From Bacteroidetes bacterium GWF2_33_38 (lineage in GTDB: Bacteria > Bacteroidota > Bacteroidia > Bacteroidales > GWF2-33-38), in NCBI GenBank assembly GCA_001769505.1, contig MEOF01000019.1, forward strand, positions 1 to 64,000: DNA of 64,000 nt. The letters run 5' to 3'. This document shows positions 1 through 64,000 of this stretch, piece after piece. The notes under the pieces are model-generated. The model had not been told where the DNA came from. It searched no databases and saw only the letters and a program-made list of their open reading frames with translations. The position numbers and the translations under genes are program-made. The first letter of the stretch is position 1. The number at the start of each line of letters is the position of its first letter.

Positions 1-1236
1 ATAACTACCAGCAGTTGAAACAGTTATTGCTTGTGTAGTAGCTCCTGTTGACCAGCTATATCCACTTGCTGCACTTGATGTTAAGGTAACTGAACCTCCT
101 GCACAGAAAGTAGTAGAAGTACCATTTGTAATTGTTGGAGTTGTTGCAACATTTTCAGTAACTGCAGTAGCAGCTGAAGTAGCTGTACAACCATTTCCAT
201 CAGTGATTTGAACGATATAGCTACCGGTTGCCGAAGCAGTAATTGATTGAGTCGTTGCTCCTGTTGACCATACGTATCCACTAGCTGCACTTGATGTTAA
301 AGTAACTGAACCACCATCGCAGAAAGAAGTAGGACCACCAGCTGTAATAGTTGGAGTTGTTGCTACATTTTCAGTAACTGCTGTAGCAGCCGAAGTTGCT
401 GTACAGCCATTTCCATCAGTAATTTGAACTGTATAGTTTCCAGTTGCAGAAGCTGTAATTGACTGAGTTGTAGCTCCTGTTGACCAAGAATATCCACTAG
501 CCGCACTTGATGTTAAAGTAACTGAACCGCCATCACAGAAAGTAGTAGCACCACCTGCTGTGATTGTTGGAGTTGTTGCAGTATTTACTGTAACAACCTT
601 AGCAGCTGAAGTAGCTGTACAACCATTTCCATCCGTAATTTGAACAGTATAACTACCAGCAGTTGAAACAGTTATTGCTTGTGTAGTAGCTCCTGTTGAC
701 CAGCTATATCCACTTGCTGCACTTGATGTTAAGGTAACTGAACCTCCAGCACAGAAAGTAGTAGAACTACCATTTGCGATTGTTGGAGTGGTAGCTACAT
801 TTTCAGTAACTGCAGTAGCAGCTGAAGTAGCTGTACAACCATTTCCATCAGTAATTTGAACAGTATAGTTTCCAGTTGCAGAAGCCGTAATTGATTGAGT
901 TGTAGCTCCTGTTGACCAAGAATATCCACTAGCAGCACTAGAAGTTAAGGTAACTGAACCACCATCGCAGAAAGTAGTTGAACCACCAGCAGTGATTGTT
1001 GGAGTTGTTGCAACGTTTTCTGTAACTGTTGTAGCTGCTGAAGTAGCAGTACAACCGTTTGCATCTGTAATTTGAACCGTATAACTACCCGAAGCCGAAG
1101 CTGTAATTGATTGAGTAGTAGCTCCAGTTGACCAAAGATATCCACTAGCAGCACTAGAAGTTAATGTAACCGAACCACCATCGCAGAAAGTAGTAGCACC
1201 ACCTGCTGTAATAGTAGGCGTAGTTGCTTGATTAAC
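1..1236 (-). repeat. 216-bp tandem repeat array encoding 72-residue Ig-like units
   Basis: The anchor ccatttccatc (variant ccgtttgcatc) recurs at 191, 407, 623, 839 and 1055, exactly 216 bp apart, so about 5.7 units are visible. Each unit encodes FC(D/A)GGSVTLTSSAASGY, then WSTGATTQ, then ITDGNGCTATSAA. The unit at 1 and the unit at 649 are closest: their first 99 bases are identical and about ten differences occur over 216. Adjacent units differ more. The array continues off the left edge. Confidence 0.95.
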
Positions 1237-4200
1237 GGTAATATAATTTGTTACTGTTTTAGTATCAGTACCATCAGCATTGGTTACTTGTAATGTAACA
1301 TCATAAGTTCCAGCAGTTGCATAAGAAACGGTTGGATTTTGAGTCGTACTAGTTGCAGGAGTTCCACCTTCAAATGACCAAGACCAAGATGTTGGTGTGT
1401 TTGTAGATTCATCAGTGAAATTTACAGAACTTCCTTTACAAATACTTACATCATTCGCAGAAAAATCAGCAACTGGAGCAGTACCTCCAACAGTTATATC
1501 TACTGGTGAACTAACTACGCAACTATTTGCATCGGTAGCCGTAACATTGTAAGTTCCTGAACATAAATCTGTAACAGTTTGCGAAATTTGTCCTGTCATT
1601 GTGTTGAACTCAATAGACCAACTATTTAACGTATTTCCTCCATTACCTGTTGCTGCATCTTCTGTTACTCGTAGAGTCCAGTTTCCATTTGGATTTTGTC
1701 CAGTATGGAAATTTGCAAATGTAACAGAAGGTCTGTAGTCTCCAGAAAGTGCAGTTGTAACACCCTCAATAGCAGTAGCTGCAGACATAATAAAACAAAC
1801 ATTGCTGTAGTTATCAACAGTTCCTCCATTGTCCGTAGATAGCTCAACATTCGTTCCTGTTGGAGATAACAAGTACAAGTCAAGATCGCTTGCTCTATCT
1901 TGAGAAATATCTAAACAAACTTTATTTACGCTATAATTTGTACCATCTAAATTTCCTAGCCCACTTACAGCAGCAGTAAAGTTAGTTGTTGCCGATTCGT
2001 TATATGCTCCGGTTGCACCACTAAATGTTTCTGTTCCGGGAACATTTAATATATCCCATTCGTAAGAATATGGTGATGTTCCTGATACATTTGCAGTAGC
2101 ACTACCATCACAAGCACCAACAGAAGTTTCGCTTGTTGTAGTAAACGAAATTGTAGGAGCACTTCCTATTGTAATATAGTCGGTTGAAGATTGAGTGTCA
2201 GAACCACTTGCATTTGAAACAGTAAGGCTAACATTGAATGTTCCTGCCGAAGCATAGGTTACACTTGGATTCTGTGCAGTACTAGTGGCAGGAGTTCCTC
2301 CTTCAAATGTCCAGCTCCATGAAGTTGGTGCAGCAGCAGAAGCATCAATAAAGTTAATTGTATTACCTAAGCAAGATGTTTGAGTATTTGAGTTAAATGC
2401 TGCTATTGGTGCTTGAGCTGGTAAAGCAATACAGAAATTTTCGGTGGCAGTAGCTGTTGTAGGAGCTCCTGTAGCTATTTCTGTACTTGTAGCGTTGTTT
2501 GTGATTGTATAGCTACCATTACCATATGTGCAACACATTCCGTCTCCGTATGAGTCGTATATATTAAATGTATAGCACTGTTCATCTAAACACCAATTTA
2601 CTTGGTCGGTTTCATTTGCAGTTGTATAAGGTCCACCTGAAGATATAACGGTTGAAGTTGCATCTAAAAGTTCCCAAGTTGTTTCGGTAGCATATTGGTC
2701 ACAAACGATATCCAATTGTACATCTTGACAAATAGTTACCTTAATATAAGATACCTTGGTTTCCATATCAGCTCCTGCTGCATTGGTTGCAGTTAAACTT
2801 ACGTTATATAACCCAATCGATGGGTAAGTAACAACTGGACTTGGGTCAGTTGAAGTTGAAGGAGTTCCTCCTGGAAATGACCAACTAATAGAAGCAGCAC
2901 CAATCGCTTGGGTTGCAAATTGAACTGTTTCGCCTGGTGCAATTGTCAATGGACTTCCAACGAAGTCAGCTATCGGCAATTGAGAAGGAACAGTACACAT
3001 AGTTGGGTGAATAGCGTGAGCTAATGTTACTCCATATTTTGTCGGATAATCAGCCCAAGTATTATCGGTTAGCTGAGACCAACCGGTATTTGGTGTTGAT
3101 TCGTTTACAGAATTTGTATAAATTGCTATTGAGTCTCCAGTAGTAGTTGGAAGAACAACACCTAAGTAGAAGTCTCCAGTTACAGGAATAGGAGAGTCAA
3201 AAGTAACAGTTGTTTCTAATCCACCCGCAACATCAGACATTACTGTTGCATACGATATTGCTTTTGAGCCAATGATTGTTCCTGGAACGCCATTATTGTC
3301 GTTCCATACAGCAACAGTTAATGTTGAAGCAGTTCCTGCATCTTCAGCAACACCAAAGCTAATTGTTGCACCTGTAATTTCTTGATAAGGCGAGAAGGCT
3401 GCAGCTGAGAAATATTCTGCTTTTGCTTTATCTCCTGCACCATTATTTCCTGATGCATAACCTGTTGCTAAATATGTTTTTTTAGTATAAGCAAAAGGAT
3501 AATTCAATGTTTCGCAAATTGGTACTGAAGGGTCATTAACAGTAATATAGTCAGTTTTAGTTTCGGTATCAGATCCATTCGCATTTGAAACGGTTAATGA
3601 AACTGCATATGTACCAGCAGTACTATAAGTAATTGCTGGAGGTGTTTGTCCTACGTAAGAACTAGGTGTGCCACCAGTAAATGTCCAATTCCACGAAGTT
3701 GCAGTACTTCCATATGAATCATCGGTAAAAGTAACTGAGTTACCTTCGAAAATTGTAGTAGGAGTTCCTGTAAAGGCTGCAACTGGAGCTAAATTTGGGT
3801 CATAGCACATTACGGGGAAAATAGTATTTTGTAGAGTCATACTCCATGCAGAATAAGTCTCCCAACTTGTACCATATAAACTATAACCAGTATCATCTCC
3901 AGAATCTGCATCATCATTGGTTAGTATTGCCAATGTATCTCCAGAAATTGCATTTGGAACCGAACATCCAATAAAGTATGAACCAGCTGGCAATATTACG
4001 TCAGCATCAAAAACTATGTCAGTATAACCATCTGTATTAAAATCTGTTACGATATCACTTAAAGGCATTGTTTTGGTTGCTATAACATCTCCTGGCATAC
4101 CGCTACCATTATCTCTCCAAATATTGAAAGAAATTGTTGACGAGCTTCCAGTAGCTTGAGCCCAATAGAATCTTCCTCCCGTTACTTTGTTAAATGGATA

Positions 4201-6252
4201 ATATGCAGATGCCGTAAATCCTTCTGCTATTCCTGTACATCCATATTCGTTAGTTCCTCCAACATAACCTCCAGTTGAGGTGTAAGCCGATGGTGTGCAA
4301 CAAAATTGGCTAACCGTATCGCATACTTCTGTTGCATCATCTAAAACTTGAATATAACCATATTTTACATTTGGGTTTGAACCATTTGTATTTGTAGCAA
4401 CTAAAATTACATCATAAGTACCCGGCGTGCTATAAACTATATTCGAAGGATTTTGAACTGAGCTAGTAGCTGGGCTACCGCCATCGAAAGTCCAATCCCA
4501 GCTATCTACAACTCCTGTAGATAAGTCTGAAAAATCAACATTGTCACCTGGAAGGAGCATCCTTGGATATCCAACAAAGTCAGTAGTCGGAGGTAAAGCC
4601 AAATCAGGGAATTTGAATGCAACAATTTGAGTCCCTTTTGTATATGAGGCAGATAATCCGTATTCAGTTGTGAACCAAAAAGTTTCATTATCAGAAGGGT
4701 CGATACTCATTTGTGCATAGTCTCCCCATCTGTCGTAACTAGCTTGTGATGCAGTTCCTGCTTTAACAACAGTTTCGTCAATATCTAAAACACCAGACGC
4801 ACTTGCATACTCTGATGCTGATTGACCTGCGATTCTAATGCCAGGGTATAGAGTAGAACTAGAAATTGAATAACCAATTGCAATCTCATTTTTTTGATTC
4901 ATCGAGATACCTGCCATCCATCGACTATGGGCATCGGGAGCGTATGTTCCACTTTGACGAATAGACCAAGTTCCACCAGTACTTCGTAATTCGTACCAAC
5001 GAACACCAGCATGGTCTGTTGCGTCAACGTCAACAGTATGTGTACACATTATGGTTTGATAACCTCCAAAATTGATGTATTGTGCACGGAACATGAAAAT
5101 TTGAGGTATCGCATCAATTTGTTGAGTTGTTCCTTGTTGAGCAATATTTGCCCAATCGGTTCCAAAATTACTATCAAATGCAGGAACTGCTAATTGTTGT
5201 ACTCTTGTAAATGTTGAGTTTGAAGTAGTTGTCCAATCAACGTCTAATTCATAAATCCATATTTGATCACTACCACCACCAATCGCATCGTCGTTTATGG
5301 TAATAAACATACCTGGCTCACCTGTAGCAGCAAAAGTAATGTCATTATCCAACGGCATTATACAATGAAATCCATCAACGGTTGTTGGTCTCCATGAGTT
5401 ATCAAAACCGACCATTTTGGGACTGGCACCTCCTGTTAGCATAACATCTCGTTGGAAAACATACACGTCGTTTCCGCTGGAATTGTTGGTTGCCATATAA
5501 TAACCGTCTTGCCAAATACCAAATTTCATATAGTCAGGAACATCTGCTACATCGAATGAATAAGAGTACCAAGTCCCTGTAGGATCATTAGTTGTTGAAA
5601 CGGCAATAAGCATGTAGTCGTTTGTACCGCAAAGAGAAAATTCAGAATAAAACCAACGATCTGCAAATTCGTCATAAAGAACAATAGGGTCTCCGTCATT
5701 ACATGTAGAACCCGTAATAGTTCCAAAAACGTCATTCAAATCAGTAGGTCCAGCTAATAAGGCTCCCGTTTTACTATAAATAGAGTAAGTTGTATTTATA
5801 GTTTGCATATAATGATTTGGACCTGCCGCTCCATTACAATCTGGAGGTAATGCAGTTGTACTTGGGCCTCCAAAATTTTGCGAAATAATTGGAGCTACGT
5901 TTAAGGCTCTTTGTGCTTTTTGCCAAACAGGGTCATCTCCTCTAGGTTCAGCAATGTCAGCATAAGGATAAGATCTAGTTTTAAGTCCAACATTTAATCT
6001 TTCTTGATTGAGCTGAGTTTTAATCTTGTTTCTTTCAATTTTCGCAAGTTCTCTTTCTTGCTCAAATTTTTCCCAATCTTTAATTTTAGCATAGGATTTT
6101 AGTGGTTGAGTTTCCCCGAGGAAAACTCCTTCGATTACTTCTGTAGGCTTAACAATTTTTACTGACTCATCAACCTGAGCAAAAGTTGTTTTCCCACAAA
6201 CCATTGCTATTACGAACAGCAATGCACCCAAAAAGGTAATTTGTTTTCTCAT
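1..6252 (-). CDS. Giant secreted PKD / P-domain / Ig-like repeat protein (3' end beyond window)
   Basis: The frame is open from an ATG at 6252 to the left edge (2084 codons, no stop seen), so the C-terminus is missing. Residues 1-25 form a signal peptide ending FAQ. Residues about 60-540 look like an all-beta, propeller-like region. Five PKD domains follow, recognisable by WxWTFxGGTPATS and an S/A-T-x-GTY(D/N)V motif, near residues 560, 860, 1130, 1320 and 1625, alternating with jelly-roll-like blocks. Residues about 1431-1565 match a proprotein-convertase P-domain (LDISQDRASDLDLYLLSPTG). From about residue 1671 a 72-residue Ig-like unit repeats to the edge. T9SS export and surface attachment are inferred from the architecture; the sorting domain would lie outside the window. 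No catalytic domain was recognised. It could be an adhesin. Confidence 0.9.
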   Translation of the reverse strand, partial: MRKQITFLGALLFVIAMVCGKTTFAQVDESVKIVKPTEVIEGVFLGETQPLKSYAKIKDWEKFEQERELAKIERNKIKTQLNQERLNVGLKTRSYPYADIAEPRGDDPVWQKAQRALNVAPIISQNFGGPSTTALPPDCNGAAGPNHYMQTINTTYSIYSKTGALLAGPTDLNDVFGTITGSTCNDGDPIVLYDEFADRWFYSEFSLCGTNDYMLIAVSTTNDPTGTWYSYSFDVADVPDYMKFGIWQDGYYMATNNSSGNDVYVFQRDVMLTGGASPKMVGFDNSWRPTTVDGFHCIMPLDNDITFAATGEPGMFITINDDAIGGGSDQIWIYELDVDWTTTSNSTFTRVQQLAVPAFDSNFGTDWANIAQQGTTQQIDAIPQIFMFRAQYINFGGYQTIMCTHTVDVDATDHAGVRWYELRSTGGTWSIRQSGTYAPDAHSRWMAGISMNQKNEIAIGYSISSSTLYPGIRIAGQSASEYASASGVLDIDETVVKAGTASQASYDRWGDYAQMSIDPSDNETFWFTTEYGLSASYTKGTQIVAFKFPDLALPPTTDFVGYPRMLLPGDNVDFSDLSTGVVDSWDWTFDGGSPATSSVQNPSNIVYSTPGTYDVILVATNTNGSNPNVKYGYIQVLDDATEVCDTVSQFCCTPSAYTSTGGYVGGTNEYGCTGIAEGFTASAYYPFNKVTGGRFYWAQATGSSSTISFNIWRDNGSGMPGDVIATKTMPLSDIVTDFNTDGYTDIVFDADVILPAGSYFIGCSVPNAISGDTLAILTNDDADSGDDTGYSLYGTSWETYSAWSMTLQNTIFPVMCYDPNLAPVAAFTGTPTTIFEGNSVTFTDDSYGSTATSWNWTFTGGTPSSYVGQTPPAITYSTAGTYAVSLTVSNANGSDTETKTDYITVNDPSVPICETLNYPFAYTKKTYLATGYASGNNGAGDKAKAEYFSAAAFSPYQEITGATISFGVAEDAGTASTLTVAVWNDNNGVPGTIIGSKAISYATVMSDVAGGLETTVTFDSPIPVTGDFYLGVVLPTTTGDSIAIYTNSVNESTPNTGWSQLTDNTWADYPTKYGVTLAHAIHPTMCTVPSQLPIADFVGSPLTIAPGETVQFATQAIGAASISWSFPGGTPSTSTDPSPVVTYPSIGLYNVSLTATNAAGADMETKVSYIKVTICQDVQLDIVCDQYATETTWELLDATSTVISSGGPYTTANETDQVNWCLDEQCYTFNIYDSYGDGMCCTYGNGSYTITNNATSTEIATGAPTTATATENFCIALPAQAPIAAFNSNTQTSCLGNTINFIDASAAAPTSWSWTFEGGTPATSTAQNPSVTYASAGTFNVSLTVSNASGSDTQSSTDYITIGSAPTISFTTTSETSVGACDGSATANVSGTSPYSYEWDILNVPGTETFSGATGAYNESATTNFTAAVSGLGNLDGTNYSVNKVCLDISQDRASDLDLYLLSPTGTNVELSTDNGGTVDNYSNVCFIMSAATAIEGVTTALSGDYRPSVTFANFHTGQNPNGNWTLRVTEDAATGNGGNTLNSWSIEFNTMTGQISQTVTDLCSGTYNVTATDANSCVVSSPVDITVGGTAPVADFSANDVSICKGSSVNFTDESTNTPTSWSWSFEGGTPATSTTQNPTVSYATAGTYDVTLQVTNADGTDTKTVTNYITVNQATTPTITAGGATTFCDGGSVTLTSSAASGYLWSTGATTQSITASASGSYTVQITDANGCTATSAATTVTENVATTPTITAGGSTTFCDGGSVTLTSSAASGYSWSTGATTQSITASATGNYTVQITDGNGCTATSAATAVTENVATTPTIANGSSTTFCAGGSVTLTSSAASGYSWSTGATTQAITVSTAGSYTVQITDGNGCTATSAAKVVTVNTATTPTITAGGATTFCDGGSVTLTSSAASGYSWSTGATTQSITASATGNYTVQITDGNGCTATSAATAVTENVATTPTITAGGPTSFCDGGSVTLTSSAASGYVWSTGATTQSITASATGSYIVQITDGNGCTATSAATAVTENVATTPTITNGTSTTFCAGGSVTLTSSAASGYSWSTGATTQAITVSTAGSY

Positions 6253-6581
6253 GTTTTGTTGTTTTAATTTAGATTTGTTTTATATATAGATTATTAACTA
6301 CTCAAAAATCATAAACAAGACGAAGACTTACGAATAATAGTTGCTTTTGTTTCATTTTTTGGTCAACTTTTTTTAAATATTTGCTTAGCATACGCGTAAG
6401 TTTGTCAAAATTAAAAAAATAAAAGATGAAATAAAAATAAAAAAATTGACAAAATGTTGATAAGCTATTATTGTTTTGATAAATAGAATGTTACGTTGTT
6501 AATTTCTGTTGTAGAACAATCTTCGATATTGAGATAAGAAAAAATAAACTAAATTTGAGGTTTAATTACATTAATATAAAT
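6253..6581. other. Divergent intergenic region between giant surface gene and secA
   Basis: A 329-base AT-rich gap between two divergently transcribed genes. It holds the secA promoter candidate near its right end. I found no convincing TAnnTTTG box for the leftward gene, no RNA gene and no ORF with coding character. Confidence 0.6.
6529..6557 (+). promoter_or_regulatory. Candidate Bacteroidota-type promoter of secA
   Basis: A perfect TAnnTTTG -7 box (TAAATTTG) lies at 6550-6557, with a TTG at 6529-6531 as a possible -33 element 18 bases upstream. A start site about six bases downstream would leave a leader of about 19 bases before ATG 6582. The box contains the TTG at 6555 that would otherwise extend the secA frame, which argues against that upstream start. 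Confidence 0.55.
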
Positions 6582-9500
6582 ATGAGTATCATAAATTCAA
6601 TATTATCAAAGTTTTTTGGTGATAAATCCAAACGAGACATTGAAGAAGTAATGCCTATCGTTGAAAAAATTAATGAAGAGTATCGAAAGTTAAAATCTTT
6701 TTCAAATGATGATTTGAGATTCAAAACGCAAGAATTGAAAAAAAGAATTTTTGATTTTACCTTGCCTCTTGAAAATGAAATAAAGCAGTTGAAAGAAAGT
6801 GTAGAGAGTGAAAGTGTTGAAATTGAAGATAGAGAGAAAATCTACGAGAAAATAGATAAACTTGAAAAAGAAGTTTTAGATAAAATAGAAGAAAAATTAG
6901 AAGAAATTCTCCCAGAGGCATTTGCTATTATTAAAGAAACATCTCGCCGTTTTAAAGAAAACAGTTCGCTGGAAGTAACAGCTACAGAGTTTGATAGAAA
7001 CCTTGCTGCATCAAGAAGCAGTATCGAAATTCATGGAGATAAAGCCATCTATTTCAATAAGTGGCTTGCCGGAGGAAATGAAATTACTTGGGACATGGAG
7101 CATTACGATGTGCAATTGATTGGGGGCATTGTATTACATCGTGGAAAAATATCAGAAATGGGAACCGGCGAAGGAAAAACACTAGTAGCAACCTTGCCGG
7201 TTTTCTTAAATGCCCTTGCTGGACGAGGTGTTCATATTGTTACGGTAAACGATTATTTGGCAAAACGTGACTCAGAATGGATGGGAACTTTGTACGAATT
7301 TCATGGCTTGACAGTTGATTGTATTGATAAGCACCAACCACATTCAAATGAAAGAAGGAAAGCTTACAATTCGGACATCACTTTTGGAACAAACAATGAG
7401 TTCGGATTCGATTATTTAAGAGACAACATGTCAATATCTCCCGAGGAACTTGTTCAGCGAAAGCACAATTTTGCAATTGTCGATGAGGTTGACTCTGTTT
7501 TGATTGATGATGCAAGAACGCCACTTATTATATCTGGTCCAATTCCGAAAGGCGACGATCAGTTGTTTGATGAGTATAAACCAAAAGTTGTTCGATTGCA
7601 CAACGCTCAGAAGAATTTAGCTACACAATTACTAGCTGATGCAAAACGCTTGATTGGAACAGAAAAAGAAGCCGAAGGAGGGAAATTAGTACTTCAAGCA
7701 TTTAAGGCTCTTCCCAAAAATAAGGCATTAATAAAGTATTTAAGTGAGCCGGGAATAAAAGCCTTGATGTTGAAAACAGAAAATGTGTATTTAGCTGAAA
7801 ATGCTAAAAGAATGCCCGAAGTAACTGAAGATTTATTTTTTGTAATTGATGAAAAAAATCATTCGGTTGAACTTACTGAAAAAGGGATTGATTTAATTAC
7901 ATCGGATACAGATGACACAAGATTCTTTGTTCTTCCTGATATAGGCTCAGAAATTGCCGAAATGGAAAAAAGTAATTTAGAGGCAAATAAAAAAATCGAA
8001 GCAAAAGATAAACTTTTACAAGAATACGCTGTAAAATCAGAACGAATTCATACTGTCAATCAATTATTGAAAGCCTACGCTCTTTTTGAGATTGATATCG
8101 AATACGTAGTAATCGATAATAAGGTTAAAATTGTTGATGAACAAACTGGACGTATCATGGAAGGTCGTCGTTATTCAGATGGTTTACACCAAGCTATCGA
8201 GGCAAAAGAAAATGTAAAAGTTGAGGCAGCAACCCAAACTTTTGCTACAATTACTCTCCAAAATTTCTTTAGAATGTATCACAAGCTTTCAGGAATGACA
8301 GGAACTGCCGAAACCGAAGCAAAAGAATTTTGGGATATTTATAAATTAGATGTGGTTGTGATCCCAACTAATCGACCAATTGTACGAAAAGATAGAAACG
8401 ATCTTGTATATAGAACCAAACGAGAAAAATACAACGCAGTTATTGAGGAAATTGTTTCATTGGTAAATGCCGACAGACCTGTATTAGTTGGTACAACCTC
8501 GGTTGAAATTTCAGAACTTTTATCTAGAATGTTGAACATTAGGGGAATTAAACACAATGTTCTTAATGCAAAATTACATCAACGTGAAGCTGATATTGTA
8601 GCTGAGGCAGGAAGAGCGAAAACGGTTACCATTGCGACCAATATGGCTGGACGAGGAACCGACATTAAGCTTACGAAAGAAGTTAAGGACGCTGGAGGTT
8701 TGGCAATTATTGGTACCGAAAGACACGAGTCGAGACGTGTTGACCGACAGTTAAGGGGACGAGCAGGGCGTCAAGGAGATCCAGGATCTTCGCAGTTTTT
8801 TGTTTCGTTGGAAGATAATTTGATGCGTTTATTTGGCTCTGATAGAATTGCAAAAATGATGGATCGACTTGGGCTTAAAGAAGGAGAAGTTATCCAGCAT
8901 TCGATGATTTCAAAATCAATTGAAAGAGCTCAGAAAAAAGTTGAGGAAAACAACTTTGGAATCAGAAAACGTTTGTTGGAATATGACGACGTAATGAATT
9001 CGCAACGAGAGGTAATATACAAAAAACGACGTCATGCACTTTATGGCGAACGGATGGATGTTGATATTGCAAATATGCTTTACGATGTTATTGATAGTGT
9101 GGTAGCAGAAAAACACGGAAATTCCGATTATGATGAATTTAATTTTGAGTTAATTCGTTTACTTTCTGTGGAAGCTCCGTTTGATGAAAATGAATATTTA
9201 AAAAGAGATAAAAGCGAATTAGTCGAGGAAATATATAAGGTCGCACTAGAGAGATATAAACGAAAATCTATAAGTATTGCAGAGCAAGCATTGCCTGTTA
9301 TAAAAGATGTTTACGAAAAAAACGGACAGGTTTACGAAAATATTATTGTTCCGTTTAGCGATGGAAAAAGGCAATTTCAAGTGTTGACAAATTTGAAAAA
9401 ATCATATGAATCAAATGCGAAAGAACTTGTTCGTTCATTCGAAAAATCTTCGATGCTTTCGTCTATCGACGATACTTGGAAAGAACATTTGCGAGAGCTA

Positions 9501-9866
9501 GATGATTTAAAACAATCGGTTCAAAATGCGTCTTATGAACAAAAAGACCCATTATTAATTTATAAATTTGAATCATTTGAATTGTTCCAAAAAGCAATTG
9601 ATAAAATTAATAAGGACATTTCGTCAACCTTGATGAAAGGTCATATTCCAATTCGTGACGCCAGTCAGGTAAGAGAAGGACAAGCTCCAAAAACTTTAGA
9701 TCAAAGTAAATACAGAACAGATCGTTCAGGAGGAATTGATTCTCCTAAAAAGCAAGATGAGAAAGTTCAACCTGTACGAGTAGAGAAGAGAGTTGGACGA
9801 AATGATTTATGCCCTTGTGGAAGCGGGAAAAAGTATAAAAATTGTCATGGAGTAGGAGAAGAATAG
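6582..9866 (+). CDS. secA: Preprotein translocase ATPase subunit SecA
   Basis: ATPase motor that drives unfolded preproteins through SecYEG. From ATG 6582 the protein has 1094 residues, longer than the ~900 of E. coli SecA but usual for Bacteroidota, which carry extra segments in the first nucleotide-binding region. Visible motifs are Walker A MGTGEGKT at 193-200, the DEVD box at 301-304, the [13 protein letters not shown] and [20 protein letters not shown] helicase motifs, and a C-terminal SecC zinc site [14 protein letters not shown] (C1077, C1079, C1088, H1089). I chose ATG 6582 ([13 protein letters not shown]) because it matches the family N-terminus and because the alternative TTG 6555 falls inside the likely promoter. 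Monocistronic, followed by a strong terminator. Confidence 0.98.
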
Positions 9867-9870
9867 AATA

Positions 9871-9896
9871 AAAAAAGCCGATTAATCGGCTTTTTT
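9871..9896. terminator. Bidirectional intrinsic terminator between secA and MCP gene
   Basis: A perfect palindrome: GCCGATTAATCGGC flanked by six A on the left and six T on the right. It works as a stem plus U-tract on both strands and sits between two convergent genes. Confidence 0.9.
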
Positions 9897-9924
9897 TATT
9901 CTGCAAAATAAGATTTATTTCCAA

Positions 9925-11589
9925 CTAAAAAGTTTCAAAATCATTGTCTTTACTATCCGATAATTGAAGGCTAATGCCTCCTTTTTTATTAGTAAGGGGC
10001 GAATTCGTTTTCCTTACAACTTGCTGAGCTTGATTGTTTGATTTCTTTGTTTGAAAAACAGTTTTGCTTTTCTTAACATCTTCAACTTTAAAAAATGAAA
10101 CGGCATCATTTAGTCTTTGTGCTTGCGTTGCTAATTCTTGTGATGCCGAAGCCATTTGCTCCGCAGATGTAGCATTTTCTTGAGTCGATTGGCTCAATTG
10201 CTGAATGGCGTTGTTAACCTGATTAGCTCCGGAATTCATTTCGATGCTGGCTGCTGTAATTTCCTGAACAAGCCTTGATGTATTTTGAATATTTGGGACA
10301 ATATTAACAAGCAATTTTCCCGATTTTTCAGCTATTTCGACACTACTTCCAGTGATTTCGTTTATTTCATTTGCTGCAATCTGGCTTCGCTCGGCAAGTT
10401 TTCGAACTTCAGCAGCTACTACTGCAAAGCCTTTTCCATGCTCACCAGCTCTAGCAGCTTCAACAGCTGCATTAAGTGCAAGAATATTGGTTTGAAAAGC
10501 AATATCAGTAATTATCGAGATTTTATTGGCAATTTTTTTCATAGCTTCTACAGTTTGGGTTACAGCCTTGCTCCCTTCCTGAATTTCGTTTGCTGCTTGA
10601 AGTGCAATTTTTTCGGTTTGCTGAGCATTATCAGTATTCTGCTGAATATTCGATGACATTTCTTCAACCGAAGATGAAATTTCTTCAGCAGCAGCAGCTT
10701 GTTCGTTAGCCCCTTCTGATAAATTTTGTGAACTTGCCGTAAATTCTACTGCAGCGGCATCAACCGACTCGGCTCCTGCCTTGACGGTATAAACAATTTC
10801 TTTGAGATTATCTCTCATTTTTCGTAAACTTTTTACCAGTTTTCCAGCTTCGTCGGTTTGCTCAATATCTATTCTTGCCGTTAAATCTCCATCTGAAATT
10901 TTTTCTGCAAAAGCTATGCTTCTTCTCAGAGGGATAATAACTCCTCTAGCTATAATTATGGCGAAAAGGATAGCAAAGATAGATATTCCGATAGACGAGA
11001 GAATTAATCTTAAAATAGTTGTGTTTCCTTCTTCAATTAATTTCACATCATTTTCTGCAATATGTTCTGAGGATATTTTTGAAATTTCATCAAATATAAG
11101 GGCAACATCGTGTAATCGCTCAAGTGATTCTTCTTCGTAAATATCTTGAATAGAAATATCTTTATTCTGTGAAGTTGAAAGACTCATGGTATCTTTTATT
11201 TTAATTGCCGAGTGATGCAATAATTCATGAGGTTTTTCTAATTTTTCGAAAAGAGACTTAAGTTCGGGAATCATTTCTTCTGCTTTTTTGCGGTCATCGC
11301 TGTAGTACCATTCTCCAAATTTACATTTATGCGGATCGGTCTCAACTTTTAGTTCGTGTTCGTAGGGATGAATAACATACTCGCCTAAATTGTTTGTCCA
11401 TTTTAAGTGGTCGTTGTAGCGTTTACACATTTTGTCTTGTAATTCATTCCCTTCAACTACTAAACTTGAGTTTTTCATCATACTATTAATATTCAAAGTA
11501 ATTACGATTGCAAATACGACTAATACTCCGATTAGAATGCCGAATGCAATTGCGAATTTTTTTGCAAGATTAATGTTTTTCCATTTCAT
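9925..11589 (-). CDS. Methyl-accepting chemotaxis protein with extracytoplasmic CZB domain
   Basis: Transmembrane chemoreceptor, 554 residues. TM1 is about 11-32 and TM2 about 193-214. The sensor region between them carries the CZB (chemoreceptor zinc-binding) pattern: H61xxW64, C89-K-F-G-E-W94 and H121xxxH125. HAMP follows at about 215-268, then the signalling tip [21 protein letters not shown]. The C-terminus DFETF resembles the NWETF tether for CheR/CheB. CZB domains bind Zn and in known receptors report Zn, HOCl or redox state; most are cytoplasmic and C-terminal, so the extracytoplasmic position is notable. The bacteriohemerythrin gene lies just upstream on the same strand. No other che genes are in the window. 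The ligand is not determined by the sequence. Confidence 0.93.
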
Positions 11590-11637
11590 AGCTTTAGAAT
11601 TTTTGAATTTGTGGTTAAATATAAGTATTTATAAATA

Positions 11638-11661
11638 TATAAAGACATATATGTCTTTATA
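11638..11661. promoter_or_regulatory. 24-bp perfect palindrome upstream of MCP gene
   Basis: The half-site TATAAAGACATA is followed directly by its exact reverse complement. It lies between the hemerythrin stop (11685) and the MCP start (11589), about 50 bases upstream of the latter. There is no long U-tract, so it looks more like an operator for a dimeric regulator than a terminator. The function is inferred. Confidence 0.5.
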
Positions 11662-11684
11662 ATTAACAGAAATTTAACAATTTT

Positions 11685-12086
11685 TTAATGTTTGTATGTT
11701 TTAATTAAGTGCTCGGCATATTTTTTATCGCACTTTTTAATGTGTTCGATAAGCCAAGTTTTAAGTAGCCGATTAATTTTGGTATAAACGAATGGTCTCC
11801 CTTCAATATATTGTTTTTTGAGCTTATTTATGGTTGAAATAAATCTTTCGTGTTGAGCCTTGTGCTCTTCGTAAAATTTATAATTCGACTGTTTCATAAA
11901 GCGTTCTTCATTTTTGAAATGAAAATCGGAGTAATGAATTAATCCATCTAAAATTTCGAATATTTTATCGATTTTGCTTTTTTCGCTCGAATTGAATTCA
12001 TTAATCATTTTGATTAATTCTTTATGTTCCATGTCAAAAGAATCAACACTTACGCTTAACGACTCGTTCCACTCAATTAATTTCAT
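11685..12086 (-). CDS. Bacteriohemerythrin (diiron oxygen-binding protein)
   Basis: 133 residues, a single four-helix hemerythrin domain. All seven expected diiron ligands are present: H21 (DMEHKE), H56 and E60 (HFKNEE), H75 and H79 (EEHKAQHE), H115 and D120 (IEHIKKCD). Bacterial members bind O2 reversibly as carriers or sensors and may also respond to NO. There is no signal peptide, so it is cytoplasmic. It is co-oriented with the chemoreceptor gene, with a 95-base gap holding the 24-bp palindrome. A functional link to aerotaxis or redox taxis is plausible but not shown. Confidence 0.92.
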   Translation of the reverse strand: MKLIEWNESLSVSVDSFDMEHKELIKMINEFNSSEKSKIDKIFEILDGLIHYSDFHFKNEERFMKQSNYKFYEEHKAQHERFISTINKLKKQYIEGRPFVYTKINRLLKTWLIEHIKKCDKKYAEHLIKTYKH

Positions 12087-12109
12087 GTTTTTTATAAATA
12101 ACGATATTG

Positions 12110-12117
12110 CAAACTTA
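12110..12117 (-). promoter_or_regulatory. -7 box upstream of bacteriohemerythrin
   Basis: On the minus strand this reads TAAGTTTG, a perfect TAnnTTTG, 24 bases before the ATG at 12086. No well-spaced TTG -33 element was found, so confidence is moderate. Confidence 0.4.
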
Positions 12118-12261
12118 AGAAATATGTTTCAATAATAAAATACTTAATTGCCCCATTAATTATTACATCCTATTGAACTATAATCTTGTAAAATGAAATT
12201 AAGAGAACATTTTTAATCCATTTTAATTTAATAAAAATTGCTAATATTGTAATCTGAAAAT

Positions 12262-12801
12262 ATGAGTAGCATTTTAAATAGCATAGGGAATTTTTTTTTA
12301 AAATATAAATTAAAACAACTCACACGCAAAAGAGGTTGTTATAATTTAGATTCTGCCAAAACAATTGGAGTTGTTTTTAATGCAACCAATCAGCAAAATT
12401 ACGAAATTGCTCGTTCGTTTATAAAATATTTAATGGCTGGCGATATTAAAGTTGAAGGGCTTGGTTTTGTAAATAGCACGGAAGTGTTGGATTTTTATTC
12501 ATATCAAACGGGAGTCAGTTTTTTTTCAAAGAAAAATTTAAACTGGTATAAAAAACCAAAACATCAAACGGTTGAAGATTTTATTGCAAAAGAATTTGAT
12601 ATTTTATTGGATATTACTGTTGAAGATGATTTTCCTACAAAATACATTGTAAGTTTGTCGAAAGCTAAATTTAAAGTTGGACGACTTATTGAAAAAGCTG
12701 ATTATATGGATTTTATGATTGATATTTCAAAAAACAACAAAAGCATATATTTGATTGAGCAAATCAATCATTATTTATCGCTAATAAATAAAAAGCAGTA
12801 A
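12262..12801 (+). CDS. DUF6913-type protein of unknown function
   Basis: 179 residues, mixed alpha/beta, with no signal peptide and no membrane segment beyond a weakly hydrophobic N-terminal helix. The sequence (GVVFNATNQQNYEIARSFIK, then a LLDITVEDDFPTKYIV segment) matches my memory of the DUF6913 family, which occurs in Bacteroidota. No catalytic motif is evident. The stop lies one base before the dapA start, so the two are almost certainly co-transcribed. This links it by position to lysine or diaminopimelate synthesis, but no biochemical role follows from that. Confidence 0.75.
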   Translation: MSSILNSIGNFFLKYKLKQLTRKRGCYNLDSAKTIGVVFNATNQQNYEIARSFIKYLMAGDIKVEGLGFVNSTEVLDFYSYQTGVSFFSKKNLNWYKKPKHQTVEDFIAKEFDILLDITVEDDFPTKYIVSLSKAKFKVGRLIEKADYMDFMIDISKNNKSIYLIEQINHYLSLINKKQ

Positions 12802-12802
12802 T

Positions 12803-13678
12803 ATGAATAAATTTAACGGAACGGGGGTTGCTCTTGTAACACCATTTAGAAAAGATAAAAGCATCGATTTTGCAGCCTTAGAAAAACTTGTGGAACATAT
12901 TATTTCTAATAAGTGTGACTATTTGGTGATGATGGGAACTACTTCTGAAAATCCCACATTACAAAAAGATGAAAAATCGGCCGTTATTAATCATATTATC
13001 GAAATTACAAATAAAAGAGTTCCACTGGTTTTGGGAATTGGAGGAAACAACACTCAGGCTGTGGTTGATGCAATTAAAGAAACTGATTTTACGAATATAG
13101 ACGGAATTTTAAGTGTTACTCCTTACTATAATAAACCTTCTCAAGAGGGGCTTTATCAACATTTTAAAGAAATTGCACGAATTTCTCCGGTGCCAATTAT
13201 TTTGTACAATGTTCCTGGGCGTACATCAGTAAATTTATCGGCTGAAACAACATTGAGGTTGGCGAAAGACTTTAAGAATATTGTAGCGATCAAAGAAGCG
13301 TCAGGAAATTTTAGTCAAATCATGCAAATAGTTAAGAATAAGCCATCACAATTTGCGGTCATTTCAGGCGACGATGCAATTACTTATCCTCTTATTACGA
13401 TTGGAGTTGCAGGAGTTATTTCGGTTGTAGCCAATGCTTTGCCATTTGAATTTTCAGAAATGGTACGTTTAGCTCGAGATCAAAAATACGACGAAGCTCT
13501 TAAGTTACATTATAAACTTCTCGATTTTATTGATACATTATTTATCGAAGGAAATCCTGCTGGAATAAAATCTGCTTTAGCTGAACTAAGTATTTGTGAA
13601 AATAATTTGCGATTGCCATTGGTTGGGGTAAGTTCATCTACTCAAAAAAAACTTTCAAGTTTATTAAAAGAGATATAA
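12803..13678 (+). CDS. dapA: 4-hydroxy-tetrahydrodipicolinate synthase
   Basis: Condenses pyruvate with aspartate semialdehyde, the first committed step to diaminopimelate and lysine. 291 residues, typical length, TIM barrel. Visible signatures are MGTTSENPTL (45-53, the GTTGE loop with Ser for Gly), YYNKPSQEGLYQH (108-120), LYNVPGRTSVN with Y136, and VAIKEASGN with the Schiff-base lysine K164. R140 would bind the aspartate semialdehyde carboxylate. It is the second gene of a two-gene operon with the DUF6913 gene and is followed by a strong palindromic terminator. Confidence 0.96.
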   Translation: MNKFNGTGVALVTPFRKDKSIDFAALEKLVEHIISNKCDYLVMMGTTSENPTLQKDEKSAVINHIIEITNKRVPLVLGIGGNNTQAVVDAIKETDFTNIDGILSVTPYYNKPSQEGLYQHFKEIARISPVPIILYNVPGRTSVNLSAETTLRLAKDFKNIVAIKEASGNFSQIMQIVKNKPSQFAVISGDDAITYPLITIGVAGVISVVANALPFEFSEMVRLARDQKYDEALKLHYKLLDFIDTLFIEGNPAGIKSALAELSICENNLRLPLVGVSSSTQKKLSSLLKEI

Positions 13679-13687
13679 GATTAATGC

Positions 13688-13731
13688 AAAAAAATTAAGG
13701 GCTAGCAAATTTGCTAGCCCTTAATTTTTTT
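13688..13731. terminator. Bidirectional intrinsic terminator between dapA and giant T9SS gene
   Basis: A long perfect palindrome with GGGCTAGCAAA as the GC-rich arm, flanked by A-rich and T-rich sequence on the two sides. The two genes converge on it, so it can end transcription from both. Confidence 0.92.
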
Positions 13732-13741
13732 AAATGTTAGA

Positions 13742-16700
13742 TTATCGAATAATCAGTTTTTTGCTATAGATTTCGTCTTTCGAAGACCCTACAATAAAAT
13801 AAGTTCCTGGCTCAAGTCTCCCGTGAGGGTCAATTGCTTCGAGAACACTACCTTCAGAGTTTGTAAATATTACTTTTGAATACATTTCTCGACCTAGAGC
13901 GTCAATCACAATTACCAAGACTTCGTCGTTGGATTTTAACCCTGTCATATTTACATAAAATGCCTGATTGTACTGAACAGGGTTTGGATATATTTTAAAC
14001 ATAATTTGTTTGCTATCTTGACCATACTCAACTCGAATTAAATCAGAATAGATTGATTTTCCATACAAATCGGTTTGTTTCAATCTATAATATGAAACTC
14101 CTTTATGGGGATTGTCGTCAAATATAACATAATCAACCAGCGATGTTTTTTCGCCTGCAAAAATAATATCTAAGACTTCAAATTTTTCTAAATCAATTGT
14201 TTTTTCAATGGTGTAATAGTAAGTACTCATCTCATTCTCAATTAACCACGATAAGTCAATGATATCTCCATTAAGTTTAGCTTCAAAATTTTCGAATTGA
14301 TATGAAACATTGTTAATTTCATTAATTTCTTCTTCTGTCAGAACTAATGCTTTTGCTGAATTGACAGTAACATCTATGGTATCAATATCGAAACATCCAT
14401 TTCCATCAACTACAGAAACCCAATATTCACCTGAGGAAGTAACATTTAATGTTTGAACTGTTGAATTGTCATTCCACAAATAGGTTGAATATTCGTTTGT
14501 TGCGTCAAGCACAAGAGAACTTTCAACAGTAGTATCGTTTCCTAGCTCAACTGGATTGTCGTTAATTGTTACTTGTAATTGGGCTCTCAATCCCTCCTCT
14601 ATAATTGAATTAGATTTCCAAACGGTAGTTGAGTCCATATTTAACAAATAACCATCAAAACCATTATTTGTTTTGTCTTCTAAAACTAAACCACGCCCAT
14701 TGTCCATATTATAATAAGCAATTAATCCTGGTTCTAATCCTAAAAGCAAAATATTTTTATCTGCTATAAGTTCAGAGGCGGAACGAGCCCGATTCCAAAT
14801 TCTGATTTCATCAATTTCACCACTATGCATATTTCCAATAAGTATGTTTTTAGTGGTTTGAATACTTGTGTATTTTACAATAGTTTGAACGGTTTTTACG
14901 CCATTTATGTACCATGTTAGTGTATTGTTTGTGTTGTCTCTTACAATAGCAATGTGAGTCCATTCATTCAATGGAATTGATTGGACAGATGAAAGCGATT
15001 GCCATGTACTGCAATATGTATCGCAACAGCCATAGTAATAGTGCAAAGTTCCATCTGTTTCTACAGAGATACGTCCTTCGCCTGAATACCATTTATCTAA
15101 TAAATAGTGTCGGGAAGAAAAGTCGCTTACTTTTATTTTCATTTCAATGGTCAGGTTTCCTGACATATTCATTGCAACATTGTTTGGAATGACTGCATAA
15201 TCAGCAGTTGCATTAAAATCGAGTGATTTATTAATATTAGCTGCAGCTGCATAGTAATTAGTCGTGCTAGTAAGTTTAGGACTTGTATAAACTTCTCCTA
15301 TGTGTAACAAGTTTCCTGCTGTGGGGGCATCGTACCATACAGCTTCATTAGTTCCACTTTCAGCTTCTAATGTTACAGTTCCGCTACCAGCTCGACAAAC
15401 ATTTTCTACAGAAGGAGACGTAAGGGTTATGTTTACTTGAACAGAATCTCGTAAGATACAATTATCATCGGAAACAGAAACCCAGTATAAGCCTGAATTT
15501 TCCACCGTGAGTGTTGAAAGAGATGAACCATCGTTCCAAATATATGAATCTCCACTACCCGCATCTAAAACAACTGATTGTAAGGCAGTGGTGTCATTTC
15601 CAAGGAAGTTTGTTGATTGATATATTTCAGCAACAACAGGAACTCTAGAGCTCTGATTGTATATGGTTTTATATTTCCATGATTCAAGAGAATCCATATT
15701 TAATAAATATCCATCAAAGTTACTACTTGTTAAATCTTCTAGCACTAAACCCTTTCCATTATCCATATCGTAATATGCCAATAGATTTGCTTCATTGCCT
15801 AATAGTGAAGAACTCATGTCATTTAAAATCTCAGTTGAAGTTCGAGCTTTGTTCCAAATTCGTATTTCATCTATTTCTCCATTGTGCATATTACCAATGA
15901 GTATATCTTTTGTTGTTTGAGATGGAGTGTATATTAATTGAGTTTGCACGGTTTTCACTCCATTTATATACCATGCTAAAATACCGTTTGTGTTATCTCT
16001 AACCAATGCAATATGAACCCATTCATTCAGTGGGAGTGTTTGAACCGATGAAAGAGCCCGATAAGACGTGCAATATGTATCACAATTTCCATAATAATAT
16101 ACCAAAACACCAGAGGTTTCAACAGCGATTCGTCCTTCTCCCGAATACCATTTATCAAATAAATAGTGTCGAGTAGTGAAATCTTTAACATTTATCAACA
16201 TTTCGATAGTTAAATTTCCGGACAAGTCTATTGAAGGATTATTAGGTATTTTTGTATATCCTCCTTTATTTGGGAAGTACAAGGTGTTGTCAACATTTAT
16301 TGATGCTGCATAATATGTTGTAGTTGTAGTAAGTTCAGGTGTAATGTAACTATTTCCTGTAGCTAATAAATTTCCTCCAAATTCTGAATCGTACCATGCA
16401 CAGGTTCCAGTTGAACTTTCTGCAGTTAATGTTAAAGACCCAACTCCATAATTACATGAAATTCCAGCAATAGGAGGTGTTGGAGCATTGTATATTAAAA
16501 GAGTATAAGTTAATTTTTCACCAATTGTGGCATTCGACGGATTAGATAAAGTTATAATCAACGTTTCATCTGATTCTTGTGTACTGTCACAGATTAAAGG
16601 TATTGTGATATACGCACAAAGACTATCAATAGGTATCGTTATAGTTCCGTTTGATAAATTGAAGTCTTGACCGTTTATTGCATCTCCACCTGTAATAGCG

Positions 16701-19700
16701 TAATCAACTGTTACTTCTTGGTCGTAAACATGATCAATGCTTAGTTTACATTCTACTTCTGATACTGATTCAAAAACAACTTGTGATGCATTCTCAAACT
16801 GAACAATTGGTTTAGTATCATTATCCAATATAGAAAAAGAATATTCATCGTTGCCTCCCAAAACTGCATTTGTAGGATTTGAAAGTTGAACTTGTATGTT
16901 TTCACTTGTTTCTTCAGTCAAATCGTCATTCAATACAGCATTTATATATGATTTTGAATCTCCTGCTTGTATTGTAACAGAACCATTCGATAATGTGTAA
17001 TCATTACCATTGGTAGCATTTCCTCCGATGATTGTATAATCAACGGTTACTTCATTGTCGTAATCAATTGTGTTAATTACAAGAGGAATTGTCGAAGCAT
17101 ATTTATATTTTGAGACAAAACAATCAATATTCCCACTTCCAAATAACGTGTCGATATTGAAACATAATGTGTCAGAGGCATTATAACCCGAAATATATGC
17201 GTTTCCGTCATTTTCAATCATAACGACCGACCCTTGCTCATATGAAGATCCATAAATTTGTTTAGCAAAAACTTCATTTCCATTTATGTCGGTAAGTCCG
17301 ATAAAAGCATCGTAATTAGTTGCAGAACTTGAATTCAAATTTGAACTTCCCCATGTAATTTCATTTGTGAATGCTCCTGTTAAATGCACATAATTGTTTA
17401 GAACACTAACATCAACACCAATATCTGCTCCTGCACCTCCTTTATTAGCTGCAAAAATCAAATTGCCATCTGCATCGTATTTTGCATATATCATATCAGA
17501 ACTTCCATTTATTGTGATTGTCTCAGAGCTAATAGTTCCACTTCCATAAATTGAACCTGTTAGGAAAATATTCCCTTCTGCATCATGATCTATACTATTC
17601 CAAAAATCATCTTTAGTTCCTCCTCCTGTTTTGACCCAGAGAATATTGCCATCGGAGTCAACTTTTAAAACAACTAAATCTTTTAAGCCGAGGCTTGTAT
17701 AGGTATCTGCTCCGATATATAAACTTCCACTATAGCTTCCCGCAAAATAATAATATCCATTGCTTGATACAACACGATTAATTTTTGTATTGATATTATT
17801 ACTTTTAATTTTAGTTGCCCAAATAAATGCTCCTGATGTGTCAAGTTTTGTAATAAAATTGTTTAGGGCAGATGATTCAACTGAAAGAGTAGTTCCTCCA
17901 AAATCAACAGTCCCTTTAAATAATCCAGATAAAATGATTTCATTGTTATTCAATTCTATGGCTTCAACCCTACTAACATCAGTTCCCCAAGCTACATTCT
18001 TAGCCCAAATTACATCTCCTGATGAACTATATTTAACTAAAAATGCGTCTTGCCCACCAGAACTAACCACACTTGTAGTTCCAAAGTACGCTGTAGTTTT
18101 AAACCCTCCAGTAACATATATGTTATCATCAGAATCAATTTGAATATCTAGAGGTGTATCTACGTCGGTTCCTCCAGCTTGTTTAACCCAAAGTATTGTT
18201 CCATTCGGATTGTATTTGACCAATAACATATCGCTAGCACCACTGCTTACATATGAATCATTTTGAATAGTTACGGTTCCTTCAAATGACATCATTAAAA
18301 CTACATTTTTATCGCTGTCAACAATCATTGATCTTGGATAAGCATTAGTTGTTGATGTAATCTGTTTTGTCCACTCCCAATATTCTGGTGTAGTCTCATT
18401 TTCATAAGCACTTGAAGTTGTTGTTTCAAACGCAATTTCTCGGTAGGAGTCATCATCATTTATTGTAAAAGTGTGTTCGACTACAGAACCAAGAGTTAAG
18501 CCTGCAGATGGATTTGATAGGCTTATAATAACGGTTTCATCGGATTCTAAAATTACATCATTAATTAGGTTAAGATTAATTGGGTTAAGCGTTTCTCCGT
18601 TATTGAATGTGAGTGTCCCCGAAGCGAGTACAAAATCGGTATTGGGTGTTGCTGTTCCACTAATTGCATAGTCAATTGTAACATCAAAAGGTAATGCGAA
18701 ATTTAATTCTACATCAATCTCTTCAATGCCGTTTAATTCATATCCATTTGAATTGACTTGAGAAAACTGAACTGTTGCTTGACTTGCGAGACCAATCGTA
18801 AAACTTTCAAATGAATCTATTCCACTTCTTTTTGCGTAACCAGAAGCAACTGTTCTGCCCACAGAATTGTCGGTCGGAATGGTTGTTGTGGATTCATTTG
18901 AAGCCCAGTCTGCATAATCAGAAGATGAACTACTACGACTTATTACAAAAAATTCATTGTCGGTCAAATTTGAAATGTTCGATGTATAAAGATGAATACC
19001 AAAATCACCACCGGTTTTTGAAGCATTAGCGGTTAAAGTCCAATTTGCAATTTCTGACTTCGCATTATAAAAGTTAAGACTATTTTGAGTTGTATTTAGT
19101 CTTAAATCGATGTTATTTCCAGTTTCTGAAATAGTATTAACAGAGGCTGTTAAATAACTGACTCCTGTAATATTGTTGTTTACAAAATCAAGGCGATTAT
19201 AGTTACTACTAGATACTCCGACTCCTACAGGAAAAGCATAAGTATTTGTGTTAGTTGCAATATATCTTCTCAAATTTCCATTGATAAAACTATTGCTCGA
19301 ATAACCTGAAATACTTAAATAGCCCGTGTTTGATACAATAACGTTATTTGAGTTAGTTGTGATTATACCATCAGTTAGAGTTAGAACTCCACTAATTGTA
19401 ATATCGTTTCCAATATCAACGCCATTTCCCGAATTGTTGATAATTAAATTCTCAAAAGCATTAATCCCACTAAGGGTTTGTGTTTCGTCTCCATTAAAAG
19501 TTACGTTGCCAAACCGCTTATTAAATACAGTATTTGTGGCTATCCAATTACCTGTAATTGAAATAGAATAATTGTACGAAGATACGTCGAATGTACAATC
19601 TGAAACAACAAGAGAATCATTAACTGTAATTGAGCCAGCAAGAGTTTTAGTTCCAGAACTAATTAAATTTAAGTTGTTGTAAGTAATTCCTTTAATGTAT

Positions 19701-22700
19701 TGAGTTGATGTAGATTCGTATATAACAGTATTTCCAATTGCATTAGCCACTAAACCTGAAACAAAAACTTGTTGCATATTTAATGTTAACGATGAATTTT
19801 CACCTTGAGTTAAAGTCGCAGAGCCTTGTAAAACCGACCTTACTGTTATGTCTCCATTGTTTATTGTATTGGCGTTTATTGTTAGCTTTCCTATAGAACC
19901 TGTCCCTGCAATTGTGCTTGCATTTGTTTGCAAAACAAGCGAAACAGAATTGGATGTTAATGTAGAATTTACGGTTAAGCCTCCAGTCGATGTTAATGAG
20001 CCATTTTCAGTCCCAGTTATATTTCCTGTTGATGAGATATTTATACCTCCATTTCCGACATAAGTACTGTAGCTGGCAGCCCAATTTGCAGTTCCATTAA
20101 TTGTGAGGCTATAACAACTATAACCCGGCCCGTTCATAACTACGGTATGTCCAGTAGAAATAGTTACATAATCATTGACTGTTGGCACGACTCCTCCTAC
20201 CCAAGTTGATGTTGAAGTCCAATTTCCAGAAGTTGCACTTAGAATAGGTCCTCGAATAGTGATTGCTAATGATTTATTTTCGCCTGAACCGCAGGTTGGC
20301 GTTACGGTAACATAAACATTTCCTGATGTTCCCGAACCCCAATTCACGCTTATCTCAGAAGTTCCCGAACCGCTTGATATAGTTCCTCCATCTACTGACC
20401 AAGCATAAGAATAACCAACAATATCATTTACTGAATATGTAACTCCTGATTGATTTTGACTAACAACAGATTCTCCAACAATATCAGTTGTTGGAAATGG
20501 GTTAATAATTATTGGTATTATAATGGAAGAATTGTTGTCTCCACAATTGTTTTGTTCAACTACACTGACTTCTCCATCTCCTCCAGTCAACCCCCAAGTA
20601 ATTAAAATTGAATTTGTTCCTTGTCCTGAAATTATATTACCTCCAACGCATGACCAATTGTATGAATTCCCAAGATAATTTGTAACAGAATAAGAAACGC
20701 TTGCGTCGTTGATACATACGGTTGTGTCTCCAATAATTTCAGTTGCTACAAAATCAGAACAAATAGTACTCGCAAAACCAATTTGAGCAGATAAGGTTCC
20801 CATTCCCGAACGTTTAGCAATATTCGATTCTAAATCAACGTGAGTACCACTTAGAGTCCAAGCTGATGATTCATCAACTCTTTTTATTAATCGAGTTGAA
20901 CTGAGTAAATTGTAACTATCAAAGCCTTCACCATTTAATTCGATATCAAAATTAGAACTTGCCAAACCATCAGAAGCAACTAAATTCCAATATCCTTCTG
21001 AAAATTGATGCTGAACTGTAAAGCCTCCGTCGATTAAAGGAAGTCCGTTGCTCCCCGCATCGGAAGAAATAAATTCTGTTGTTAAAGCTCCGGAAGTTAA
21101 GTTGTTAAACAATAATGTTGCTTTTCTGTTTTCAGTTTGACTTCCAATAGGAAATATAATACTAGTTGCTGGAGTATTTATCCATCGTTTGAATTTACCA
21201 ACTATGTTTCCACTTGTATATGTCAACGTTCCTGTAACAGAGGTGCTTGTTCCCAATGTAATTGTATTTGACCCACAATTAATATTTCCCGAAGACAAAT
21301 TCAGAATATTTGTAACGGATATATTATTAAGTAAAACAACTTCTCCAGAAGATTTATTGATGGTTAAATTATAAAAAGATTCTCCTGTTGATTTTGTAAT
21401 ATTTTGGTTTCCTGTTCCATTTAAAGAGAAAACACCAGTGCCAGTTGTAAAAGTTCCAGAATTTGTCCAATTGCGACCCAAGGTAAAATTATAATTGTTT
21501 GCGTTGAAAGTCCCCGCAGTAATTGTAAAATCATTAAATACAGTGAAATCATTTGTTAACCTTGCTGTTGCATTTGAGCTATTGACATTTACATTAGCAA
21601 AGGAAACTAGCGAATTTATTGAGATTATTGAACTTGCTGGTGTTGATGTATTACCAATTTGTAGAGTTCCTCCAGTAACATTAAGTGTTCCATTAGTTGT
21701 TTTAATTCCAAGATAGCTAGTTCCTCCTCCAGCTCTTGGTATTACAATTGTTCCTCCTGACATATTGAAAATAGAACCATTAACTGACATTTCGAAAGGC
21801 GAAATAGTTGTTGAGGTTGAACCATAAACCGGAACATTTATAGTTCCGTCGCTAATATCTAGTCTCGTTAAGGTTGTTGTATACGTTCTGTCTAATCGTC
21901 CAGCAATGTTTAATGTTCCACCTGAAACAGTGATTTGTCCGCCACCTGAAATAAGATTTTCGTCCGATGCATTTCCAATGTTTAGAGTTCCTGCACTAAG
22001 GGTAAGATTGCCCGTTGCAGTTAAACTCGCTCCAGTATTAACAGTTGCGTTTACAGAATTTATCCAAAAGCCTCCGGTTGCAGGGATAACGTAAGCCGTT
22101 GTATAAGGAGTTATTGTTGTGGTTCCAGAAACAGAATACTTAAATGTACCATTTGTAAGTGTTAAGTAATTTGCCGTTGCTCCCGAAGAAAAAGTTGAAG
22201 ATGTAACGTCCAAAATATTAGCATTTGAAGTTCCCATGTTCAAAGTTATCAAATTAAATTTGGTTGTAGCTCCTGTTCCACTTATCGTTTGATTCCCATT
22301 TTTATTGAAAGTGATGTTACATAAACTGCCAGAATCTGCATATAAATTGAATGTTCCATTATTAACAATATTTCCTGCATGATAAAGTAAGTGTGTTCGA
22401 TTTGAACCAGTGTTCACTGTGAAAGTACCGCCAACATTAATAGTTAAATCTCCTGTTACGGTTAACGTTCTGGCAGTGTTTCCAATATATTGCAAAATCC
22501 CAGAAGTCCCTTCTCCAACGGTTAAGTTGTAACAAGTAGCATTAGCATTACGAATGCTAACGGTATGACCATTTTTAATCACTACATTGCTTGCAGATGT
22601 AGGAACAACTCCGCCAACCCACGTGGCTGTATTGTCCCAATCACCAGTAGCTGCCGAATAAATTGTAGTAGGAGCACTTGTAGCTTGACTTCCAGTAAGT

Positions 22701-23689
22701 GGGTCGCTCACGCCTCCCTCTGTTACTGCCATTATTTTGAAATAGTACGTTGTTCCAGGTAATAGCGATGAGGCTGTGTAAGTAACTGTATTTGCGACCG
22801 TTTGAGATAAATAATCAAAATTTACATTGTCGGTAGAGTAGTAAACAGCATAGCCAACTTCATTACTTGCCCAATTTGTCCAATTAAGAACAATCGAAGT
22901 TGACGTTACAGTACCAAACGATAAAGTTCCACTAACGGCAGTTGGAGTTGGTGGGGTAAAAGTTAATTTAGAATTAGATTCGGGAATGGTTGATAAATTG
23001 TTTTGGGCTGTGGCACTAAAAGTAGCTGTATTTGCTGTTTGTTGAGTTCTTAATTGAGTATTTACAGTTCCATTAATTCCACAAGTGTAAGTAAAAGCAG
23101 GAGTCCCGTTTATCATAGTTCCGTAACGATATTCAATAACGCCTGTTTTTTCATAAATTTTCACTTGATAATTCATATCAGGAGTTGTGTTTTGGTAAAC
23201 AGCCATATTAATCCATTCAACAGTTAAAATTCTGTCGGGAGAAGTTCCTGTTAATAGATATTTAATGCTTTCTCCTAGTGGGTCAACAGCACCTTGAGTT
23301 GTTTGATCGTCGTAAAAAGGAGCTAATGCAATTAACGTTCCTCCAGATGTTGAAAAATAGCTGTTAACGTATGAGTAAGCACCTCCGTCGGCACCTCCAG
23401 TTGCAGTAGAAGATGAAAAATCCATATATCCATTTGTCGATACGCTAAATTTTGTGTATCGAACTCCGTTATACCAGAAATCAAAACCTATATCATGTTG
23501 GTACGACCTATTATCGTCTTCTATATAGCTTGTGTTGTTTCTCCAACTTGAGAGCGGAGTACCAGTCGATCCAATACTATTGTAAGTATTTCCAGTGCTT
23601 CGTGTAACGGTGTAATTTGTTATACTTTGTGCAAAAATTTGCACACTTAATACTAAAACGACTGCGATTAGGAGTATATATTTTTTCAT
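13742..23689 (-). CDS. 3315-residue modular surface protein with T9SS type A sorting domain
   Basis: Signal peptide 1-20 (ends IFAQ). In order: beta-sandwich; Fn3-like domain at about 249-337; a G8-like block (ATGDWDNTATWVGGVVPT) near 342-400; long beta-helix-like repeats; PKD/Ig-like region at 977-1145; a second G8-like block near 1149; Calx-beta 1 at about 1639-1750; Calx-beta 2 at 1752-2290, split by a seven-bladed SBBP propeller at 1770-2200; Calx-beta 3 at 2292-2405; two tandem 353-residue modules (Ig-like, LamG-like, Ig-like) at about 2407-3110; and a T9SS type A domain (FKIYPNPV to KKLIIR) at about 3230-3315. Calx-beta domains usually bind Ca2+. The protein is expected to be anchored on the cell surface or released. 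Probably an adhesin or matrix protein; no enzyme domain was recognised. Confidence 0.95.
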   Translation of the reverse strand: MKKYILLIAVVLVLSVQIFAQSITNYTVTRSTGNTYNSIGSTGTPLSSWRNNTSYIEDDNRSYQHDIGFDFWYNGVRYTKFSVSTNGYMDFSSSTATGGADGGAYSYVNSYFSTSGGTLIALAPFYDDQTTQGAVDPLGESIKYLLTGTSPDRILTVEWINMAVYQNTTPDMNYQVKIYEKTGVIEYRYGTMINGTPAFTYTCGINGTVNTQLRTQQTANTATFSATAQNNLSTIPESNSKLTFTPPTPTAVSGTLSFGTVTSTSIVLNWTNWASNEVGYAVYYSTDNVNFDYLSQTVANTVTYTASSLLPGTTYYFKIMAVTEGGVSDPLTGSQATSAPTTIYSAATGDWDNTATWVGGVVPTSASNVVIKNGHTVSIRNANATCYNLTVGEGTSGILQYIGNTARTLTVTGDLTINVGGTFTVNTGSNRTHLLYHAGNIVNNGTFNLYADSGSLCNITFNKNGNQTISGTGATTKFNLITLNMGTSNANILDVTSSTFSSGATANYLTLTNGTFKYSVSGTTTITPYTTAYVIPATGGFWINSVNATVNTGASLTATGNLTLSAGTLNIGNASDENLISGGGQITVSGGTLNIAGRLDRTYTTTLTRLDISDGTINVPVYGSTSTTISPFEMSVNGSIFNMSGGTIVIPRAGGGTSYLGIKTTNGTLNVTGGTLQIGNTSTPASSIISINSLVSFANVNVNSSNATARLTNDFTVFNDFTITAGTFNANNYNFTLGRNWTNSGTFTTGTGVFSLNGTGNQNITKSTGESFYNLTINKSSGEVVLLNNISVTNILNLSSGNINCGSNTITLGTSTSVTGTLTYTSGNIVGKFKRWINTPATSIIFPIGSQTENRKATLLFNNLTSGALTTEFISSDAGSNGLPLIDGGFTVQHQFSEGYWNLVASDGLASSNFDIELNGEGFDSYNLLSSTRLIKRVDESSAWTLSGTHVDLESNIAKRSGMGTLSAQIGFASTICSDFVATEIIGDTTVCINDASVSYSVTNYLGNSYNWSCVGGNIISGQGTNSILITWGLTGGDGEVSVVEQNNCGDNNSSIIIPIIINPFPTTDIVGESVVSQNQSGVTYSVNDIVGYSYAWSVDGGTISSGSGTSEISVNWGSGTSGNVYVTVTPTCGSGENKSLAITIRGPILSATSGNWTSTSTWVGGVVPTVNDYVTISTGHTVVMNGPGYSCYSLTINGTANWAASYSTYVGNGGINISSTGNITGTENGSLTSTGGLTVNSTLTSNSVSLVLQTNASTIAGTGSIGKLTINANTINNGDITVRSVLQGSATLTQGENSSLTLNMQQVFVSGLVANAIGNTVIYESTSTQYIKGITYNNLNLISSGTKTLAGSITVNDSLVVSDCTFDVSSYNYSISITGNWIATNTVFNKRFGNVTFNGDETQTLSGINAFENLIINNSGNGVDIGNDITISGVLTLTDGIITTNSNNVIVSNTGYLSISGYSSNSFINGNLRRYIATNTNTYAFPVGVGVSSSNYNRLDFVNNNITGVSYLTASVNTISETGNNIDLRLNTTQNSLNFYNAKSEIANWTLTANASKTGGDFGIHLYTSNISNLTDNEFFVISRSSSSSDYADWASNESTTTIPTDNSVGRTVASGYAKRSGIDSFESFTIGLASQATVQFSQVNSNGYELNGIEEIDVELNFALPFDVTIDYAISGTATPNTDFVLASGTLTFNNGETLNPINLNLINDVILESDETVIISLSNPSAGLTLGSVVEHTFTINDDDSYREIAFETTTSSAYENETTPEYWEWTKQITSTTNAYPRSMIVDSDKNVVLMMSFEGTVTIQNDSYVSSGASDMLLVKYNPNGTILWVKQAGGTDVDTPLDIQIDSDDNIYVTGGFKTTAYFGTTSVVSSGGQDAFLVKYSSSGDVIWAKNVAWGTDVSRVEAIELNNNEIILSGLFKGTVDFGGTTLSVESSALNNFITKLDTSGAFIWATKIKSNNINTKINRVVSSNGYYYFAGSYSGSLYIGADTYTSLGLKDLVVLKVDSDGNILWVKTGGGTKDDFWNSIDHDAEGNIFLTGSIYGSGTISSETITINGSSDMIYAKYDADGNLIFAANKGGAGADIGVDVSVLNNYVHLTGAFTNEITWGSSNLNSSSATNYDAFIGLTDINGNEVFAKQIYGSSYEQGSVVMIENDGNAYISGYNASDTLCFNIDTLFGSGNIDCFVSKYKYASTIPLVINTIDYDNEVTVDYTIIGGNATNGNDYTLSNGSVTIQAGDSKSYINAVLNDDLTEETSENIQVQLSNPTNAVLGGNDEYSFSILDNDTKPIVQFENASQVVFESVSEVECKLSIDHVYDQEVTVDYAITGGDAINGQDFNLSNGTITIPIDSLCAYITIPLICDSTQESDETLIITLSNPSNATIGEKLTYTLLIYNAPTPPIAGISCNYGVGSLTLTAESSTGTCAWYDSEFGGNLLATGNSYITPELTTTTTYYAASINVDNTLYFPNKGGYTKIPNNPSIDLSGNLTIEMLINVKDFTTRHYLFDKWYSGEGRIAVETSGVLVYYYGNCDTYCTSYRALSSVQTLPLNEWVHIALVRDNTNGILAWYINGVKTVQTQLIYTPSQTTKDILIGNMHNGEIDEIRIWNKARTSTEILNDMSSSLLGNEANLLAYYDMDNGKGLVLEDLTSSNFDGYLLNMDSLESWKYKTIYNQSSRVPVVAEIYQSTNFLGNDTTALQSVVLDAGSGDSYIWNDGSSLSTLTVENSGLYWVSVSDDNCILRDSVQVNITLTSPSVENVCRAGSGTVTLEAESGTNEAVWYDAPTAGNLLHIGEVYTSPKLTSTTNYYAAAANINKSLDFNATADYAVIPNNVAMNMSGNLTIEMKIKVSDFSSRHYLLDKWYSGEGRISVETDGTLHYYYGCCDTYCSTWQSLSSVQSIPLNEWTHIAIVRDNTNNTLTWYINGVKTVQTIVKYTSIQTTKNILIGNMHSGEIDEIRIWNRARSASELIADKNILLLGLEPGLIAYYNMDNGRGLVLEDKTNNGFDGYLLNMDSTTVWKSNSIIEEGLRAQLQVTINDNPVELGNDTTVESSLVLDATNEYSTYLWNDNSTVQTLNVTSSGEYWVSVVDGNGCFDIDTIDVTVNSAKALVLTEEEINEINNVSYQFENFEAKLNGDIIDLSWLIENEMSTYYYTIEKTIDLEKFEVLDIIFAGEKTSLVDYVIFDDNPHKGVSYYRLKQTDLYGKSIYSDLIRVEYGQDSKQIMFKIYPNPVQYNQAFYVNMTGLKSNDEVLVIVIDALGREMYSKVIFTNSEGSVLEAIDPHGRLEPGTYFIVGSSKDEIYSKKLIIR
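14350..16470 (-). repeat. Tandem duplicated 353-residue Ig-like/LamG module
   Basis: Two copies offset by 1059 bp (for example gaatacc at 15084 and 16143). Both encode an Ig-like strand set (AWYDSEFGGNLL or VWYDAPTAGNLL), a LamG-like domain with LDKWYSGEGRI or FDKWYSGEGRI, a Cys-rich YYGxCDTYC loop, GNMHxGEIDEIRIWN, and a closing YxWNDxS Ig-like domain. High similarity suggests a recent internal duplication. Confidence 0.85.
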
Positions 23690-23727
23690 AACTATAAAAT
23701 TTCAATTTTAACGATGTTCTTTATACG

Positions 23728-23735
23728 CAAAGATA
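23728..23735 (-). promoter_or_regulatory. -7 box of the giant T9SS protein gene
   Basis: On the minus strand this reads TATCTTTG, a perfect TAnnTTTG box, 38 bases upstream of ATG 23689. A T-rich run with TTG lies upstream but its spacing is short. Confidence 0.5.
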
Positions 23736-23830
23736 CCATAAAAGTTGCAAAAAACAGAAAGTTTTAAACAAGCATTAATCGTACTTAATTTATTAGAATG
23801 CAATATTTTAAGTAAGACTATTAACAAACA

Positions 23831-24760
23831 CTAAAGGTTTCCGCATTGGTGTACAATTTTAAGTGATTTGTCAATATTTTCCGCAAGCGTAGTTTTCGCT
23901 TCAAGCCAGTTAATATGGAATCCATTTTTTTCCATTCGGCGAAACCATGTCATTTGTCTTTTTGAAAATTGATGAATTGCAATATTGAGTTTTTCAAACA
24001 TTTCATCAAATGAAAGTTCTTTGAAAATATATTTAGAAATGTACTTGTATTCTAAACCATAATATTCGATATCTTCTTTGGAAATACCTTTTTGTATCAA
24101 CGCTTCAACTTCCTGAACCATACCATGTTCAAGTCTATACTTTAACCGATTGGTGATTTTTGTTTTTACAATTTCTCGATCTGTATTTAATCCCAAAATT
24201 GTATGTGAAAATTTTGGTAATTTTGTGTAGTTAATCGTGTTTGTTTTATTAAATTTTTCAATTTCTATCGCTCTAATAATCCTTTTCTTCGAGTCAAAAT
24301 CAGAATTATTATGCGTTTTTCTTAATTTTTTTAAGATTTCAACGAGTTCAGACATTCCTTTTTTTTCTAATTCGTCTCGAAGCTCTTTATTTGAAGGAAC
24401 GTGTAGTAATTTATATCCTGAAAGAATAGCCTCAATATACATTCCTGTTCCACCGCAAAGTATTGCTTTTTTATCTCGTTTTTTGATATCATCGTAAGCA
24501 CTCATAAAATCTTGTTGAAACTCAAATACATTGTACTTGTACCCAGCGTCAACAATATCGATTAAGTGATAATTAATAAAATTATTATTGACTTTGTAAT
24601 CGTCAATATCTTTACCAGTTCCGATATCCATTCCACGATAAACCTGACGAGAGTCGGCGCTGATGATTTCTCCATTAATTTTATTTGCTAAATGTGCTGC
24701 AAAAGTTGTTTTTCCAACAGCTGTTGGTCCAAGAATAACGATTAATTTATTTTCGCTCAT
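23831..24760 (-). CDS. miaA: tRNA dimethylallyltransferase
   Basis: Transfers a dimethylallyl group to N6 of A37 in tRNAs that read UNN codons. 309 residues, typical length. Visible features are the P-loop GPTAVGKTT (11-19), the SADSRQVYRGMDIGTGKD substrate segment, GGTGMYIEAI, and the C-terminal FSKRQMTWFRR RNA-binding signature. It is transcribed alone; the upstream neighbour diverges. The Leu/Phe-rich C-terminal end is ordinary for the family. Confidence 0.96.
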   Translation of the reverse strand: MSENKLIVILGPTAVGKTTFAAHLANKINGEIISADSRQVYRGMDIGTGKDIDDYKVNNNFINYHLIDIVDAGYKYNVFEFQQDFMSAYDDIKKRDKKAILCGGTGMYIEAILSGYKLLHVPSNKELRDELEKKGMSELVEILKKLRKTHNNSDFDSKKRIIRAIEIEKFNKTNTINYTKLPKFSHTILGLNTDREIVKTKITNRLKYRLEHGMVQEVEALIQKGISKEDIEYYGLEYKYISKYIFKELSFDEMFEKLNIAIHQFSKRQMTWFRRMEKNGFHINWLEAKTTLAENIDKSLKIVHQCGNL

Positions 24761-24823
24761 TTAAAGATATTGAATTACAGATTGTTTATGGTTAAAAAAT
24801 AAATAATCTTAAAATTAATTATA

Positions 24824-24831
24824 ATTTTGCA
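24824..24831 (+). promoter_or_regulatory. -7 box upstream of Yip1-family gene / smpB operon
   Basis: TAATTTTG matches TAnnTTTG and lies 20 bases before ATG 24851. A -33 element is not clear. Confidence 0.4.
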
Positions 24832-24850
24832 GAAAATAAACAATTAGCGT

Positions 24851-25441
24851 ATGAACTTAGATTTAAATCAAATATTGAATAGAGCAAAAAATATTTTAAC
24901 CGAACCTATTAAAGAATGGGAGATAATAAAATCAGAAGATTCGGACAAGAATCAACTTTTGAAAAATTATGTGCTTCCTTTTGCAATAACAATATTTGTT
25001 GCATCGTTTTTCGGGAATTTAATGTTTTTGAGTTTTTTCTCATTTACATTTCAATTTTTAAGTGCATTGGTTTCTGCATTAACTTCGGTACTAGGAGTTT
25101 ACATCTCAGCCTATGTTATTACCGAGCTTTCGCCTAGTTTTAATTCGAAGAAAAATTTAAATTCGACTTTCAAATTAGTTGCGTATTCTTTTACCGCATC
25201 TTTCGTTGTAAGCATTGTTACAGGATTAATTCCAGCATTATCGATATTATCAATAGCAGGATTGTATTCTTTATACCTTATATATACGGGATTAACCCCA
25301 ATTCTTGAAACATCTGAGGATAAAAAAGTGCCATTTCTCATCGTTTCTACACTTGTGATTATTGTTACTTACTTAGTTCTTGCGTTTTTATTGGGTTTAA
25401 TTCTTACTCCTTTTTTAGCAACAACGGTGCTATCGTTATAA
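24851..25441 (+). CDS. Yip1-family integral membrane protein
   Basis: 196 residues. A short cytoplasmic N-terminus (NRAKNILTEPIKEWEIIKSE) precedes about five hydrophobic helices to the C-terminus. The N-terminal P-x-x-EW pattern and the helix arrangement match bacterial Yip1-domain proteins. The role of the bacterial members is not established. The stop lies four bases before the smpB start, implying co-transcription. Confidence 0.8.
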   Translation: MNLDLNQILNRAKNILTEPIKEWEIIKSEDSDKNQLLKNYVLPFAITIFVASFFGNLMFLSFFSFTFQFLSALVSALTSVLGVYISAYVITELSPSFNSKKNLNSTFKLVAYSFTASFVVSIVTGLIPALSILSIAGLYSLYLIYTGLTPILETSEDKKVPFLIVSTLVIIVTYLVLAFLLGLILTPFLATTVLSL

Positions 25442-25445
25442 ATTT

Positions 25446-25898
25446 ATGCGAGAATCAAGTATTAACATTAAAAACAAAAAGGCTTTTTTTGATTATGAGA
25501 TTGTCGAACGGTTTGTCGCAGGGATTGTATTAACGGGAACAGAAATAAAATCAATTCGACAAGGGCAGGTTAATTTTACCGATGCATATTGTTTTATTTT
25601 AAAACAGGAGATGTGGATAAAAGGACTTCATATCTCAGAGTATTCTCACGGAAACATATATAATCATGAACCTAAACGCGATAGAAAGCTACTTCTAAAT
25701 TCGCGTGAAATTAAAAAAATATCAACAAAAGTTAAGGAAAAAGGATTTACTATAGTTCCTTTAAAAATGTTTATTAACGGGAATGGATTTGCAAAAGTTG
25801 AAATATCCTTGGCTCGAGGAAAAGCTCAACACGATAAACGCGAAACCTTAAAGAAAAAGGATGCAACTCGAGAAATCGAAAGAAGAGACCGATATTAA
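25446..25898 (+). CDS. smpB: SsrA-binding protein SmpB
   Basis: Partner of tmRNA in trans-translation, which rescues stalled ribosomes. 150 residues, beta-barrel with a basic C-terminal tail. Family signatures visible are NKKAFFDYEIVERFVAGIVL, GTEIKSIRQGQVNFTDAY, the LLLNSREIKKI segment, and a C-terminus rich in Lys/Arg (KKKDATREIERRDRY). The tmRNA gene is not in this window. Second gene after the Yip1-family gene. Confidence 0.96.
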   Translation: MRESSINIKNKKAFFDYEIVERFVAGIVLTGTEIKSIRQGQVNFTDAYCFILKQEMWIKGLHISEYSHGNIYNHEPKRDRKLLLNSREIKKISTKVKEKGFTIVPLKMFINGNGFAKVEISLARGKAQHDKRETLKKKDATREIERRDRY

Positions 25899-25989
25899 AT
25901 TCCGTCTCGTTTATATTTTTTATAAGACTTTCTATCACACAAAAAATTAAATCTGATTTAGGAATTCAAAAACGAAAATGATTTTTAAT

Positions 25990-25997
25990 TACATTTG
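25990..25997 (+). promoter_or_regulatory. -7 box upstream of MBL-fold hydrolase / gapN
   Basis: TACATTTG matches TAnnTTTG. It lies 19 bases before ATG 26017 and downstream of the smpB stop, so the following pair likely has its own promoter. Confidence 0.45.
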
Positions 25998-26016
25998 TAA
26001 GTATTAAAACTTGAAA

Positions 26017-26856
26017 ATGAAATTATTTAAAATCGAAACGGGGAGCTTTAAGCTTGATGGAGGGGCAATGTTTGGAGTTGTTCCCAAAGTTATGTGGGCA
26101 AAACAATATCCTGCAGACGAAAACAATCAGTGTAATTTAGTAATGCGTAGCTTGTTAATCAATGATGGCAACAGAATTGTCTTAATTGATAATGGATTAG
26201 GGGAAAAACAAGACGAGCATTTTATAAAAAATTTTGGTCTTTTTGGAGACGACTCACTTGAAAAATCCTTATCAACTGCTGGATATTCATTTGATGACAT
26301 CACCGACATTGTACTTACTCATTTGCATTTCGATCATTGCGGAGGAACTATAAAATATAACGAAAAAAGGGAATTGGTTCCTGCTTTTAAAAATGCAACA
26401 GTATGGAGTAGTCAAGAACAATGGGAGCTTGCCATGAATCCGAATAAACGAGAAAAAGCTTCGTATTTAAAAGAAAATTTTGTGCCTATTTTAGAATCCG
26501 GGAAATTGCGATTATTCGACAATAATATGTTTCTAACACCGAATATTGAATTACGTTTGGTGCATGGACACTCTTCTGGTCAAACGATTGTGTACATAAA
26601 TTATAATGGAAAAACCGTAATTTATACAGCTGATTTATTACCCTTAGTTGCACAAATTCCTATTCCATGGGTTATGAGTTATGATACCAGACCTCTACTT
26701 ACGCTTGAAGAAAAACAAAGCTTATTGGAAGAAGCCGTTGAGAAAAATCAAATTTTATTTTTCGAACACGATTTTTATACCGAATGTTGCACCGTAAAAA
26801 TGACCGAAAAAGGAATAAGGTTAGATAAAGCAATGAAATTTGAAGAAATTCTTTAA
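26017..26856 (+). CDS. Metallo-beta-lactamase-fold hydrolase
   Basis: 279 residues from ATG 26017 (a TTG two codons upstream is in frame but less likely). The zinc-binding motif is THLHFDHCGG, giving H102, H104, D106 and H107. A later His (LVHGHSSGQT) and Asp (YTADLLP) complete the usual two-metal site. The layout resembles quorum-quenching-lactonase-like or general MBL-fold hydrolases, but the substrate cannot be told from sequence. Cytoplasmic. It overlaps nothing and ends ten bases before the gapN start, so the two are probably co-expressed. Confidence 0.88.
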   Translation: MKLFKIETGSFKLDGGAMFGVVPKVMWAKQYPADENNQCNLVMRSLLINDGNRIVLIDNGLGEKQDEHFIKNFGLFGDDSLEKSLSTAGYSFDDITDIVLTHLHFDHCGGTIKYNEKRELVPAFKNATVWSSQEQWELAMNPNKREKASYLKENFVPILESGKLRLFDNNMFLTPNIELRLVHGHSSGQTIVYINYNGKTVIYTADLLPLVAQIPIPWVMSYDTRPLLTLEEKQSLLEEAVEKNQILFFEHDFYTECCTVKMTEKGIRLDKAMKFEEIL

Positions 26857-26866
26857 ACCTGAAATT

Positions 26867-28483
26867 ATGAGCACTGAACTAAATTTATCATTTCCTGACA
26901 GAAAACTATTGCCAGATAGCTGTTATATGAGTTTTCCTTTAAATCAAACAGAATACCTCATCGATGGCGAAATTCAAAAATGGGTTGGAGAATTTGAAAA
27001 AGTATATTCTCCTGTTTTTTTAAATCAAAACGGAGTAATTGAAAATTATATAGGAAGTTATCCTTTAATGGATAAAGAAAAGTCGTTATTGGCATTAAAT
27101 TCCGCTGTAAAAGCTTTTGATAATGGAAATGGCGAGTGGCCCAAAATGACAATTTCAGATAGAATAAAATGTTTTAAACACTTTGTTTTATTGATGAAAA
27201 ATGAACGAACAGCAATTGTAAAATTATTGATGTGGGAAATCGGAAAAAGCTTAAGCGACTCTGAAAAAGAATTTGATAGAACTATAGATTATATCAATGA
27301 TACGATTGATGCATTAAAAAAATTAGATCGGGATTCATCTCGTTTTACGATTTCTCAAAATATTATAGCTCAAGTTCGTAGAGCTCCGTTGGGAGTCGTC
27401 TTGTGCATGGGGCCTTTCAATTACCCGTTAAATGAAACTTTCACAACGCTAATCCCTGCTTTAATCATGGGAAATGTCATAATTTTTAAGCCGCCAAAAC
27501 ATGGCGTTTTACTTCATTCACCATTGCTAAAAGCGTTTAAAGAAGCTTTTCCAAAAGGCGTAATTAATACCGTTTATGGCGATGGCAAAAAAGTAATTTC
27601 CCCATTGATGGAATCGGGGAAAATAAATGTACTTGCATTTATTGGCTCGAGCCGCGTAGCTGATATTTTAAAAGTTCAACACCCGAAACCACATCGTTTA
27701 AAATCGATTTTAGGTTTAGAGGCAAAAAATCCAGCTATCATTTTACCCGATGCTGATATTGAAAGTACCGTTAAAGAATGCATATCTGGAGCCTTATCGT
27801 TTAATGGACAGCGTTGTACAGCATTAAAAATTCTTTTTGTTCATGAATCTATTCTAGAGTCGTTTTCCGAAAGATTTTGTAAGGAAGTTTCAAAACTAAT
27901 TATTGGCATGCCATGGGATAATGGCGTAAATATCACACCTTTACCTGAGACAAATAAAACTGAATATTTAATAGCTTTAGTTGAAGATGCCTTGAGCCAT
28001 GGTGCAAAGATTGCAAACGAAAATGGAGGTAAATTTAATCGTTCTTTATTTTTTCCTGCGGTTTTGTCAAATGTTAATAATCAAATGAGGATTTATCACG
28101 AAGAACAATTTGGACCTATTGTTCCAATCGTGAGTTTTAAAAATATATCCGAGCCGTTGAATTATGTAATTAGTTCGGATTACGGACAACAGGCAAGTAT
28201 TTTTGGGAATGATTCGGATAAGATAGCAGAATTAATTGATACTCTTGTAAATCAGGTATGCAGAGTAAATGTTAATTCACAATGTCAGCGAGGACCTGAC
28301 GAGTTTCCATTTACTGGGAGAAAAGATTCTGCAGAAGGTACACTTTCAGTGTCTGATGCTTTAAAAGTTTTTTCAATTCGCACCCTAGTAGCCGCTAAAG
28401 AAAACGATTTAAATAAACAGATTATCACAGATATTTTAAAAGAACAAAAATCGAATTTTTTATCAACTGATTTTATTTTCTAA
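26867..28483 (+). CDS. gapN: Non-phosphorylating NADP-dependent glyceraldehyde-3-phosphate dehydrogenase (aldehyde dehydrogenase family)
   Basis: Oxidises glyceraldehyde-3-phosphate directly to 3-phosphoglycerate, giving NADPH but no ATP. 538 residues from ATG 26867; the longer frame from TTG 26840 overlaps the upstream gene. ALDH-fold marks are GPFNYPLNETFTTLIPAL, GLEAKNPAI with general base E285, and FNGQRCTALK with nucleophile C317. The RRAPLGVVLCMGPFNYP stretch and the overall length fit the Bacteroidota GapN-type group, a specific call from memory of the family. A succinate-semialdehyde or other ALDH role is less likely but not excluded by sequence alone. Confidence 0.82.
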   Translation: MSTELNLSFPDRKLLPDSCYMSFPLNQTEYLIDGEIQKWVGEFEKVYSPVFLNQNGVIENYIGSYPLMDKEKSLLALNSAVKAFDNGNGEWPKMTISDRIKCFKHFVLLMKNERTAIVKLLMWEIGKSLSDSEKEFDRTIDYINDTIDALKKLDRDSSRFTISQNIIAQVRRAPLGVVLCMGPFNYPLNETFTTLIPALIMGNVIIFKPPKHGVLLHSPLLKAFKEAFPKGVINTVYGDGKKVISPLMESGKINVLAFIGSSRVADILKVQHPKPHRLKSILGLEAKNPAIILPDADIESTVKECISGALSFNGQRCTALKILFVHESILESFSERFCKEVSKLIIGMPWDNGVNITPLPETNKTEYLIALVEDALSHGAKIANENGGKFNRSLFFPAVLSNVNNQMRIYHEEQFGPIVPIVSFKNISEPLNYVISSDYGQQASIFGNDSDKIAELIDTLVNQVCRVNVNSQCQRGPDEFPFTGRKDSAEGTLSVSDALKVFSIRTLVAAKENDLNKQIITDILKEQKSNFLSTDFIF

Positions 28484-28506
28484 ATATTTTCAAGGAAGTA
28501 AGTATT

Positions 28507-28550
28507 AAAATCTCGCTATATTTTAAAAAATTAGTGGGATTTTGTTTTTT
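28507..28550 (+). terminator. Intrinsic terminator after gapN
   Basis: A 12-bp stem (28507-28518 with 28532-28543, including two G-U pairs) is followed by a run of T at 28545-28550. Confidence 0.75.
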
Positions 28551-28680
28551 CGCTCAATTACAAAAAAGTGAATAAATGTAAATTCTTAAAAAAATAAAAG
28601 TATTCAAAAAATGATTAAATTATTCAAAATGAGTAGAAAATGATACTTTTTTTCTATATTCGCATTAATGAGTTATTAAA

Positions 28681-31600
28681 ATGAGTCAAAATATGTTAAC
28701 ATTTAATAATAAAATATATTCATATTTGCTTTTATTTGTATTCTTAATTACTGTTAATGAGGCTTTTGCGCAAGAATTATCTGCGGGAGAGCAAGAGGTA
28801 AAAGCCAAAGCAATTGAACTTTTTAAAGAAAAAAAATATGAAGAGGCAATTCCATATTTTTCACAATTGTTGAGTTTATATCCTAAAGACCCTGACTATA
28901 ATTACAAATATGGAGTATGTTTAGTAATTGCAAATCGAGAAATTAAAGATGCGATAACATATTTAACTTTTGCGGCAAGCAAAGATGTTCCATCCAATTC
29001 ATATTTTTATCTTGGCAAAGCTTTTCATTATTCATATAAGTTCGATGATGCAATAAAATTTTATAACCGATATAAAGAAAAAGCAGAAAAATCAGAAGCA
29101 AAAGAACTTGAAGTTGACTTGCATATTTCGATGTGTAATAATGGAAAAGAACTTATTCGATACATCAGCGATTTAATTGTTCTTGAAAATAAGCAAATAA
29201 AAAAGATAGACTTTTATCGTTCGTATGAAATACGTGATTTTGGAGGACAAATTCTTGTTGCCCCCGAAGACTTCAGATCAAAAACGGATAAAGATGATAA
29301 AGAGGCAACCATAATGTTTTTATCAGAAAAGCTAGGAATGGTTTATTATGCGAGTTATGGGAAATCGAAAGAAAACGGAAAAGATATTTATCGACGAGTT
29401 CGAAATGCTGATGGAACATGGTCTGAACCTGAGAATTTAGGCACGATAATTAATACTCCATACGACGAAAACTTTCCGTATATACATCCTGATGGCGTAA
29501 CACTTTACTTTTCTTCAAAGGGGCATAAAAGTATGGGAGGATACGATGTTTACCGTTCGGTTTTTAATGAAAATACAAGTACTTGGTCAGCTCCTGAGAA
29601 TTTAGATTTCCCTACAAACTCTCCTTACGATGATATTATGTTTGCAACTGATGCAAGTGAAGATATTGCATATTTTGCATCAAAAAGGGAAACTAGTGGA
29701 GAAAAAATATCTGTGTATAAAATACAAGTTGATAAAAATCCTATTGAAAAAGAAGTTATTGATTTAGAGAAAGTTATAGAAAAGTCTAAGCTTGAAGTTT
29801 CACCTATTGCCGATAACTTAAAAGCAAGTGAAAATACTACGATTGAGGGAACAAACAATTTGAATATGAATTTAAAGTCAGAAGATATTGATTATAACTC
29901 ATATACTTTTGCCAAACTTAATATTTCTGATAACACGACTTCTGATAATATTTTTAAAGAGGTTCAGAAAGATGCCGAAGTTTTAAAAATAGCTTCTACA
30001 AAAGCTCGCAAAGATGCTGATTATTCCTATGTAATTGCAAATAATAAAAATCAAGAAGCTGATAGAAAGTATAAAGAAGCTTCAGATTATAAAGCACAAG
30101 CAAGCACAAGTTCTTCCGAAACTCAAAAACGAGAACTGATTTCAAAAGCGGTACAGTTAGAGACCGAAGCAGAAAAGAATACCAACGAAGCGATGGTGGC
30201 TTACAATGTTGCTCGAAGTCTAGAAAAAATAGCTGACAACAAAGAAAAGGAAGCTATAAATGCAAACAATCTTTACAAAGGATTACAGTCGGGAGAAAAT
30301 CAAGATGTTGTTTACTTGGCAAGTCGAGTTAATGAGAATAGAGAAAAGCTAAATAAAGATACAAATCAAACATTCGACACTAGCGAAAAGAAAATACAAG
30401 CTGAAAATAAAGCTAAAGAATTAGAAATAGCATTGAGCTCAGTTCAAGAGATTTCGAAAGAAACCAGTCGATTACGAAACGAAATGTCGAAATTAGATGC
30501 TGATTTAAAAGCCGACGAAAATGCCGCATATAAAGAACAACTTCAAACACGTTACAACGAAGTGAAAAACCAATATGATTCAAAAAAATCAGAGGAAGAA
30601 ACATTGCTTTCGAGTGTTCAAAAAATTAATAATGAAGTTGATGATTTGAATACTCAAGTTGCATTTTTAGAAAATCTTTCAACGGATATATCTTCAGAAA
30701 GTGTTGATAAAAATGAGATTGCATCAAAGGCGTCTTCAATTGATAAGACAGAACTTAATAATCAAATCAACGAAAAAGAATTTATTGCCGATAACAAAAC
30801 GGCTGAGAAAAATCCTGAAACGAAAGAAATAGATGATGTTGTTTTTGAATCTACTGAGACAATAGCAGTAGCAAATAAAAATACTGTTCCTAATTCAACA
30901 CAAATAGATGCGAACAAACAAGTCGTCGATTCGCTTAATTACATGATTGCCGAAAAGAAAAAAGAACTCGAGAACGCCCCAAATGAAGCAGAACGCACAA
31001 AAATTGAAAATGAAATAGAAGAACTTGATTTTTTGGTTGACATGAAAAATCAACAAGTGAAAAATAATGTTGCAGAAACCAAAACCGACAATGCAATTGT
31101 GGAAGAAAACCCAATTGATAATGCATTAATATTCCCATTTGGCGAAAATGTAGGAAGTGTACAACAAGATTATGAAAAAGAACTTTTTAAAGCACAATAT
31201 CACGAAAACGTAGCAAAAACATATCAGGCAAACCTTGAAACAATGAAATCAAGTCTTGATACTGTTTCAAATCCTGAAACCAAGAAGGCAATCGAAGGTT
31301 CTATTAGAAATATCGAAAAAGAAATTGCAAGCAATAAAAGCTTTGCTGAAAATAGTTTAAACAAGGCTCACAGTATTAAGTCTGAAAATCCAAACGATGT
31401 TGTTGATACTGAAATTTCTCCTGCCGAGTTATTCAAAAAAGCAACCGCTTATACTCAAGTAAATGAAATTCCTCTTGACGAAAACCAGAAAGAACAAGTT
31501 GAGACAACTCCACAAGACCGAAATTTTGCCGAAAATGCCTTTTCAAATTACGCAAAATACGATAAACAAGCACAAGCAAAGATTGATGAAGCAAATAAAA

Positions 31601-34600
31601 TTGAAAAACAAGGAACAAAAAGTAAAATATTAAAAGAAGTTGATGAAATTAATAAGAAAGCCGATAATGAATTTCACATTTATAACGAAACCTACGCTCT
31701 AGTTAATACTGAAGAGTTTCAAGTATATAATGAGGTAATTGAAGATAACCGAATTGTTGCCGAAAACAATGATTTAAAAAATGCACATTCTTTAGCAAAC
31801 GAAGCAAATATTTATTTCGATAAAGCAAAAGTTATCCGTAAAAATGCAGATTTGATTGTTGACCGAAAACAAAAAACCGATGAGTTGATTGTTGCTAAAG
31901 ACTTAGAATTATTAGCAATATCAAAACAAAAACAAGCAATTGATTTATATATTAAAGCTAAAAAAGATGGCGTTCAACCACAATATATTGTTTCATCTGA
32001 TTTGATTGGCGAAAATCCAGTTTCAAAAAGTATAGCATCAAAAGACAATACATCGAATCAGGAAATAACACTCCTATACGAAGAAGAAGAAAATCTTAAA
32101 AAATTCAGGGATAAAGAATATCAAGCCAATACATTATTAAAAGTAACTTCGAAGCAACTTGAAGATATTGAAAAAGAAAAGCAAGCTGCAAATCTTATCA
32201 TGAGCGACAGCAAGAGAGTTAAAGCTCTTGAGGTTATTAAACAAAAAGAAAATGCAGTAAAAGAAAAACTCATCGAGGCTTACGTTGCACACGGGCAGGC
32301 TGACAGTTTAAAATACTCAGTTTATAAAAATCAAATTGATCAACTTTCTGCTCCTCTCGCAAGCAATTCGAACAAGAGAATTCTTACAAAACAATATGCA
32401 AACGAGGCTGATTTTTATTACAACGAAGCTCAAAAATTGAGAGAAGCAGGGAAATCGGAGCCAAACAAAGAAGAAAAAATTAAAAGTTTGAAAAAGGCTA
32501 CCGATTTGGAGAAAAAAGCACTTGGCTCGCAAGAGGTTGCAGTTAATATTATGATGGATGTTAATCCTGTAATGTTTGCATCAAACAATGATTTGGTAAA
32601 ATTGGATATTCTTGAAAATCTTAACAAACCTGTAAGTGTTGTTAATATTGAAGCCGTTGAAGAGAAAAAAATTCTTGAGCAAATTAATCTCACAAAAGAA
32701 GATGTTGAAGCAATTGATTTAGCTAAAGAAAAACAAGACGAAGCTGACGTTGCTCTGAAAGAAAGCGAACTTTTATTGAAACAAGCCGACGAAATGAAAG
32801 CAATGGCTGTTGGACTTACGTCTAAGAAAGCAAAAAAGAAAGCTTTGAAAGAAGCCGAAAAGGTTGAGAAAAAAGGATTAAATCAGCAATTTAGTGCTGC
32901 AGAAACCTATGAACTAGTTAATAATACTAAGTTTTCGATTTACGAAGATTATGTTAAAAATGTTCGTATAAATGATAATACAAACGAAGCTAGACAAGGC
33001 AAATTACTTGAAAAGCAAGCAAGTCAAAAATTCAATAAAGCTAAAGGTTTACGAGACAGATATTACGCTTCAATTTCAAATGGTAAAGAGCCTGACATGA
33101 AGATTCTTAACGATGCAAATCAATTGGAGTTAGAATCAATACAGGAAATGAAAAAAGCATATCGCATATACTTACATATGCCATCAATTGATTCTATTCA
33201 AAAAAGAGACTCTCTCCTAGCCGTATCAGCTATTTCGGAAGAAATGCTTATCCGCTCAACTGCTGATATTACACCACTTGGTATGGCAAAATCAGATACT
33301 TTAAAAACGAATAATACAAATACAGAAAATATTGATTTAGCTGCAAATACAGTAGTTGAACCTAAAAATACAGACCCTGTAAAAAGCGAAGTAAATGCAA
33401 CTGAAGAGATTGCTGCAAATACCGAAAAAACAGCTAGTACATCAGAAGTTAAAAATGAAACACCTTCAGTAGGCAAGTCAGATGCTGGTTTTGTATTTGG
33501 ATTTTCAATTTTTGGTAACTCGCAATATTCAGATGCAAATCCAATTCCAATCAATGCAAAAATCCCCGATTGCATCGTGTTTAAAATTCAGGTTGGAGCT
33601 TTTGTAAACCCAATTCCGCAAAATACATTTAAAGGATTGTTCCCAATGACCGGCGAAAAACTTCCAAATAGCCAATACACTCGTTATTTTGTTGGAATGT
33701 TTCGCTCTGTTGAGGCTTCAAAACTTGTGCTAAACGAGGTTCATAACATTGGCTTTAAAGATGCTTTTATTGTTGCATATATTGATGGAAACAAAGTGTC
33801 GCAAACACAAGCAATTAATTTAATAAACGCAGGAAAAGACGACTGCGTTGCCGGTTATGCTCAAATTACCCAAAATGAGCTTAACTTAGTTCGAAATAAG
33901 CTTACTTCGGGTACTGATGTTGCTTCAAATGTTGTTACTGAAAACACAAATAAAACGGTAGCCGAAACAGTTGGGCGAAACTTGGTCGAAGCTCAAGATA
34001 TTACAAAAGTTGACGGGCTTTTATACACCGTACAAATAGGAGTATTTAAAACAGCTCCAACAACAGATAGATTAAAGAATTTATCTCCTATTTATCAACA
34101 ACAAACCGAATCAGGATTTATTCGATTCACAACCGGAATATTTGACAATTTTGATGTTGCTAAAGCTGAAAGAGACAAAGTTATCGATTTAGGAATTAAT
34201 GATGCGTTTGTTGCAGCTTATTACAAAGGTCAACGAATAACCTTAGATGAGGCTCGAAAAATGGAACGAGAAAAAACAGCTCCTCTTGCAAAAACGGCAA
34301 GTGTAAATGCTCCGAAAAACGATGTCGCATCTGAAAATTCACCGTCGATGAATAAAGGAGAGCTTACATTTAAAGTTCAAATAGGAGCTTATGAAAAGCA
34401 AGTTCCGACAGAAGTAGTTTCTTCCTTATTGAAAGCATCGGCGATGAAAGATTTTGAACAAAAAGTTATGAATGGAATCTCAGTATATTCGGTTGGAAAA
34501 TTCACCAATTACAATGAAGCAGTTCAATTAAAAAATATTTTAGTAAACGACAATATCCCCGATGCATTTGTCGTTGCTTATCAGGGCGAAAATAAGATTT

Positions 34601-34635
34601 CGGTTGAAGATGCTAAAAAACTTTTAAATCAGTAA
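28681..34635 (+). CDS. 1984-residue TPR / PD40 / coiled-coil / triple-SPOR envelope protein
   Basis: Signal peptide about 1-30 (ends AFAQ). TPR-like helices follow at about 35-160, then WD40-like PD40 strands (PENLGTIINTPYDENFPYIH, LYFSSKGHKSMGGYDVYRS) at about 225-345. A very long, Lys/Glu/Ala-rich helical and coiled-coil part at about 430-1600 shows a loose repeat around NEAxxYxxxAxxLR. Three SPOR-like domains start near 1632, 1780 and 1895, each with an FK(I/V)QxGxF-type first strand and an (D)AFVxAYxGxxI end. SPOR domains bind glycan strands lacking stem peptides. The protein is therefore likely a periplasmic or outer-membrane-linked peptidoglycan-binding scaffold. It is the first gene of an operon with clpS, an nfeD-like gene and floA. 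Confidence 0.88.
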   Translation: MSQNMLTFNNKIYSYLLLFVFLITVNEAFAQELSAGEQEVKAKAIELFKEKKYEEAIPYFSQLLSLYPKDPDYNYKYGVCLVIANREIKDAITYLTFAASKDVPSNSYFYLGKAFHYSYKFDDAIKFYNRYKEKAEKSEAKELEVDLHISMCNNGKELIRYISDLIVLENKQIKKIDFYRSYEIRDFGGQILVAPEDFRSKTDKDDKEATIMFLSEKLGMVYYASYGKSKENGKDIYRRVRNADGTWSEPENLGTIINTPYDENFPYIHPDGVTLYFSSKGHKSMGGYDVYRSVFNENTSTWSAPENLDFPTNSPYDDIMFATDASEDIAYFASKRETSGEKISVYKIQVDKNPIEKEVIDLEKVIEKSKLEVSPIADNLKASENTTIEGTNNLNMNLKSEDIDYNSYTFAKLNISDNTTSDNIFKEVQKDAEVLKIASTKARKDADYSYVIANNKNQEADRKYKEASDYKAQASTSSSETQKRELISKAVQLETEAEKNTNEAMVAYNVARSLEKIADNKEKEAINANNLYKGLQSGENQDVVYLASRVNENREKLNKDTNQTFDTSEKKIQAENKAKELEIALSSVQEISKETSRLRNEMSKLDADLKADENAAYKEQLQTRYNEVKNQYDSKKSEEETLLSSVQKINNEVDDLNTQVAFLENLSTDISSESVDKNEIASKASSIDKTELNNQINEKEFIADNKTAEKNPETKEIDDVVFESTETIAVANKNTVPNSTQIDANKQVVDSLNYMIAEKKKELENAPNEAERTKIENEIEELDFLVDMKNQQVKNNVAETKTDNAIVEENPIDNALIFPFGENVGSVQQDYEKELFKAQYHENVAKTYQANLETMKSSLDTVSNPETKKAIEGSIRNIEKEIASNKSFAENSLNKAHSIKSENPNDVVDTEISPAELFKKATAYTQVNEIPLDENQKEQVETTPQDRNFAENAFSNYAKYDKQAQAKIDEANKIEKQGTKSKILKEVDEINKKADNEFHIYNETYALVNTEEFQVYNEVIEDNRIVAENNDLKNAHSLANEANIYFDKAKVIRKNADLIVDRKQKTDELIVAKDLELLAISKQKQAIDLYIKAKKDGVQPQYIVSSDLIGENPVSKSIASKDNTSNQEITLLYEEEENLKKFRDKEYQANTLLKVTSKQLEDIEKEKQAANLIMSDSKRVKALEVIKQKENAVKEKLIEAYVAHGQADSLKYSVYKNQIDQLSAPLASNSNKRILTKQYANEADFYYNEAQKLREAGKSEPNKEEKIKSLKKATDLEKKALGSQEVAVNIMMDVNPVMFASNNDLVKLDILENLNKPVSVVNIEAVEEKKILEQINLTKEDVEAIDLAKEKQDEADVALKESELLLKQADEMKAMAVGLTSKKAKKKALKEAEKVEKKGLNQQFSAAETYELVNNTKFSIYEDYVKNVRINDNTNEARQGKLLEKQASQKFNKAKGLRDRYYASISNGKEPDMKILNDANQLELESIQEMKKAYRIYLHMPSIDSIQKRDSLLAVSAISEEMLIRSTADITPLGMAKSDTLKTNNTNTENIDLAANTVVEPKNTDPVKSEVNATEEIAANTEKTASTSEVKNETPSVGKSDAGFVFGFSIFGNSQYSDANPIPINAKIPDCIVFKIQVGAFVNPIPQNTFKGLFPMTGEKLPNSQYTRYFVGMFRSVEASKLVLNEVHNIGFKDAFIVAYIDGNKVSQTQAINLINAGKDDCVAGYAQITQNELNLVRNKLTSGTDVASNVVTENTNKTVAETVGRNLVEAQDITKVDGLLYTVQIGVFKTAPTTDRLKNLSPIYQQQTESGFIRFTTGIFDNFDVAKAERDKVIDLGINDAFVAAYYKGQRITLDEARKMEREKTAPLAKTASVNAPKNDVASENSPSMNKGELTFKVQIGAYEKQVPTEVVSSLLKASAMKDFEQKVMNGISVYSVGKFTNYNEAVQLKNILVNDNIPDAFVVAYQGENKISVEDAKKLLNQ

Positions 34636-34638
34636 TTT

Positions 34639-34920
34639 ATGCAAAATAAAGTTAAAGAAAATCCGATGAACGAAAATCTTGATAAATCACAATCAAGAGA
34701 AGAACACTTCATCGTTTTACACAACGACGAAGTAAACACATTTGATTACGTAATTGAAACTTTGGTTAAGGTTTGTGAACACAATTCGGTTCAAGCTGAA
34801 CAATGTGCTCATATTGTACATTTTAAAGGCAAATGCGAAGTAAAAAAGGGCACGTACGAATATTTAAAGCCAAAAAAAGACGAGCTTATAAATAAAGGTT
34901 TAAACGCAACAATCGAATAA
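34639..34920 (+). CDS. clpS: ATP-dependent Clp protease adaptor ClpS
   Basis: Delivers N-degron substrates to ClpAP/ClpCP. 93 residues: an unstructured N-terminus of about 22 residues followed by the ClpS core, recognisable as FIVLHNDEVNTFDYVIETL, the ...AEQCAHIVHFKGKCEVKKG segment and a final helix. The start is taken at ATG 34639, three bases after the upstream stop; an in-frame ATG (MNENLDKS) ten codons later is an alternative. No clp ATPase gene lies nearby. Confidence 0.92.
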   Translation: MQNKVKENPMNENLDKSQSREEHFIVLHNDEVNTFDYVIETLVKVCEHNSVQAEQCAHIVHFKGKCEVKKGTYEYLKPKKDELINKGLNATIE

Positions 34921-34921
34921 C

Positions 34922-35389
34922 ATGGCAATCACAGCTATAATTATACTCATTGTTCTAGGCGTTTTGCTTTTACTTCTCGAATTTCTTGTAATCCCAGGTG
35001 TAACAATTGCTGGTATTGGTGGTATTATACTTGTTGGAGGAGCCGTATATCTTTCATATGAAAAATATGGAGCAGCAGCAGGGCATTTGACTTTAGCCGG
35101 TTCGTTAGTTTTTCTTATCGTAATTTTAATTATTGCTTTTAATTCAAAAACTTGGAATAAGTTAAAATTGAAGTCGGTTATAGAAAGTAAAGTTACAAAT
35201 GTTGAAGAAGATCAGGTAAAAATAGGAGATATTGGAAATACTATTTCAAGACTTGCACCCATGGGAAAAGTCATGATTAATAATGAAATTTTTGAAGCTC
35301 AATCGAGTGGTGAATATATAAATCAACACACCGAAATTGAAGTTATTGCCCTTAGTCAAAATAAAATAATTGTTAAACCACTTAAATAA
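34922..35389 (+). CDS. NfeD-like membrane protein
   Basis: 155 residues. Two or three hydrophobic helices in the first 80 residues, with a Gly-rich [20 protein letters not shown] segment, are followed by a soluble OB-fold-like C-terminus (about 95-155) containing [18 protein letters not shown]. This is the short NfeD type that lacks the ClpP-like protease domain. NfeD proteins are commonly encoded next to flotillins and work with them, and here the flotillin-like gene begins eight bases after the stop. Confidence 0.88.
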
Positions 35390-35397
35390 TAAAAACT

Positions 35398-36372
35398 ATG
35401 TTTGAAGGAACAGCTCTTTACATTGCAGTAACCATAGCGGCATTTATAGGTCTATGGATAATTTTGTATTTTATTCCTCTTGGGTTATGGTTCCAAGCAC
35501 TTGTCTCTGGAGTTAATATTTCATTAATTCAGTTAATTTTTATGCGTTGGCGAAAAGTTCCGCCAAGAGCTATTGTGCAAGCAATGATTGAAGGCACAAA
35601 AGCAGGAATTCCATTGAATCGAAATGAGTTAGAGGCACATTATCTTGCTGGAGGAAAAGTCGCTCAGGTTGTTCACGCTTTGGTTTCAGCATCAAAGGCA
35701 AACATTCAGCTCTCCTTTCAAATGGCAACAGCTATTGACTTGGCCGGAAGAGATGTTTTCGAAGCGGTTCAAATGTCGGTAAATCCGAAAGTTATAAACA
35801 CGCCTCCTGTTGCAGCAGTTGCAAAAGACGGAATTCAGCTTATTGCAAAAGCAAGAGTTACCGTTCGGGCAAATATTAAGCAATTAGTTGGAGGAGCCGG
35901 CGAAGAAACCATTTTAGCTCGTGTAGGCGAAGGAATTGTTTCATCAATAGGTTCTTCTGCATCTCATAAAGCCGTTCTCGAAAATCCTGATTCTATTTCT
36001 AGAGTTGTGCTAGAAAAAGGACTTGATGCAGGAACTGCTTTTGAAATTTTATCAATTGATATTGCTGATATCGACATAGGAAAAAATATTGGTGCTGTTT
36101 TACAAACCGACCAAGCCGAAGCCGATTTAAAGATTGCTCAAGCAAAAGCTGAAGAACGAAGAGCAATGGCAGTTGCAACCGAACAAGAAATGAAATCGAA
36201 AGCACAAGAAGCTCGTGCAAATGTAATTCAAGCAGAAGCTCAAATACCAATGGCAATAGCAGAGGCATTCCGTTCGGGTAATTTAGGTATCATGGATTAT
36301 TATAGAATGAAAAATATTGAAGCTGACACAAATATGCGTGAATCCATTTCAAAACCTACAAAGGGGAAGTAA
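35398..36372 (+). CDS. floA: Flotillin-like protein FloA
   Basis: 324 residues, cytoplasmic-membrane scaffold associated with ordered membrane domains. N-terminal membrane-inserted hydrophobic segment (about 5-45), then the conserved [21 protein letters not shown] block, SPFH/PHB-like core and a C-terminal Ala/Glu/Gln-rich helical region ([20 protein letters not shown]) typical of flotillin oligomerisation. Last gene of the SPOR-protein/clpS/nfeD/floA operon, followed by a terminator. Confidence 0.95.
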
Positions 36373-36402
36373 TGAATAATTGTATTGTCTGATTTCAGAA
36401 TT

Positions 36403-36450
36403 AAAATTGCTTACTTAATTTTTACAAATTGAGTAGGCAATTTTTTGTTT
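36403..36450 (+). terminator. Intrinsic terminator after floA
   Basis: A 19-bp stem (36403-36421 with 36426-36444, two G-U pairs) with loop TTAC, followed by T-rich sequence. It closes the operon that starts at 28681. Confidence 0.85.
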
Positions 36451-36474
36451 ATACTATGTAATCAATCATAAATT

Positions 36475-36942
36475 ATGGAAAGAATAGCTGTTTTTCCTGG
36501 TTCATTTGACCCATTCACGCTTGGGCATGAGTCAATCGTTAATAGGTCTTTATCGTTGTTCGATAAAATATATATTGTAGTCGGTTATAATTCAAAAAAA
36601 GAGGGTTATTTCACCGTCGAAAAACGCATGGAATGGATTAATAAAGTTTACAAAAATAATAATCGAATTATTGTGGACAGCTATTCCGGTTTGACAGTTG
36701 ATTTTTGTAAAAGAGTTCATGCAAAGTATATTTTACGAGGATTAAGAACCTCGTCGGATTTTGAATACGAGCGTACAATTGCACAACTAAACAGAGCTAT
36801 GGCCGTTGAAATTGAATCGGTATTTTTGCTCACAACACCCGAATTAACTCCAATCAATTCAACCATAGTAAGAGAAATTATTCGACATGGAGGCGATGCT
36901 CAAAAGTTTGTTCCGGCTCAAATCGACTTGTCAGATGTATAA
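36475..36942 (+). CDS. coaD: Phosphopantetheine adenylyltransferase
   Basis: Transfers AMP to 4'-phosphopantetheine in coenzyme A synthesis. 155 residues, typical. Nucleotidyltransferase signature PGSFDPFTLGHESIV with the T/HxGH motif, plus LRGLRTSSDFEYE and the NSTIVREI ending. The final codons overlap the start of the next gene by eight bases, so translational coupling is likely. Confidence 0.96.
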   Translation: MERIAVFPGSFDPFTLGHESIVNRSLSLFDKIYIVVGYNSKKEGYFTVEKRMEWINKVYKNNNRIIVDSYSGLTVDFCKRVHAKYILRGLRTSSDFEYERTIAQLNRAMAVEIESVFLLTTPELTPINSTIVREIIRHGGDAQKFVPAQIDLSDV

Positions 36943-38404
36943 AGTTGGCTCACTATTTTTTCTGTTTTATTTTCTATTCAATTTTGCTTCCATTTCACAA
37001 AATGTAAGTTTATACGGCTACGCTCCATCTTATAAAGGAGAAGAAATTGTGTTTAGCACATTTTCAGATTTAATTACCAACACCGTCGAAAACATTGGTT
37101 CGTGCCGAGTTGATTCGGTCGGAAATTTTTCTTGTGTATTGAATCTTAATGAGACGAAAGAAGTTTTTACGGATTTAGGAATCTTCCATTGTATTTTTTA
37201 TGCTGAGCCAAATCAACGAATCAAAATTAATTTTCCAGAGAAAGTAGAAAAGGAGTTAAAAGATTTTTTAAATCCATATTTTGAACCCGTACAATTTTTT
37301 ATCGGGCTTAACGATTCGCTTGACATAAATTTCAACATTAAAACATTTGACGAAGTTTACGATAATTATATGTCAACTAAATTTCTAAATATGTATAGCA
37401 AGCCTGGGAAAGCCGATGTCGAGTTTTTTATACATCGAACCGAAGGACGATTTATCGATAGTTTAAATCAATATTTTAATGTTTATAAAAAGTATAAATA
37501 TGCAAGTTTAAAAAATTTGTCGTACATAATGGATTACCAACGAATGACGTTCGATTATTTTCGAAACAATCCAATTTGTTACTACAATATTGCATACATG
37601 GAATTGTTTAACAGTTTGTTCGAAAACTTTTTAGCACGACATGCTTCTACTGCAAAAGGCGAAGAACTTAAAGACGATATATTTTTGGGTAGAGGAATTT
37701 CGGCCATTAAAAATACATTGCGAAAAAACATCGAATTCTCGAACGACACGCTTCAAGAACTTATTCTGTTGAAAGGCTTGCACGATGCTTTTTTTATTCG
37801 AAATATGGTTCAATATCCTACTTTTCCCGAGAATCAATTACATCAAGTTCTTGACTCAATCGAAATTCTTACAAAAATTCCGGCACACAAAAAAATCGCG
37901 AAAAACATTCGTGCTAAAACGAAATTTCTTGCATCGGGAACCGAAGCTCCTGATTTTGAATTATTGAATAATGAAAATGAAAAAATTAGCCTAAAGAGTT
38001 TACATGGAAAATATGTTTACTTAAATTTTTGTAATACAAATAGCCGCGAATGCCGCGAAGAATTTGAATTGATAAAACAACTATCGAAACGATATAAAAA
38101 CTTAGAAATCATCAGCATTTCGACAAATTCAAATTTTAACGAAGCCGTTGATTATTTTAATACAAATAATTATAAATGGACTCTCTTGGATTTTAATTCT
38201 GAAATAGAAGTGGTGAAAAAATACAATGTGAATGTTTTTCCTACGTATTTTTTAATTGATAAAATCGGATTATTCGTTCTTTCGCCTGCAAAATCGCCTA
38301 AAGAAAATATTGACCAATTATTTAAAAGAATATTTAAAGAAAACGAAGCCCTAAGTCCAAATGATTATGACGATTTGTTTAAAAAGCCAAGCCCTTTGAA
38401 GTAA
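36935..38404 (+). CDS. Exported thioredoxin-fold (TlpA-like) protein with altered active site
   Basis: 490 residues from ATG 36935 (MYKVGSLFFLF). A signal peptide ends near ASISQ; an upstream in-frame start would place a non-signal extension before it. Residues about 20-340 are a beta-rich then helical N-terminal region of unknown role. Residues about 345-475 have the TlpA/AhpC-TSA pattern: APDFELLN, LKSLHGKYVYLNF, VNVFPTYFLID with the cis-Pro. The usual CxxC is absent: C366 and C373 are six residues apart (CNTNSREC). Disulfide-exchange activity is therefore uncertain. Translationally overlaps coaD. Confidence 0.82.
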   Translation: MYKVGSLFFLFYFLFNFASISQNVSLYGYAPSYKGEEIVFSTFSDLITNTVENIGSCRVDSVGNFSCVLNLNETKEVFTDLGIFHCIFYAEPNQRIKINFPEKVEKELKDFLNPYFEPVQFFIGLNDSLDINFNIKTFDEVYDNYMSTKFLNMYSKPGKADVEFFIHRTEGRFIDSLNQYFNVYKKYKYASLKNLSYIMDYQRMTFDYFRNNPICYYNIAYMELFNSLFENFLARHASTAKGEELKDDIFLGRGISAIKNTLRKNIEFSNDTLQELILLKGLHDAFFIRNMVQYPTFPENQLHQVLDSIEILTKIPAHKKIAKNIRAKTKFLASGTEAPDFELLNNENEKISLKSLHGKYVYLNFCNTNSRECREEFELIKQLSKRYKNLEIISISTNSNFNEAVDYFNTNNYKWTLLDFNSEIEVVKKYNVNVFPTYFLIDKIGLFVLSPAKSPKENIDQLFKRIFKENEALSPNDYDDLFKKPSPLK

Positions 38405-38503
38405 TCCTACTAAAAATGAAATTTTGATAAGTGTTCGTTATTATGAACGAAATGATTAATCCCTTACAATTTTGAAGGTAGTTTTTTAATTTATTATTGT
38501 CCA

Positions 38504-39538
38504 TTACAAGGTTATATCGTTATTATATTTGCTCAATTGATTTTCAATTTCGGCTACAGTTGGCAACACACTTTGGAATTCTTTTGGTAATGAATGGATT
38601 AGATTATATTCGCTTATTCCAATTGGCTTTTGAATATCTCTTAAAGCATATTCGGCTTCAATTTTATCTTTTGTTTTACAAAGAATTAATCCAACGCTTG
38701 GATTATCGGTTTTATGTTTTAGTTGGCTATCAATTGCCGATAAATAGAAATTTAGTTTTCCCGCATATTCAGGCTTAAATTTTCCAGCTTTTAGCTCAAC
38801 AACTACAAAGCAACGCAAATGTAAGTGATAAAAAAGCAGATCGATGTAATAATCATTCTCGTTTACAACTAAGTTGTATTGTCTGCCAACAAATGCAAAA
38901 CCTTTGCCCATTTCTAATAAAAATTTACTAATGTGCTGTATCATTGCATTTTCAATTTCACGTTCCAATGCATCTTGTTCTAAACCTAAAAAATCAAAAT
39001 TATATGGATTACGAATAGTTTCAATAGCCAATTGCGATTGAGGTATTGGCAAAGTGTTGCTAAAATTGCTTATAGCTTTTCCTTTTGATTGGAAATATTG
39101 ATTTTTAATTTGTATTTCTAATTGATCTCTCGACCAGCCATTTTCAATGGTTGTTTGAGCATAAAACAATGCTTCGTCTAAATTTTTTGTTTGAGAAATT
39201 ATAAGTTTATTGTGTCCCCAAGGAATTTGTGCCACAGCCTGTGGCACAAATGTAAATTGTTGGCTATAAAACAAATACCACTGTCTAATTGCATAAAGAT
39301 TTCGTTTAGAAAATCCGTTAATATTCGGAAAACTGATTTTTAAATCAATTGATAATTGTTCTAAAATTGCATCGCCCCATTGAGCCTCTTTTTGTTTTTG
39401 AACAATTTCTTGTCCCAATTCCCAATAAACTTTCATTAATTGAGAATTAACAGCAACCGCAGCTTTTAATTGAGCAGAACTAATTTTAAGTTTTATACTT
39501 TCAAGCCAAGAAACGTATGCTACATTTTTCAAGTTCAT
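38504..39538 (-). CDS. YhcG-type DUF1016 / PD-(D/E)xK nuclease-domain protein
   Basis: 344 residues. The N-terminal DUF1016 helical domain (about 1-155; VNSQLMKVYWELGQEIVQKQ, GFSKRNLYAIRQWY) is followed by a PD-(D/E)xK nuclease-like C-terminal domain (about 175-325) with D233 in YIDLLFYH and E248-x-K250 in VVVELKAGK. YhcG-family genes are scattered, often mobile, and found near restriction-modification or other defence genes; no such partner is present here. Convergent with the thioredoxin-like gene. Its catalytic residues are intact, so it may be an active nuclease, but the target is unknown. Confidence 0.92.
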   Translation of the reverse strand: MNLKNVAYVSWLESIKLKISSAQLKAAVAVNSQLMKVYWELGQEIVQKQKEAQWGDAILEQLSIDLKISFPNINGFSKRNLYAIRQWYLFYSQQFTFVPQAVAQIPWGHNKLIISQTKNLDEALFYAQTTIENGWSRDQLEIQIKNQYFQSKGKAISNFSNTLPIPQSQLAIETIRNPYNFDFLGLEQDALEREIENAMIQHISKFLLEMGKGFAFVGRQYNLVVNENDYYIDLLFYHLHLRCFVVVELKAGKFKPEYAGKLNFYLSAIDSQLKHKTDNPSVGLILCKTKDKIEAEYALRDIQKPIGISEYNLIHSLPKEFQSVLPTVAEIENQLSKYNNDITL

Positions 39539-39563
39539 TATTCAAAAAGAATCTAGAGTAATT

Positions 39564-39600
39564 TATACCGATAGAATTTTCCTAATTTCGTATCGGTATA
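39564..39600. repeat. 10-bp inverted repeat abutting the left direct repeat
   Basis: TATACCGATA at 39564-39573 pairs exactly with TATCGGTATA at 39591-39600 across a 17-base loop. It ends exactly where the 54-bp direct repeat begins. It may be the original terminator of the DUF4476 gene or part of a recombination site. Confidence 0.6.
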
Positions 39601-39654
39601 TTTTCTCGGCAGAAAACTTTTAAAAACCACCTCCGTTGATATAAGCATTTAGCT
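39601..39654. repeat. 54-bp direct repeat, left copy
   Basis: Matches 45019-45072 at 53 of 54 bases (the one difference is at 39610/45028). On the minus strand it encodes the last residues NAYINGGGF and the stop of the DUF4476 protein, but here nothing upstream continues that gene. Similarity stops sharply at both ends. Confidence 0.95.
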
Positions 39655-39762
39655 ATATCTTTTAGGGGCAGCATAAAATCAATTTTCATAACTTCTGATT
39701 CTTTACGAATTTTGTTTGATTAATATATGTTCTGCTCAATAACATATAAAAAGACTTGGATG

Positions 39763-39780
39763 TTTTTTTTTTTTTTTTTT
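39763..39780 (+). repeat. Homopolymer tract of 18 T
   Basis: Eighteen consecutive T, 71 bases upstream of ATG 39852. Such tracts can change length by slippage and could alter promoter strength; sequencing error in length is also possible. Confidence 0.9.
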
Positions 39781-39851
39781 GCAAATTGCTGTACTTTTAT
39801 AAACGTAGTTATAATAGTGTTTTGTATATAAAAAAACTAATCTCAATTATT

Positions 39852-40280
39852 ATGAAAAAAAACTTGCTGACTTTCTTGATGTTAACATGCTTATTTAACA
39901 TCGGATACTCGCAAAGTATCCACATTATAGACTTATCGGCATTGACCGCTGTTTATGCCGACGAAACCGATTTAACCAACGATTCCTTAGACCTTATCGT
40001 AAGTTTTAAACTTAAAGAATTCGATTTGGCAACGCAAGTAAATTTTATGTTTGGATCTATTCAAAATGAAGGAAACATATTGACACAAACCGCAAACATT
40101 GTTTTTGAAAACGATTCATATTTCTTGAACTATGCAAATCAAACAAACAAGATTGAGAATTACACAACAACGTGCAGCATTCGTTTGAGCAATCAACAAT
40201 ATGTCAATTATCAAACACTTACTCTTGTTGTTACAGGGCAAAACGGCGAACAAAGTAATACCTTATATTGGAACAAATAA
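39852..40280 (+). CDS. Small exported protein of unknown function
   Basis: 142 residues from ATG 39852; the longer frame from 39756 reads through the T18 tract and is unlikely. Signal peptide 1-21 (MKKNLLTFLMLTCLFNIGYS). The mature part is beta-rich (IHIIDLSALTAVYADE, LTLVVTGQNGEQSNTLYW) with a single Cys and no known domain that I recognise. No T9SS sorting domain. First gene of the repeat-bounded segment; the next gene starts 16 bases after its stop. Confidence 0.75.
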   Translation: MKKNLLTFLMLTCLFNIGYSQSIHIIDLSALTAVYADETDLTNDSLDLIVSFKLKEFDLATQVNFMFGSIQNEGNILTQTANIVFENDSYFLNYANQTNKIENYTTTCSIRLSNQQYVNYQTLTLVVTGQNGEQSNTLYWNK

Positions 40281-40296
40281 TTTAAAAATTAGAGTC

Positions 40297-43200
40297 ATGA
40301 AAAAAATAATATTTGTAGTAATTTTAAGCATATTACTGATTAATACACAGGCACAAAATGTTTTTACGGTAACTCAAACAAGCGACCCAGACCCATTTTT
40401 ATACTCAGAAAACCCTGATAATCCTGAAATTCAAGGTACATTGCAATGGGCAGTTCGTAAAGCAAACGATTCTGAATCGGCTTGTATTATTAATTTTGCA
40501 ATACAAGGAACAGCACCACACGTAATTGAGTTGGAATATGGATTGCCTTCTATTCGGCAAACGATAATCATTGATGGAACAAGCCAGCAAGGCTATCAAG
40601 AAAACATACCTGCTATTATTATCGATGGACAAAATAAATTAGTTACGGCATTTCAATTTTATTTTACTGACAATTCGGAAGTAAAAGGCTTATACATACG
40701 AAATTTTCTCATGTACGGAATAGGATTTTCAAATAGCAACAATCTAACAATTGAAAAAAATACCATCAACAATATTTATTCATACGATACTGACATAAGA
40801 GTATCAGTAGGTTTGTATTTTGCAACATGCGGGAATGTGAATATTTATGGGAATTATATAGGAAATCAACTAAATTTTGATGAAAATATACACATCGAAA
40901 ATCATGGCATACTTATAAATTTTGGAAGTACCGATTTTAGAATAGGAGACACCGAGCAAGGACAGGCAAATACAATCAGCAATGTGGGCGAAACAGGAAT
41001 AAAACTAGCAACACAAGACGATTACGGAATTACCATATCGGCAAACAAAATTTACAACAATCCTATAGCCATTTCATTACTAAATGGAGCAAATGAAGCC
41101 AAACAAGCTCCAACAATCAGTTCTTACGACGAAGCAGGAGTAACAGGAACTTCTGAGCCTAACGATGTAATTGAAATATTTGGAAGTGCTAGAGATGAAA
41201 ATGCAAATGAGTATCTAACAAGTATAACTGCCGATGAATTAGGAAACTGGACAACAACATTAGAAAATACAACATGGAATGGAATTGTTGCAACAGCTAC
41301 TGACGAAAGTGGGAATACTAGTAAATTAAGCAATGTATTTAATTCAGAAATTGATTATTGTTTAAACAATCCTATAAATGTTGGTTATGAAACGGAAGAT
41401 ATTACATGTATTGATGGTAACGATGGTAGTATCACTCTAAGTATCAGTGGAGGCTACTCTCCATATAGTATTATTTGGGAAACCAATCCAGTACAAACAT
41501 CTACAAATATAACTAATTTGATAGCCGGCACATATAAATTTAATATAACCGATTTACATGGTTGCACAAAGCATGATAGTATAACATTGACAGAACCATA
41601 TAAACAAGTACAAATCTATGAGGATTTAATATTGAATTATTCTTCTGCAAATTTATTATCTGATGTTTCTAATGCCGTAGATAAATTTGATAATTTGTAT
41701 GTTGTTGGAACTACCAACGATGATGTCCTTGTTAAAAAAATTACGTTAATAAAATATAATAATTCGGGTATTGAGCAATGGATTAGAGATTTTACCGTTA
41801 ATAGTGAATTAAAAAAAATAATAATTGATAAACAGAGTAATGTAATAGTTATTGGAACGAAAACGGAAAATAATGCAAAAAGTATTATTGCAACCAAATA
41901 TAATCAATCAGGTTCAATATTATGGAATGGCTTATACAACTTAGCGAACAGCGATGATGAAATTATTGATGCAATAGCTGACAACGATAATAATATAGTT
42001 ATCGCTGGCAATATAGATAATTACAATAAAATTTTGATAGTAAAATTTGATTACTTAGGAAATTTACTTTGGGCAACAAATTACAACGATTTTTCTTCAA
42101 AAGTTAATGCAATTGTGGCAGATGGTAGCAATATTTATCTTACAGGTTCTAGTACTAACATAAATGAAGATTTTGTAACGCTTTGCTATTCAGGAAATGG
42201 AACTTTTTTATGGTCAAAGTTATATAATGGTTCTGATAATGAAACCGATGAGGCTATTTCAATTGATATTGACAATACGAGCGTATATGTAACTGGTAAA
42301 AGTTTTAGTACTACTAATGATTATGATATTGTTACTATAAAGTATTTAAAGAATGGAACTGAACAATGGATTGCAAAATTTAATGGAGTAAGTAATAATG
42401 TTGATATCCCTTGCAAGATTGCTGTTAATCAAAACATTTTCATTACTGCAAAAAGCAATAATGGATTTAATAATTCTGACTTTTTAACATTATGTTATGA
42501 TGTTAATGGTCAACTTAATTGGGGGCAAATTTATAATGGTGCATCTAATGACAATGATATCCCTACTGATTTTAGAGTAACAAACTCAAATATTGTAGTA
42601 ACAGGTATAAGTACAGATTTTTGCACGGGTTCAGACTATTTGACAATTAATTATAAAACTACTGGTGAATTAGATTGGGTTCAACGCTTTAGTAGTGAGG
42701 GAAATAATCCCGATATCCCAAACTCAATTTCGATAGATAATAATTCAAATGTTTTTGTTTCAGGATTAAGTACAAATAAATTTGGTAATTTTGATATTAC
42801 CACTGTAAAATATAAAAATATTGAAACACAATGCCTATCCTTCCCAAACAAACTCAAAAACAAAGAAGATATACAAACTGAAAATATGAGCCGTAATATA
42901 TTTATGCTCGTAAATAGTTTTATTTATTTAGCTCAAAGCAAAGAATTACTAAATACTGTTTATAATGAAGCCAAAAAATCAGAGGACTTTGAGGTACGTT
43001 ACAACACATTAATTCAAAAAAATCCACAATTTAAAACATTGGTTGAAAAACAACTGAAAAATTGTTTTTATGCCGATAAGCCAGATATTCCTGAGCCATA
43101 TAAAGATATAGAAAGTAAATTAATATATGATAATGATTTATATGTTCCCAATATTTATATTCCAAACATTAATATAGCTGATTTAAATAAACTACCTATA

Positions 43201-43842
43201 ATCGCAATAGGCACGTCTGAAGTTAACGATGATGATGAAATTGTCGGATATACTTTGTCAAAAGATGGTCAAGTTAAGGAAATACTTATTAGTGAAGAAC
43301 TTGCAAATAGTTCTAAAATTCCAATTATTATAATGAATTACTCTATTAAAAATGAAGAAGAATACATTAAGTCAATTAATGACAGTGGGGGGATAATAAA
43401 CAATAATAAAAGCAATTCTTATAACATTTATTTAACACAATTTTCAATAAATTATAGATATGAGTCTAATTTCAGATCTGATTATCATCTTCGAATGATA
43501 TATTTTTTTAGCAGTGGACAATATGAAGATGATACTCCTAATTACTTGATAAAGAAAATAAATAAAAGAGAGATTGGGGAAGTTTTTTATGATATGTTCC
43601 CTCTCAGTGGGGTGGATTATTGGAATGATTTAATAGGGATAGCAGTTGCAACATATGAACATGACTGGTGGGCTGGTTTAAAACCTGTGGCTGTAAATTC
43701 ATCTCAAGTCCCAATGTCTCCTTGTGTTGTTCCTTGTCGGATGAGCTATTTAAATGAATGGTATCAAGCGTTTTATTTCCCTTTTAATGAATTATCATAT
43801 TCGTGCCTATCTAAAGGTTCTTGTCTAATTATTAATTTATAA
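40297..43842 (+). CDS. 1181-residue exported beta-helix / SprB / beta-propeller protein without visible T9SS CTD
   Basis: Start ATG 40297 (MKKIIFVVILSILLINTQAQ is a clear signal peptide); the frame extends 32 codons upstream into the previous gene. Residues about 20-270 resemble a right-handed beta-helix (IEKNTIN, NVNIYGNYIG). A bacterial Ig-like domain (ATDESGNTSKLSNVF) follows at about 270-345, a SprB repeat (DITCIDGNDGSITLSISGG, then IIWETNP) at about 355-433, and eight SBBP-type propeller repeats (NIYLTGSS, YLKNGTEQW) at about 448-843. The last 338 residues match nothing I know and contain YEHDWWAGLKPVAV and Cys-rich PCVVPC and SYSCLSKGSC. There is no YPNP-type sorting domain. Confidence 0.85.
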   Translation: MKKIIFVVILSILLINTQAQNVFTVTQTSDPDPFLYSENPDNPEIQGTLQWAVRKANDSESACIINFAIQGTAPHVIELEYGLPSIRQTIIIDGTSQQGYQENIPAIIIDGQNKLVTAFQFYFTDNSEVKGLYIRNFLMYGIGFSNSNNLTIEKNTINNIYSYDTDIRVSVGLYFATCGNVNIYGNYIGNQLNFDENIHIENHGILINFGSTDFRIGDTEQGQANTISNVGETGIKLATQDDYGITISANKIYNNPIAISLLNGANEAKQAPTISSYDEAGVTGTSEPNDVIEIFGSARDENANEYLTSITADELGNWTTTLENTTWNGIVATATDESGNTSKLSNVFNSEIDYCLNNPINVGYETEDITCIDGNDGSITLSISGGYSPYSIIWETNPVQTSTNITNLIAGTYKFNITDLHGCTKHDSITLTEPYKQVQIYEDLILNYSSANLLSDVSNAVDKFDNLYVVGTTNDDVLVKKITLIKYNNSGIEQWIRDFTVNSELKKIIIDKQSNVIVIGTKTENNAKSIIATKYNQSGSILWNGLYNLANSDDEIIDAIADNDNNIVIAGNIDNYNKILIVKFDYLGNLLWATNYNDFSSKVNAIVADGSNIYLTGSSTNINEDFVTLCYSGNGTFLWSKLYNGSDNETDEAISIDIDNTSVYVTGKSFSTTNDYDIVTIKYLKNGTEQWIAKFNGVSNNVDIPCKIAVNQNIFITAKSNNGFNNSDFLTLCYDVNGQLNWGQIYNGASNDNDIPTDFRVTNSNIVVTGISTDFCTGSDYLTINYKTTGELDWVQRFSSEGNNPDIPNSISIDNNSNVFVSGLSTNKFGNFDITTVKYKNIETQCLSFPNKLKNKEDIQTENMSRNIFMLVNSFIYLAQSKELLNTVYNEAKKSEDFEVRYNTLIQKNPQFKTLVEKQLKNCFYADKPDIPEPYKDIESKLIYDNDLYVPNIYIPNINIADLNKLPIIAIGTSEVNDDDEIVGYTLSKDGQVKEILISEELANSSKIPIIIMNYSIKNEEEYIKSINDSGGIINNNKSNSYNIYLTQFSINYRYESNFRSDYHLRMIYFFSSGQYEDDTPNYLIKKINKREIGEVFYDMFPLSGVDYWNDLIGIAVATYEHDWWAGLKPVAVNSSQVPMSPCVVPCRMSYLNEWYQAFYFPFNELSYSCLSKGSCLIINL

Positions 43843-43847
43843 TCTTT

Positions 43848-44453
43848 ATGAAAACTATTAAGTTTATATTTTTTATAATTGTTTTTAGTGGGACGAGGTG
43901 TGTTGCTCAAGACCAAAAGTATAAAAATGATTTAAGTATTTATTATAATTGGAAATATATTGGGAATACAATTTCAATTGATTATTGTAAAAATGTTTAT
44001 CAAAATTCATTTGTTATAGGGGCACAGATGTATTTAAATCAAATCCCGAATGTTAACGGATATCCATTTAAAGATAAGGCTTATGCTTATGGTATTTCAG
44101 AAAGATTTGGACTCAATATTGGATATAAATATATAATTAAAAACGAAAATATATTAAAAATATTCGTGAGTTCAAATATTCAATATTCAAATATTAGATT
44201 TAGGATAGAAGATGGTAATAATTTAAATGACTATGGGATTATTGCCCTTAGCGATCTTACAGATAGACATAATATTTTTGAATTATTGCTTGGAGTTGGT
44301 ATAAATATCAAAATATATAAAAATGTTTACTTTATGCAATCTGTATTTGTTGGAAAATCGTTCCTTTCTAGTAAAAATTATGGTAGTAGATTTAATAATA
44401 CGACTTCCTATAGATACGGTATAACATATCAATTTGGAAAAAATCTTAAATAA
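43848..44453 (+). CDS. Outer-membrane beta-barrel protein
   Basis: 201 residues. Signal peptide of about 21 residues (MKTIKFIFFIIVFSGTRCVA, then QDQ). The mature part alternates polar and hydrophobic residues in short strands (NWKYIGNTISIDYCKNVY, FGLNIGYKYII, YRYGITYQFG), typical of an eight-to-ten-strand barrel. It begins five bases after the large upstream gene and is very AT-rich. By analogy with SprB/SprF pairs it might help the neighbouring SprB-repeat protein, but it is shorter than SprF and lacks a firm family match. Confidence 0.78.
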   Translation: MKTIKFIFFIIVFSGTRCVAQDQKYKNDLSIYYNWKYIGNTISIDYCKNVYQNSFVIGAQMYLNQIPNVNGYPFKDKAYAYGISERFGLNIGYKYIIKNENILKIFVSSNIQYSNIRFRIEDGNNLNDYGIIALSDLTDRHNIFELLLGVGINIKIYKNVYFMQSVFVGKSFLSSKNYGSRFNNTTSYRYGITYQFGKNLK

Positions 44454-44476
44454 ATAATAACAGTAAATAAAAAAAT

Positions 44477-44977
44477 ATGAAAACAATATTATTAGGCGTT
44501 TTATTGATATGTTTTGTAAATTTATTTTCTCAAAATAGGGGTAATTTATATAATAGTACATTAACAGAATTATCAAACACAATTGGTTCGTTTTACACTG
44601 AATCATGTGATGGTATGAAAAGTATTAACGATACGAAGTATAATTCCAATTATTATAATACAGATGATGGAGGAAATGCAGTATATTTTTATAAATCTAT
44701 AGAGTTTCAACAAAATGGTGTTGCAGATAATTTTACTATCCTTATTTACCCGAATCCAAGTTTTGGAATAATAAATATTACAAGCAATGATGACACAGCC
44801 CCAATATGCCTTGAAATATACAGCAGTCTCGGACAAAAAGTATATGCCAATAACTTTAAAAACTGTGCAATGGCAAAAAACATTAATTTAAACTTAGCAG
44901 ATGGTGTCTATTATTGCAGATTTCGTAAAGAAACTGGGGCAGTATTGAATCAGAAATTAGTAATACAAAATGAGTAA
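44477..44977 (+). CDS. Miniature T9SS cargo: signal peptide, short linker and type A sorting domain
   Basis: 166 residues. Signal peptide 1-19 (MKTILLGVLLICFVNLFSQ). About 67 residues of Asn/Tyr-rich sequence with no recognised fold follow, then a complete type A sorting domain from about residue 87: ILIYPNPSFGIINI, IYSSLGQKVYANN, LNLADGVYYCRF and LNQKLVIQNE. Such domains normally sit at the end of much larger proteins. Possible explanations are a decayed remnant of a larger cargo, or a small surface peptide. Last gene of the repeat-bounded segment. Confidence 0.82.
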   Translation: MKTILLGVLLICFVNLFSQNRGNLYNSTLTELSNTIGSFYTESCDGMKSINDTKYNSNYYNTDDGGNAVYFYKSIEFQQNGVADNFTILIYPNPSFGIINITSNDDTAPICLEIYSSLGQKVYANNFKNCAMAKNINLNLADGVYYCRFRKETGAVLNQKLVIQNE

Positions 44978-44982
44978 AATAC

Positions 44983-45022
44983 AAAAAATAAGAGACTGCC
45001 TTTGGGCAGCCCCTTATTTTTT
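44983..45022. terminator. Hairpin between the miniature T9SS cargo and DUF4476 genes
   Basis: An 18-bp stem (44983-45000 with 45005-45022, loop TTTG). Two positions are A-C mismatches on the plus strand but G-U pairs on the minus strand, so it is best formed in minus-strand RNA, downstream of the DUF4476 stop. Its right arm overlaps the first four bases of the right direct-repeat copy. Confidence 0.75.
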
Positions 45023-45072
45023 CTCGGTAGAAAACTTTTAAAAACCACCTCCGTTGATATAAGCATTTAGCT
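45019..45072. repeat. 54-bp direct repeat, right copy (3' end of DUF4476 gene)
   Basis: Pairs with 39601-39654. It contains the final ten or eleven codons, the stop codon and about 19 bases downstream of the DUF4476 gene. Confidence 0.95.
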
Positions 45073-46012
45073 CATCAATCGACGATTCAAAAGTGAATGC
45101 ATCGTTAAGTTGGTAATAGTTTCCAATATCGTAAGTGTGTCCGTATGCATATTTGGCAAGTTCTAAACGAGTATCTTCAAATGTGAATAGAAGCATAATT
45201 TCTTTTACTTGCGATGATAATAAACAGTTTGAATTTATTACTTGTTTAGCAATAGTTAATTTACTGTCTTCAAATGTTTTTGAAGCAATGGATTGTTTAA
45301 CGCTAAAAAACGAATTTTGATCCATCGGTTGAGGACAACCAATTGGGCCCGAATAACCAGGTAAATAAACAACAACCTGAGTAGGAGGAGGAGTATTGTC
45401 AACATATACGTTGGTGCCCGTTCCAGTAGTTGTTGTGGTCGTAGAATAGGTTGTAGTTGTAGATGAGCTTGTTCCGCCCATATTACCATCGTTAATATTC
45501 ATATTTACATTTAATCCAACACCTCCAATGTTTAAACCCATCGAAACATTTTCGTTTGTTCCTCCGGTAGTGGTAGTTGTGGTTTCGGTATATGTAACAT
45601 TAGCCACAGGAACAACAACTGCTGCAGGAGCAATGGTTGTATAAACAATGGTTGCTTGTTGAGGTGCAGGCGGTGCACTTTGTGCAATTGGCACTTCGCT
45701 TCTGAAACGGAAAACATACTCCCCTTTGTTGTTTAGTTTAAGAGTGTAGGTTGTTTCAGTTCCCGGATTAAGCATAATTTGCTTTTGCAACTGCCCCAAT
45801 GTTTTGTCTTCAAAAATTGCACGAACCGTATAATTCGGTGCGTTTAAATCGGTAATTTTGATATTCGTTTCAGGACTTGCATTTTGCATAATTCCATTTA
45901 AAACAATCGAAAATTTTTCGCCACCTTCGCTAAAGAAGATGAAATTCGATAATTGTGCATTCATTGATTTAATTACTACGAACGCAATTAATAAGAGTAA
46001 TAGTTTTTTCAT
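45038..46012 (-). CDS. DUF4476-domain exported protein
   Basis: 324 residues. Signal peptide 1-19 (MKKLLLLLIAFVVIKSMNA). Beta-rich N-terminal part (about 20-110), then a low-complexity linker of about 110 residues rich in Thr, Ala, Pro and Gly (TYTETTTTTTGG, STTTTYSTTTTTTGTG), then the DUF4476 helical domain (about 225-324; MDQNSFFSVKQSI, VKEIMLLFTFEDTRLELAKY, DELNAYINGGGF). The family occurs in Bacteroidota and its function is unknown. The 3' end is duplicated at 39601-39654. Confidence 0.88.
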   Translation of the reverse strand: MKKLLLLLIAFVVIKSMNAQLSNFIFFSEGGEKFSIVLNGIMQNASPETNIKITDLNAPNYTVRAIFEDKTLGQLQKQIMLNPGTETTYTLKLNNKGEYVFRFRSEVPIAQSAPPAPQQATIVYTTIAPAAVVVPVANVTYTETTTTTTGGTNENVSMGLNIGGVGLNVNMNINDGNMGGTSSSTTTTYSTTTTTTGTGTNVYVDNTPPPTQVVVYLPGYSGPIGCPQPMDQNSFFSVKQSIASKTFEDSKLTIAKQVINSNCLLSSQVKEIMLLFTFEDTRLELAKYAYGHTYDIGNYYQLNDAFTFESSIDELNAYINGGGF

Positions 46013-46049
46013 AAGTTTATGTATAATTGATTATTGCGGCGGCAATTTA

Positions 46050-46057
46050 CAAAATTA
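46050..46057 (-). promoter_or_regulatory. -7 box of the DUF4476 gene
   Basis: Reads TAATTTTG on the minus strand, a perfect TAnnTTTG, 38 bases before ATG 46012. It suggests this gene can be transcribed apart from murQ. Confidence 0.45.
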
Positions 46058-46071
46058 ATACCAAATTTCAA

Positions 46072-46866
46072 TTAAGAATTAAGTGCTTTTCTGATGCTCC
46101 CTTTTTTGTTTAAAAGTTCTTGAGCTTCGTTGTACGTAATGTTCATTTGTTCAGAAATAATTCTAACGGCTCTTTCTTTGAGTTTGATGTTATTTAATTG
46201 TAAGTCAATCATTTTATTTCCTTTTACCTTTCCCAGTTTTATCATTACCGAAGTAGAAATCATATTTAAAACAAGTTTTTGAGCAGTGCCTGCTTTCATA
46301 CGAGTGCTACCGGTAACAAACTCAGGTCCAACCACAACTTCAATAGAATATTTCGATTCGTGAGCAAGTAAACTATTCTCGTTGCAAGTAATGCAAGCGG
46401 TTTCGATGTTGTGTAAACTGCAATTTTGAATTGCACCTACCACGTATGGAGTTGTTCCTGAAGCTGATAATCCGATAACAAAATCGTTTTTCGAAATCTT
46501 GTGTTTTTGCAAATCTCGCCAGCCTTTTTCAAAATCATCTTCGGCATTTTCAACAGCTTTGCGAATGGCTTTTTCGCCTCCGGCAATAACTCCGATTACA
46601 AGATTTTCGTCGACTCCAAATGTCGGAGGACATTCCGATGCATCAACCACACCTAAACGCCCACTGGTCCCAGAACCGATGTAAAATAAACGCCCACCTT
46701 TTTTCATTTTTTTTACTATCGCTTCAACCACAGTTTCAATAATTGCAATGCTTTTTTCAATAGCAAGCGGAACGGTTTTGTCTTCTTTATTAATATTTGT
46801 AAGAAGTTCGTGTGCCGTCATATTTTCAAGATTGTCGTAATATGAATTCGATTCTGTTGTTTTCAC
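46072..46866 (-). CDS. murQ: N-acetylmuramic acid 6-phosphate etherase
   Basis: Cleaves the lactyl ether of MurNAc-6-phosphate to GlcNAc-6-phosphate and lactate, in cell-wall recycling. 264 residues, somewhat shorter than the roughly 300 of E. coli. SIS-domain signatures are clear: IGSGTSGRLGVVDASECPPTFG, VIGLSASGTTPYVVGAI, EFVTGSTRMKAGTAQKLVLNM. The N-terminus (YYDNLENMTAHELLTNINKED) and C-terminal helices with ALNS ending are complete. No kinase gene (anmK, murK) is adjacent. Co-oriented downstream of sucB. Confidence 0.95.
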   Translation of the reverse strand: MKTTESNSYYDNLENMTAHELLTNINKEDKTVPLAIEKSIAIIETVVEAIVKKMKKGGRLFYIGSGTSGRLGVVDASECPPTFGVDENLVIGVIAGGEKAIRKAVENAEDDFEKGWRDLQKHKISKNDFVIGLSASGTTPYVVGAIQNCSLHNIETACITCNENSLLAHESKYSIEVVVGPEFVTGSTRMKAGTAQKLVLNMISTSVMIKLGKVKGNKMIDLQLNNIKLKERAVRIISEQMNITYNEAQELLNKKGSIRKALNS

Positions 46867-46900
46867 GAGAATAATAGTTGGTTTAACATTCGTGATATTT

Positions 46901-48079
46901 TTACAAACTTAATGCATTTTGGATATCATCACCAAACATTTCAGTAATCGGATTTTCGATTCGTTTTTTAATGGCAATTAAAAATCCAACAGAGTCACGA
47001 CCGTCAATTATTCTATGGTCGTACGATAATGCGACGTACATCATTTGTCGAATTTCAATTTTATCATCTACAACAATAGGGCGTTTGACAATATTGTGCA
47101 TTCCTAAAATAGCCGATTGTGGAGGATTTAAAATAGGAGTCGAAAGCAAAGAGCCAAAAACACCACCGTTAGAAATTGTAAATGTTCCTCCAGTTAATTC
47201 TTCAAGCGAAATTTTTCCTGTTCGTCCTTTTTCAGCCAGTTCGGCAATATTAAGTTCGATTTCGGCAATGCTCATCTGCTCGGTGTTACGAAGTATTGGC
47301 ACCATCAAGCCTTTATCCGTTTGAACGGCAATACCAATATCCGAGTAATTAAAATTAATAATATCTTCCCCGTCAATTATTGCATTTACATTCGGAAATT
47401 CTTTCAACGAATCGGAAACCGCTTTTGTAAAAATTGACATGTAGCCCATTTTTACGCCATGTTTTTGTTGAAAAGCATCTTTATATGTTGCACGAAGATT
47501 GATTATATTCGACATATCAATTTCGTTGAACGTGGTAAGCATAGCCGTTTCGTTTTTCACGGCAACTAAGCGTTGACTAATTTTTCGTCGTAACATCGAC
47601 ATTTTTGTTCGAGTAAATTGTCGATGTTCGGGGATTATTTCTCCAATTTTTGCCGATGATATTTTTCTCAATACATCAGCTTTTTGAATTTTTTTATAAC
47701 CTTTAAAATCGTTATTTATAGATAAATGATTGTCTTGAATTATTTTTTTTGCCAAAGGCGTAATTTTTATTTTTTCGATGGTTGAATGTTGAATAATTGT
47801 TTCTTTTTCAAAAATATTTTGAGGTGCATTATCCGAAATATTAGTGGTATTTGGTTCGATGGTGCAGGCAATAGAATTAACTGGAACAGGGATTCCCGCT
47901 TTAGCTAAAATGTTAATTTTTCCGCTAGCTTCGGCAACAAGCGACAATGTTGCTTTATCGGATTCAATTTCAGCAATTTCTTGGTCTTTTTCGACAAAAT
48001 CGCCATCTTTGACTAACCACGATGCTATTTCAACTTCTGTTATCGATTCTCCAGGGCTAGGTATTTTTATTTCAATCAT
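46901..48079 (-). CDS. sucB: Dihydrolipoyl succinyltransferase (E2 of 2-oxoglutarate dehydrogenase)
   Basis: E2 core of the 2-oxoglutarate dehydrogenase complex. 392 residues from ATG 48079 (MIEIKIPSPGESITEVEIAS); the frame opens five codons earlier, but this start matches the family. Lipoyl domain with K42 in ESDKATLSL, a short hinge, the E3-binding segment (ITPLAKKIIQDN) and a catalytic domain with the ALSYDHRIIDGRDSVGFL active-site motif near the C-terminus. It lies 41 bases after sucA, forming the usual sucAB pair; the E3 gene is not in the window. Confidence 0.95.
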   Translation of the reverse strand: MIEIKIPSPGESITEVEIASWLVKDGDFVEKDQEIAEIESDKATLSLVAEASGKINILAKAGIPVPVNSIACTIEPNTTNISDNAPQNIFEKETIIQHSTIEKIKITPLAKKIIQDNHLSINNDFKGYKKIQKADVLRKISSAKIGEIIPEHRQFTRTKMSMLRRKISQRLVAVKNETAMLTTFNEIDMSNIINLRATYKDAFQQKHGVKMGYMSIFTKAVSDSLKEFPNVNAIIDGEDIINFNYSDIGIAVQTDKGLMVPILRNTEQMSIAEIELNIAELAEKGRTGKISLEELTGGTFTISNGGVFGSLLSTPILNPPQSAILGMHNIVKRPIVVDDKIEIRQMMYVALSYDHRIIDGRDSVGFLIAIKKRIENPITEMFGDDIQNALSL

Positions 48080-48120
48080 TTTTCTAATTTTCAATCTTCA
48101 ATTAACAATTTACCATTCTG

Positions 48121-50877
48121 CTAAAAATCTTTCATGCAATTCATTTTACAATACACTGTTTTTAAATCGCAGTTGCAAAGAACAAATGTTTTATCAAGAA
48201 TTTTTTGTTGACTTTTATTATGAATTTCGAGTAACCCGGTTGCAGGACTCCCACTTTCGGGACGCCCAATTGCCCGAAATGTATATTCGGGAAGCATGCG
48301 TTGTAAAAATGTCCAAGCTCCCATGTTTAGAGGCTCTTCCTGAACCCAAGTCAGTTGTGTCGCATTTTCGTATTTTTCAATAATTTTCGTGATTTGTTCT
48401 TTTGGAAAAGGATACAATTGTTCGATTCGCACAATAGCCGTTTCAGTATTGTTTATTTCTTTTCTTTTTTCGAGTAATTCGTAGTATATCTTACCCGAAC
48501 AAAATGCTATTTGTTTAATCTGCTTAGGATTTGAAACGATATCGTCGATAATTTCCTGAAAATTAGTTTCGCTTAAATCTTCAATTGTTGAAATGCAAGC
48601 AGGAAGACGCAATAGACTTTTAGGTGTAAAAATAACCAAGGGCATTCGGGTTGGGTTTAGCACTTGACGACGCAAAATGTGAAAAAAGTTTGCCGGAGTT
48701 GAACAATTTGCAACGTACATATTGTTGCGAGCACAAAGAGCTAAATATCTTTCCATTCTGGCACTTGAATGTTCTGGACCTTGACCTTCATATCCATGAG
48801 GAAGTAAAAGGGTAACACCATTCATCAAATCCCATTTTTCTCGAGCAGAGCTAAGATATTGGTCAATAATTACTTGAGCTACATTGTTGAAGTCACCAAA
48901 TTGAGCTTCCCAAATGGTTATAGCATCAGGTTTGGCAAGTGCGTAGCCATATTCAAATCCAAGTACGCCATATTCTGATAGATGAGAATTGTAAACACAA
49001 AATCCGGCTTGATTTGCATCGATATTTTGCAAGGGAATATATTTTTCATCAGTATCTTCAATTACTAATGTAGCATGGCGATGCGAAAAAGTTCCCCGTT
49101 CCGAATCTTGACCGCTTAATCTTACGGGGTAGCCTTGTTTTAATAGAGTTCCATAAGCCAGCAGTTCGCACATGCCCCAATCAAGCTTATTTGCTTCAAT
49201 CATTTGCCAACGGTCATCCATTAATTTTTCAATCTTTTTGAAAAACTTTCTATCGGAAGGCAGACTTGTTATGGATTTTGCAATTTCTCGAATAGTGCTT
49301 TTATCTACAGATGTGTTTACAATATCGTTTAACGATTTATTTTCGGAAGCATAATATTTTGCCCAAATATTTGAAAGGAAATGTTTAATGACTACAGAAT
49401 TGTTTTTTTTTGATTCGGTCAATGCGTTTTCCAGTAAATCGTTAAACTCGTTTTGAATTTGTTGAATCAGCGTTTCCGATAAAACTTTTTCATTTAGTAA
49501 TTGATTTGCGTATATGTCTCGTGAGTTTGGGTGCGATGCAATTGCTTTATATAAGGTTGGTTGTGTAAAACGAGGTTCGTCTCCTTCGTTATGTCCATAT
49601 TTTCGGTAGCATAAAATATCAATAAAAATATCGGTGTGAAATTTTTGTCGATATTCAATAGCTGTAATAACTGTATTTACTAAGGCTTCAACATCGTCGC
49701 CATTGACATGGAAAATTGGTGCTTTAATGACTTTTCCAATATCGGTTGAATAAATACTCGAGCGAGCGTCTAAATAATTAGTCGTGAATCCAACCTGATT
49801 GTTAATAACCAGATGTAATGTGCCTCCAGTACGATAACCGTTAAGCTGCGACATTTGCAATACTTCATAAACGATTCCTTGAGCTGCGACTGCTGCATCG
49901 CCATGAATAATAATTGGTAATACTTTGTTTTCGTTTTTGTTGTATGTATGGTCGAGTTTTGCTCGAGCAATACCTTGTACTACTCCGCTAACCGTTTCAA
50001 GATGTGATGGATTTGGAACAAGTCCGATTTTAATTTTTTTATGTTCAGAAGTGTTGTACTCAATGTCGTACCCTAAATGATATTTTACATCTCCTAATAT
50101 GTTGTCTTGGCTGTAATTTTTTCCGTTATATTCTGAAAAAATATTTTCGAAAGGCTTTTGCAATACATTACTCAACACATTTAGTCGCCCTCGGTGCGAC
50201 ATCCCAATAACAAAATCTTCGATTTCGAAACGAGAGCCATTTTCAATGGCCGCATTTAGTGCCGGAATAAGCGATTCGGCTCCTTCTAGTGAGAAACGTT
50301 TTTGTCCTGTGAATTTTTTATGAATAAAAGCTTCAAAACCAACAGCTTTGGCTAAGTGTTTAAAAATTGCTTTTTTTTCGTCAATTGTGAAATTGGGTTT
50401 GTTTTGAGTTGATTCCATTTTTTCTTGAATCCACTTTACAACTTCTGGATTTCTGATGTAAGCATATTCAACCCCAACCGACTGACAATATGTTTCTTCG
50501 AGGTGATTTACAATTTGAGACAATGTTGAGACTCCAATACCTATTTCTTTTCCTGCTTGAAAAACAGTGTTCAAATCGGCTTTATCTAAACTGAAATTTT
50601 CGATTGCCAATGTGGGAAGATATTGTCGTCGTTTACGAACCGGATTTGTTTTGGTAAAAAAGTGTCCGCGTTGACGATAACCATTAATTAAGTTAATGAC
50701 CTTGAATTCTTTATCAACTTGCTTGTCGGAAAACTTGATAGAATAATTTTGTTGAGCAAACTCGAATCCTTGAAAAAATAACTGCCAACTTTCATCAACC
50801 GAATTTTTATCTTCTTGATAATTATTATAAAGTTGATTTACATAATCAAGATTTGATAAAAACGAAAATTTGTCCAT
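48121..50877 (-). CDS. sucA: 2-oxoglutarate dehydrogenase E1 component
   Basis: Thiamine-diphosphate-dependent decarboxylation of 2-oxoglutarate, first step of the complex. 918 residues, normal. Marks include the N-terminal FLSNLDYVNQLYNNYQEDKN peptide, IGMSHRGRLNVL, HGDAAVAAQGIVYEVLQMS, CYRKYGHNEGDEPRFTQP, and C-terminal LLLPHGYEGQGPEHSSARMER and VWVQEEPxNMG-like sequence (WVQEEPLNMGAW). Minus-strand sequence upstream contains TATCTTTA, a near match to the -7 consensus. Its presence indicates an oxidative TCA branch. Confidence 0.97.
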   Translation of the reverse strand: MDKFSFLSNLDYVNQLYNNYQEDKNSVDESWQLFFQGFEFAQQNYSIKFSDKQVDKEFKVINLINGYRQRGHFFTKTNPVRKRRQYLPTLAIENFSLDKADLNTVFQAGKEIGIGVSTLSQIVNHLEETYCQSVGVEYAYIRNPEVVKWIQEKMESTQNKPNFTIDEKKAIFKHLAKAVGFEAFIHKKFTGQKRFSLEGAESLIPALNAAIENGSRFEIEDFVIGMSHRGRLNVLSNVLQKPFENIFSEYNGKNYSQDNILGDVKYHLGYDIEYNTSEHKKIKIGLVPNPSHLETVSGVVQGIARAKLDHTYNKNENKVLPIIIHGDAAVAAQGIVYEVLQMSQLNGYRTGGTLHLVINNQVGFTTNYLDARSSIYSTDIGKVIKAPIFHVNGDDVEALVNTVITAIEYRQKFHTDIFIDILCYRKYGHNEGDEPRFTQPTLYKAIASHPNSRDIYANQLLNEKVLSETLIQQIQNEFNDLLENALTESKKNNSVVIKHFLSNIWAKYYASENKSLNDIVNTSVDKSTIREIAKSITSLPSDRKFFKKIEKLMDDRWQMIEANKLDWGMCELLAYGTLLKQGYPVRLSGQDSERGTFSHRHATLVIEDTDEKYIPLQNIDANQAGFCVYNSHLSEYGVLGFEYGYALAKPDAITIWEAQFGDFNNVAQVIIDQYLSSAREKWDLMNGVTLLLPHGYEGQGPEHSSARMERYLALCARNNMYVANCSTPANFFHILRRQVLNPTRMPLVIFTPKSLLRLPACISTIEDLSETNFQEIIDDIVSNPKQIKQIAFCSGKIYYELLEKRKEINNTETAIVRIEQLYPFPKEQITKIIEKYENATQLTWVQEEPLNMGAWTFLQRMLPEYTFRAIGRPESGSPATGLLEIHNKSQQKILDKTFVLCNCDLKTVYCKMNCMKDF

Positions 50878-50960
50878 TCAAACTGCAAATTATTTTGCTG
50901 TAAAGATAAAAAAACATTTAAGTAAATTAGTGCTTAATATTGAATGTTTGTTAATAAAAA

Positions 50961-51197
50961 TCACTCACATTCGTACTTAACGGTTATACTATCAGTGGTT
51001 TCGTCGTCGAAATTTTTCCACACAATGACATCGCCTCCACATAAGGTACTTTCTTCGGTTTTTTCGATAAGTTCGTCAGTGTTAGTATTGTAGTGAGCTT
51101 TGTAGCAATCTTCACAAATTGGAGTATCCTGATCTTCGAGCCAATCGCAAGAAGAAAAACTTACGGCAACGAGTAGAAAAAACAATATTTTTCGCAT
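50961..51197 (-). CDS. Small lipoprotein of unknown function
   Basis: 78 residues with a type II signal peptide: MRKILFFLLVAVSFSSC with the lipobox Cys at 17, followed by Asp (DWLED). The mature part has a CxxC pair (ICEDC), a further two Cys and a short beta-rich tail (DSITVKYECE). No family recognised. Sits between the GNAT gene (21 bases upstream) and sucA on the same strand. Confidence 0.8.
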   Translation of the reverse strand: MRKILFFLLVAVSFSSCDWLEDQDTPICEDCYKAHYNTNTDELIEKTEESTLCGGDVIVWKNFDDETTDSITVKYECE

Positions 51198-51218
51198 TTG
51201 TTTGTGTTTTAAATTAGA

Positions 51219-51701
51219 TTATTCAACTGTTTTTACATAAACCAATTTATCGTCGTCTTTGTCGTAATAATCTTTTAAGCGAGCTTCTAAATCGCATTTA
51301 CATCTGTCGTAAAATTTTTGAGTTGGAATGTATTTTTCTCTTGAAGATGTTTCGATATATATTTTTCTCCCATTCTGTTTTTTAATTGCATTGTATGTTT
51401 CATCAAAGATTTTTTTACCAATGCCTTTATCTCGAAAATCGTTGTGTACGGCAATCCAATACAAGTCGAAGCTTTTGGTTGTGCATGGAATTTCACCATA
51501 ACAACTGTACCCTATTGTTTTTCCTTCATAATCGGCAAAGATAAAATAATAACCACTTTCGATTCCTTTTTCAACTCGTTCTTGTACCAATTCGACGGCG
51601 ACATCTATTTCGTGGTCGTAAAAAAAACCGGTTGAAGAAACTATTTCTCGAACATGTTGAATGTCTTTTTCGCTTGGTAGTTCTCGTATTGTTAAGTTCA
51701 T
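51219..51701 (-). CDS. GNAT-family N-acetyltransferase
   Basis: 160 residues. GNAT motif A is present as IAVHNDFRDKGIGKKIFDE (acetyl-CoA pyrophosphate loop R/Q-x-x-G-x-G/A), preceded by the beta strand FIFADYEGKTIGYSCYGEIP and followed by IYIETSSREKYIPTQKFYDR. The acceptor substrate is unknown. A TATCTTTA sequence on the minus strand at 51732-51739 is a near-consensus -7 box for this gene and the ones downstream. Confidence 0.87.
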   Translation of the reverse strand: MNLTIRELPSEKDIQHVREIVSSTGFFYDHEIDVAVELVQERVEKGIESGYYFIFADYEGKTIGYSCYGEIPCTTKSFDLYWIAVHNDFRDKGIGKKIFDETYNAIKKQNGRKIYIETSSREKYIPTQKFYDRCKCDLEARLKDYYDKDDDKLVYVKTVE

Positions 51702-51844
51702 TTTGCTTATTTTCTTTTTAAATGATACTTGTAAAGATAATACTTAGAAAAAATAAAAGCAATTTAAAAAATACTAAATTTTGTGCCAACACAAACCTTT
51801 TTGTTTTGTCATTCCGAACGTATGTGAGGAATCGAATAATGCAA

Positions 51845-54814
51845 CTAAATCCCTTCGGGTTTCAGAATAATTCCCAAACTCTTTTTTCCATCAATTTTTA
51901 CAATTATCGGCGAGCTAAATTGCACATGACGAATATAATCGTCTTCGTATGCTGGTTCTTGTTTTTCAAGATAATCAATGTCGTAATGTCCGTCTTTGAT
52001 AAACGGATTAATGGTAAAATATCCAACCCTGAACGATGTTAAATTTTGGAAAAAGTGAGTTCCTTGACTTGGGTCAATTCGATAATTTTCGAGACCTGAT
52101 TCAATAATAACTCTTGCCGCTGAAATTTGTGCCCACTTTACCGGAATCCCCAACCATGGGTCGCTTGAACCCCAACGTCCGGGACCGACAAGAACGTAGT
52201 TTTTGTTTTCGGCAACGAATTTATCGTTAAGTTTTTCGATTAATCTTACAATTTCGTTTGTTTTTGAAGCGTTAAACGATTTTGGTTTTACATATACAAA
52301 ATCGTAGATATCTTTAATTATTCCGTCTCCCAAAGCTGATTTTGATGTTATAATTGTGGATTCAGGATCAATATGTTCGATTTCTTCGGTAAATGCTTCT
52401 TCGTTTTCGACAATTGGTCTGATTTGCAATAAATTAAATGTGCTTTTCGCATTTTTGCCTGAGTTTAAATCAACGGCAAATTCTATCTCGACAGGGTCGC
52501 TCATTTCTCGTTGCCCAATTTCAAGTATGGTTTCAAGAATTTTAGCTAATGGAAATTTGTTGTAATTCAAAATATTCGAGAAGGTGATTACACGTTGTCC
52601 TTCGTCAAACATACCATCTTTTATGCAATTGTTTTCAATGTCGTAGGTTGAGGCAATATTGGTAAGCATTCCGTCTTTTTCGGCTTCGCTAATTCGAAGT
52701 TTTAAAATATTTATGGCATCGTTGGTCGAAGGCGTAAAACTATTCGAATTCAAATCAAGAGCATAAAAATATTTTTGTGTTTCTTTCAATGCCATATCGG
52801 TTGATGAAAGCTGTAATACTTTTTGCGGATATTTTGGCGAAAATCGCAAATTTGCTCCACCATCAACAATATATTTTCCCAGTCCAATAGCGATGTTTGC
52901 GATACCATCTTCGGGTTTTTCGGGTGGAATAGGATAGAAATTTATGGATCGAGCAACTCCCGAAATACTTGGATAAAATCGGTCTCCATTTTGTTTTCCG
53001 CAAACTTCTTGCAATACAATTCCCATTTTTTCTTCATCAATTACATTGCGAGTTGCAGCCATATATGCTTTACTGCCTTTGAAAAACACCGAAGCGTAAA
53101 CGCTTTTGATTGCTTCGCTAAGTTTTTCAATCATTACTTTATCCGATTTTATTTTAGGAATCATGTAAGTAGAATAAACTCCTGCAAAAGGTTGGTAATG
53201 TGAATCTTCGAGTAAACTTGAAGAACGAACGGCGATTGGATTATTTATGAAGGTAATAAAAGTTTGCAAATCATCATGAATACGTATTGGGAGCTTTGCC
53301 TTTATAAAGTGGTGCAAAATCACATCGTCAGAAGAGTTTGATAACGCAATGTCGTATAAACAATTGCTCTCCATATATTCGTCGAAAACATCGGTGCTAA
53401 GTACCACAGTTCGTGGGATTGTAACGACAACATTTTCGAAATTCTCAAAAACTTTATTTCTTTTAATCAATGAATCAATAAAAGCAAGTCCTCTCGCTTT
53501 TCCTCCAAGTGAGCCCTCGCCAATTCTTGAAAAATTCAAATATTCGTCAAAGCTTTCACGATAAAATTTTGCAATAATTCCACGCCCTTTATTTAACCTA
53601 TATTCAGAAATGGTGTCATATAAAAACTGTTTAACGCTATCTAGACAGTCGAACTGATTACTTCGTATATGTTTAAACAATTCAGCCAGCGGAAAGGTTG
53701 CTCTTGCATAAAGCCATTTCGAAATATCGTTTCGATTGAAGTGATATTGAAGGCTTTCGTCTGGAATTTCAAATAATTTTTGTTGCAATCCTTGTAAATC
53801 AGAAATCGTAAAAAGTACAGTATTTGTTTTTGGATCAATAACTTTAAAATCGCCAAATGATAATGATTCTTTCACATAATCACGAACTTCGAGCGATAAA
53901 GTTTTAGAATACTTGTGAATGAAATTCACGCCTACATTATCTGCTATTTCTCGATTTTTTAAGTCGGAAGACTGCATTAAAAATGGCATAAATTCATCAG
54001 CACTGCGAACTTCTTCAAACAGTTTTAGCCCTGCTAATTTTTCTTTAACTCCGTCTTTAGGAAAACTCATATCACTGATTATCCCAAGCATATTGTTTTT
54101 ATACTTGTTAAAGTAGGCAATGGCTTGATTATAGGAAGTTGCCAACAGAACTTTAGGTCTTCCTCGCATTCTCATCGTTTTTTGATGGTCGTTCAGACCT
54201 TCAGAAGTAAATTCTTTCGATTGTTGAAATATTATTTTATACAAATTAGGTAAATAACTTGAATAATATCGAATAGAATCTTCTACAAGCATAATTACCT
54301 GAACACCGACTTTATTTACGTCGTTTTCGACATTCATGCCATCTTCAATCAGTTTAATAATTGCTAAAAGTAAGTCGGCATTTCCAAGCCAACTGAAAAC
54401 ATAATCAATGGCCGACAAATCTTCTCTGCTCAAACGAATAGAAACTTCTCGCGAAAAAGGAGTTAAAACAACAATTGGCTTTTCAAAATATTTGGTTTTT
54501 ATTTCTCGGGCAAGTTTAAATGTATCAACATCGCTTATGCTGAGCATTGCAATTACCAAATCGACCTTTTCGGTTTCGAGTATGTGAAAAGCCTCAGTGC
54601 TTGTTGAGGCTTGTACAAATTGAGGCGGATACCGTAAGTTTAGCGAAACATATTCGTTAAATATTTGCTCGTCGATTCGACCATCTTCTTCTAAAATAAA
54701 ATAATCGTAGGTGCTACATAGAATTAATACTTTATAAATTCTTTTGTTCATAAGTTGGCGAAAGGGGACATCTTCAAATGAATATCTTTCGGGTTTTACA
54801 AATTTTTGTGTCAT
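51845..54814 (-). CDS. Receiver-linked PPDK-N (PEP/pyruvate-binding ATP-grasp) protein
   Basis: 989 residues from ATG 54814 (MTQKFVKPERYSFEDVPFRQ); the frame opens 33 codons earlier, but a good promoter box lies between the two starts. Residues about 20-155 are a receiver-like domain with no Asp where phosphorylation would be expected (DLVIAMLSISDVD). Residues about 174-340 form a second receiver-like domain with D248 (IISDMSFPKDG), a QSSD switch and an HKYS lysine. From about 440 an ATP-grasp PPDK-N region follows (IGEGSLGGKARGLAF, NPIAVRSSSLLEDS, FAGVYSTY, GPGRWGSSDPWLGIPV). The phospho-His swivel and PEP/pyruvate barrel of full PPDK/PpsA are absent. The reaction is unknown. Confidence 0.88.
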   Translation of the reverse strand: MTQKFVKPERYSFEDVPFRQLMNKRIYKVLILCSTYDYFILEEDGRIDEQIFNEYVSLNLRYPPQFVQASTSTEAFHILETEKVDLVIAMLSISDVDTFKLAREIKTKYFEKPIVVLTPFSREVSIRLSREDLSAIDYVFSWLGNADLLLAIIKLIEDGMNVENDVNKVGVQVIMLVEDSIRYYSSYLPNLYKIIFQQSKEFTSEGLNDHQKTMRMRGRPKVLLATSYNQAIAYFNKYKNNMLGIISDMSFPKDGVKEKLAGLKLFEEVRSADEFMPFLMQSSDLKNREIADNVGVNFIHKYSKTLSLEVRDYVKESLSFGDFKVIDPKTNTVLFTISDLQGLQQKLFEIPDESLQYHFNRNDISKWLYARATFPLAELFKHIRSNQFDCLDSVKQFLYDTISEYRLNKGRGIIAKFYRESFDEYLNFSRIGEGSLGGKARGLAFIDSLIKRNKVFENFENVVVTIPRTVVLSTDVFDEYMESNCLYDIALSNSSDDVILHHFIKAKLPIRIHDDLQTFITFINNPIAVRSSSLLEDSHYQPFAGVYSTYMIPKIKSDKVMIEKLSEAIKSVYASVFFKGSKAYMAATRNVIDEEKMGIVLQEVCGKQNGDRFYPSISGVARSINFYPIPPEKPEDGIANIAIGLGKYIVDGGANLRFSPKYPQKVLQLSSTDMALKETQKYFYALDLNSNSFTPSTNDAINILKLRISEAEKDGMLTNIASTYDIENNCIKDGMFDEGQRVITFSNILNYNKFPLAKILETILEIGQREMSDPVEIEFAVDLNSGKNAKSTFNLLQIRPIVENEEAFTEEIEHIDPESTIITSKSALGDGIIKDIYDFVYVKPKSFNASKTNEIVRLIEKLNDKFVAENKNYVLVGPGRWGSSDPWLGIPVKWAQISAARVIIESGLENYRIDPSQGTHFFQNLTSFRVGYFTINPFIKDGHYDIDYLEKQEPAYEDDYIRHVQFSSPIIVKIDGKKSLGIILKPEGI

Positions 54815-55150
54815 AAATGTCGCAGTTCTATTGTCTTTGTATATGAGAATAATTGTCAAGATAATAACTTCCGCAAAATTAATAATAAACCTATCAAAGA
54901 CAAAAATTGCCAAATCAATAATTTAGTGCACTTTATCAATTATTAAAGAGTAGCGATAAATTATGAATAAATAAATCGAATGTCTTGATAGTCAACAATA
55001 TATAAAATTAGATATATTGATTTTTGATTTTTTTTATCAAAAATATTTTCCATTTTATCGCAGAAAAGCTTAATTTCAGATTTATGATTAAAAATATCAG
55101 GGTTGCTGAAAACTGAATTAAAAGAGTAAGCAAAATTAAAATCTATATTT
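54815..55150. other. Divergent intergenic region before the LipL32-like gene
   Basis: AT-rich. It contains the -7 box of the leftward PPDK-N gene (54873-54880) and a 9-bp inverted repeat, ATTTTTGAT at 55020-55028 with ATCAAAAAT at 55036-55044, of uncertain role. No ORF with coding character or RNA gene was seen. Confidence 0.6.
54873..54880 (-). promoter_or_regulatory. -7 box of the PPDK-N gene
   Basis: Reads TAATTTTG on the minus strand, a perfect TAnnTTTG. A start site a few bases downstream would give a leader of about 50 bases to ATG 54814 and would exclude the upstream ATG at 54913. Confidence 0.5.
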
Positions 55151-55855
55151 ATGAAAAAAATTCTGTTTTTATTTGTTTGTGTTTTATTTATTGGAACAGC
55201 TTTGACAAAAGCACAAAAGCTCGATAAATTTGGTGCCGACATGGGCAAAAAAGAAGTCATGGGCAAAGAAGTTCGGGTTCCATATACCGATGTAATAAGT
55301 TATTTTGGATACGTTAAACCAGGTGCTGCTCCTGACGAAACAAAAGGTGGAAAAAAATATTACTATTTGTATGTTTGGATTCCCGCAGTTGCTCCCGAAA
55401 TAGGAGTTCGAATGATTTCTCCAGTACCCGATAAAATGGTGCCTGAAAAAACCGACTATGTTGCACAAGATTTTGATATTAAGGATAAAACAAATTATTT
55501 CGATACTTGGATTTCTTTAGAAAGAGCCGACGGAATAACATCTGTTGATGATATTTTAGCAAAATCGAAATCGGCAAAATGGAATTTGTATGACCAAAAT
55601 GACGATTCAGGCGAAATGCCAGCACAGCCATCAGGAAGTAAATACAATTCGTTGATGAGAATTACCAGCAATCCGAACGACCCATTAAAAGCATTGGTTG
55701 TTGGTTTATACCGAATAGGCTTTACTACATATAAAGTAGGCGAAGTTCAAGGTAGTTTTATGGCTCAAGTTGGAGCACCAGTTAAACTCCCGGGAGTTGC
55801 TGTTGCAAAAGATGTTGACTCGTTAGTTAAATTGTTAAAAGAAGCAAAAGAGTAA
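55151..55855 (+). CDS. LipL32-family surface protein homologue
   Basis: 234 residues. Signal peptide about 1-21 (ILFLFVCVLFIGTALTKAQ) with no lipobox Cys, unlike leptospiral LipL32. Aligned from memory, several blocks agree with LipL32: YFGYVKPGAAPD, KKYYYLYVWIPAVAPEIGVR, MISP, FDTWISLERA, KYNSLMRI, GLYRIGFTTYKVGEVQGSF. Residues corresponding to the LipL32 calcium site appear kept: D118-T119, the acidic DQNDD (148-152) and Y165. LipL32 is the most abundant Leptospira surface protein and binds matrix proteins and Ca2+. Homologues outside Leptospira are known in a few marine bacteria. Function here is unknown; location is probably periplasm or cell surface. Monocistronic with its own terminator. 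Confidence 0.88.
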   Translation: MKKILFLFVCVLFIGTALTKAQKLDKFGADMGKKEVMGKEVRVPYTDVISYFGYVKPGAAPDETKGGKKYYYLYVWIPAVAPEIGVRMISPVPDKMVPEKTDYVAQDFDIKDKTNYFDTWISLERADGITSVDDILAKSKSAKWNLYDQNDDSGEMPAQPSGSKYNSLMRITSNPNDPLKALVVGLYRIGFTTYKVGEVQGSFMAQVGAPVKLPGVAVAKDVDSLVKLLKEAKE

Positions 55856-55914
55856 AATAATTTTAAGTATTTTATGGCGTATTTCATTTGGCAATTAAAA
55901 ATATAAACAAATGT

Positions 55915-55947
55915 AAGTGTCTCGATTTTTTGGGACACTTTTTTTAT
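55915..55947 (+). terminator. Intrinsic terminator after the LipL32-like gene
   Basis: A 9-bp stem AAGTGTCTC (55915-55923) with GGGACACTT (55932-55940, one G-U pair) is followed by a T run. Confidence 0.8.
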
Positions 55948-56061
55948 TTCTAGATATAATCATTTAAGTTGAAAATTTAGCTGTTGTATAAAATTGTTTT
56001 ATAACAGTATAAACAGTACTTTTTTTCATTCAAATCAGTCTGTTTTATATTTTCATTTCAT

Positions 56062-56069
56062 TAAATTTG
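56062..56069 (+). promoter_or_regulatory. -7 box upstream of pta
   Basis: TAAATTTG, a perfect TAnnTTTG, 39 bases before ATG 56109. An imperfect inverted repeat (CTGTTgtATAAAA with TTTTATAACAG) lies upstream at about 55981-56006 and could be an operator. Confidence 0.5.
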
Positions 56070-56108
56070 ATGCAGAAATAAACATGAAAATTTACAATAA
56101 GCAAGAAA

Positions 56109-57104
56109 ATGGATTTACTCAGCCAAATTAGGGCAAATGCTAAAAAAAATAAAAAAAGAATAGTATTACCCGAAGGAACCTCAATCAGAACATTGAAGGC
56201 AGCCGACATAATCTTACGAGAAGATATCGCCGACTTAATTTTATTAGGAAACATTCAAGAAATAAAAAATCTTGAAAAAGAACTTAGCCTAAATTTATCG
56301 AAAGCAACTATAATTGACCCGAAGACTTCGGAGAAGAGACTTGATTATGCAAATAAGTTTTACGAATTGCGAAAATCTAAAGGCGTTACCATTGCACAAG
56401 CATTAGAAATAATATCCGAAGACATTTATTTTGGTCCGATGATGGTTATGATGGGAGACGCCGATGGCGAGGTTAGCGGAGCCGAACACTCTACCGGCGA
56501 TACGGTTAGACCCGCTTTGCAAACAGTTAAAACAGCACCGGGTTTTTCAGTTGTGTCGGGAGCAATGATTGTTGTTACCAAAAAGAATACAATGGGCGAC
56601 GATGGCGTTTTTGTATTTTCAGATGTAGCAATTACGGTAGATCCAACAGCTGAACAATTAGCCGAGATAGCAATTTGTAGTGCCGATACAGCTAAAGCCG
56701 TAGCAAATATAAAAGAACCAAGAGTTGCCATGTTGTCGTTTTCGACAAAAGGCTCAGCTAAACACGAATTTGTAGATAAAGTTCAAAAAGCTGTTCAGAT
56801 AGTTAAAGAATTAAGACCTGATATTAATATTGACGGAGAACTACAAGCCGACGCTGCAATTATTCAATCGGTTGGAGAAAAAAAATCACCGGGTTCAAAA
56901 GTTGCCGGAAAAGCGAATGTGTTGATATTCCCTGACTTACAATCGGGAAATATTGGCTATAAATTAGTCGAAAGATTGGGAGATGCTCAAGCAATTGGAC
57001 CAATTTTGCAAGGATTGGGAGCTCCGATTAACGACTTGTCAAGAGGTTGCTCGGTTGACGATATAGTTAACTTAGTGGCAATAACAGCTAATCAAGTGAA
57101 ATAA
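56109..57104 (+). CDS. pta: Phosphate acetyltransferase
   Basis: Interconverts acetyl-CoA and acetyl phosphate. 331 residues, the short single-domain Pta type without the DRTGG/BioD-like regulatory N-terminus. Marks: RIVLPEGTSIRTLKAADIIL, the GPMMVMMGDADGEVSGAEHS block, SVVSGAMIVVTK, VFSDVAITVDPTAEQLAEIA, and NVLIFPDLQSGNIGYKLVER. First of four acyl-phosphate genes; a terminator-like hairpin lies between it and ackA. Confidence 0.96.
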   Translation: MDLLSQIRANAKKNKKRIVLPEGTSIRTLKAADIILREDIADLILLGNIQEIKNLEKELSLNLSKATIIDPKTSEKRLDYANKFYELRKSKGVTIAQALEIISEDIYFGPMMVMMGDADGEVSGAEHSTGDTVRPALQTVKTAPGFSVVSGAMIVVTKKNTMGDDGVFVFSDVAITVDPTAEQLAEIAICSADTAKAVANIKEPRVAMLSFSTKGSAKHEFVDKVQKAVQIVKELRPDINIDGELQADAAIIQSVGEKKSPGSKVAGKANVLIFPDLQSGNIGYKLVERLGDAQAIGPILQGLGAPINDLSRGCSVDDIVNLVAITANQVK

Positions 57105-57110
57105 TTATGA

Positions 57111-57135
57111 AGACCAATTTTATTGGTCTTTTTTT
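57111..57135 (+). terminator. Hairpin with T-tract between pta and first acetate kinase
   Basis: AGACCAAT pairs with ATTGGTCT across loop TTT, followed by seven T. It may fully or partly end pta transcription within the cluster. Confidence 0.8.
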
Positions 57136-57156
57136 ATAAATATAAATGAATAAACA

Positions 57157-58371
57157 ATGAATATATTAGTCTTAAACTGTGGGAGTTCTTCGATTAAATA
57201 TCAATTCCTTGATATGTGTAATAATGCAGAACTTAAAGCTAAAGGTATTATCGAAAGAATTGGTTTGAAAGATGGAATCGTAAAACACAAGCGATTTGAC
57301 GATGTAAAACATCAACTAATAACTGATGTCCCAAACCATGAAGTGGGGATTAATATAATATTAGCTATTTTGACAAATCCTGAGTATGGAGTTATTAAAA
57401 CAATTGATGAAATAAAAGCTGTTGGACATAGGGTTGCACACGGAGGTGAAAATTTTACTAAAAGTGTATTGATTAACCAAGCTGTTAAAGACGATATCGA
57501 AAAATGCATTGATTTAGCTCCGCTTCACAATCCAGCAAATTTGAAAGGAATATTAGCAATGGAAAAACTTATTCCAAATGTTCCGCAAGTTGCAGTCTTC
57601 GACACATCGTTTCATCAAACTATGCCACCCGAAGCGTATATTTATGCATTACCATATGAATATTACGACAAATATAAACTTCGTCGATATGGATTTCATG
57701 GAACAAGTCATAAATATGTAGCACAAAGAGCAAGTCAATTTATTGGCAAAAAATACGAAGATTTAAAAATAATAACAGCTCACCTAGGAAATGGGGCGTC
57801 GATGTGTGCCATTAAAAATGGCGAATCGGTAGATACATCAATGGGGTTAACTCCTATCGAAGGACTTGTAATGGGAACTCGAAGTGGCGATGCCGGACTA
57901 GGTGTTGTTTTGTACATGATGGAGAAAGAAAATTTGTCGCTTAAAGCGATGAGTGATATTGTAAATAAAAAATCTGGATTATTAGGAATTTCAGGCTTAA
58001 CATCCGACATGAGAGATTTACGAAAAGCAAGAGATGAAGGAAACGAGAAAGCAAAACTTGCCATTGATATTTTTGTTTACCGAATTAGAAAATACATTGG
58101 TTCATATACATACGTACTTGGCGGAGCCGACATGATTGTGTTTACTGGAGGAATTGGCGAAAACGAAGAACTTATTCGAAAAATGGTTTGCGAAAATCTA
58201 GAATTTGCAGGTATCGAATTAGATTTAGCATTAAATAATTCAGCGAAAGGAGAGCCTACAATTATTTCATCTCCAAACTCAAAAACGAAAGTCGTTGTTA
58301 TGCCAACAAACGAAGAGTTAGTTATAGCGTGCGATACAAATAAAATTGTTTCAAAAAACAATTGTTTTTAA
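57157..58371 (+). CDS. ackA: Acetate kinase (first copy)
   Basis: Converts acetyl phosphate and ADP to acetate and ATP. 404 residues, typical ASKHA-fold acetate kinase. Marks: LNCGSSSIKYQFLD, VGHRVAHGGENF, PLHNPANLKGI, FDTSFHQTMPPEAY, RRYGFHGTSHKYVAQRA, HLGNGASMCAI, DTSMGLTPIEGLVMGTRSGD, and TGGIGENEELIR. Complete and catalytically plausible. It is followed 49 bases later by a paralogue on the same strand. Confidence 0.96.
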   Translation: MNILVLNCGSSSIKYQFLDMCNNAELKAKGIIERIGLKDGIVKHKRFDDVKHQLITDVPNHEVGINIILAILTNPEYGVIKTIDEIKAVGHRVAHGGENFTKSVLINQAVKDDIEKCIDLAPLHNPANLKGILAMEKLIPNVPQVAVFDTSFHQTMPPEAYIYALPYEYYDKYKLRRYGFHGTSHKYVAQRASQFIGKKYEDLKIITAHLGNGASMCAIKNGESVDTSMGLTPIEGLVMGTRSGDAGLGVVLYMMEKENLSLKAMSDIVNKKSGLLGISGLTSDMRDLRKARDEGNEKAKLAIDIFVYRIRKYIGSYTYVLGGADMIVFTGGIGENEELIRKMVCENLEFAGIELDLALNNSAKGEPTIISSPNSKTKVVVMPTNEELVIACDTNKIVSKNNCF

Positions 58372-58379
58372 TAGCTTTG
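58372..58379 (+). promoter_or_regulatory. Candidate internal promoter before the second acetate kinase
   Basis: TAGCTTTG matches TAnnTTTG and starts directly after the ackA stop codon (58369-58371), 41 bases before ATG 58421. No well-placed -33 element. Confidence 0.35.
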
Positions 58380-58420
58380 TGAACTTTTAAAAAATAATTG
58401 ATAAAAAATATTAAAAACAA

Positions 58421-59638
58421 ATGAAAATCCTTGTATTAAATTGCGGAAGTTCGTCGGTTAAGTTTCAACTTATGGACATGATTAGCGGGAGAGAAGAAGA
58501 TGTAGATGTCTTGGCATCGGGTATTATAGAACGTATTGGACTTAAAGACAGTAAAATTTCATACGAACCAAAAGGTCAAAATAAAGTTAAAAAAATTCAG
58601 GATATTGCCGACCACACACAAGGGATTGATTTAATTCTTCAAATGTTGTTAGACCCACAAATAGGAGTGTTAAAATCGAAACACGAAATAGCAGCAGTTG
58701 GACATAGAGTTGTTCACGGTGGCGAAACTTTCAGTGGAAGTGTAAAAATTACGCAAGATGTAATCGACAAGATGATTGAATGTGTTGATTTAGCTCCACT
58801 TCACAATCCAGCAAATTTAAAAGGCATTTACGCAATGCAGAAATTGCTGCCTGACGTACCTCAGTGTGGAACATTCGATACTGCATTTCATCAAACAATG
58901 CCCGACTATGCTTACATGTATGCAATTCCGTATGCTTTGTACGATAAATATAAGATTCGTCGATATGGTTTCCACGGAGCGAGTCATTACTACGTCTCTA
59001 AAAAAGCAGCTCAATTAATGGGGAAAAAATATGAAGAAGTTAAAATAATTACCTGCCATTTAGGAAACGGAGCATCGATAGCGGCTGTGAAAAACGGGAA
59101 ATCGGTTGATACCTCAATGGGCTTGACCCCGGTTGAAGGATTAATGATGGGAACACGTGCCGGCGACCTTGATATTGGAGCTTTATTTTACATCATGGAT
59201 AAAGAAAAACTTGACCGTGAAGCCGCAAATAATCTTGTAAACAAGCTAAGTGGAGTGTTAGGGGTTTCGGAATTGTCGTCAGATATGAGAGATGTTGAAG
59301 AAGCTGCTTGGTTAAAAGGCGATTACAAATCAGACTTAGCTCTTAAGATGTATTTTTACAGAGTTAAAAAATATATTGGCTCTTATGCAGCAGCCATGGG
59401 CGGAGTTGATGCAATTGTTTTTACAGGTGGAGTAGGAGAGAGAGGGCCAGAAACAAGAGAATTTATTTGCTCGGATATGGAATTCATGGGAGTTAAATTT
59501 AATAAAGCAGCAAATGATGGTGTAAAAGCCAAACTAGTTGAGATTTCGATGCCTGATTCAAAAGTTAAAGTTTATGCAATTCCAACCAACGAGGAGTTGG
59601 TAATTGCTCAAGATGCATATAAATTAATTAACGGATAA
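58421..59638 (+). CDS. Acetate kinase paralogue (second copy)
   Basis: 405 residues, acetate-kinase family with the same motifs as its neighbour: LNCGSSSVKFQLMD, VGHRVVHGGETF, FDTAFHQTMPDYAYMY, RRYGFHGASHYYV, HLGNGASIAAV, DTSMGLTPVEGLMMGTRAGD. It differs throughout (for example GDLDIGALFYIMD and GVGERGPETREF). It ends 14 bases before ptb, so it may be the kinase partner of the butyryltransferase and act on butyryl, propionyl or branched acyl phosphates. On sequence alone it looks like an acetate kinase and not like a Clostridium Buk, so substrate is uncertain. Confidence 0.9.
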   Translation: MKILVLNCGSSSVKFQLMDMISGREEDVDVLASGIIERIGLKDSKISYEPKGQNKVKKIQDIADHTQGIDLILQMLLDPQIGVLKSKHEIAAVGHRVVHGGETFSGSVKITQDVIDKMIECVDLAPLHNPANLKGIYAMQKLLPDVPQCGTFDTAFHQTMPDYAYMYAIPYALYDKYKIRRYGFHGASHYYVSKKAAQLMGKKYEEVKIITCHLGNGASIAAVKNGKSVDTSMGLTPVEGLMMGTRAGDLDIGALFYIMDKEKLDREAANNLVNKLSGVLGVSELSSDMRDVEEAAWLKGDYKSDLALKMYFYRVKKYIGSYAAAMGGVDAIVFTGGVGERGPETREFICSDMEFMGVKFNKAANDGVKAKLVEISMPDSKVKVYAIPTNEELVIAQDAYKLING

Positions 59639-59652
59639 AAACTCGAAAAATA

Positions 59653-60552
59653 ATGGAATTAAACTCTTTACAACAATTTGTAGAAATTGCAAAAAATAAA
59701 ACCAAAAGACGTATTGCTGTTGCCGCAGCAGCAGACGAGCCTGTTCTTGAGGCTGTAAATAATGCAATGAAATTGGGTATTATTGACCCAATACTTGTTG
59801 GTGAAAAATCAAAAATAGAAGAGATTTGTAAAAAAATTAACTTCAATTTAGCAGGTATTCAAATTATTGATGAGTCAGATCCATACAAGGCTTCTGTTAA
59901 AGCAGTTTCTATTATTAGAGAAGGAAACGCCGAAATCTTGATGAAAGGTTTGGTTGCAACAGGTCCTATGTTAAAAGCTGTGTTGGATAAAGAAAACGGA
60001 TTACGAACCGGAGCTGCTTTGAGTCATGTCGCATTTTTCGAATCTCCTTATTATCATAAGCTTATAGCTGTTACTGATGCTGCAATGAATGTGGCTCCAG
60101 AATTTGAAGAAAAAGTAGATATGCTTAAAAATGCAGTCAATGTTTTTCATAAATTAGGACTAAAAAATCCAAAGGTTGCTGTGGTTGGAGCTGTTGAGTC
60201 AGTTAATCCGAAGATGGAAGCAACCGTTCATGCTGCCATGATGACTATGATGAACAAGCGAGGACAGATTAAAGGTTGCATAGTTGATGGACCATTAGCT
60301 TTAGATAATGCTGTATCGAAAGAAGCTGCCGAACATAAAGGTATTGTGAGTGAAGTTGCCGGCGATGCTGACCTAATCTTAACACCGGATATTAATGCCG
60401 GAAATGTGCTATATAAATCGTTGAATTTTTTAGGCGGAGCCACGGTTGCGGCTGTTATTATGGGAGCTAAAGTACCTATTGTACTTACTTCAAGAGCTGA
60501 TTCCGATAAGAGTAAAATGCTTTCGATTGCCTTAGCAGCAGCAATGGATTAA
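59653..60552 (+). CDS. ptb: Phosphate butyryltransferase (phosphate acyltransferase)
   Basis: Exchanges CoA for phosphate on butyryl-CoA or related acyl-CoAs. 299 residues, typical of Ptb and shorter than Pta. Family marks: RRIAVAAAADEPVLEAVNNA, LMKGLVATGPMLKAVLDKE, GAALSHVAFFESPYYHKL, TDAAMNVAPEFEEKVDMLKN, CIVDGPLALDNAVSKEAAEH, GDADLILTPDINAGNVLYKS. Last gene of the acyl-phosphate cluster, followed by a strong terminator. Confidence 0.93.
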   Translation: MELNSLQQFVEIAKNKTKRRIAVAAAADEPVLEAVNNAMKLGIIDPILVGEKSKIEEICKKINFNLAGIQIIDESDPYKASVKAVSIIREGNAEILMKGLVATGPMLKAVLDKENGLRTGAALSHVAFFESPYYHKLIAVTDAAMNVAPEFEEKVDMLKNAVNVFHKLGLKNPKVAVVGAVESVNPKMEATVHAAMMTMMNKRGQIKGCIVDGPLALDNAVSKEAAEHKGIVSEVAGDADLILTPDINAGNVLYKSLNFLGGATVAAVIMGAKVPIVLTSRADSDKSKMLSIALAAAMD

Positions 60553-60585
60553 GAGTTAAAATAGTTTTTGCAGAAACATAGTATG

Positions 60586-60620
60586 AAAAAGCAAGGAGAC
60601 ATCTCTCCTTGCTTTTTTTT
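60586..60620 (+). terminator. Intrinsic terminator after ptb
   Basis: A 14-bp stem (60586-60599 with 60604-60617; GC core GCAAGGAGA) with a CATC loop, followed by T. Confidence 0.92.
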
Positions 60621-60714
60621 GAAAGCATAATCCGAACAAAATGTTTGATTATCAATTTCTTTTTTTACCTTTAGGAGAGATTATATTCTTAGTTGAGATA
60701 AAAAATCAAAAAAA

Positions 60715-61341
60715 ATGAAATCTATTGTAATAACAATTGTTAGTTTGATTTTTATGATTACGATTTTGAGTTCGTGTTCAACATCAAACTTTTCGGTATC
60801 GAAACGAAGATACAATGATGGTTTTTACGTGGATTTTAACAAAAAAAATAAACACATCGGCGAAGAATATCCTAATATTTCCCCAAATAAAATTTACTAT
60901 AAAGATATTCGTTTCGAAGAGCCAGACATTGCAGAACCTACTTTCGAGGCTTCAAAAGATGAAGTGAATTTGAATTTACTGATTACAAACAAAGAGAATC
61001 ACAAACCAATTATAAAAAATAAAGAAAACAAACCGATTGTAAAGAAATCTCCATTATCCAAAAAGATCAAAAGTGTCGATAATCCACCCATTGATGTTGG
61101 AAAAACTGCACAAACGTATGCAATAATAAGTTTTGTTCTTGGCTTGTTAGGGGTTATTACTTATTTTACGGCAATACCTGCAATTGTATTCGGTATTATG
61201 AGCTTAAAAAGGTATAAATTGTCAGGAACAAGTCGTTTAAAATGGATGGCAATTCTTGGTCTTGTGCTTGGAATAGTTTTTACTTTACTGATAATTGTAG
61301 TTGTGTTTTATCTTTACCTTCTTTTAGTAGCCCTTGCATAG
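60715..61341 (+). CDS. Lipoprotein with DUF4190-like membrane C-terminus
   Basis: 208 residues. Lipobox ILSSCS with the modified Cys at 21, followed by FSVSKRRYNDGFYVDFNKKN, a lead often seen in Bacteroidota lipoproteins. A Lys/Glu/Pro-rich linker (about 45-125) precedes two hydrophobic helices at about 133-155 and 170-200, arranged as in DUF4190 (FVLGLLGVITYFTAIPAIVFGI, then LGLVLGIVFTLLIIVV). Function unknown. Monocistronic. Confidence 0.82.
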   Translation: MKSIVITIVSLIFMITILSSCSTSNFSVSKRRYNDGFYVDFNKKNKHIGEEYPNISPNKIYYKDIRFEEPDIAEPTFEASKDEVNLNLLITNKENHKPIIKNKENKPIVKKSPLSKKIKSVDNPPIDVGKTAQTYAIISFVLGLLGVITYFTAIPAIVFGIMSLKRYKLSGTSRLKWMAILGLVLGIVFTLLIIVVVFYLYLLLVALA

Positions 61342-61559
61342 TGAGTTTATTGGAAATAAATTCACTTCTTTTGTGAAGTTGTTCAAAACCCTTATTTCAA
61401 TTTTTCTCAAACAATATCAAAAGTTTTGATTATAGAAATTATACCGATTAAACATCAAAATGTCGCATACTTTCACTTCGTTCTGTATGCTTGTTTTGCT
61501 TTAATATCGGCATTAACCATTGTTGTTCCAAAATTTCTTTAACAATCATTTTGAAACAC

Positions 61560-61578
61560 AATTGGTATAATACCAATT
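61560..61578. repeat. 19-bp interrupted palindrome downstream of GT2 gene
   Basis: AATTGGTAT pairs with ATACCAATT across a single A. It lies between convergent genes, 26 bases before the stop of the leftward glycosyltransferase gene. Without a T-tract it is a weak terminator candidate; it may be a dispersed intergenic repeat. The rest of 61342-61603 shows nothing recognisable. Confidence 0.55.
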
Positions 61579-61603
61579 ACATTTCCAAGTGAAAACAAAA
61601 AAA

Positions 61604-62626
61604 TCATTTTACAAAATCCGAAAAATATTTTTTTCCTTTCACAAAATACTCATAAACAATGCTTTTTGGATAAAGCAAGTGATTTGTTTTCGTGCTATGT
61701 TTTGATTTAAAAGCCCTGCGTTTTTTTCGAAGCGAAGAGATTGATGAATAAAACGAGAAATGAGCTTTAATTACTGCCCAAAAATCGTTGAAATAACCTG
61801 AAAATAAAAATTTAAGACTTGCAATTCCATCTAAAATTAGTCGAATAAAGATTGTTTGAAAAAGCACATTTGAATCTAAATTTTTATATAAAATAGCCAA
61901 GTTATTTCTGAAATTTAACATTGTTTTTTTCGGATTGCTTTTGGCTAAAGTTCCTCCTCCAACATGAAAAACTTCGCTAGTCGGAACAACTGAAATTTTA
62001 AAGTTCATTGCATGAAGTCGCCAACAAAGGTCGATTTCTTCCATATGGGCAAAAAAATCTTTATCCAATCCTCCCGCCTCAAAATATAAATTTGAACGAA
62101 TCGCCAAACAGGCTCCTGTCGCCCAAAAAACCTCAATACTTTCGTTATATTGAGCCACATCTTCCTCGATGGTATCAAAAATTCGCCCTCGACAAAACGG
62201 AAAACCGTATTTGTCGATAAAACCTCCAGAAGCACCTGCATATTCAAACTTATTGCGATTGTAATAATCTTTAATTTTTGGCATACAAGCACCAACCTGA
62301 GGATTGTTGTCAAACATTTCGACTAGTGGTTCGAGCCAACCCGCAGAAACTTCTACATCAGAATTTAGCAACACAAAATACTCTGCGTCGATTTGTTGTA
62401 ATGCTCTATTATAGCCTTCGGCAAATCCCCAGTTTTTTTCCAAGCGAATTAACTTTATCTGAGAAAACGATTGTTTTAAAAAATGAACTGAGTCGTCGGT
62501 CGAATTATTATCAGCAACGTATAGCTCAACATTATTTTGAGGTGTATTTTTAATTAAAAAAGGCAAAAAAGTTTCCAAAAACCTTTTTCCATTCCAATTT
62601 AATATTACGACTGCCGTTTTAATCAT
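61604..62626 (-). CDS. Family 2 glycosyltransferase
   Basis: 340 residues, GT-A fold. N-terminal VVILNWNGKRFLETFLPFLI, nucleotide-sugar loop VADNNSTDDSVHFLK, NWGFAEGYNRAL, DxD-like motif LLNSDVEVSAGW, and the acceptor region LDKDFFAHMEEIDLCWRLH. C-terminal region has hydrophobic helices near 255-300. Resembles rhamnosyl- or similar GT2 enzymes of surface polysaccharide synthesis. It ends the leftward group with the acyltransferase (seven bases apart). Confidence 0.92.
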   Translation of the reverse strand: MIKTAVVILNWNGKRFLETFLPFLIKNTPQNNVELYVADNNSTDDSVHFLKQSFSQIKLIRLEKNWGFAEGYNRALQQIDAEYFVLLNSDVEVSAGWLEPLVEMFDNNPQVGACMPKIKDYYNRNKFEYAGASGGFIDKYGFPFCRGRIFDTIEEDVAQYNESIEVFWATGACLAIRSNLYFEAGGLDKDFFAHMEEIDLCWRLHAMNFKISVVPTSEVFHVGGGTLAKSNPKKTMLNFRNNLAILYKNLDSNVLFQTIFIRLILDGIASLKFLFSGYFNDFWAVIKAHFSFYSSISSLRKKRRAFKSKHSTKTNHLLYPKSIVYEYFVKGKKYFSDFVK

Positions 62627-62633
62627 TGATAAA

Positions 62634-63506
62634 TCAGACTTTTTTAGTTTTCCACCTTCTGTGCGACCACAACCAATATTCGGGTTGCAATTTAATAGTT
62701 TCTTCTAACTTTTTCACATGTAAATTCGTAATTTCGTATTCCGCTGTATTTTTAGGATTATTTGTTAAAGTCGAAATATCCATTTCGTAAAAGCCTCTCT
62801 TGACTTTTCGCATTTGAAAATACAGAACTGTAAAATCGAGTTTCTTGGCAATTTTTTCTGGACCTAAAAAAACAGCAGTATCTTGATTCAGAAAATTTGT
62901 CCAGTATTGAATCTCGTCTTTGTGTGGAGTTTGATCGCTTATAAATGCTGTAATTGTGGGGATATTTCCTTGTTTATACTCCATTAATTTTTTGTACGAT
63001 TCTTTCATTGAAACAGGTTTAACACCAAATTTACTTCGCAATTTGATGTAAAAATTATTGAATTTTTTATTCGTCAAAGGCTTGTATAACGTGAGCACAT
63101 TATATTTTGTAAAAAATGGAAATCCAATCATATATTCCCAATTCCCATAATGACCAATAACTGCCACAATGCTACGCTTTTGAGCAAACAATTCATCAAC
63201 TATTGTTAAATTATTGTACTTGCAGCGTTTTTGCATTTCGGACTCTGAAATGTGAATAAGTTTAATGGTTTCGACAAAAGTGTCGCTTAAATGAGCATAG
63301 TATTTTCGTGCAATTTGCTTGATTTCATCGTCTGATTTTTTAGGAAAAGAATTCCGTAAATTATTCAGAATAATCTGCTGTCGATATTTAAAAACATCAC
63401 GCAGAAAAAAGGTTATTATATCTGATAGAATGTACAAACAACGAAACGGGAAAAGTCCCAATAACCAAAGAAATGAATATACAATCGCAAATGAAATACT
63501 TGACAT
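62634..63506 (-). CDS. LpxL/HtrB-family lysophospholipid (lipid A) acyltransferase
   Basis: 290 residues. One N-terminal hydrophobic segment (IVYSFLWLLGLFPFRCLYIL), then the acyltransferase HxxxxE motif as VIGHYGNWEYMIGF, and the FISDQTPHKDEIQYW motif. C-terminal YWLWSHRRWKT is the family ending. It likely transfers an acyl chain to lipid A or a related membrane lipid. Same strand and close spacing as the glycosyltransferase and the GWxTD gene. Confidence 0.93.
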   Translation of the reverse strand: MSSISFAIVYSFLWLLGLFPFRCLYILSDIITFFLRDVFKYRQQIILNNLRNSFPKKSDDEIKQIARKYYAHLSDTFVETIKLIHISESEMQKRCKYNNLTIVDELFAQKRSIVAVIGHYGNWEYMIGFPFFTKYNVLTLYKPLTNKKFNNFYIKLRSKFGVKPVSMKESYKKLMEYKQGNIPTITAFISDQTPHKDEIQYWTNFLNQDTAVFLGPEKIAKKLDFTVLYFQMRKVKRGFYEMDISTLTNNPKNTAEYEITNLHVKKLEETIKLQPEYWLWSHRRWKTKKV

Positions 63507-63518
63507 TAATTTATGAAA

Positions 63519-64000
63519 TTATCGAGGATTATCGAATAAAATTTTGGATTGGTTGCCATAATAATCGTCAACATTTTCTTGATCGTGATTATAAAAAGGA
63601 ACATCTCGTTTATGAAGATGCATTTGCCAATTCTTATTGCTAATTTCGCCAGGCATATCAGAATGTAGCAATACATAGTCGTCATCGACTAAATCGGGAT
63701 TATAAAACAAAAATTTTCGATTTGTTTTACCTGCAATTTCGTTGTACTGCCATATTTCATATGGGTAAGAACTTGTTTCGTACTTTTCTTCGTTAATTGT
63801 ATTTGGTGGTCCATATTGCAAATAAACTCGTCCTCTATCGGTTTCGTATCCTTTCTTGATGGCCGTATTGTAAAATTCGTTTACAGCTCTTACATTTTTA
63901 TAGTAATCGAGCCAAGCTTGATAAGGACTTTCGGCATTTCGTTTTTTCCAAAATCCATAAAAGAAATTTCGCATGGTTTGAATATCGTCTCCTTTGATTT
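63519..64000 (-). CDS. GWxTD-domain protein, C-terminal part (5' end beyond window)
   Basis: The frame is open to the right edge (IKGDDIQT before the first in-window Met), so the first visible ATG at 63974 is probably internal. The visible sequence contains FWKKRNAESPYQAWLDYYKN, the TDRGRVYLQYGPPNTINE segment typical of the GWxTD family, EIWQYNEI and FLFYNPDLVDD. GWxTD proteins of Bacteroidota and Acidobacteriota are exported proteins of unknown role. Missing N-terminus prevents checking for a signal peptide. Confidence 0.88.
   Translation of the reverse strand, partial: IKGDDIQTMRNFFYGFWKKRNAESPYQAWLDYYKNVRAVNEFYNTAIKKGYETDRGRVYLQYGPPNTINEEKYETSSYPYEIWQYNEIAGKTNRKFLFYNPDLVDDDYVLLHSDMPGEISNKNWQMHLHKRDVPFYNHDQENVDDYYGNQSKILFDNPR

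Follow-up and report, generated by a model that had tools for sequence, protein, structure and literature searches.

A surface-protein operon bracketed by a duplicated gene 3′-end in Bacteroidetes bacterium GWF2_33_38: a probable insertion with long target duplication

The 54 bp direct repeat and the segment between its copies

The DNA analysed here (the window) comprised 64,000 nucleotides of one contig (G000:C19:1-64000) of Bacteroidetes bacterium GWF2_33_38, the genome of which (G000) is a 3.93-Mb draft of 70 contigs that is 99% complete. The nearest genomes compared were two that belong to the same family as G000 and to a different genus. Two copies of a 54 bp direct repeat were present in the window, between 39,601 bp and 39,654 bp and between 45,019 bp and 45,072 bp. 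They shared 53 of 54 nucleotides, the sole mismatch being C/T at position 10 of the repeat (39,610 bp and 45,028 bp respectively). A longer alignment of the two copies (39,597 bp–39,654 bp with 45,015 bp–45,072 bp) matched at 56 of 58 nucleotides, and the 50 adjoining bases beyond the repeat agreed at 40% on the left and 28% on the right, which is the background level. The sharp edges that an earlier sequence-only reading had ascribed to the repeat were thus confirmed. The repeat was unique in the window among non-tandem direct repeats of such length and identity. Further copies with other cargo, which that reading had envisaged, were also sought, and all 3.93 Mb of G000 contained no third copy.

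The right copy consisted of 19 nucleotides of 3′ untranslated region, the stop codon and the 32 terminal coding nucleotides of a DUF4476 gene (45,038 bp–46,012 bp, reverse strand; Pfam E=7e-22), the target, which was intact and adjoined a murQ-like gene. The left copy was an orphan; that it is geneless and that the right copy corresponds to the DUF4476 3′-end had both been proposed before and were borne out by reading of the ORFs. Named matches to the DUF4476 protein were mostly from Bacteroidota. The gene was also found next to a murQ-like gene in the nearest relative (G001); as it is intact and has the same neighbour as in G001, the neighbourhood on the right appears to be native, and the left copy to have been displaced. 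The left flank, outside the insert, encoded a YhcG/DUF1016 PDDEXK nuclease (38,504 bp–39,538 bp, reverse strand; Pfam and PADLOC PDC-S02). A near-perfect palindrome of about 26 bp was observed within this nuclease gene (39,225 bp–39,251 bp).

Each repeat copy was associated with a hairpin, and the two structures exist as they had been described. A bidirectional terminator hairpin with an 18-bp stem (44,983 bp–45,022 bp; fold z = -6.4) forms the inner right-hand edge of the insert and covers four bases of the right copy. The weaker hairpin (39,564 bp–39,600 bp; 10-bp stem, fold z = -4.4) lies outside the insert, where it abuts the left copy, and has no T tract.

The segment between the copies (39,655 bp–45,018 bp) was 5,364 bp in length. 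Its GC content of 29.2%, compared to 32.6 +/- 1.8% in windows of equal size sampled from the genome, fell in the lowest 3%; the segment had been called visibly AT-rich, and while its GC content is indeed low, the bias is just a mild one. Four ORFs were encoded in a single direction, all on the forward strand. The first gene of the operon family (39,852 bp–40,280 bp) encoded a small exported protein of 142 aa that had no match in Pfam, NCBIfam or PADLOC. This was followed by a large exported protein of 1181 aa (40,297 bp–43,842 bp) with a conserved head of approximately 350 aa and SprB and SBBP repeats (Pfam), as well as a Big_6-like stretch that scored below the curated Pfam cut-off. The third gene (43,848 bp–44,453 bp) encoded an exported protein of 201 aa without any family match which, judged by eye, is possibly an outer-membrane barrel. 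Single-sequence structure predictions for two cargo proteins, this one included, were unusable (pLDDT 41 and, for the 201-aa protein, 30). The fourth gene (44,477 bp–44,977 bp) encoded an exported protein of 166 aa with a T9SS C-terminal sorting domain (Por_Secre_tail, PF18962, E=1.6e-11; TIGR04183), which Pfam and NCBIfam profiles did not find in the remaining three proteins of the insert. The description of the cargo as four exported-protein genes was upheld, as all four ORFs start in a signal-peptide-like manner when inspected by eye; a recognised sorting tail was confined to the fourth.

No recombinase or integrase remnant was revealed in the insert by ORF reading or by Pfam and NCBIfam profiles, in agreement with the earlier statement that the segment lacks an integrase. 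Profile searches also found no transposase among the insert ORFs, and a DDE transposon or insertion sequence was rejected on this ground and because a 54 bp duplication is far above the usual length. The head domain of the cargo had no match in phage records, plasmid records or viral contigs, and an origin as phage or plasmid cargo was likewise rejected.

The operon family and a parallel insertion in a related genome

The insert belongs to a patchily distributed family of operons, in which a gene for a small exported protein precedes one for a large exported protein that has the common head of approximately 350 residues; genes for further exported proteins follow. The small and large genes are conserved together, with homologous pairs in other genomes of the order, and homologues of the 142-aa protein sit upstream of the large gene at several loci. 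The head of the window protein showed 42–72% identity to those of five other loci (six loci in all), while the remainder of the large protein and the downstream genes varied from locus to locus. The third genes of the operons in G001 and in a further genome, G169, also encoded a T9SS sorting domain. The operon head was present in 9 of the 393 genomes of the order. At the loci that were read, the flanking genes of the window were not common to the other operons. One genome (G049) encoded at least six operon-head paralogues (contigs C113, C136, C387, C412, C494 and C702), the downstream modules of which differed.

G169 represents a different family of the same order, and its homologous operon has a tetR-type gene on one side and a pyridoxamine-oxidase-like (PNPOx) gene on the other. 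This operon was bracketed by a direct repeat, the copies of which were 138 bp and 133 bp in length and 91% identical. The left copy comprised the last codons and the terminator of the tetR-type gene, and the right copy was an orphan. In two genomes of the same genus (G390 and G395) the tetR-type and PNPOx genes were adjacent and separated by one copy of the repeat stretch, which represents an empty site; the two genes were likewise adjacent in G396, from another genus of this family. The comparison with an empty site that had been suggested for the window was carried out for this sister insertion and revealed the single copy expected. In the alignment the two G169 copies looked closer to each other than to the copy in G390, consistent with a duplication that postdates the separation of the species. 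The insert of G169 contained no recombinase. The two targets were unlike, being the 3′-end of DUF4476 (54 bp) in the window versus, in G169, the tetR-type gene's 3′-end together with its terminator (138 bp), and they differed in orientation relative to the operon. When the repeats of the window and of G169 were compared by eye, no common sequence core was seen.

Part of the window insert (39,732 bp–41,328 bp, forward strand) had a paralogue elsewhere in the genome (G000:C25:5064-6652), with 89–90% nucleotide identity in two blocks (39,732 bp–40,676 bp and 41,012 bp–41,328 bp) and 89% identity in the head region. The similarity began at 39,732 bp, immediately beyond the terminator of the gene located upstream on C25, and ended abruptly near 41,328 bp, within the large gene. 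Between 40,551 bp and 41,000 bp the paralogous heads were mosaic, with a stretch of 40–70% identity between highly identical ones; such a pattern would be expected from gene conversion or from an exchange of modules. The 77 bp between 39,655 bp and 39,731 bp showed no convincing match to C25 or to the rest of the genome. The C25 operon occupies a third, unrelated site, and its left boundary differs from that of the window. It was rejected as a case of target duplication, since the 3′-end of its upstream gene is single-copy in G000; the right side of the operon coincides with the contig end. Operon loci in G028 and on contig C387 of G049 had no long flanking repeat either. The lack of a long repeat at these three loci indicates that duplication is not obligatory or that older copies have decayed. 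A 188-bp repeat at the G001 locus was rejected as a third bracketed case because it is dispersed, occurring at L109 (9253-9440) and in a dozen or so other places, with several of its copies lying at a contig end or close to one.

The frequency of such bracketing was estimated by searching sampled stretches for direct repeats of 40–400 bp with at least 85% identity and a spacing of 1.5–18 kb. There were none in 240 kb of G169 and none in 294 kb of other relatives. G000 was richer in repeats, with six others in 526 kb by the same criterion: one dispersed-looking family, one common 3′-end of T9SS genes, and the rest short or degenerate. About six operon loci could be tested in this way, many others running into contig ends, and two precise bracketings in about six loci is far above background. 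Only that of G169 counts as independent, because the window locus was picked for its repeat.

Several other repeats were observed in G000. On contig C34 (L281, 1-103 and 4872-4972) the last codons and terminator of a gene for a 1577-aa surface protein were repeated a short distance upstream, where the contig begins (103 bp, 93% identity); this is probably a 3′-end common to neighbouring T9SS genes. An intergenic repeat of about 130 bp in the window (61,434 bp–61,562 bp) was dispersed; 16 strong matches, most of them >95% identical, were found in the genome. Its outer bases, TTATACCGATT ... AATTGGTATAAT, point to a MITE-like family. A 150-bp repeat on contig C1 (L271, 6198-6347 and 11654-11803; 95% identity) had ends, TTATACTAATTC / AATTGGTATTA, that resemble those of the 61,434 bp repeat, and is possibly a second MITE-like family. 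The window also begins with a tandem repeat (1 bp–1228 bp) that has a 216-bp unit and copies of 80–92% identity.

Origin of the duplicated 3′-end

The explanation we prefer, at a probability of roughly 0.58, is that the segment arose when a chromosomal surface-protein operon inserted non-autonomously, with a long target duplication of 54 bp. An operon copy would have entered DUF4476 within its last codons, and the duplicated sequence would run from within the ORF to 19 nucleotides beyond the stop codon. Such a duplication would keep DUF4476 whole and leave an orphan 3′-end at the opposite edge of the operon. The joining step would depend neither on homology nor on a recombinase with a fixed att site, and would most likely be a repair-type event, namely template switching or the fill-in of a staggered break, for which an ectopic or imported copy may have served as source; no donor junction of the insert was found. 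The signature of a gene 3′-end may then be an effect of survival, with insertions being kept if their duplication restores the gene. By analogy we infer that the window insertion arose in the same manner as that of G169. The view that a surface-protein cassette had inserted with duplication of the 3′-end of a resident gene gains its support from this analogy, through the architecture in G169 and the empty sites of its congeners. Provided that the insertion model holds, the left hairpin (39,564 bp–39,600 bp) could be the former DUF4476 terminator, as had been proposed; as it has no T tract, this idea is a conjecture.

Classically, attB sites lie at the 3′-ends of genes, and a repeat of 54 bp is within the usual range for attachment sites. 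The two copies could accordingly be read as attL and attR of a CIME-like island without its own recombinase, integrated site-specifically by a tyrosine recombinase acting in trans. An att site also predicts a core common to related insertions and, usually, a cognate recombinase. G000 was searched for tyrosine recombinases and, besides XerC-like and XerD-like proteins, was found to encode one XerA/integron-like protein on contig C56 (L084), the only one found that is neither XerC- nor XerD-like. This protein is unusual, with 536 aa, a long N-terminal extension and a catalytic domain resembling those of XerA and integron integrases. No cassette-like array was seen among the ORFs of its contig, and an integron cassette was rejected because the attC core pair (RYYYAAC ... 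GTTRRRY) is absent at both copies in the window and in G169. Movement without a resident recombinase has a precedent in the microcin H47 island (PMC3191183). Against site-specific integration, however, the targets in the window and G169 have no core in common and are unlike in length (54 bp versus 138 bp) and orientation, neither insert contains a recombinase or, in the window, an integrase remnant, and the close paralogue on C25 occupies an unrelated site, begins at a different left end and lacks a long repeat on the sequenced side. We consider this explanation, which the sequence-only reading had brought forward, unlikely.

The remaining alternatives bear on the history of the DUF4476 end itself. 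An excised or imported circle that carried the operon together with a DUF4476 3′-end could have entered by a single crossover at that homology, which would account for both the duplicated host sequence and the intact target gene; the mechanism has been proposed for transposed genes in Arabidopsis (PMC2869330) and could carry an existing insertion between strains. It requires a donor with the operon beside a DUF4476 3′-end, however, of which G000 has none, and it shifts the question of origin elsewhere; we regard it as improbable. A sharp-edged gene end would also be expected if the operon had once had a DUF4476 gene at either side and the left one had since been cut down to its last 54 bp, and a second, divergent DUF4476 gene does occur in the genome (G000:C8). 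An identity of 53/54 would demand that duplication and deletion were both very recent, and in the G169 parallel the empty sites contain single copies rather than duplicated genes; little weight is given to this scenario. Finally, an erroneous join at the 54 bp repeat would be conceivable in a draft of 70 contigs, but the copies differ from each other, each runs on into unique sequence, and an independent genome (G169) has the same architecture with copies that are 9% divergent, which makes an assembly artefact very improbable.

Comparison with known systems and implications

Insertion with long target duplication was described from a comparison of Helicobacter pylori strains, in which restriction-modification genes were involved (Nobusato et al. 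2000, as described in PMC1643837 and PMC3031569). There, a block of genes inserted with a long, variable target duplication between related genomes, and the loci studied here are alike in this respect. The bracketing duplications are long (54 bp and 98% identity in the window, 138/133 bp and 91% in G169), and at the two loci they vary in length (54 bp versus 138 bp) and affect unrelated genes, with no fixed target. A transposase is not reported as the cause in PMC1643837 or PMC3031569, and none is encoded by the insert here. The cargo differs: instead of restriction-modification genes it is a T9SS-type surface-protein operon of Bacteroidota.

Three other systems resemble the window in part. 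In Arabidopsis, direct repeats that are mostly genic in sequence, and present as well at the orthologous empty site, flank transposed genes, and excision of a circle from tandem repeats followed by re-insertion is the explanation favoured by the authors (PMC2869330). The mostly genic repeats around moved genes are shared with the loci described here, although the host is a plant. Similarly, the E. coli microcin H47 island is small and has imperfect direct repeats at its bounds, no recombinase of its own and an empty site in relatives (PMC3191183, PMC5426353). Experiments have demonstrated that this island excises and integrates, and its attachment sites are found again in many strains (PMC3191183, PMC5426353), whereas the targets here differ between genomes. 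CIMEs and other 3′-end integrative elements also have a directly repeated gene 3′-end and no recombination gene inside; in contrast, the homologous insertions reported here have no common att core, and no related integrase element was found.

The window insertion is best filed as a known pattern, long target duplication, extended to another cargo. A bolder proposal is that T9SS surface-protein operons move as a unit by a dedicated route that needs no recombinase and duplicates tens to hundreds of target bases. We think this doubtful; if it were true, these operons would constitute a transposon-like gene family without a transposase, fixed ends or a fixed target. To our knowledge, the mechanism of insertion with long target duplication is still not established. 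The pattern is now seen in homologous operons of two distant Bacteroidota families, one of them with a clean empty site. This widens long target duplication from restriction-modification genes to surface-protein genes and offers a new system in which its mechanism may be tested. It is also a caution against reading every duplicated gene 3′-end that lacks an integrase as an att site.
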